Source: SAR86 cluster bacterium AG-422-P06
GTDB lineage: Bacteria > Pseudomonadota > Gammaproteobacteria > Magnimaribacterales > TMED112
DNA length: 33,001 nucleotides
Direction of reading: 5' to 3'
Assembly (NCBI GenBank): GCA_003213455.1
Contig: QCMX01000008.1
Span: forward strand, 1 to 33,001
The notes under the pieces are model-generated. The model was not told the DNA's origin. It did no database searches and saw nothing but the letters and a program-made list of their open reading frames with translations. Position numbers and translations under genes: made by a program. Positions 1 through 33,001 of this stretch are shown piece after piece (the first letter of the stretch is position 1; each line of letters starts with the position of its first letter).

Positions 1-872
1 CACCACCGCCGGTAAATAATGCACCAGAATGTTCTTCTACAAGCTTACCAAATACGCTTTATTGCTCTGTTAAACATCAAGATCTTGATCGTGAATTCTA
101 TGTGTATGTTCCAGACGGCATTGGTTCATCAATAACCTACACACCTCTTTTATTTAATCTTCATGGTTATAGAAGACAAGCTCTAGATTTTCTGGGTTAC
201 TCAGGCTTTCAATCGATTGCTGATGAAGAAAACTTTCTTGTCATTTATCCGCAAGGTTCAATTTTACCAAGTTCTGGAGAGCCGCATTGGAATGATAGTG
301 GATGGACGAGTGAAAGCCCTGCAGATGATATTGATTATATTTCTACCCTTATTGATTGGGCCTACAGCGAATACCAAATTAACCTAAGTAGAGTCTACGC
401 AACAGGTAAATCTAATGGTGGAAAGATGAGCTATCATCTAGCTTGTAATATTGGCTATAGAATTGCTGGTGTAGCTTCTGTAGGTGGCTCTATGACACCT
501 AACACTTATTCAAACTGTAACCCCAGTCAACCAACTTCAATATTCCATATCCATGGAGATGATGACACAGTAGTGCCTTATGAAGGAAACTGGCGCTCAA
601 CCTCTGTGCCCGATATGATGACTTATTGGAAAGATTACAATAACTGCCAAGTGCAAAATATCATTACGCTACCAGATGTAAATAATGATGGTGATGCTGG
701 TTCAATTTACCAAGACAGTCAATGTTTGAATGATGTTTATGTTGAGCTGTTTCTAATGGAAGGAATGGGGCATGATTGGCCAACAGATTTCAATGAATAT
801 GACATTATTGCAGCTGACGAGATTTGGGATTTTTTGAAACAATTTGATATCAATGGAAAAATTAATTTCTAA
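1..872 (+). CDS. Secreted PHB depolymerase / feruloyl esterase-like alpha/beta hydrolase (LpqC-type), truncated at left window edge
   Basis: The track ORF begins at GTG 102, but the frame is open upstream to position 3 (…PPPVNNAPECSSTSLPNTLYCSVKHQDLDREFYVYVPDG). Shows FNLHGY oxyanion region, GKSNGG nucleophile elbow, HIHGDDDTVVPY and GMGHDWP catalytic His region. Confidence 0.85.
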   Translation, partial: PPPVNNAPECSSTSLPNTLYCSVKHQDLDREFYVYVPDGIGSSITYTPLLFNLHGYRRQALDFLGYSGFQSIADEENFLVIYPQGSILPSSGEPHWNDSGWTSESPADDIDYISTLIDWAYSEYQINLSRVYATGKSNGGKMSYHLACNIGYRIAGVASVGGSMTPNTYSNCNPSQPTSIFHIHGDDDTVVPYEGNWRSTSVPDMMTYWKDYNNCQVQNIITLPDVNNDGDAGSIYQDSQCLNDVYVELFLMEGMGHDWPTDFNEYDIIAADEIWDFLKQFDINGKINF

Positions 873-1314
873 AAATACTTTATTTAAATTAAGCCTGGTC
901 TTAGCAACATTTTTTATTGCCTGGACAGGTGGGCTATCAACCATATATACAGATTGGACTTGGTATGAAAGTTTAAGCAAACCTAGCTTCAATCCACCAA
1001 ATTATCTTTTTGGTATTGTCTGGCCAATTTTATATCTTCTGATGTCAATCGTTAGTTTTCTCAATGCTAATACAATTTATAAATTATATTTTTTACAACT
1101 TTTTGTTAATGGCCTGTGGAGCTGGATATTTTTTGCATTTCAAAGTATTGGATTAGCCTTTCTCGATATTGTGGTTCTAATTTTTTTAAATATTTTAATA
1201 ATGAAACAATTAAGAGCTAAGGAAGCTTGGCTGAGTTTGATCCTTTACACACCTTATATTCTCTGGATTACTTTTGCATCAATTTTGAACTTATCAATCT
1301 TGATACTTAATTAG
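853..1314 (+). CDS. tspO: TspO/MBR family tryptophan-rich sensory protein
   Basis: W-rich multi-TM protein with WYESLSKPSFNPPNYLFGIVWPILYLLM signature. The TTG at 844 gives MIS; ATG at 853 is the likelier start. Confidence 0.88.
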   Translation: MEKLISKNTLFKLSLVLATFFIAWTGGLSTIYTDWTWYESLSKPSFNPPNYLFGIVWPILYLLMSIVSFLNANTIYKLYFLQLFVNGLWSWIFFAFQSIGLAFLDIVVLIFLNILIMKQLRAKEAWLSLILYTPYILWITFASILNLSILILN

Positions 1315-2462
1315 GTATTCTCTAGTTTTTTTATTTCGGCATCTGCATCGTAATTCCATATTTTTCTCATGTTTGATTTTGCAACTGAGGTATACCGAAT
1401 GAACATATTTCTAAAGAAAACTATTACAGGATTTGTTAGGTGGTATATTTTTCCTTGCAATAAAGATTGAGCTTGAATCTCATTTGTCCTTTTCAGTCTA
1501 ATTTTTTCATATTTCTGCTGAATGACTCTAAAATTACCTTGATACTTACTAACAAGCATTCCAAACGTATATCCGTCTTCTATAGCCATACAACCACCTT
1601 GACCCAGAAAAGGCACCATGGGATGTGCAGCATCTCCCAATAGGGTAATATTTTTGATGTAGATTGAATTTAATGGGGGTCTTATATAAATACCCCATTT
1701 ATAAATATCTGTACTCGAATCTATCATCGAGAATATTTCCTGATCAAATGTCTTAAAATCGTTAAGCATTTCTTCTTTAGAAGCTAATAATTTCCATGAA
1801 TCATTTACAGAATCCTTATTCTTAACAACAGCTGTCATGCTTATTTTTCCTTTTTCATTGGCTGGATAAACCACAATATGTTTGCCATTGCCTAAATGGA
1901 ATTTTCCATCTAATAATTCTCCTGTACCGGTGGCACGCCATGCATGGTAACCGCTGTAAACAGGTTCTCCTGTATCGGGAAAGTATTCTTCTCTAATAGG
2001 TGATTTGATTCCGTCACACCCTAAAACATGCTTAACGTTGTAACTAAGATTATTTTTAAAATTTAATTGCACTTTGTTTTGATCAAGATTGCTAAAATCA
2101 TGATTAAAAAGAATTTCACCACCCAGCTGGATATATTTATCGTAAAGAATTTGCAGTAAATTCTGTCTTGTAGATGTTATGAATTCTTTATCGCCACTAA
2201 TTTCTCCAATCTTCTTATTTTTATAATGAAATATAAATTTTTGAGGGGAAAATGATGTCTTAATAAACTTATTTTTTAAATCTAATTTATCTAATATGCG
2301 TATAGCATTTGGTGATACAGAAATACCAGCACCATGTTCATTAAGTTGCTTTGATCTTTCAAAAATTACAGTTTTATGACCTTGCTCTAGTAGTGTACAG
2401 CCTGCTGTTAATCCAGAGATACCACCGCCAACTATTCCAATATGAGATGAATAATCAGACAT
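1311..2462 (-). CDS. FAD-dependent monooxygenase (salicylate hydroxylase / UbiH-like)
   Basis: N-terminal GIVGGGISGLTAGCTL Rossmann GxGxxG, GD motif TLLGDAAHPMVPFLGQGGCMAIEDG. Confidence 0.9.
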   Translation of the reverse strand: MSDYSSHIGIVGGGISGLTAGCTLLEQGHKTVIFERSKQLNEHGAGISVSPNAIRILDKLDLKNKFIKTSFSPQKFIFHYKNKKIGEISGDKEFITSTRQNLLQILYDKYIQLGGEILFNHDFSNLDQNKVQLNFKNNLSYNVKHVLGCDGIKSPIREEYFPDTGEPVYSGYHAWRATGTGELLDGKFHLGNGKHIVVYPANEKGKISMTAVVKNKDSVNDSWKLLASKEEMLNDFKTFDQEIFSMIDSSTDIYKWGIYIRPPLNSIYIKNITLLGDAAHPMVPFLGQGGCMAIEDGYTFGMLVSKYQGNFRVIQQKYEKIRLKRTNEIQAQSLLQGKIYHLTNPVIVFFRNMFIRYTSVAKSNMRKIWNYDADAEIKKLENT

Positions 2463-2466
2463 TTAT

Positions 2467-2910
2467 TTATAAAGATTTAAATACGTTTTTGATATTAGAA
2501 AGCATATCAGGGTTTCCTTCAAAGCTTTTGATATTTTCATCAGGTGCATTCCATTCTGATGAAGATTTAGCAAAGAAGCTAGATTCTACTTTTAGCCAAC
2601 TTGAATCATCCAAGGTTCCTGCTTTTATGAATCTTATCATTGGTAGTTCTTTGGCATAGCTCACAATACCAGAACCACAATTTTCACAAAAACCTCTTCT
2701 TATAGTTGTGCCCAAACTTCCCTTACTTTCATAAAATTTAATATCGCCATCAATGTTTAGCTTTTTATTGGGTACATATATGATTGTTGCCTTTCCACAA
2801 CCTGTAGCTCTTTGACAGTCTTTACAATGACAATGGTGCGCGGACAGTACGTCTTCTTGCTTAAAGCTGTAATTAATTTTGCCACACTGACAACTTCCTG
2901 TCTGATACAT
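2467..2910 (-). CDS. GFA family protein (Gfa-like, CENP-V/GFA domain)
   Basis: Cys pattern GSCQCGKINY…HCHCKDCQRATG…FCENCGSGI. Confidence 0.9.
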   Translation of the reverse strand: MYQTGSCQCGKINYSFKQEDVLSAHHCHCKDCQRATGCGKATIIYVPNKKLNIDGDIKFYESKGSLGTTIRRGFCENCGSGIVSYAKELPMIRFIKAGTLDDSSWLKVESSFFAKSSSEWNAPDENIKSFEGNPDMLSNIKNVFKSL

Positions 2911-2934
2911 TTTCTATAACCTAGAGAGTCTAGT

Positions 2935-3318
2935 TTATGTTTTTTTCTTATTGTGTGTAAGAGCAACTTTAACGTCTTTAAGTAATAGCGCTGCAATACT
3001 CAAGAGTAAGATTGAACCAGCTTCGAAGACTAATTGTTCAGGCATAGAATCTTTGCCTTGCAGAACAATTAGCCTCGCAAGGGCAGTTATACCAATAAAT
3101 AGAGGGTAAATTACAGGGAGCACGTGGCTTCTGAAATAAATAGCAACCATCCCCAGAACCTCTGCATAAATGAACATTAGAAGTAGATCTGCAAGTTCTA
3201 TAGAGCCTCTTTCATAAACATCGTACAGTTCGAAACCAACTGCACCTAATGTCATTATTGCGATGATAGATAAGATTAAATCTTCGAGGTACTCAAATAA
3301 CCTATTTATTCTGTTCAT
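2935..3318 (-). CDS. Phosphate-starvation-inducible PsiE-like membrane protein
   Basis: ~127 aa multi-TM protein with PsiE-like pattern (LLMFIYAEVLGMVAIYFRSH…PLFIGITALARLIV). Confidence 0.75.
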   Translation of the reverse strand: MNRINRLFEYLEDLILSIIAIMTLGAVGFELYDVYERGSIELADLLLMFIYAEVLGMVAIYFRSHVLPVIYPLFIGITALARLIVLQGKDSMPEQLVFEAGSILLLSIAALLLKDVKVALTHNKKKT

Positions 3319-3350
3319 AGAAATTTATATAGGGATGTTTTAAGAAGTTT

Positions 3351-3551
3351 CTAGTTTTTACTATGAGGTGGCAGTTTTGCTTCGACAAACCATTCATGTT
3401 TTCTTTTTGCAGGATTGAACTTTTTAATTCTCAGTTTCTCGTTTTCTTGAATGAATTTCTTAGTTTTGACGACAGTATAGTGATAGGTGTGGCTATCTCT
3501 GGTTTCGCCTTCAGGAATTAAATAAACTTTTTGTTGTTTGTTTGCTGCCAT
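3351..3551 (-). CDS. rpmG: Ribosomal protein L33-like protein (divergent, zinc-free type)
   Basis: KLRIKKFNPAKRKHEWFVEAKL resembles the gammaproteobacterial L33 C-terminus ([22 protein letters not shown], recalled from E. coli). Start taken at internal ATG (MAANKQQ…); the track ORF starts at 3575. Confidence 0.7.
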   Translation of the reverse strand: MAANKQQKVYLIPEGETRDSHTYHYTVVKTKKFIQENEKLRIKKFNPAKRKHEWFVEAKLPPHSKN

Positions 3552-3595
3552 AAATGCGTACTGTACAATAAACATTGTAACTTTTCACTATTTTT

Positions 3596-3961
3596 ATGAA
3601 ATATAAAACAATTAACTCTGAAAAATTTAATACACCATATTCAGATGCCATAGAAATAGGCAATATTATCGAATTCTCTGGAATGCTAGGTAATGATGAG
3701 AATGGCCTTGTAGAGGGTGGATTTGAGACTGAGTTGCATCAAATTTTTAAGAATTTAGCAACTGGCCTGGCTCATTATGATTTGAGTTATAAAAACGTTA
3801 TTAAAGCCAAAATACTTCTATCAGATATAAGTTTTATGCCTAAGCTAAATGAGATTTATTTGAGTTACTTTCAAAAACCACTCCCGATAAGAACTACTTT
3901 TGCTGTATCAGGTTTGCCTTTCGGTGCAGATGTAGAAATTGAATTTACAGCAAAAAAATGA
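3596..3961 (+). CDS. ridA: RidA/YjgF family enamine/imine deaminase
   Basis: FSGMLG…, C-terminal PIRTTFAVSGLPFGADVEIEFTA typical of RidA family. Confidence 0.88.
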   Translation: MKYKTINSEKFNTPYSDAIEIGNIIEFSGMLGNDENGLVEGGFETELHQIFKNLATGLAHYDLSYKNVIKAKILLSDISFMPKLNEIYLSYFQKPLPIRTTFAVSGLPFGADVEIEFTAKK

Positions 3962-4998
3962 AAAAAACTTATTTAAATGAGTTTCATTCTGCTCATAACG
4001 GCAATTTAGTTGATTTTTCTGGTTGGGAGATGCCCATTAACTATGGTTCTCAAATAAATGAACATAATGAAGTTAGGGCTAATGTTGGGGTTTTTGATGT
4101 TTCACATATGGCAGTTTTCGATTTCCTTGGGGATAACCAAGTAGAATTCCTTAGAAAACTACTGCCCAATGATGTAAATAAAATCCTGAATGACGAAAGA
4201 GCACTTTACTCACCGCTCTTAAACGAAAATGGACGAATTCTAGATGATTTAATTGTTTACCATACTGGCAATAATAATTTTAGAATTATCTCCAATTGCG
4301 CCACAAGACAACAGAATAAGCTTTGGTTTAACGAAAATGCTGAGCAGTTTGGGGTTGAAGTAAATTTTCAAGAAGATGCCTCAATTATTGCTCTACAAGG
4401 ACCAAATTCAGATAAGATTCTTTCATCTTTATATTCCATAGATCTAAAAAACTTTCATATCTATCAAGATGAAGAAGTAATGATTGCAAGAACCGGTTAC
4501 ACAGGAGAGATAGGCTATGAAATTATCTCTAATCAAGAAAAGGGTCTTGAGTTATGGAATCACTTCATTAGCAAGGATGTAAGGCCTATTGGTCTTGCTG
4601 CTAGGGATACGCTCAGACTCGAAGCAGGTCTTAATCTGTACGGTTCTGATATGAGTATCGATAATCATCCATACGAATCTAATCTTGGTTGGACTATTGA
4701 CAATACTGATACAAATAGAGCTTACATTGGTAAAGAAAGTATAGCTAATGAGACTAACACAAAGAAACTTATTGGTTTCTATACTGAAGAGCGAGGAGTT
4801 CTTCGAGCTGGATCTAAAGTTTATTTTCCAGGAGGTGAGGGTGTTGTAACCAGCGGCACATGGAGCCCAACATTCAAAAAAAATATTGGTTTTTGTCGAG
4901 TTGATGCTAATTACCCTGCCCAAGGCAATGCTCTGCTAAGAGATAAAGAGATTAATTTACATTTTTGTGAGACAAATTTTTTAAAGCATTTAAAATAA
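3958..4998 (+). CDS. gcvT: Glycine cleavage system aminomethyltransferase (T protein)
   Basis: [47 protein letters not shown] motifs; followed by gcvH and gcvP. ATGA overlap with ridA. Confidence 0.95.
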
Positions 4999-5003
4999 GT
5001 TCC

Positions 5004-5390
5004 ATGGCAAAAGTTCCTAGTAATTTAAAATTTTTAGATTCTCATGAATGGGCTAGAGTAGAGGATGACGGTACTGTCACAGTCGGTATTTCTGATCACG
5101 CTCAAGAACTTCTAGGTGATATTGTATTTGTAGAATTACCAGAGGTTGGGAAAGAAATATCTCAGAGTTCAGATATAGCAATCGTTGAGTCGGTAAAAGC
5201 TGCTTCTGATGTTTATTCACCATTAACAGGGGAAGTAACAGAAATTAATGAAGCTCTAAATGATAATCCTGAAATAATTAACTCCTCTCCATATGAAGAT
5301 GGTTGGTTTTTTAAAATTAAGCCTCAAGATATAAGTGAAATGGAGAAACTTTTAGATGCTGCTGCATATGAAAGTTCAAGTGAAGGTTAA
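5004..5390 (+). CDS. gcvH: Glycine cleavage system H protein
   Basis: [37 protein letters not shown]…[18 protein letters not shown] lipoyl-lysine site. Confidence 0.97.
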
Positions 5391-5405
5391 TTATTTTTTC
5401 TAAAA

Positions 5406-8219
5406 ATGACTGATAAATCAAAAGATTTTTCTCATAGACATATTGGGCTCAAAGACTCAGATATTCAGAATATTTTGCATGACTTAGGATATTCCAATCT
5501 AGATGCTTTCCTCGAAGATTTAATGCCCAAGTCAATCTATGATCTTGATTCTATTGAATTACCTAAACCACTTGATGAGTCTTCTGCACTTAAGAAGCTC
5601 AAAGCTATATCAAAACAAAATAAAGTTTTGAAAAGCTTTATCGGCCAAGGTTTTTATAACTGTAATGTGCCTACTGTCATAAAAAGAAATGTTTTTGAAA
5701 ATCCTGGCTGGTATACATCATATACACCATATCAACCTGAAATAGCTCAAGGCAGGTTGGAAGCATTGATGAACTATCAGACTATGGTTTCTGACTTAAC
5801 TTTAATGGATATATCAAATGCTTCTTTGCTGGACGAGCCAACTGCAGCAGCTGAAGCGATGATGATGGCAAATAGAGTATCAAAATCAAAATCAAAAAAA
5901 TTCTTTATTCATAGTAGCTGCTTCAATCAAACTATCTCCGTTATGAAAAGCAGAGCAAAGCCGCTAAATATTGAAATCATTGTTGGCGAAGAAATGGATC
6001 AAACAACAGAGTATTTTGGATGCTACTACCAATATCCAAATGCTGATGGTGGTATTGATGATCTAACACCTATATCTCAGAGAATACATGAATGTAATGG
6101 AATATTTATTGTTGGGACTGATTTATTGGCTTTGACACTTTTAAAAGCACCAGGTGAATTTGATGCCGATATTGTTATAGGGTCAGCTCAGAGATTTGGG
6201 GTGCCAATGGGTTTTGGCGGACCTCATGCAGGATTTATGGCTGTAAAGGATTGTTTTAAAAGATCTTTGCCAGGTAGACTCATTGGCTTAACACAAGATC
6301 AACAGGGCAGACCATGTTATAGGCTTGCACTTCAAACCAGAGAACAACATATTAGAAGAGAAAAAGCGACCAGTAATATTTGTACAGCTCAAGCACTGCT
6401 TGCAATAATGTCAGGTTTTTACGCCATTTATCATGGCCCAGATGGGTTAAAAGGTATTGCTGAGAGAGTTAATAATCTCACAACAAAACTTGCTAACAAT
6501 CTTATTAAAAAAGGGTTTAAGCTCAAGCATGAAAACTTTTTTGACACAATTGTAATTGAAGTAGATGATGCTGATCATGTACACAAACTAGCCCTTGAAA
6601 AGAAATTAAACTTTAGAAAAATTTCTACAAACTTTGTTGGTATAAGTATTGATGAAACAACTCAAGAAGAAGACATTAACTTAATTGCTGAAATTTTTAG
6701 TGGTGCTAATAATTCAAACAAAATTATTGAAGAATCTATTCCACAAAACTTAACAAGAGAAACATTATTTTTAACACATGAAGTATTCAATTCTCACCAT
6801 TCAGAAACACAATTATTGAGATATATCAGGAGTTTATGCGATAAAGATATTGCTTTAGATAGATCAATGATTCCTTTGGGTTCATGCACTATGAAACTAA
6901 ATTCAACCTCTGAAATGATACCAGTAGGATGGAATGGATTTGCCAATGTTCATCCTCACTCACCAGTTGATCAGGTTCAAGGCTATATAAAGCTAATAAA
7001 AGACCTAGAAGAGTGGCTAGCCAACATAACAGGTTATAAAGCTATATCACTTCAGCCTAATGCAGGCTCTCAAGGCGAGTATGCCGGTTTATTGGCAATA
7101 GATAGCTACCACAAAGCAAATAATGATAATTCAAGGAATATATGCCTGATTCCAGAATCAGCACATGGAACCAACCCTGCATCTGCACAAATGGTTGGTT
7201 ATGAAGTTGTAGTAATTGATTGCGATGAGAACGGTGATATTGATATGACCGATCTAAAAAATAAGGCAGAACAACATTCAAAAAATATTGCTGCGATGAT
7301 GATTACTTATCCATCAACACATGGGGTCTTTGAAGAGCACGTAAGAGATGTGTGTGAACTAATACATGGTTACGGAGGTTTTATTTACATTGATGGTGCC
7401 AATTTTAATGCAATGGTTGGTATGTGCTATCCAGGGAAATTTGGTGGAGATGTTTCACATCTAAATTTACATAAAACCTTTTGCATTCCTCACGGTGGCG
7501 GTGGGCCTGGTGTTGGACCAATAGGTGTAGTAGAAAAACTTTCACCTTACCTCCCAAAAGATCCTTTAACTGAAGATGAAGCAGGCTATGCAATTTCAGG
7601 CACCAACTATGGTAGTGCTAGTATCTTGCCCATTAGCTGGATGTATATAGCTATGATGGGCTTGGATTCACTTAGAAAAGCAACTCAAGTAGCAATTCTG
7701 AGCACAAACTACATAGCCAAAAGACTTAGCGAACACTATAAAATTTTATATACAGGGAAAAATAATCTAGTAGCGCATGAGTGCATAATCGATGTCAGGC
7801 CATTTAAAGACCTATGTGGAATAGAGGCTGAAGATATTGCAAAACGACTGATAGATTATGGATTTCATGCTCCAACAATGTCATGGCCAGTAGCAGGTAC
7901 TCTAATGATTGAACCGACAGAGAGCGAATCTCTTGAAGAGCTTAATAGATTTTGTGATGCAATGATTGGCATTAGAGATGAAATTAAAGCTATAGAGGAG
8001 GGTAAATTAGATAAAGATGATAATCCTCTAAAAAATGCACCGCATTGCGTTGATGAGCTAATTGAAGACTGGACCCATGCGTACACAAAAAAAGAAGCAT
8101 TCTATCCAAATAGCCAAACAAAGCACCAAAAATACTGGCCTCCAGTTGGCAGAGTAGATAATGTCTACGGTGATAGAAATTTAGTTTGCACTTGCCCAAG
8201 CATCAAAGACTTCAAATAA
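5406..8219 (+). CDS. gcvP: Glycine dehydrogenase (P protein, single-chain)
   Basis: 937 aa, FRHIG-type N-terminus, LHKTFCIPHGGGGPGVGPIGV PLP-lysine motif, C-terminal YWPPVGRVDNVYGDRNLVCTCP. Confidence 0.97.
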   Translation: MTDKSKDFSHRHIGLKDSDIQNILHDLGYSNLDAFLEDLMPKSIYDLDSIELPKPLDESSALKKLKAISKQNKVLKSFIGQGFYNCNVPTVIKRNVFENPGWYTSYTPYQPEIAQGRLEALMNYQTMVSDLTLMDISNASLLDEPTAAAEAMMMANRVSKSKSKKFFIHSSCFNQTISVMKSRAKPLNIEIIVGEEMDQTTEYFGCYYQYPNADGGIDDLTPISQRIHECNGIFIVGTDLLALTLLKAPGEFDADIVIGSAQRFGVPMGFGGPHAGFMAVKDCFKRSLPGRLIGLTQDQQGRPCYRLALQTREQHIRREKATSNICTAQALLAIMSGFYAIYHGPDGLKGIAERVNNLTTKLANNLIKKGFKLKHENFFDTIVIEVDDADHVHKLALEKKLNFRKISTNFVGISIDETTQEEDINLIAEIFSGANNSNKIIEESIPQNLTRETLFLTHEVFNSHHSETQLLRYIRSLCDKDIALDRSMIPLGSCTMKLNSTSEMIPVGWNGFANVHPHSPVDQVQGYIKLIKDLEEWLANITGYKAISLQPNAGSQGEYAGLLAIDSYHKANNDNSRNICLIPESAHGTNPASAQMVGYEVVVIDCDENGDIDMTDLKNKAEQHSKNIAAMMITYPSTHGVFEEHVRDVCELIHGYGGFIYIDGANFNAMVGMCYPGKFGGDVSHLNLHKTFCIPHGGGGPGVGPIGVVEKLSPYLPKDPLTEDEAGYAISGTNYGSASILPISWMYIAMMGLDSLRKATQVAILSTNYIAKRLSEHYKILYTGKNNLVAHECIIDVRPFKDLCGIEAEDIAKRLIDYGFHAPTMSWPVAGTLMIEPTESESLEELNRFCDAMIGIRDEIKAIEEGKLDKDDNPLKNAPHCVDELIEDWTHAYTKKEAFYPNSQTKHQKYWPPVGRVDNVYGDRNLVCTCPSIKDFK

Positions 8220-8263
8220 ACTTTCTTTTTTAGTTTAATCTGTTAATATTCATCACCAATTTT

Positions 8264-9037
8264 ATGGTTAGTAAGTTAAAAATCGCACAAGACTGGTTGC
8301 CAAGATACACTGGTTCACAAATTGATGAACTTGGTGACTATATTCTTCTTACAAATTTCAAAAACTATGTGACTGCTTTTGCAGAGAGATTTAATTGTGA
8401 AATCAAAGGTGAAGGTGGAGCTATGCAAAGTGCCACTAATTCAGAAAATTTAAGCATCATAAACTTCGGTATAGGATCTCCAAATGCTGCCTTAATAATG
8501 GACTTACTGTCAGCTAAGAATCCAAAGAGCGTATTGTTTTTAGGCAAATGTGGTGGTTTAAAAGAAGCTTCTGAAATAGGAAATTTCATATTACCAATTG
8601 CTGCAATTAGAGGAGAGGGCACAACCAACGATTACTTCCCTCCAGAAGTGCCTGCATTACCATCATTTAAACTTCATAAATTTGTATCGGAGAAAATTAA
8701 AGAAGCAGGCGAAGACTATAGAACAGGCGTTATTTTCACCACTAATAGACGTTTGTGGGAACACGACAAGGCCTTCCTTAAGCGCTTAAAAAAATCTACT
8801 GCAATCGGTATTGATATGGAAGTTGCAACTATATTCATTGGTGGACATTACAATGAAATAGCAAGAGGAGCATTATTATTAGTATCAGATGTTCCAACCA
8901 CTCCTGAGGGTGTAAAGACTCAAGAATCAGACAAAAAAGTTACAAGTGAATGGGCTGAGAAACATCTGGATATTGGTATCAAATCAATGACAGAAATTGA
9001 GAAGAGTGGCGAGAGAATTAAGCACTTTAGATACTAA
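8264..9037 (+). CDS. amn: AMP nucleosidase (short, phosphorylase-superfamily form)
   Basis: FGIGSPNAALIMDLL, LFLGKCGGLK, IGIDMEVATIF, LLLVSDVPTTPEGVKT match the catalytic domain of AMP nucleosidases; lacks the long N-terminal regulatory domain of E. coli Amn. Confidence 0.82.
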   Translation: MVSKLKIAQDWLPRYTGSQIDELGDYILLTNFKNYVTAFAERFNCEIKGEGGAMQSATNSENLSIINFGIGSPNAALIMDLLSAKNPKSVLFLGKCGGLKEASEIGNFILPIAAIRGEGTTNDYFPPEVPALPSFKLHKFVSEKIKEAGEDYRTGVIFTTNRRLWEHDKAFLKRLKKSTAIGIDMEVATIFIGGHYNEIARGALLLVSDVPTTPEGVKTQESDKKVTSEWAEKHLDIGIKSMTEIEKSGERIKHFRY

Positions 9038-9038
9038 A

Positions 9039-10070
9039 TTATTTCAGTATTTCGTCACAGCCTGTATCAGCTAAAAATATTAGTACTTTTTGCTTATCAC
9101 TATCAGCTAAAGCATTAAATTCTTCTTTAATCCAATTTAGGCATTTTGCTTGATAGTTGAAAGTTTTTTGCTTCCAAATAGACCCATCAACTTTGGCTTC
9201 CCATTCCTCAGAACCGTTCTTTACAGCTTTAGAATTCTCCAATAATAATGGAGCATACATCTTGCCAAATTCAAATAGAATTGCTTTTAAAGATAAGGGG
9301 TTTTCCTCAAGCTCAATCCAATTATTTGTATCAGAATCAAGACCTGAGAGATCTTCCATTATATCTATCCATGCAACAACCCGAGGAGCTAATTCTTCAC
9401 AAATTTGTCTTGGTGTTGGGTCAAATTTAACTAGTTGTGAGATTTGACCATAAAAAGCAAAATCGGCTGATGATGGTTTATTTCCTAATAAGAATCGACT
9501 TTTAATTAGATGCTCATTGAGTGATTTTATAAATCTTCTAAAACTTTCATCAATCAAATCAGCGGTCTCATTACTTGAACCTACAACCCATAATCTTTCG
9601 GTTTGTCTTTTAATAATGAATTCTTTTATCTGGTTATGATCTTCCACTGACAATGGGTTCTGAAACTCGACTAATGGTAGAATCGTCCCGGCTTTTTCTG
9701 CATCATCTTTGAAATGCCATCTGTAATGAAACATATATTTTGTGATCCATTCATCGCCAAAGTCTTCTAATAAATAGTTAATAAAAGCTAATGCTGGATC
9801 ATCTGGTATAGCTTTTCTCTGAGTATAAATGCTTTCAATTTTTCTAATCATAGGTGTAGAGTCAGTTGTAGCTACTAGTTTTTGATCATCGCCCTCAAAT
9901 AAGATTACAGGCAATAAAATTGGCTTTGGTAGCTCTATATTCAGGCTCTCAAGTCTAGTCTTAGTTTCGCCCCAATAAATATCATATGGAATCCTTCTAT
10001 ACCTGAGCAATGAGAGCATTTTTTGGGTGTATGGTGAAGGTGTTGCACCAAATATCTGCAATCTATCCAT
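9039..10070 (-). CDS. Glutathione S-transferase family protein
   Basis: N-terminal thioredoxin-fold GST segment (FGATPSPYTQKMLSLLRYRRIPYDIYWGE), C-terminal helical domain with FLLGNKPSSADFAFYGQI. Confidence 0.82.
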   Translation of the reverse strand: MDRLQIFGATPSPYTQKMLSLLRYRRIPYDIYWGETKTRLESLNIELPKPILLPVILFEGDDQKLVATTDSTPMIRKIESIYTQRKAIPDDPALAFINYLLEDFGDEWITKYMFHYRWHFKDDAEKAGTILPLVEFQNPLSVEDHNQIKEFIIKRQTERLWVVGSSNETADLIDESFRRFIKSLNEHLIKSRFLLGNKPSSADFAFYGQISQLVKFDPTPRQICEELAPRVVAWIDIMEDLSGLDSDTNNWIELEENPLSLKAILFEFGKMYAPLLLENSKAVKNGSEEWEAKVDGSIWKQKTFNYQAKCLNWIKEEFNALADSDKQKVLIFLADTGCDEILK

Positions 10071-10109
10071 ACTTGATTATAACCTCTATTTCATGCAGCT
10101 AAAATGAAC

Positions 10110-10115
10110 TATAAT
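10110..10115 (+). promoter_or_regulatory. Probable sigma70 -10 box for tRNA-Ser
   Basis: Perfect TATAAT, 10 nt upstream of the tRNA 5' end. The -35 is weak and not confidently identified. Confidence 0.5.
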
Positions 10116-10125
10116 GTTGCGCTTA

Positions 10126-10216
10126 GGAGAGATGGCAGAGCGGTTGAATGCACCAGTCTTGAAAACTGGCATACGTTAATAGCGTATCGTGGGTTCGAAT
10201 CCCACTCTCTCCGCCA
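10126..10216 (+). tRNA. tRNA-Ser (anticodon UGA)
   Basis: Acceptor GGAGAGA/TCTCTCC, G discriminator and encoded CCA, anticodon stem CCAGT/ACTGG with loop CTTGAAA (TGA at 10160-10162), long class II variable arm, T-arm GTGGGTTCGAATCCCAC. Confidence 0.97.
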
Positions 10217-10223
10217 TTCATTA

Positions 10224-11807
10224 ATGAGAGCAGTAATTAAAGCTAAATTAATTTCAATAATTTGTGTTGTACTAACCTTTAATAGTCCAATTCTTGCTGA
10301 AGAGCAATCAGTTACAAAAGAAGTAGTTATATTTCATACTAATGATATAGAAAGCGTTTATGAACCTATTCAAGCCGTGTGGCGACCAGATATCGAGCTA
10401 ATTGGTGGTATTTCACATCTCACTACACTAATACGTAAGGCTCGAGCAGAAGAAGACACAAGTTTTTTAGTTGATGCCGGTGATATTTATACGGGTGCCT
10501 TATCCAAAAAATCAAAAGGTAAGCTGCCTTTTGATCTCTATAATGCTATGGGTTACGACGCCTTAAATATCGGTAATCATGAATTTGAATATAATTGGGA
10601 CGCCCTGGTAGAAATCATACCAAGAGCTAATTTTCCGGTTCTCAATGCCAATATTTTCCATGAAAAGTCAGGCAAACTTATTGCGAAACCCTACACAATT
10701 CTTGAACAATCAGGTGTGAAAATTGGTGTGATAGGCGTCATGGGTATTGATGCCTTTTACAACACTATGGCCCCATTCCATCGCATTGGCCTTAGCATTA
10801 AAGACCCGATAGAAACAGCACAATATTGGGCAGATAAAATTCGTGACGATGTAAATATGTTAATAGTCTTAACTCATCAAAACAAAACTGCTCCAATGCA
10901 GACTAACAAAGAAGCTGATCCATATGTGCAACGAGGTTTTGATGAAGATTATGAAATGGCAGGAAAATTAAGAGGTGTTGATGCTATTTTTGGCGGGCAC
11001 TCTGATAATGGTTTGCCAGAGCCAGTAATCCACCCAGATACGGGCACAGTCATAGGTTTAACTTTTGGACAAGGCATGCATCTTGGTTATACAAAATTTA
11101 GAGTGAATCTTAATGAACATGATGTAACATTTTTGGAGGGTTATTTGATTCCTGTAGATTCAAAAGCATTTCCTGCTGATCAGAAAACCTCGAAGCTGAT
11201 AAACCAATACCGTAAGCTCTATCCTGAACTCTCAGAGATCATTGCAACTATAAAGCAGCCCTCAATGCGTCTTTATAACAATGAATCTACCATTGGTAAC
11301 TTATTGACAGATATTATGCGTGATGCAGCAGGTAGTGATGTATCTTTCTTAAATTCAGGGGCTATTAGAGCCGATTTAAATTCTGGCAAGATAACTCTAG
11401 AGCATTTACTAAATGTTTATCCTTTTCCAGATAATCTCACAATCATTGAGTTATCAGGGAAACAGATCAAAAACTTAATTGAGTACAGCCTGACTCTGCC
11501 TTACGGCATAGGTCAAATTTCTGGCCTAGAAGTAAAATACAACAGCAATAAACCAGCTATGCAAAGACTTTTGAGCTTAAAGATTAATGGCAGAAACATA
11601 GTAGATTCAAATAAATATACCGTATCTACAAGTGGCTATTTAGCAAAAGGAGGGGATGGTTACACTGTTTTTACAGAGGGTAAGCTCATTAATGAAGAAC
11701 AAAGTTTTCCTGATGCGCTTTATAGAGGTTTCAAGGCAATGGGAGAAGTTAAACTGCCTTCGATTGGTAGACAAATAGATCTATCAGGTGATCTCAGCGT
11801 CAATTAA
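10224..11807 (+). CDS. 5'-nucleotidase / UshA-like metallophosphoesterase, exported
   Basis: Signal peptide MRAVIKAKLISIICVVLTFNSPILAEE; FHTNDIES, LVDAGDIYTG, NIGNHEFEYN, FGGHSDN; C-terminal NSGAIRADLNSGKITLEHLLNVYPFPDNL. The track start at 10104 lies upstream of the tRNA and translates through it. Confidence 0.9.
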   Translation: MRAVIKAKLISIICVVLTFNSPILAEEQSVTKEVVIFHTNDIESVYEPIQAVWRPDIELIGGISHLTTLIRKARAEEDTSFLVDAGDIYTGALSKKSKGKLPFDLYNAMGYDALNIGNHEFEYNWDALVEIIPRANFPVLNANIFHEKSGKLIAKPYTILEQSGVKIGVIGVMGIDAFYNTMAPFHRIGLSIKDPIETAQYWADKIRDDVNMLIVLTHQNKTAPMQTNKEADPYVQRGFDEDYEMAGKLRGVDAIFGGHSDNGLPEPVIHPDTGTVIGLTFGQGMHLGYTKFRVNLNEHDVTFLEGYLIPVDSKAFPADQKTSKLINQYRKLYPELSEIIATIKQPSMRLYNNESTIGNLLTDIMRDAAGSDVSFLNSGAIRADLNSGKITLEHLLNVYPFPDNLTIIELSGKQIKNLIEYSLTLPYGIGQISGLEVKYNSNKPAMQRLLSLKINGRNIVDSNKYTVSTSGYLAKGGDGYTVFTEGKLINEEQSFPDALYRGFKAMGEVKLPSIGRQIDLSGDLSVN

Positions 11808-12305
11808 AACAGCAATAAATAGTGCAGGTTCTTGACCTTTGCAGACCCAAGCATGGTTGGTTCCTCTCTGCACTACAACATCAAAAGGTTTCAGATCGAC
11901 CTCATCCTCATCAAGAAGTAGAGTTACTTCACCTTTCAAGAGAATAATATAATCAATCGTTTCTGTTTTGTGCATTGCAGGATGGCGAGTTGTGTCTACT
12001 CTGGCATCTGCAGCACCCACTTGAGAAAAATTATCATGCGCAATTTGATTCAAGACATCATTCGGTATCCCTTCTGGAAGAGGATTTATTTGAAAGTAAC
12101 GAAATTTTGTACCTAGATTGGGTGGGCTTAGTAAAATATCTGTATCTGCTCTATCAACTGAGTCTTTAGAATCTACTGGACTATTGTCTGTATTCCAAAG
12201 CTCAAACAAACCCCCAACTTCTTCTCCAATGCTTTTAGGAGGAGGGCCATCAGACATTATTACTGATTTTCCTTCTTTATTATGGCCTGTAACTATTCGT
12301 CTCAA
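11784..12305 (-). CDS. Cupin domain protein
   Basis: TETIDYIILLKGEVTLLLDEDEVDLKPFDVVVQRGTNHAWVCKGQEPALFIAVLIDA. Confidence 0.82.
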   Translation of the reverse strand: MRRIVTGHNKEGKSVIMSDGPPPKSIGEEVGGLFELWNTDNSPVDSKDSVDRADTDILLSPPNLGTKFRYFQINPLPEGIPNDVLNQIAHDNFSQVGAADARVDTTRHPAMHKTETIDYIILLKGEVTLLLDEDEVDLKPFDVVVQRGTNHAWVCKGQEPALFIAVLIDAEIT

Positions 12306-12445
12306 TTTTTACTCCCGTTAAGGAAATATTACTAATCAAACGGCAAATTAGTCAATTTATATAAAAAAAGTAAATAAAGAGCTTTGTATCACTTCTTTTT
12401 GTAGACATCTGGAGTATTTGCTGTATTGTTTAGCTCATAATAAAT

Positions 12446-12451
12446 AGGAGG
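12446..12451 (+). promoter_or_regulatory. Strong Shine-Dalgarno AGGAGG for cspA
   Basis: Exact AGGAGG with 5-nt spacing to ATG 12457. Confidence 0.75.
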
Positions 12452-12456
12452 ACGCA

Positions 12457-12660
12457 ATGCAAAAAGGAATCGTAAAGTTTTTTAATAACGCTAAAGGTTT
12501 TGGATTTATTGCGCCAGAAGACGGTGAAAAAGATGTATTTGTACACATCAGCGCATTACAAAAATGCGGACTTGAGACATTGAATGAAAATGACAATGTT
12601 GAGTTCTCAGTTGAAGAGTACAAAGGCAGAATAGGCGTCGGTGAAATAAAACTAGTCTAG
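12457..12660 (+). CDS. Cold-shock domain protein (CspA family)
   Basis: [35 protein letters not shown] with RNP1 (KGFGFI) and RNP2 (VFVHI). Confidence 0.96.
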
Positions 12661-12684
12661 AAGATATCCCACACAAGCCACTTA

Positions 12685-12882
12685 TCAATGACCAGCACTA
12701 TACAAGGTCATGAAGAGTATCCCTGTGCCTATCGTTCCTGAAACTAATACCAAGTAATCAATTAAACCAACTAAAGAGATCCTGAACCAGGACTCATCTG
12801 GTTTAGTTTTTCTAAAAGCTGAGATTTTAAAAAGACAGAAGGCAATAATAAAAACAATGCCTCCTAAAATGAATATACCCAT
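12685..12882 (-). CDS. Small two-TM membrane protein, unknown function
   Basis: 65-aa ORF with two hydrophobic segments, collinear with and just downstream of the CPXCG protein and SDR on the minus strand. Confidence 0.55.
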   Translation of the reverse strand: MGIFILGGIVFIIAFCLFKISAFRKTKPDESWFRISLVGLIDYLVLVSGTIGTGILFMTLYSAGH

Positions 12883-12890
12883 ATTTCTAA

Positions 12891-13079
12891 TTAAAACCCA
12901 TCATCTTCTTTTGCTGTATCAATATTAATTGAACCTTCATAAATATTAACTCTTAGCAGAATAGGATTACAGCAAACCTGACAATCTTCTACATACTCTT
13001 GATGATCCATAGACATGTCTATCTCAAAATATATCTCTTCCCAACAATAAGGGCATTGTCCCTTTTCTTCATCTATCAT
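12891..13079 (-). CDS. CPXCG-motif Cys-rich small protein
   Basis: CPYCWEEI…YVEDCQVCCNPI; two CxxC knuckles; start abuts the SDR stop with no intergenic base. Confidence 0.8.
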   Translation of the reverse strand: MIDEEKGQCPYCWEEIYFEIDMSMDHQEYVEDCQVCCNPILLRVNIYEGSINIDTAKEDDGF

Positions 13080-13901
13080 TTATCCAGAAATTTTCTTAAA
13101 CCTTCTGCCAACAAAATTTAAAAGAGTTTTTCTTGAGAACAATCTAGATATTGCATAAAGATTTCTATTACTTTTTCCTGTGATGATATACAGTTTTCCA
13201 CTCTCATATGCATCAAGAGCTTCTTTAGAACAGTCCTCAGCCGACTGTATTTTTACATTTTTATTATCGCTCATGGATGCAAGTCTTTTTTGCAATCTCT
13301 CAGAACTCACTGTGGCGACTTTAACAAACTCAGACTCAGTTGCACCTGGGCAGACTGCCATTACATGAACACCTTTACGAGAATATTCAAAATTTAAAGC
13401 CTCACTTAAACTAAGTACATATGCTTTAGTCGCTGCATAAACGGCTGAATAAGGGATTGAATAGAATGCTGCTACTGATGCAACATTAATAATTCCACCA
13501 GAACCTTTTTTCTCAAAATCTTGTAAGAATAGATAGCTTAGCTCAGTCAGTGACGTAATGTTCAGATGAATCATATTTTCATAATCCTCAACTGGGCACT
13601 CATCAAATGTTCCCCATCTGCCATAGCCTGCATTATTTACCAATATATCTATATCAATATGTTCGGCTTTTATCTGTTCATAAAGTTTTTTAGCTGAGTT
13701 AGGCAAACCAATATCTTCAACAAATACTTTTGTTTTAGTTCCTTGTGCCTCTAATTCCTTGGCTAGCTGCTCCAATTTATCTTTAGATCTGGCAGTAAGT
13801 ATTAAATTTGCACCTCTACTGGCGAAATCTTTGGCCATTGCAAGTCCAATGCCTGAAGAGGCTCCAGTAACTAAAATTGTTTTATTATTGAATTTAGACA
13901 T
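13080..13901 (-). CDS. Short-chain dehydrogenase/reductase (SDR family)
   Basis: ILVTGASSGIGLAMAKDFA, NNAGYGRWG, YSAVYAATKAYV catalytic YxxxK. Confidence 0.92.
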   Translation of the reverse strand: MSKFNNKTILVTGASSGIGLAMAKDFASRGANLILTARSKDKLEQLAKELEAQGTKTKVFVEDIGLPNSAKKLYEQIKAEHIDIDILVNNAGYGRWGTFDECPVEDYENMIHLNITSLTELSYLFLQDFEKKGSGGIINVASVAAFYSIPYSAVYAATKAYVLSLSEALNFEYSRKGVHVMAVCPGATESEFVKVATVSSERLQKRLASMSDNKNVKIQSAEDCSKEALDAYESGKLYIITGKSNRNLYAISRLFSRKTLLNFVGRRFKKISG

Positions 13902-14031
13902 ATTTTCTCCTGAAATCTTATTTAACTTATTTGATGTTTAATTTCTAATTTTCAAATATAAGTAAATTATATAACAAGCCATCTTGTCAAAAGCCTCTAA
14001 TATGGCATAGTTAAAGGAGCAGGAGATTTTT

Positions 14032-14856
14032 ATGAATTATTTAAAATTTTTAGTACTTTTCTCAGTGTTATTTTTAGCTGCATGTTCAAATGAAGCTGAA
14101 ACAACTGAAGCAGAAGTAGAAACTACTGAAACCGAAGAAGAACAAGGCCCTCCATATACTGAGTATATGACATGTACACCTGGTTCAGATTTTAATGATG
14201 CAAGTGCAAAAGCCATGATTGATGAATGGAATGACTTTGATTTTGCTGAAGGTTTCTTTTACTCAGCAGGTCATGCACCTGTTCAAAGCGCTTCACTAGG
14301 TGGAGATAATAAAGTTTATTGGCAACTATTTTGGGAATCCAAAGATGCTTCAGATGCTGGTTGGTCTGATTGGGCTACAAATGCTGAAGCTGATGCATGG
14401 AGAGCAAAACATTCATCTGTAATGGTCTGTGATGGCGAAGGCAGAAGAGGTTATGACGTTTATTTTCCACTCGGCGATGAAGCAAATTGGAATGGACCAA
14501 CTGAATGGGTCACTTATGGTCATTATTGTAAGTTTAATGATGAAAATGGGCTTGATTTGCTAAGAGAGGCTGTCGGCGCATTTAATGAATACTCTTTAGG
14601 TTCAGCCAACGAAACAACTTTTGCATACAGCGTTATGTTTCACAATGGAGAGAATCCTGAGCCATTCTCAAACTATGATTTCTTTTGGAATAATTACTAT
14701 GAAAGTCATTCAGATGCGGAACTAGCTTACCAAAGGTTTGCTGATATGGGTTCAGATATTCAAGCTATGTTTGATGCATCGGCTACATGTGAAGGGCCAA
14801 ATGCAAGCAACTCTTATCAGTTCTATCCTGATCCTGATGATGCAGATGATGCATAA
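14032..14856 (+). CDS. Lipoprotein of unknown function with internal domain duplication
   Basis: Signal peptide with lipobox LAAC (C18), acidic Glu/Thr linker, then two ~115-aa halves with matching C/FW/C/P landmarks. SD AAAGGAG upstream. Confidence 0.85.
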   Translation: MNYLKFLVLFSVLFLAACSNEAETTEAEVETTETEEEQGPPYTEYMTCTPGSDFNDASAKAMIDEWNDFDFAEGFFYSAGHAPVQSASLGGDNKVYWQLFWESKDASDAGWSDWATNAEADAWRAKHSSVMVCDGEGRRGYDVYFPLGDEANWNGPTEWVTYGHYCKFNDENGLDLLREAVGAFNEYSLGSANETTFAYSVMFHNGENPEPFSNYDFFWNNYYESHSDAELAYQRFADMGSDIQAMFDASATCEGPNASNSYQFYPDPDDADDA

Positions 14857-14870
14857 TTAGCTTAATTTCT

Positions 14871-14900
14871 AAAAAAGCCGCTTATTGCGGCTTTTTTTTT
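14871..14900 (+). terminator. Rho-independent terminator
   Basis: Perfect stem AAAAAAGCCGC / GCGGCTTTTTT with TTATT loop followed by T tract. Confidence 0.92.
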
Positions 14901-14934
14901 GCTTTTAATTCAAAGAGTCTTTAGATTAATTTAA

Positions 14935-16302
14935 GTGGAATATTTAGATAAGCTAGCAGCAGATTTTGCCACTTGGGCCTGGGGTCCTTGGTTAGTGGCT
15001 CTTTTGCTCGGAGCAGGGGCATATTTTCTTTATTCGTCTCGATTAAGACCATTTTTATATCTTCCACATGCTTTTTCAGTTTTAGCAGGGAAACATTCAA
15101 ACGAATCAGATAAAGGCGATGTAAGCCATTTTAAAGCCCTTACTGCAGCTTTGTCAGGCACTATTGGCTTAGGTAATATTGCTGGTGTTGCGGTAGCAAT
15201 ACAGATAGGAGGTCCTGGAGCCATTTTTTGGATGTGGGTAACTGCAATTTTCGGCATAGCAACTAAATTTTTCACATGCACTCTATCAGTAATGTACAGA
15301 GAAATTGGACCTAATGGAGAAGCTAATGCAGGGCCTATGTATATCATCAAGAATGGCTTACCTAAATACATGCTTCCTTTTGCCTACTTTTTTGCAGTTT
15401 TTGGGATAATTGGTTGTTTACCATCCTTTCAAGCAAATCAACTTGTTCAGATTACAAACGATTTATATTTCGCTGATGTAGAAAATTTTAGATATATAGC
15501 AGCATCTATTCTTGTAGTGCTTACAGCATTTGTAATATTAGGGGGTTTAAAGAGGATCGCTGATGTATCAGCTTGGCTAGTACCAATAATGGCTGTTCTG
15601 TACTTTATGTCAGTATTGACTGCAATTTTATTAAATCTTGATCAACTTATTCCTGCATTCAAACTTATATTTGTGGATGCTTTTACTGGTAATGCAGTAT
15701 TAGGTGGAGGTATTGCTGGCGTTATAATTACTGGTATAAGAAGGGGAGCTTTTAGCAATGAAGCAGGCATAGGAACTGAATCATTGGTTCATGGTGCAGC
15801 AAAGACATCCAACCCTGTAAAACAAGGCCTTGTTGCAATGACAGGACCTATTTTTGACACCCTCATTATGTGCACATTAACAGCCCTTATAATTCTCATT
15901 TCTGGTGTTTGGCAATCTTCTGACAGCAGTGGTGTGACTCTTACTTCTGAAGCATTCTCAATGATACTGGGCCCAATAGGCTCTTTAATACTTTTTTTAT
16001 GTGTTGTAAGTTTTGGTATGAGCACAATCTTTACCTACTCTTATTACGGCGCTAGTTGCGCAAAATTTTTATTTGGAGAGGCTGGAAATAAAATTTACCA
16101 ATATATCTTCATACTTTTTGTAGGTGTATTTTCTATAACTTCTTTAGATTTTGCCTTGAACGTTGTTGATGGATCTTTCGCTATGATGGCAATTCCAACT
16201 CTGGTATCAACTATTTGGTTAGCTCCTAAGGTTGTAGAGAAGGCAAATGATTATTTTATGTCTCTAAAGAATCAAGATAAGACAGAATTGAATCAAGTTT
16301 AA
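14935..16302 (+). CDS. Sodium:alanine/glycine symporter (AGCS family)
   Basis: GTG start; GTIGLGNIAGVAVAIQIGGPGAIFWMWV, GIRRGAFSNEAGIGTESLVHGAAKTSNPVKQGLVAM typical of AGCS. Confidence 0.94.
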   Translation: MEYLDKLAADFATWAWGPWLVALLLGAGAYFLYSSRLRPFLYLPHAFSVLAGKHSNESDKGDVSHFKALTAALSGTIGLGNIAGVAVAIQIGGPGAIFWMWVTAIFGIATKFFTCTLSVMYREIGPNGEANAGPMYIIKNGLPKYMLPFAYFFAVFGIIGCLPSFQANQLVQITNDLYFADVENFRYIAASILVVLTAFVILGGLKRIADVSAWLVPIMAVLYFMSVLTAILLNLDQLIPAFKLIFVDAFTGNAVLGGGIAGVIITGIRRGAFSNEAGIGTESLVHGAAKTSNPVKQGLVAMTGPIFDTLIMCTLTALIILISGVWQSSDSSGVTLTSEAFSMILGPIGSLILFLCVVSFGMSTIFTYSYYGASCAKFLFGEAGNKIYQYIFILFVGVFSITSLDFALNVVDGSFAMMAIPTLVSTIWLAPKVVEKANDYFMSLKNQDKTELNQV

Positions 16303-17053
16303 GCTCACCACCAAAGTAAGCTACCTCATCTTTATCCAATCTTAATAAGCTACTTTTTAACGATTCTTTTGCCTTGCAGAAATCTCGAATGAAACTTAAT
16401 TTTTGAAATCTTACATTAATCGCAAATAAGGAATATTTTTCATTGTATCTGCACAATGTTTCTCTTTCAGAGCGTATAACCCATTCACAGACATCTCCTT
16501 TTGGAAACTCCTCTGACTTAAGGTGCATTCTTTTTGTATCACCATGAATAAACCAATTTTCCCTTTTAAATGGCTTTCCTACTGGAGCATTAGAAATAAA
16601 CCTCTCAATTGGATTTCCAATCTTTTCATTTAGCGTCTTAACTGGCTTATGGATAGCTCGCAATGGTTCTCCTATTTTCTCTTTTAAGTTCCAGTAACTT
16701 GGTGAGCAAACTGAGGCAGCCAATAGTTTTTGTTCTCCGGTTGATTCAATGATGCATAAGTCATCTGGTACAGAAAGTGACATAGAAGCTATAGGATCTT
16801 TATAAGCATCATTTGACTGTATATGCTCGGTAAGAAGTTCTTGAGCCTCTAAAGAACAATTTGTAGTTCTAACCACTGTTTCGTATGAGTTTTTAAGTAG
16901 CTCTTCTTTATATTTTATTAGCTCCTCATCAATTGAGTTATCAAACCAATCATCTATTTCAATAGGCTTTAAACCTAATCTATATTTACCTTTACCATCT
17001 GACCAAGGTGGTTTGGACCAAAATTCTAAGTTAACTACAAGCTCTTGAGACAT
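16256..17053 (-). CDS. DUF3445 family protein (heme-dependent oxidative N-demethylase alpha-subunit-like)
   Basis: CSPSYWNLKEKIGEPLRAIHKPVKTLNEKIGNPIERFISNAPVGKPFKRENWFIHGD core, RSERETLCRY…FAINVR. Confidence 0.8.
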   Translation of the reverse strand: MSQELVVNLEFWSKPPWSDGKGKYRLGLKPIEIDDWFDNSIDEELIKYKEELLKNSYETVVRTTNCSLEAQELLTEHIQSNDAYKDPIASMSLSVPDDLCIIESTGEQKLLAASVCSPSYWNLKEKIGEPLRAIHKPVKTLNEKIGNPIERFISNAPVGKPFKRENWFIHGDTKRMHLKSEEFPKGDVCEWVIRSERETLCRYNEKYSLFAINVRFQKLSFIRDFCKAKESLKSSLLRLDKDEVAYFGGELKLDSILSYLDSLET

Positions 17054-17104
17054 AATCTAATTTGTTTAATATGGAGTCTTAGCAATATTAATTCAAAAAA
17101 GAAT

Positions 17105-18391
17105 ATGAAAAAAGTAGCAGTTATAGGTGCTGGTCCATCTGGTATAACAGCAATCAAAAATCTCAAAGAAAAAGGCTTTGAAGTTATTGGTTTTGAGCGA
17201 TGTGCTGGTGTTGGAGGTAATTGGAGATATGATGACCCTTCAGGCCACTCAAGTGTATTTGAGACCACTCATATCATAAGCTCTAAATATACATCTTATT
17301 ACGAGGATTTTCCGCTTCCTAAGACAGCATCTGACTATCCTTCTCATAAAGAATTACTTAAGTACTTTAATGATTATTCAGAGCACTTTGGGATAAAAAA
17401 GCATATTCATTTCAATGCAGAAGTTATTAAATGCGAACAAGAGAATAATGGTAGATGGGTAATTGAATGGAAACATGTAAATACTGATCTAATCAATGTG
17501 CAAAAATTTGATGCTCTAGTTGTTTGTAATGGCCATCATCATGAACCAAGACTTCCAACTTACCCTGGCAGTTTTTCTGGCGAATACATCCACTCACATA
17601 GCTATAAAAAAGCTGAACCATATCGCAATAAAAGAGTTTTAGTAATTGGTGGTGGAAATTCAGCTTGTGATGTAGCAGTAGAGACATCTCGAATTTCTAA
17701 AACAACAGCCATAAGCTGGAGAAGAGGGTATTACTTGATACCAAAATTTATGTTTGGGTTAACCAGTGATATTTTTGGTTTGAAATCAAGATGGTTGCCT
17801 CGCTTCATAAGGCTACCTTTCATGCGATTTATGCTTGAGATCCTACAAGGTAAAAATGAAGATATAGGCCTACCAAAAGTTACTAATCATATACTTGCAA
17901 CACACCCTACAATAAATTCTGATTTATATAATGCTGTAAGGCATGGAAAGGTCATGCCTAAACCAGATATAGAGCGATTTGATGGTGAGTTAGTCCATTT
18001 TAAAGATGGCACAGTTGGTGAATATGATGCTGTCATTGCTTGTACGGGTTATAAGATTAAGCACAAATTCTTTGATAAGAATCTAATTAATTTTGAAAGT
18101 GGTCCGGTTAATTTACTTCATAGAATGTTGCCAGCAAATATTAAAAACCTATATTTTATTGGTCTATTTCAACCTCTGGGGTGTATATGGCCTGGTGCTG
18201 AATTGCAATCCAAACTTGCAGCTCGACACCTCGCAGGCGAATGGGAACCAAAAGGTGACATCAAGAAATTAATTGAAAATGAACTAAATAATCCAGATGT
18301 AGAGCAGCTAAAAACCGACAGACATACTATTACTGTAGATGACTACTCATTCAGGAATAGATTAAAAAAAGAATTAGCAAGAGCAAAATAA
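17105..18391 (+). CDS. Flavin-containing monooxygenase (class B FMO)
   Basis: GAGPSGI FAD motif, FSGEYIHSHSY matches FMO signature FxGxxxHxxxY (17573-17605), GGGNSACD NADP motif. Likely ATG at 17105; the track start 17045 overlaps the divergent gene. Confidence 0.9.
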   Translation: MKKVAVIGAGPSGITAIKNLKEKGFEVIGFERCAGVGGNWRYDDPSGHSSVFETTHIISSKYTSYYEDFPLPKTASDYPSHKELLKYFNDYSEHFGIKKHIHFNAEVIKCEQENNGRWVIEWKHVNTDLINVQKFDALVVCNGHHHEPRLPTYPGSFSGEYIHSHSYKKAEPYRNKRVLVIGGGNSACDVAVETSRISKTTAISWRRGYYLIPKFMFGLTSDIFGLKSRWLPRFIRLPFMRFMLEILQGKNEDIGLPKVTNHILATHPTINSDLYNAVRHGKVMPKPDIERFDGELVHFKDGTVGEYDAVIACTGYKIKHKFFDKNLINFESGPVNLLHRMLPANIKNLYFIGLFQPLGCIWPGAELQSKLAARHLAGEWEPKGDIKKLIENELNNPDVEQLKTDRHTITVDDYSFRNRLKKELARAK

Positions 18392-18395
18392 ATTT

Positions 18396-18878
18396 ATGAA
18401 AAATATATTCTTTTTAAGGCATGCAAAATCAAGTTGGGATGATTTTGCCTTGAAAGACTTTGACAGACCTCTTTCAACAAGAGGCATACAAGATGCAGAT
18501 CTAATGGGTAATTTCTTTCGTTCCAAAAGAATTAAACTAGATTTAGTTCTCTCTAGTCCATCAAAAAGAACCAAAGAAACAATTGAACACTTTTTTTCAA
18601 GAGATAAACCAAAGGTAGATTTTTCCGACAGCATATACCATGCATCAATGGAGGACATACTTGATAATCTTTACCAAATTCCAGAAGAGATAACTAACGT
18701 AATGGTAGTTGGACATAATCCTTCAATGCATGATCTTACAGAGTATTTATCTCAAAAATTCCTTAATAAATATCCAACTTGTGCACTAGCACAAATATCT
18801 ACAGCAAATAAATGGATTGAGCTTACACAAGGCTGTTCGAATCTTGAAAACTTTATGAAGCCTAGTGAGCTTCGTTAA
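18396..18878 (+). CDS. SixA-like histidine phosphatase
   Basis: FFLRHAKSSWDD RHG motif, DRPLSTRGIQDA, VMVVGHNPSMHDL. Confidence 0.88.
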   Translation: MKNIFFLRHAKSSWDDFALKDFDRPLSTRGIQDADLMGNFFRSKRIKLDLVLSSPSKRTKETIEHFFSRDKPKVDFSDSIYHASMEDILDNLYQIPEEITNVMVVGHNPSMHDLTEYLSQKFLNKYPTCALAQISTANKWIELTQGCSNLENFMKPSELR

Positions 18879-20097
18879 GTGAAAAGAACTTGTCTTTTAA
18901 AACAATAGCTCCTGATACAGCTGCAGAAAAAACTGTATACCCGAGAATTATTTCTGGCATAAAGTTGAAGTAACCAATACTTATTAGCAGCAAAACTGCA
19001 ATAGATCTTATGAGCTCAGCGTAATAAACAAAAATGCGATTTTCATACATGAATGATGCAAATACCATTAGCGTCACAATATTTACAGATATAAGCATTA
19101 GGTCTATGTAAGCTATAGAAGAAGAACTAAATAACACTCCTTGAGTATAAATGCCTACAAATACCAAATGGGTAAAACCAAAAATCTTGGCATAAGTAGT
19201 TGTTTTAGGGTCGAATTTTCTAAATTGAGATAAATCATTTTTCACGATAGGATATTTTTCTGCTACATCTGCTGGCCGCCATTTTGGTGTTGAGAACCAA
19301 ACAGCTATTTTATCTGTCCATTTTTTTGTTCTCCAAGTATCTTTAAATATCTCATTCCAAACTTCTAGATTTGCCCATAATGGGTTCCATGTATTTAAAG
19401 GCTTAGATGTACCATAGACTGGTTTCAAGTCTTCTCTTTCATCAATAAATGTGCCAAACATTCTGTCCCATAATATAAAAACACCACCATAATTTGCATC
19501 TATATACTCTTTATTTTGAGCATGATGGATTCTATGGTTGGAAGGGGTTACTAAAATGTAATCGAGTATCCCAAGCCTACCAATATGTTCTGTATGCACC
19601 CAAAACTGATAAATTAAATTCAATGCCGCAACTGTTACAAATATCTCCACCGGGATACCCAATAAAAGCATTGGGGTGTAAAAAATCCACTTAAATAAAA
19701 AATCTGTACCAGTTTGTCTTAATGCGGTCGATAGATTGAATTCTTCACCATGGTGATGTACCACATGAGAAGCCCATAAAACTTTAATTTGATGGTGTGA
19801 TCTGTGCAGCCAATAATAACTTAAATCGTATAGAACAAAGGCTATCACCCATACGTAAAGATCATATGAAGCTAAAAGTCCAAGGTTAAATTGTTGAGAA
19901 ATAAATGCATAAACTAGCCCCTGTACACCCAGTCCTAACAGAGCAGGGTAGCGACTCATAAGCCCCAACCCAATACTTGTAACCGTGTCATTGAGCCTAT
20001 AATTATTTTGTTTTTTGAAATAGCCATACAAAAATTCACAAGCTATCATCAACATGAAAACAGGTACAACGTAGGCTATTAAATTAGAAGTGTGCAT
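18862..20097 (-). CDS. Sterol desaturase / fatty acid hydroxylase family, alkylglycerol monooxygenase (AGMO)-like
   Basis: Histidine clusters HRSHH, HVVHHHGEEFNLSTALRQT, HTEHIG, NHRIHHAQNKEYIDANYGG and long C-terminal membrane region. Confidence 0.87.
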   Translation of the reverse strand: MHTSNLIAYVVPVFMLMIACEFLYGYFKKQNNYRLNDTVTSIGLGLMSRYPALLGLGVQGLVYAFISQQFNLGLLASYDLYVWVIAFVLYDLSYYWLHRSHHQIKVLWASHVVHHHGEEFNLSTALRQTGTDFLFKWIFYTPMLLLGIPVEIFVTVAALNLIYQFWVHTEHIGRLGILDYILVTPSNHRIHHAQNKEYIDANYGGVFILWDRMFGTFIDEREDLKPVYGTSKPLNTWNPLWANLEVWNEIFKDTWRTKKWTDKIAVWFSTPKWRPADVAEKYPIVKNDLSQFRKFDPKTTTYAKIFGFTHLVFVGIYTQGVLFSSSSIAYIDLMLISVNIVTLMVFASFMYENRIFVYYAELIRSIAVLLLISIGYFNFMPEIILGYTVFSAAVSGAIVLKDKFFSLNEAH

Positions 20098-20206
20098 TAT
20101 TTTCTTACAAAGCTTTGAGTCATTAATTCAAATCAAATTTTAAAAGTGTACCCAACAACAGTAAATATAATATATTAGTTAATAACTTTACTGCAAGATT
20201 GTAAGT

Positions 20207-21229
20207 ATGAAATATTTTTTTATTAACTTAATTTTAAATCTTTTTTTTATGATGCCAGACAGGCTTTTAGGAATTTTTTTCCCCAAGAAAAGTGCATTTA
20301 TTAGAAATAGATATCTTGATCACCAATCTACAATATTCTTAAAATTGATAGAAATTTTTGGCTATAAACCAGATGTAGATAACTTTGATGATCGCGAGAG
20401 AATAAATTCTAATAATGCTCGTATGAGCTTAAATATAAATAAGAAACCTCCTAAAAATTTTAGTTTTAAAGATGTGGTTATTGATCAGAAGAAGGGCGCT
20501 ATTGCACGAAAATATACCCCAGATTCAATTCATTCAGATAAGGTTATGCTTTATTTCCATGGTGGAGGTTATGTCTTAGGAAGCATTGAAACCCATCATA
20601 ATTTTGTTGCTTTGTTATCAGTTATGTTAGGAATAAAGATATATTCTCTTGAATATAGTTTATCTCCAGAAAATAAATACCCAAGAGCACTAGAAGATGC
20701 CAAAGAAGCATATAAATATATTCTTGATGAAGGCATTCAAAGCAATCAAATTTTACTTTGTGGTGACAGTGCAGGTGCTCACTTAGCTGCATCACTAAAC
20801 TTTGATTTAACTGTATCAGACATACCCATGCCAGGAGCTCAAATACTAATTTATCCCATGATATCCCCAACTCTTAATTTTGAATCTATGGACCTATACA
20901 AAGAAAATTTTTTACTTACAAAGGGGTCAATGGAGTGGTTTTGGGATCAGCTTAGGTCAAATGACACCGATGATAACGACCCTAGATTCAATTTATTAAA
21001 ACAGGATGGATTAACTTGTTACAAAACTCCTACATTGTTGATTACAGCTGGCTTTGATCCGCTTTGTGATGAAGGAAATGATTATGCAAATTTTCTAAAA
21101 AGTAACGGAAATAATGTCTCAAAATTACATTTTCCTGATCTTTTCCATGGTTTTGTAAATTTAACAAATATTAGAAAAGCAGAAAAAAGCACTAATCAGA
21201 TTATTGAGAGTGTTAGGGAGTATTTGTAA
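20207..21229 (+). CDS. Alpha/beta hydrolase fold-3 (HSL-family esterase/lipase)
   Basis: YFHGGGYVLGS oxyanion HGGG motif, LLCGDSAGAHLAA nucleophile elbow, AGFDPLCDEG, FPDLFHGFVN. Confidence 0.92.
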   Translation: MKYFFINLILNLFFMMPDRLLGIFFPKKSAFIRNRYLDHQSTIFLKLIEIFGYKPDVDNFDDRERINSNNARMSLNINKKPPKNFSFKDVVIDQKKGAIARKYTPDSIHSDKVMLYFHGGGYVLGSIETHHNFVALLSVMLGIKIYSLEYSLSPENKYPRALEDAKEAYKYILDEGIQSNQILLCGDSAGAHLAASLNFDLTVSDIPMPGAQILIYPMISPTLNFESMDLYKENFLLTKGSMEWFWDQLRSNDTDDNDPRFNLLKQDGLTCYKTPTLLITAGFDPLCDEGNDYANFLKSNGNNVSKLHFPDLFHGFVNLTNIRKAEKSTNQIIESVREYL

Positions 21230-21237
21230 TTAAGAGC

Positions 21238-22656
21238 TTAAGGAAGAAGCTGTTCTACTTTCTTAAGAGCTTTAACCATTGCTTTCTTCACATCAGCAGA
21301 TTCTTTCTTGCTTGAAGTGCCTTTTGAATAGACTAAGTTGGTAAAATGCTCTTTAAGCTTTTCATTCATATCTACTGATTTTTCTGTAAATCTATTTCTA
21401 AGCTCTTCAAATTTAACCCTAGAAACCATCTCTTTTGGCCCGACTGGGTCAAGTCCAGCAAACATTTGAAATCTAATTGCAGCCTCATTAAGATCCATTG
21501 ACTCAGATGGTTTGCCATTTACAAACTCTGGTATTAGGTCTTTAGATACTTTGTCAGATCCTTTTTCAATTAATTCCTCAAATAGGTCTTGATAAGACTT
21601 TAATTTTTCTTGTGCTTTTTCATTCTTCTGCATCATGGCAAAGTCTTTTATGGCTTTCTTAAATTTCTTCTCCTCAGCAGTACCTTGAAGATTCTCTAGC
21701 TCCATGAACTTTTGCTCTGCTTCTCCAGGAGCAACCTTCTTATCTCTCAGGTCTTTTATAATGTCATCCATTAGGCCTCGTGATTCATCAAGCTCTTTAT
21801 CTTTAATTCGTAGGAATTCATCGCACACTTGTTCAAATTTTTGATTAACTTCAGGGTCAAGCTTCTTGCCTGCTGGGCCAAGGGTTCTCCAGTGCTCTTG
21901 TAATTCTCTTATTTTATGAACTGATTCATCAATATCTTCTTTACTAAGGTTTTTGACTTCTTCTATTACCGCCTCTTTCAATGATCTATTATGAATTTCT
22001 ACTTGCTCAAGAAGCTTATTGACCGCATCCCTAGACTCTTTGAACTTATTATTTAAATCCTGAAAGTCTTTATCAGGTACAGGTGCAAATAGTTTCCATT
22101 TTTCATGGATACCTTTTAGAAACATGACAATCTGAATTACAGTTGTATTTTCAACCGTCTTGCCAGCTGGAAATGCATCTATATCTTTTAATAGAGATAA
22201 TTTCTTATCTCTGTTCTCTTCTTTTTTATCTTCTAAAACAGCAAAGTAGTCTTTGCAAGGTGCCCAAGCTTTTTCACAAGCCTCTTTGAAAGTTGACCAC
22301 TTTTCTTTGCTGGCGGTTTTGCCATGTTGGTCAAGGTTTTGCCATTGCTTTTGAAGTGAATTTATTCTGTTAGCTAAAGATCTAGGTTCTAGCTTTTCAG
22401 CTTGCAGTTTACTTACTTCATTGATAAGTTCTGTCCTCTTGTCTGATGTTGCAAACTCTGCCCAATCATCGTATTCCTTAGCAGTAAAATTGAGTCTTTG
22501 AAATTTATGTCTGAATTTTGAAGGAATAGGCTTACCTTTACCAAACTGGGAATTTAGTTTACGAAGGTCCTTTTGTGCCTTTTTAATATGGCCTGTAGAG
22601 AATAGACTCTCTATCTCATTTAGTTGTTGATTAAGATTTATTGCTTTGTCTCCCAC
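21238..22656 (-). CDS. DUF349 domain-containing coiled-coil protein
   Basis: Repeated segments with W…F…AC…C (WSTFKEACEKAWAPCKDYF; WRTLGPAGKKLDPEVNQKFEQVCDEF) typical of DUF349. Confidence 0.82.
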   Translation of the reverse strand: MGDKAINLNQQLNEIESLFSTGHIKKAQKDLRKLNSQFGKGKPIPSKFRHKFQRLNFTAKEYDDWAEFATSDKRTELINEVSKLQAEKLEPRSLANRINSLQKQWQNLDQHGKTASKEKWSTFKEACEKAWAPCKDYFAVLEDKKEENRDKKLSLLKDIDAFPAGKTVENTTVIQIVMFLKGIHEKWKLFAPVPDKDFQDLNNKFKESRDAVNKLLEQVEIHNRSLKEAVIEEVKNLSKEDIDESVHKIRELQEHWRTLGPAGKKLDPEVNQKFEQVCDEFLRIKDKELDESRGLMDDIIKDLRDKKVAPGEAEQKFMELENLQGTAEEKKFKKAIKDFAMMQKNEKAQEKLKSYQDLFEELIEKGSDKVSKDLIPEFVNGKPSESMDLNEAAIRFQMFAGLDPVGPKEMVSRVKFEELRNRFTEKSVDMNEKLKEHFTNLVYSKGTSSKKESADVKKAMVKALKKVEQLLP

Positions 22657-22701
22657 AAATTAGCTGAATATTATTTATAATTTCAAACAAATAGTAATTG
22701 A

Positions 22702-23697
22702 ATGAAACGGATTTTAACAGGTATAACGCCAAGTGGCTATCCCCATTTGGGAAATTATATAGGTGCAATTAAACCATCACTAGATCTATTGGATGAAAAC
22801 TGCGAATCATTTTTGTTTATTGCTGACCTTCATGCAGTTATAAAAGTATCAGATCCAGAAAAATTAAATGAGTTGAGCAATAGCATTGCTATGGCATGGT
22901 TGGCTTCTGGTCTAGACCCTGATAAGACAAACTTTTATAGACAATCAGATATACCTGAAATTACTGAACTTGCATGGCTATTAAGCTGCATAACAGAAAA
23001 GGGTTTGTTAAATAGGGCACATGCTTACAAGGCAGCTATGGATATTAACAATGAAAGTGGAAAAAAAGATATTGATGAAGGTATATCTGTAGGGCTCTTC
23101 TCTTATCCCTTACTTATGGCTTCAGACATCTTAACTCCAAATGCAACACATGTTCCTGTTGGTAAAGATCAGCAACAACACCTAGAAATTACTAGAGATA
23201 TTGCTGAAAAATTTAACAGAAAATATGGTGATTTCTTTAATGTGCCAGAAGCAGTGATAAAGGATGAAAAAACTGTACTAGGAACTGATGGTAGAAAGAT
23301 GTCTAAAAGCTATAACAATATAATACCTTTGTTAGGCGATGAAAAAGATCTACGTAAAGCCGTGATGAAAATCGTGACTAATTCACAAGAGCCAGGGGAG
23401 AAAAAAGACTGGAAAGATAATACTCTTTTTGGGATTTATTCCAGCTTTGCTTCAGAAGAAAAACAAGTTGAAATGAAAAACATGTTCAATGATGGTGTGG
23501 GATGGGGCGATGCAAAACAGAAAGTATTTGAAGAGCTGAATCAAATTCTTAAACCTATTAGAGAAAAATACTTAGAATTAAATTCAAATCAAAAACATAT
23601 TGAAGAAGTTTTAAAAGCTGGTGCGGAAAAAGTTAGAAAACAAACTTTACCTTCTATAAAAGAAGTTAAAAGACTGGTAGGCATCAACAAGTTATAA
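22702..23697 (+). CDS. trpS: Tryptophanyl-tRNA synthetase
   Basis: TGITPSGYPHLGNYIGAI (HIGH-like), VGKDQQQHLEITRDIA, GRKMSKSYNN (KMSKS). Confidence 0.97.
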   Translation: MKRILTGITPSGYPHLGNYIGAIKPSLDLLDENCESFLFIADLHAVIKVSDPEKLNELSNSIAMAWLASGLDPDKTNFYRQSDIPEITELAWLLSCITEKGLLNRAHAYKAAMDINNESGKKDIDEGISVGLFSYPLLMASDILTPNATHVPVGKDQQQHLEITRDIAEKFNRKYGDFFNVPEAVIKDEKTVLGTDGRKMSKSYNNIIPLLGDEKDLRKAVMKIVTNSQEPGEKKDWKDNTLFGIYSSFASEEKQVEMKNMFNDGVGWGDAKQKVFEELNQILKPIREKYLELNSNQKHIEEVLKAGAEKVRKQTLPSIKEVKRLVGINKL

Positions 23698-23753
23698 AAT
23701 TTACTCATTAGTGATTGGATTTACCTTTATTCACCCGTATATACTTAATTCAG

Positions 23754-24767
23754 ATGCATACAAATAGAAAAGCAGTATTAATGATTAGTCTCGGTACTCC
23801 TGATAGCCCAGGGTGGTTCGATGTAGCTAGCTATCTTAGTGAATTTTTAGGAGATGGGAGAATAATTAATATCCCATCATTTTTGAGGTATTTGCTCGTA
23901 AATCTAATTATTGTCCCAACTAGAACTTTTTCATCATCAAAAAGCTATAAAGAACTGTGGACAGAAAGAGGCTCACCTCTTAAATACCACATGGAAGACC
24001 TTACAGAAAAAGTGCAAGCAAAATTAAAAGCTTCACATGATGTTTATTATGCAATGAGGTATAAAAACCCTTCTGTTAAGAATCAACTTAGAGAATTGGA
24101 GAATAGAGGATACGATGAAATTGTATTATTTCCTGTATTCCCTCAATACTCTTCTGCAGCAAACGGATCCTTTTTAGACCATGCTCTTAAACAAATAGCA
24201 AAATGGACAGTCATACCTTCAGTCAAAACGGTTGATCAATTCTATGATAATGAAGACTTTTTAGAAGCTTTTAGTGAGAACATTGAAAAGTTTAATTTAG
24301 ATGAGTACGACAAAGTTATATTTAGCTATCACGGCTTACCAATGAGTCAGCTTGATGAAGTATACGAAAAAGGTAAATGTGACGATCGTGAATGTGAAGA
24401 TGGAGTCCAAGGGGATAACCATCACTGTTACAGAGCTACTTGCTATGAAACCACAAAATTATTGATTGATAAGATTGGTATTGATGTATCCAAAACCATT
24501 ACTTCATTTCAATCTAGATTGGATTCAAAGTGGGTTAAACCCTTCAGTGATAAGGTCCTTGAGCAATTTGCAGATGAAGGCATAAAGAAGGTTCTAGTCG
24601 TATCGCCATCATTTACTGGTGATTGTTTAGAGACAATTATTGAAATCGGTGATGAATACAAGGAACTATTTATTGAAAAAGGCGGTCAGAAGCTTGATTA
24701 TGTACCTTCGTTAAACTCGAATGATAGTTGGGTTAGATGTATAGTAAATATTATTAGGGGAATATAA
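23754..24767 (+). CDS. hemH: Ferrochelatase with internal four-Cys motif
   Basis: LMISLGTPDSP, FSYHGLPMSQ, SFQSRLDSKWVKPF, SPSFTGDCLETIIEIGDEYKELFIEKGG. ATG at 23754 preferred over TTG 23715. Confidence 0.94.
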   Translation: MHTNRKAVLMISLGTPDSPGWFDVASYLSEFLGDGRIINIPSFLRYLLVNLIIVPTRTFSSSKSYKELWTERGSPLKYHMEDLTEKVQAKLKASHDVYYAMRYKNPSVKNQLRELENRGYDEIVLFPVFPQYSSAANGSFLDHALKQIAKWTVIPSVKTVDQFYDNEDFLEAFSENIEKFNLDEYDKVIFSYHGLPMSQLDEVYEKGKCDDRECEDGVQGDNHHCYRATCYETTKLLIDKIGIDVSKTITSFQSRLDSKWVKPFSDKVLEQFADEGIKKVLVVSPSFTGDCLETIIEIGDEYKELFIEKGGQKLDYVPSLNSNDSWVRCIVNIIRGI

Positions 24768-26162
24768 ATGAGAGAGACACTTGATCTACAAAAGAAAGCA
24801 TTCATAAAAAACGGACAACCATCATACAATCAAAGAGTTGATAGTCTTAAAAGGTGTATTGCCTTGCTGGAAACTCATGACGTACAAATAGTTGAAGCTT
24901 TGAATGAAGACTATAAAAATCGTTCTGAAACTGAAATCATGACGTCAGAAATAGTTCAATCGGTTAGGAACCTGAATTTCACTATCAAAAACTTGAAAAA
25001 GTGGATGAAACCTTCAAGGAGAGCATCTTCTTTTATGGCTGACATGCTTGGTTCTAAAGCTGTCATGCAGCCATCTCCACTAGGAACAGTAGGGATAATA
25101 GCTCCTTGGAATTTTCCTATTGGGATGATTTTTTATCCTGCTGCATCAGTTTTGGCCGCAGGAAATAGAATTATGGCTAAACCATCTGAGTTTACCCCTA
25201 ATACGGCAAATCTAGTTAAAGAGGCAGTAGGCAAATATTTTGACGAATCAGAATTTGCTGTTTTTCTAGGTGGTCCAGAAGTGGGTGCAGAATTTACTGC
25301 TCTACCTCTTGATCATTTGCTTTACACAGGTAGCGGGAGCATAGCAAGAAAGGTTGTTGCAAATGCAGCAAAGAATCTAGTTCCAACAACATTAGAATTA
25401 GGTGGCAAAAGCCCAACAATCATAGCCTCTGACGCTAACTTAGAGCTAGTAGCTAAGCGAATCATGTTTGTTAAAACATTGAATGCAGGTCAAATATGCT
25501 TATCACCTGATTACATTATGGTTAAAAAAGGCTTAGAGGAAAAACTTATAGCTGAGCTGAAAAAAGTCTTTAATACTTTCTATCCAGAAAATAATGGTGC
25601 TGATTACACATCTATGGTGAATGATCACCATCACGATAGAATGCAAGAATACTTATCAGATGCCAAACAAAAAGGTGCACAAGTAATCAATTTGGGCGAT
25701 TTTGATTCTTCAGAAAACAATACAGTTACAACTAAAGTATTGCTTAATGTTAATGATGATATGCGAGTAATGCAGGAAGAAATTTTTGGTCCATTATTAC
25801 CTATTATGGTTTATGAAGATCTAAGCGAAGCTGTTTCTTACGTTAATAATCACGATCATCCATTAGGACTATATTTCTTTGGGAATAAAAAATCTGAACA
25901 AAATTATGTGATCAATAACACCAGATCAGGTGGAGTGACCATAAATGATACTATGTTTCACCTAATGCAATCTAGGTTGCCATTCGGTGGTGTAGGGCCA
26001 TCTGGGTATGGTTATTATCATGGACATGAAGGCTTCTTAAACTTTTCTAATTTAAGGTCAATCTATTACCAAACTAATTCTGATAGCATTTTTGGCATGC
26101 TTAGACCACCAAGAAACAAAACTTCTGAGTTGCTCTCGAAAGTAATGAAAAAATTGTCTTGA
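24768..26162 (+). CDS. Aldehyde dehydrogenase (coniferyl-aldehyde dehydrogenase-like)
   Basis: GIIAPWNFPI, LELGGKSPTII, NAGQICLSPDY catalytic Cys; N-terminal WMKPSRR typical of CalB-like ALDHs. Confidence 0.9.
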   Translation: MRETLDLQKKAFIKNGQPSYNQRVDSLKRCIALLETHDVQIVEALNEDYKNRSETEIMTSEIVQSVRNLNFTIKNLKKWMKPSRRASSFMADMLGSKAVMQPSPLGTVGIIAPWNFPIGMIFYPAASVLAAGNRIMAKPSEFTPNTANLVKEAVGKYFDESEFAVFLGGPEVGAEFTALPLDHLLYTGSGSIARKVVANAAKNLVPTTLELGGKSPTIIASDANLELVAKRIMFVKTLNAGQICLSPDYIMVKKGLEEKLIAELKKVFNTFYPENNGADYTSMVNDHHHDRMQEYLSDAKQKGAQVINLGDFDSSENNTVTTKVLLNVNDDMRVMQEEIFGPLLPIMVYEDLSEAVSYVNNHDHPLGLYFFGNKKSEQNYVINNTRSGGVTINDTMFHLMQSRLPFGGVGPSGYGYYHGHEGFLNFSNLRSIYYQTNSDSIFGMLRPPRNKTSELLSKVMKKLS

Positions 26163-27379
26163 ATCAATTCTTAAGAAAAATCTCGTTTAGATATCTCTTT
26201 AAGAGAGGTACTAAGACTTTATCGTCACAAACTTTGCTAACTGCCAGTGGAGTAGGGGTTGGAACAGCTGTTCTTATTGTTGTGCTTTCGGTAATGAATG
26301 GATTTGAGAATGAATTACAAAAAAGAATCCTTGGAGTGATACCTCATATTACCCTAGAAAAAAGTGGTGGTTTTGAAAGTTTAGAACAGGTTGCAGCCGA
26401 TATAGAAAAGAACAATTCCGTTCTAAAAGTTGCACCATATTTAGCTTCTCAAGTGGTCATAAACAATAGAAATAATTCAAAGGGTATTGTGCTTAAAGGC
26501 ACCGATTATCAAAATGAAATTTCAATTATTCCTGACAATATGCTTATTGGTAGCTTGATGTCACTAGAAGATGGCGCTGCAATTATTCTTGGTGACAGTC
26601 TGGCATATGAACTGAATGTTGCAGTAGGTGACTCAGTAAATTTACTAAATATTGATCAAACAAACCCTCTAATTGGTGTTCCAAGAGTGGTGGCTTTTAA
26701 AATTGTTGGTCTGTTCTCAGTCGGTTCAGAAGTAGATCAAATGTATGGTTTAGTCAGTGCAGATTCATTCAACAAGCTTATTCGACCAAAAAATGGTGCT
26801 GGCATTGAGGTAAGGGTTAAAAATGTCTTGGAAGCTAAATCAATTGGTCGCTCACTCATTACCCAAATCGATACCGATGAATACATCAAACTTAATAGTT
26901 GGGATCAATCATATGGTGGCCTTTTTAGGGCTGTACAGCTTGAGAAGGTAATGGTCTCGCTATTAATGTCTCTAATTCTGTTAGTTGCGGTTCTAAGTCT
27001 TCTTATGTCGGTTAATAACCTAATAAAAAACAATGAAAAAGAAATAGCCATCTTAAGAACAATGGGATACTCCAGATGGGATATTCAAAGCATATTTATG
27101 CAATTAATTGTGACCATTGGCTTAGTTGGCATCTTCTTAGGAAATTTACTTGGTATTTTGGTTGCATTAAATATCACTGAATTTTTAAATTTCCTTTCGC
27201 AAATCTTTAATATTTCAATGTTGGATGTTTATTATTTGGACTATTTCCCATCTATTGTTAACGCCGATCAAATCTTATGGATTAATTTAGTAACTTTCAT
27301 TTTATTGCTGATTTTCGGTTTTATTCCCTCAAATAAAGCAGCTAATACGAACCCAGTTAACATAGTGAATAAATCATGA
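26159..27379 (+). CDS. Lipoprotein-releasing ABC permease (LolC/LolE/LolF-type)
   Basis: FtsX/MacB-type permease: N-terminal SFRYLFKRG, SVMNGFENELQKRILGVIPHITL, periplasmic domain, NNEKEIAILRTMGYSRWDIQSIFMQ. TTG start overlapping the upstream TGA. Confidence 0.92.
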   Translation: MNQFLRKISFRYLFKRGTKTLSSQTLLTASGVGVGTAVLIVVLSVMNGFENELQKRILGVIPHITLEKSGGFESLEQVAADIEKNNSVLKVAPYLASQVVINNRNNSKGIVLKGTDYQNEISIIPDNMLIGSLMSLEDGAAIILGDSLAYELNVAVGDSVNLLNIDQTNPLIGVPRVVAFKIVGLFSVGSEVDQMYGLVSADSFNKLIRPKNGAGIEVRVKNVLEAKSIGRSLITQIDTDEYIKLNSWDQSYGGLFRAVQLEKVMVSLLMSLILLVAVLSLLMSVNNLIKNNEKEIAILRTMGYSRWDIQSIFMQLIVTIGLVGIFLGNLLGILVALNITEFLNFLSQIFNISMLDVYYLDYFPSIVNADQILWINLVTFILLLIFGFIPSNKAANTNPVNIVNKS

Positions 27380-28026
27380 TATCTATTAGAAATATGCATA
27401 AAACCTACACAGATAATTCTGCTAAACAAGCAGTTTTTGAGAATGTTTCTTACGAATTTAATTCACAGGGAGTTTATAGCATTGTTGGCTCATCGGGGTC
27501 TGGAAAAACCACTTTTCTTAACCTTATATCAGGCTTAGATGCTTTTGAGAAAGGCTCTATTGAAATAGATGGAAGAAACCTAGACACATTGTCTGTTGAA
27601 GCAAAAAGCACTTTACGTAAAGCTGAATTTGGCTTTGGGTATCAGTTTCATTATTTACTAGAGAACCTAACTATTCATGAAAATTGTTTAGCAGCTTGCC
27701 ATGGACAAGACAACAGTCACATTACATCCATCCTAAAAAAACTAGGCATTTATCATATTAAGGATAAATTTCCCTCTAAAGTTTCAGGAGGTGAAAAGCA
27801 AAGAGCATCTATTGCAAGAGCATTATCAAAGAAACCAAGAATACTAATACTTGATGAACCAACTGGTAATTTAGATCAAGAAAATAGCCTTATTGTGCAA
27901 GATTTTCTTCTGAACTATGCAAGTGAAAACAAGTCACTTGTTATCTATGCTACTCATGATATTGCATTTGCTAAAAGAGCAGATAAATCTTTAAATATTG
28001 TTGAAAGAAGTATCGTAGAAAAATGA
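27376..28026 (+). CDS. lolD: Lipoprotein-releasing system ATPase LolD
   Basis: GSSGSGKTTFLN Walker A, VSGGEKQRASIARAL, ILDEPTGNLD; adjacent to LolC/E-type permease; ATGA overlap. Confidence 0.93.
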   Translation: MISIRNMHKTYTDNSAKQAVFENVSYEFNSQGVYSIVGSSGSGKTTFLNLISGLDAFEKGSIEIDGRNLDTLSVEAKSTLRKAEFGFGYQFHYLLENLTIHENCLAACHGQDNSHITSILKKLGIYHIKDKFPSKVSGGEKQRASIARALSKKPRILILDEPTGNLDQENSLIVQDFLLNYASENKSLVIYATHDIAFAKRADKSLNIVERSIVEK

Positions 28027-30761
28027 ATAAATCTATCTACACAAGACTATTAGGTTATACCTTTGAACATAAAGGTTTTTTCTTTCTAAGCATAATTGGT
28101 TTCATTCTCTTTGCAGCTGCTGATATTTCTGCGGTTGAATGGCTAAAACAAGTTATATCCTACATAAATGAAAGCAATGAAAACTCCCTTAACCCCTTAA
28201 ATCTAGCGCTATTTCTAGCTTTTATATCTGTAGTTAGAGGCATCGGTTTCTATGTAGGTAACTATTTCATGGCAAATGTTGGGCTTAAAGTAGTGCACAG
28301 CCTTAGACAGGATCTTATTTCAAGCTTGCTGTACCAGCCAATGAGTTTCTTTGATCAGGCATCGAAAGGAGAGATAGTAAATAGAATAATCTTTACCACC
28401 AATCAGATCACTGGAGCAGCAACAAATGCTCTTAAAATTCTTGTAAAAGAAGGGTTTTTGTTAATCGGTCTTTTTGTTTATCTAATGTATTTAAGTTGGA
28501 AGTTGACTTTGGTGATTCTAGTCATTGCACCCTTAATAGGAATTATTGTTTCTATAGCAGGTAAGCGTCTAAGAAGGGTAGCAAAAAAAATTCAGGATGT
28601 GATGGGAATAGTCACTCAAGTGAGTAATGAAATAGCATCTGGAGCACGTGAAATTAAATCCTTCAATAATGAAAGTGGTGAGGAAGAAAGGTTTAAAAAA
28701 GCCAACGATGAAAACCTTAAACAAAATTTGAAAATGGAAAGTACTGGGAATATAACTACTCCACTAATTCAGGTTTTTGTAGCCTTTGCTTTAGCTGCAA
28801 TGAGCTACTTGGCACTGACAAACTTAACTGAGTTAAATCTACCTTCAGAATCCTTTGTAGCATTCTTTACAGCTGCAGGTTTAATGGCTAGACCTATCAG
28901 ACAGCTTTCAAGTTTAAATGCAGTAATACAGAGAGGTTTAGCTGCTGCAGAAGATATATTCTCTGCAATTGATAATGCACCTGAGAAATACGATGAAGGG
29001 CTGGATATAAATAAGACTTTGGAAGGAGAGGTTGAAATTGAAAATGTTTCTTTTTCATACTCTCATGACTCTGATCCTGTTCTCAAGAATATATCAATCT
29101 CAGCTAAACAAGGTGAAACTATTGCTCTGGTGGGTAAGTCAGGGAGTGGTAAGTCAACGATAGTTAACCTGCTGAATAGATTCTATGACGACTACGAAGG
29201 CAGGATAAGGATTGATGGTTACGATATCAAAAAAATTAAACTAACTGACTTAAGAAACTCTATATCCTATGTCTCGCAAGACCCAACTCTATTTAATGAT
29301 ACTGTAAAAAATAATATCGCTTATGGGTTAAATGAAGTTACAGATTCAGAAGTTTTCCAAGCAGCACGAGAAGCCAATGCTTATGAATTTATTATGAATT
29401 TACCTGAGGGTTTTAACACCATTATTGGGGATAAAGGCACAACTCTTTCAGGCGGAGAAAAACAAAGAGTAGCCATTGCTAGAGCATTGTTAAAAAAATC
29501 ATCGATATTGATATTTGATGAAGCTACATCAGCACTTGATAATGAATCAGAAAAAGAAATACAAGCAGCAATTGAAAAAGCATCACAGAATAAAACCACA
29601 TTTATAATTGCTCATAGGTTAAGCACAGTAGAGAAGGCTGACAAAATATGTGTGCTAGAAAATGGTGAAATAACACAAGCAGGAACACACAATGAATTAA
29701 TCAAAGAAGAGGGCTTATATAACGTTTTACAGGGCAAGCCAGAGCTAATTGAAGAAACCAATATAACTGATGTTGAAGCTGATTTTGTACCTACATTGAT
29801 AAATGAGAAAAAGAGCTTCTGGGATGAATATAATTTTGGCAATATAGCTCTTACTCCATTGAGTTTTATTTATTGGACTATTAGTAGCTTTAAAAATACT
29901 TTTCTAAAACCAAAGACCTCTACTGGCAATGAAGTGCCCGTAGTAGTAGTAGGCAATGTCACTGTTGGGGGCAATGGTAAAACTCCTCTAGTTAGTCAGA
30001 TTGCTATCGATTTAAGAAATCTAGGTTATAAGCCAGGTATTATTCTAAGAGGCTATAAAGGCTCGTTTACAGGAACAAAGCTAATCAGTGAGGAAACCAC
30101 GTCCAAAGAAGTGGGAGATGAAGCGATATTTCACTTTAATAGGGGGTTTAATGTTGTTGTTGATAGGGATAGGGCCAGGGCACTTTCTTATTTAGAAAGA
30201 CACACTGAATGCGATATTGTTATATCAGATGATGGTCTGCAACATACAGCTTTAAGAAGAGATTTTGAAGTTATTGTTGAAGATGCAAATAGAAATTTTG
30301 GCAATCAGCTTTTCTTGCCTGCTGGACCATTGCGAGACAATATTTGGAAAACCAAAAAAGTTGATCTCTTCATTTATAGTGGCAGAAAAGATGGCAATGA
30401 TAATTTCTTTGAACTTGAACCAGAATCATGGGTCAACCTTGATACAGGAGACACATATACAGTTGATGAATATCCCTTTGGTAAAACGGCTAATGTAATA
30501 AGCGGTATAGCTAACCCGAATCGTTTCTTAAAAACACTTAACAGTCTTAAAGTTAATTTCGATTACAAACTTTTTCCAGACCATCATTATTTCAGCAAGA
30601 AGGATATAGAGTTTAACTTTGAAAGACCTATTCTAACCACTGAGAAGGATGCAGCTAGAATGGGTGAAAAATTTAAAGGATCAAATATTTGGTATCTGAA
30701 AATGGGTGTAAAACTAAACACAAATATAAGCAAACTCATAACGGAAAAAATCAATGGCTGA
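28023..30761 (+). CDS. msbA-lpxK: MsbA-LpxK fusion: lipid A ABC transporter (aa ~1-571) + tetraacyldisaccharide 4'-kinase (aa ~595-912)
   Basis: One uninterrupted 912-aa ORF. N part: TM domain plus GKSGSGKST, LSGGEKQRVAIARALL, LIFDEATSALD. C part: FWDEYNFGNIALTPLSFIYW, GNVTVGGNGKTPLV, DDGLQHTALRRDFEVIVEDA, LLPAGPLRD-type FLPAGPLRDNIW, DHHYF. Confidence 0.93.
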   Translation: MNKSIYTRLLGYTFEHKGFFFLSIIGFILFAAADISAVEWLKQVISYINESNENSLNPLNLALFLAFISVVRGIGFYVGNYFMANVGLKVVHSLRQDLISSLLYQPMSFFDQASKGEIVNRIIFTTNQITGAATNALKILVKEGFLLIGLFVYLMYLSWKLTLVILVIAPLIGIIVSIAGKRLRRVAKKIQDVMGIVTQVSNEIASGAREIKSFNNESGEEERFKKANDENLKQNLKMESTGNITTPLIQVFVAFALAAMSYLALTNLTELNLPSESFVAFFTAAGLMARPIRQLSSLNAVIQRGLAAAEDIFSAIDNAPEKYDEGLDINKTLEGEVEIENVSFSYSHDSDPVLKNISISAKQGETIALVGKSGSGKSTIVNLLNRFYDDYEGRIRIDGYDIKKIKLTDLRNSISYVSQDPTLFNDTVKNNIAYGLNEVTDSEVFQAAREANAYEFIMNLPEGFNTIIGDKGTTLSGGEKQRVAIARALLKKSSILIFDEATSALDNESEKEIQAAIEKASQNKTTFIIAHRLSTVEKADKICVLENGEITQAGTHNELIKEEGLYNVLQGKPELIEETNITDVEADFVPTLINEKKSFWDEYNFGNIALTPLSFIYWTISSFKNTFLKPKTSTGNEVPVVVVGNVTVGGNGKTPLVSQIAIDLRNLGYKPGIILRGYKGSFTGTKLISEETTSKEVGDEAIFHFNRGFNVVVDRDRARALSYLERHTECDIVISDDGLQHTALRRDFEVIVEDANRNFGNQLFLPAGPLRDNIWKTKKVDLFIYSGRKDGNDNFFELEPESWVNLDTGDTYTVDEYPFGKTANVISGIANPNRFLKTLNSLKVNFDYKLFPDHHYFSKKDIEFNFERPILTTEKDAARMGEKFKGSNIWYLKMGVKLNTNISKLITEKING

Positions 30762-31488
30762 GGGCTTTAAAATCTTAATCCCAGCAAGAATTGGATCAGA
30801 AAGATTACCAAGGAAGCTGCTGCAAGAAGTTGGCAAAAAAACCGTTATTCAGATGACTTGGGAAAGGTGTATTAAGAGCAATGCAGAAGAGGTAATAGTA
30901 GTTACTGATTCTGAAGAAATATTCCAACATATTTCTAATTTAGGGGGTAAAGCATTCCTCTCAAAACATAAGCATGATTCCGGCACAGACAGGGTTCAAG
31001 AGTACGTTGAGAGTACTAGTTTAGATAATGAAGAAATTGTTATAAATGTTCAGGGAGATGAGCCTTTGATAGATATCGAAGCAGTAAATAAATTGGGTGA
31101 TTTTATGCGAGCTAATAAATACAAATATGGCACAATTGCCCAACATTTTTCTTCTAATGAGGATCTGCTTGACCCTAACAAAGTGAAGGTAATAGTCAAC
31201 GATGATAACTCAGCAGAGGAGTTCTTTAGGGACACGCCTGCAGTTGTTAAAGATTTTTCAAAAGTGGTGCTTCACCATATTGGCATCTATGCTTATCAAG
31301 TTAATTTTTTAAACACTTTCTCTGGTTTGTCTAAATCAGAAAATGAAATAAACCTTAAACTTGAACAAATGCGAGCATTAGATAATGCACTACCATTACA
31401 TGTATTAGAGCTTAATCTGGATAAATCGTGGGGGATTGATACTGAAGAGGATTTAATCAAACTTAGGAAGCATCTTCAACTTAATTAA
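30754..31488 (+). CDS. kdsB: 3-deoxy-manno-octulosonate cytidylyltransferase
   Basis: ILIPARIGSERLPRKLL, VVTDSEEI, SGTDRVQE, VINVQGDEPLI. Confidence 0.96.
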   Translation: MAEGFKILIPARIGSERLPRKLLQEVGKKTVIQMTWERCIKSNAEEVIVVTDSEEIFQHISNLGGKAFLSKHKHDSGTDRVQEYVESTSLDNEEIVINVQGDEPLIDIEAVNKLGDFMRANKYKYGTIAQHFSSNEDLLDPNKVKVIVNDDNSAEEFFRDTPAVVKDFSKVVLHHIGIYAYQVNFLNTFSGLSKSENEINLKLEQMRALDNALPLHVLELNLDKSWGIDTEEDLIKLRKHLQLN

Positions 31489-32465
31489 TGATTATGCATG
31501 ATCTTACAAAAAAGAATGCTTTAAACCTTAAATCTGAAGCTTCAGAGCTCTTTTCTTTTGAGACAGAAAGCGATCTTATTGAAATACTAGAATACGCAAA
31601 AAAACAGGAAAAAAACCTGCAAGTAATAGGTTCGGGCACCAACACTATTTTTCCACGTTATTTTTCCAAAATAGTGGTTAAATCTTCCAATAATAATTTT
31701 CAATATGCAGAAGAAGATGGAGATGCTTATTTGGAAGTGGGTGCAGCTGTAAATTGGGATGATCTTATAGATTTTTGTTGCAATAAAGATATTTATGGCC
31801 TTGAAAATTTAGCTGGAATACCTGGTACTGTAGGCGCTGCTCCAATTCAGAATATTGGGGCCTACGGCCAAGAAGTTTCAAATCTAATAAATTATGTGGA
31901 ATGTTTTGATACAGAACTAGCCATAACGAGAAAAATTAAGGCAGAAAATTGTGAATTTGGTTACAGAAAAAGCATGTTTCAAACCTGTACAAATTTTATT
32001 GTTACTGCAGTTGGCTTTAAGTTATCTAAACATTTCAATCCCGTATTAAAGCATGAAGGTTTGCAAAATCTTAATTTCACCAAAGCCTCAGATATGATCA
32101 AGAAAATTAGAGAAATTAGAAACACAAAATTACCTAACCCAATGGATTTTCCTAACTTAGGGAGTTTCTTTAAGAATCCTATCCTATCTACTGAAGAAGC
32201 TGAAAAAAATGAAAAATTAGCGAACCTTAAAAGATTTGAAATGCCTGATCAAAAAGTTAAATTTTCGGCTGGTGAAATGCTAGATAAACTTAACTTGAAA
32301 GGCATGAAGATTCGTAATGTCGGCTTATGGACACAACATGCTCTGGTTTTAACCAGCAATGGCATTACTTCAGCAAAAGATATCAGAAATGCTGAGGACA
32401 TGCTAAAAAAATTAGTTGCTGACTATTATGGAATTCAACTAGAAAGAGAGCCTTCTTACTTATGA
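31488..32465 (+). CDS. murB: UDP-N-acetylenolpyruvoylglucosamine reductase
   Basis: VIGSGTNTIF, GLENLAGIPGTVGAAPIQNIGAYGQEV, FGYRKSMF, PNLGSFFKNP. Confidence 0.95.
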   Translation: MIMHDLTKKNALNLKSEASELFSFETESDLIEILEYAKKQEKNLQVIGSGTNTIFPRYFSKIVVKSSNNNFQYAEEDGDAYLEVGAAVNWDDLIDFCCNKDIYGLENLAGIPGTVGAAPIQNIGAYGQEVSNLINYVECFDTELAITRKIKAENCEFGYRKSMFQTCTNFIVTAVGFKLSKHFNPVLKHEGLQNLNFTKASDMIKKIREIRNTKLPNPMDFPNLGSFFKNPILSTEEAEKNEKLANLKRFEMPDQKVKFSAGEMLDKLNLKGMKIRNVGLWTQHALVLTSNGITSAKDIRNAEDMLKKLVADYYGIQLEREPSYL

Positions 32466-33001
32466 ATATTTCATTATTTTTATCTTTAGCCTTTGCTCAC
32501 CTAGTAGCAGTTACATCGCCTGGCCCAGATTTTTTTTATATCGTCAAAAGCAGCTTTGAAAAAGGCTTGAAAAGCTCAGTTGTCTCTGCCGTTGGTATAG
32601 GATTAGGAGTATTTCTACATTGTTTATTTGCTATTGTAGGATTAGATTTTTTATACCAAAAAATACCTAGTCTCTATACTATTATTGGAACAGTTGGAGC
32701 AGGATATCTAATTTATTTAGGTGTGAGCGGAATCTTTGCCGATCCAGAAGCTAAAGACCTAGCAGTGAAAGAAACTCAGACTCTCAACCTCTGGCAGAGC
32801 TTCACAGGGGGCTTAATGGTAAATATTTTTAATGTTAAAGCTTTTATCTTTTTTGTCTCTTTGTTTAGTGGTGTTGCATTAAGCACTTCTATACTTTTCC
32901 AAATTAGTATTTCAATCTATTTTTTTATTGCCACTGCGACTTGGTTTGTCTTTTTGAGCTTTATTCTTAATAGGGGATTTAAGTCATTACTGAACCACTC
33001 T
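32462..33001 (+). CDS. LysE/RhtB family amino acid exporter, truncated at right edge
   Basis: My translation from ATG 32462 (ATGA overlap with murB): MNISLFLSLAFAHLVAVTSPGPDFFYIVKSSFEKGLKSSVVSAVGIGLGVFLHC…, open to window end. Confidence 0.88.
   Translation, partial: MNISLFLSLAFAHLVAVTSPGPDFFYIVKSSFEKGLKSSVVSAVGIGLGVFLHCLFAIVGLDFLYQKIPSLYTIIGTVGAGYLIYLGVSGIFADPEAKDLAVKETQTLNLWQSFTGGLMVNIFNVKAFIFFVSLFSGVALSTSILFQISISIYFFIATATWFVFLSFILNRGFKSLLNHS

Follow-up and report, generated by a model that had tools for sequence, protein, structure and literature searches.

A lipoprotein of the SAR86 bacteria carries, in our computational analysis, two homologous copies of one domain and four cysteines that hardly vary across a family distributed over most of the SAR86 genera. 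Structural modelling gives good support for assigning each copy the fold of the dimeric alpha+beta-barrel (Dabb/ABM) superfamily. We put at about one in two (0.5) the probability that this putative outer-membrane protein is a disulfide-pinned, one-chain Dabb barrel with a small molecule, probably hydrophobic or aromatic, as its ligand. The gene lies in a 33,001-nucleotide stretch of DNA (the window) from a genome of 687 kb that is 66% complete. SAR86 bacteria are among the most abundant in the surface ocean and a cultured isolate, HIMB1674, exists (PMC11582366).

The gene, its signals and its neighbours

The features of the gene and its immediate surroundings are as follows.

14006..14031, + strand: leader with an AGGAG Shine-Dalgarno-like sequence ahead of the ATG, TAAAGGAGCAGGAGATTTTT, read from the sequence
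14032..14856, + strand: whole lipoprotein gene, an ORF of 274 aa
14032..14082, + strand: predicted signal peptide, residues 1-17, MNYLKFLVLFSVLFLAA, with the lipobox next, from the sequence
14083..14085, + strand: lipobox C18 (LAAC), followed by Ser at +2; a predicted lipidation site, with the outer membrane as the destination expected from the +2 rule
14086..14148, + strand: acidic, Glu/Thr-rich flexible linker, residues 19-39, of a length that varies between orthologues (alignment A1)
14149..14481, + strand: Dabb-like domain 1, residues 40-150, with the predicted pair Cys48-Cys133 and conserved E44, W97, W101, P83 and D134 (AlphaFold2, Foldseek, conservation)
14494..14829, + strand: Dabb-like domain 2, residues 155-266, with the predicted pair Cys166-Cys253 and conserved D216, F217, W219 and N221 (AlphaFold2, hhalign)
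14871..14897, + strand: intrinsic terminator, 11-bp stem and T tract
14935..16302, + strand: sodium:alanine symporter (AGCS), a neighbour and not part of the gene

The original prediction was drawn from the letters of the DNA and cited positions 14146-14829, a span that covers both domains; the start of the gene at 14032, the signal peptide and the lipobox lie outside it. It also credited the gene with a Shine-Dalgarno sequence and a terminator of its own, and we found an AGGAG motif resembling the former before the ATG and confirmed the latter at 14871-14897. The gene is monocistronic by layout, as had been proposed, because a divergent SDR gene lies upstream and the terminator downstream. 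A promoter-like match at 13984-14011 was no better than chance. Against four orthologues the dN/dS of the gene is 0.06-0.23, and the lipoprotein is therefore under purifying selection.

The N-terminus of the protein reads LFLAAC18-S and has the form of a type II signal peptide (MNYLKFLVLFSVLFLAAC), in which the lipobox [LVI][ASTVI][GAS]C stands behind a short hydrophobic segment. The lipobox pattern is present in 75 of 91 family representatives, and Ser is the commonest +2 residue among the lipobox-bearing relatives (53/75). Ser rather than Asp at +2 points to sorting to the outer membrane under a rule established in E. coli, whose validity in SAR86 we assume. The protein is thus predicted to sit at the outer membrane, which is consistent with what was claimed originally. 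One group of paralogues, L014-L016 from three genomes, has an N-terminal hydrophobic segment that is without the lipobox Cys.

The AGCS symporter gene adjoins the lipoprotein gene, or is one gene away from it, in all 11 same-genus loci examined. Direct adjacency of the two was not seen in the other SAR86 families, and outside the genus we found no conserved gene neighbour that points to a pathway; the adjacency was rejected as functional evidence and attributed to genus-level synteny. In the window, a gene resembling the alpha subunit of heme-dependent oxidative N-demethylase (PF11927; 16256-17053) lies beside an FMO-like monooxygenase gene (17045-18391), and this pair stays near the symporter gene in most same-genus loci. 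Elsewhere in the window, the 912-aa ORF at 28023-30761 is an MsbA-like ABC transporter fused with LpxK (tetraacyldisaccharide 4'-kinase). Of the 21 genomes of the genus, 20 have a near-full-length, single-frame match to the fusion, while the 21st (G014) has the LpxK end only, at a contig edge. The mechanically called 5'-nucleotidase ORF at 10104-11807 opens upstream of a tRNA-Ser gene (10126-10216) and runs through it, so its true start is downstream.

Internal duplication of the lipoprotein

The 274-aa protein has Cys at positions 18, 48, 133, 166 and 253 and Trp at positions 97, 101 and 219. The original prediction argued for an ancient internal duplication from the regular spacing of Cys, Trp and Pro residues (53/53, 85/87 and 13/13), and its positions and arithmetic are right. 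When the halves were compared as single sequences the result was marginal against shuffles (local p = 0.037, global p = 0.006). As profiles built from 31 diverse members they were aligned by hhalign over 106 columns with a probability of 95.2% and an E-value of 2.7e-8; eight column-shuffled controls and one reversed control gave 1.3% or less. The ancient duplication is supported: as judged from sequence comparison, the homology of the two halves is secure with the family profile and weak in the single sequence.

The profile alignment pairs Cys48 with Cys166 and Cys133 with Cys253. In the region of strand 3 it matches W97 to W219 and S103 to S225, residues that lie 122 positions apart, and the pairing of W97 and W219 agrees with the predicted strands (95-101 and 217-223). 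Both of these results contradict the equivalence of W101 and W219 that was originally proposed, which is wrong, and we dropped it for W97~W219. The equal 53-aa spacing from Cys to Trp in the two copies is therefore coincidental. The conclusion of duplication stands although this spacing falls as evidence.

A Dabb-type fold in each half

AlphaFold2 was given the protein with nine relatives, a shallow alignment of 10 sequences, and produced a model of the whole chain with a pTM of 0.71 and a mean pLDDT of 74, which is moderate; one of the five models stood at 37. Each half of the model has the ferredoxin-like order beta-alpha-beta-beta-alpha-beta, with helix 2 split in two, and the same order of elements was obtained when half 1 was folded alone (pTM 0.68). 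In a Foldseek search the whole protein matched 88 PDB chains at E <= 0.001, and among the 50 of these that were listed the dimeric alpha+beta-barrel proteins dominate (Dyp, Cld, SOR and ABM-type). The best whole-length match is 2PGC, whose alignment of 228 columns has TM-scores of 0.60 (query) and 0.67 (target); chlorite dismutases, Dyp peroxidases, sulfur oxygenase reductases and ABM-type proteins rank after it, and TM-scores to characterised enzymes are mostly 0.4-0.55. Half 1 alone matched, among the matches listed, proteins of the ABM, NIPSNAP, IsdG and isomerase types or structural-genomics proteins that fit this fold. They include ABM monooxygenases, NIPSNAP, SnoaB, RslO4 and MhuD/IsdG, together with olivetolic acid cyclase, methylmuconolactone isomerase and other isomerases and cyclases.

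The modelled structure thus gives both halves the same fold, that of the dimeric alpha+beta barrels, and bears out the earlier guess at a barrel-like pseudo-dimer, with the whole protein and with half 1 alone. The two halves may pack by their sheets into a closed barrel; in this model of moderate confidence the whole chain superposes on single-chain tandem barrels (TM 0.60/0.67 for 2PGC). 2PGC presumably was once classed in a marine 'DABB' family. It is, like the lipoprotein, marine: an uncharacterised protein from a marine metagenome (JCVI_PEP_1096685590403; PDB 2007), of which one chain of about 206 residues aligns over both halves of the lipoprotein. The likeness is one of structure alone, as identity is 11% and family profile searches of PDB chains up to E = 10 did not return 2PGC.

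Each half of the lipoprotein resembles in fold the ABM, Dabb, NIPSNAP and EthD proteins, which we take to be Pfam PF03992, PF07876, PF07978 and PF07110. Known members of this superfamily are mostly cytoplasmic homodimers without disulfides, whereas the SAR86 protein is predicted to be exported, is a tandem of two halves and has four conserved cysteines. None of these four Pfam families gave an above-threshold match to the lipoprotein, its separate halves, 31 members of its family or 14 outgroup members.

Conserved residues and predicted disulfides

Conservation was measured in the 91 representatives, which were drawn from SAR86 and the outgroup and dereplicated at 85% identity. The four domain cysteines are the most conserved positions, and all four are present in 89 of the 91; in the two exceptions the first Cys pair is missing together. 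One of these, L054, also has a residue other than Cys in the C253 column, which we attribute to local misalignment, as there is a Cys a few residues earlier. The next most conserved positions are W97 (87 of 91), E44 (80) and W101 (77), followed by F217, D216 and P83 (72 each) and W219 (66). Most of the near-invariant residues are Cys, Trp or Gly, and the representatives do not conserve the characteristic residues of any known Dabb enzyme.

In a Dabb-type fold strands 1 and 4 are adjacent in the sheet, and this adjacency fits disulfides between C48 and C133 and between C166 and C253. One disulfide per copy had been suggested from spacing; it is now supported, as a prediction, by the four cysteines in 89/91, by the joint loss of a pair and by the neighbouring strands. 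Each half probably forms one such bond.

Distribution of the family

The SAR86 order, Magnimaribacterales, comprises four families and 22 genera (PMC11582366), and our profile search covered 203 genomes from all of them. Members of the lipoprotein family were found in 162 of these genomes, in 33 of the 40 that are of high quality and in 19 of the 22 genera, with 1-4 paralogues per genome; orthologues within the genus share 41-96% identity. A class-wide scan of 369 genomes gave a single firm match outside the order, to one gammaproteobacterial family in which 33 of 61 genomes have a related protein, and a phylum-wide sample of 399 genomes added no match beyond the SAR86 order and this outgroup. 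The outgroup proteins (L079 and its relatives; alignment A5) have the same two halves and the same four cysteines and are equally unannotated. They differ in that those inspected have an ordinary signal peptide and not a lipobox, as in secreted, non-lipidated proteins. The profile of SAR86 half 2 matches that of outgroup half 1 with a probability of 98.6% (E = 1.4e-15), as expected of true repeats.

The family was not recognised in the original prediction, and the databases agree. Searches of Pfam and NCBIfam gave sub-threshold matches only, mostly of the signal-peptide type, and sequence searches of the PDB with three profiles and with single relatives gave chance matches only. Weak matches to DUF6491 and cytochrome c551 were rejected; they fall largely on the signal peptide and linker. 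The homolog search of genomes from the SAR86 order, the class and the phylum found no single-domain version, and a 146-aa candidate for one in genome G298 (L080) was rejected as a match to a lipoprotein signal peptide. Viral contigs yielded no relative. We found no description of the family in the literature, a term search of PMC11582366 included.

Several divergent proteins were noted in the course of these searches. A 261-aa ORF on the - strand in the genus of the window (L083, genome G009) is a divergent secreted relative; each of its halves aligns with domain 2 in the family profile and it has no Pfam match. In one SAR86 genus two divergent copies of the lipoprotein (L055 and L073) lie in tandem beside a photolyase-like gene. 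Directly upstream of the lipoprotein gene in genome G047, and overlapping its mechanically called start, is a gene for a secreted protein of about 245 aa (L064:3262-3999) that has the look of a tandem barrel and is without a Pfam match.

Possible roles of the lipoprotein

If the protein is a ligand-binding barrel, its lipid anchor would hold it at the outer membrane, facing the periplasm. The two tandem ferredoxin-like halves would close together to form a one-chain dimeric alpha+beta barrel in which a disulfide between strands 1 and 4 would pin each half, and in the envelope the Trp-lined barrel would bind a small compound, probably a hydrophobic or aromatic one, in a ligand-holding or ligand-modifying role. 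It is possible, if doubtful, that the protein is an exported enzyme of the ABM type, a cofactor-independent oxygenase, isomerase or cyclase with an aromatic or polyketide-like substrate in the periplasm. SnoaB, RslO4, olivetolic acid cyclase and methylmuconolactone isomerase are among the matches to half 1; W97 and E44 are near-invariant, and the site equivalent to E44 in half 2 is most often Glu (34/91). However, the protein encoded at 14032-14856 has Tyr at that site, the Foldseek matches span the whole superfamily, non-enzymes included, at TM-scores of about 0.5, and the catalytic set of no named enzyme family is conserved. Chlorite dismutases, coproheme decarboxylases and Dyp peroxidases, single chains with tandem ferredoxin-like halves, are among the best whole-length Foldseek matches and have good E-values, a resemblance that favours an envelope heme protein of their kind. 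Such a protein would need a proximal His, but the best His column has this residue in just 32 of the 91 representatives, other His positions are lower, and H81, H164 and H204 are kept only in the genus-level clade. The lipoprotein also differs from these enzymes in its predicted export and in TM-scores of about 0.4-0.5. Because no His is conserved we rejected the heme reading, which is highly improbable.

It is also conceivable that the barrel has been reused for protein binding and that the lipoprotein is a structural or assembly factor of the outer membrane, one that binds no small ligand and serves a porin or TonB receptor as scaffold or partner. Partnership with a membrane complex is common among small outer-membrane lipoproteins, and the lipid anchor, the long acidic linker and the 1-4 paralogues per genome suit such a role. 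The near-invariant Cys, Trp and Gly residues may simply be structural, and a ligand may be absent. This explanation is nonetheless unlikely: a conserved genomic partner is absent across the SAR86 families, and the conserved strand Trp, Glu and Asp would need another explanation.

Our findings place the Dabb/ABM fold in a protein that has four conserved cysteines and is predicted to be exported and held by a lipid anchor. With a fold assigned and its conserved residues defined, what was an anonymous 'hypothetical lipoprotein' becomes open to experiment. The streamlined SAR86 genomes keep the family in four cases out of five, with up to four copies, and for this reason it is probably needed by the cells. 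A bolder proposal, which we regard as quite a long shot, is that an envelope family found throughout SAR86 acts at the outer membrane to capture hydrophobic or aromatic compounds and to oxidise or isomerise them in a cofactor-free, disulfide-stapled, single-chain Dabb barrel. If this were true, the family would feed the lipid and aromatic catabolism of SAR86.
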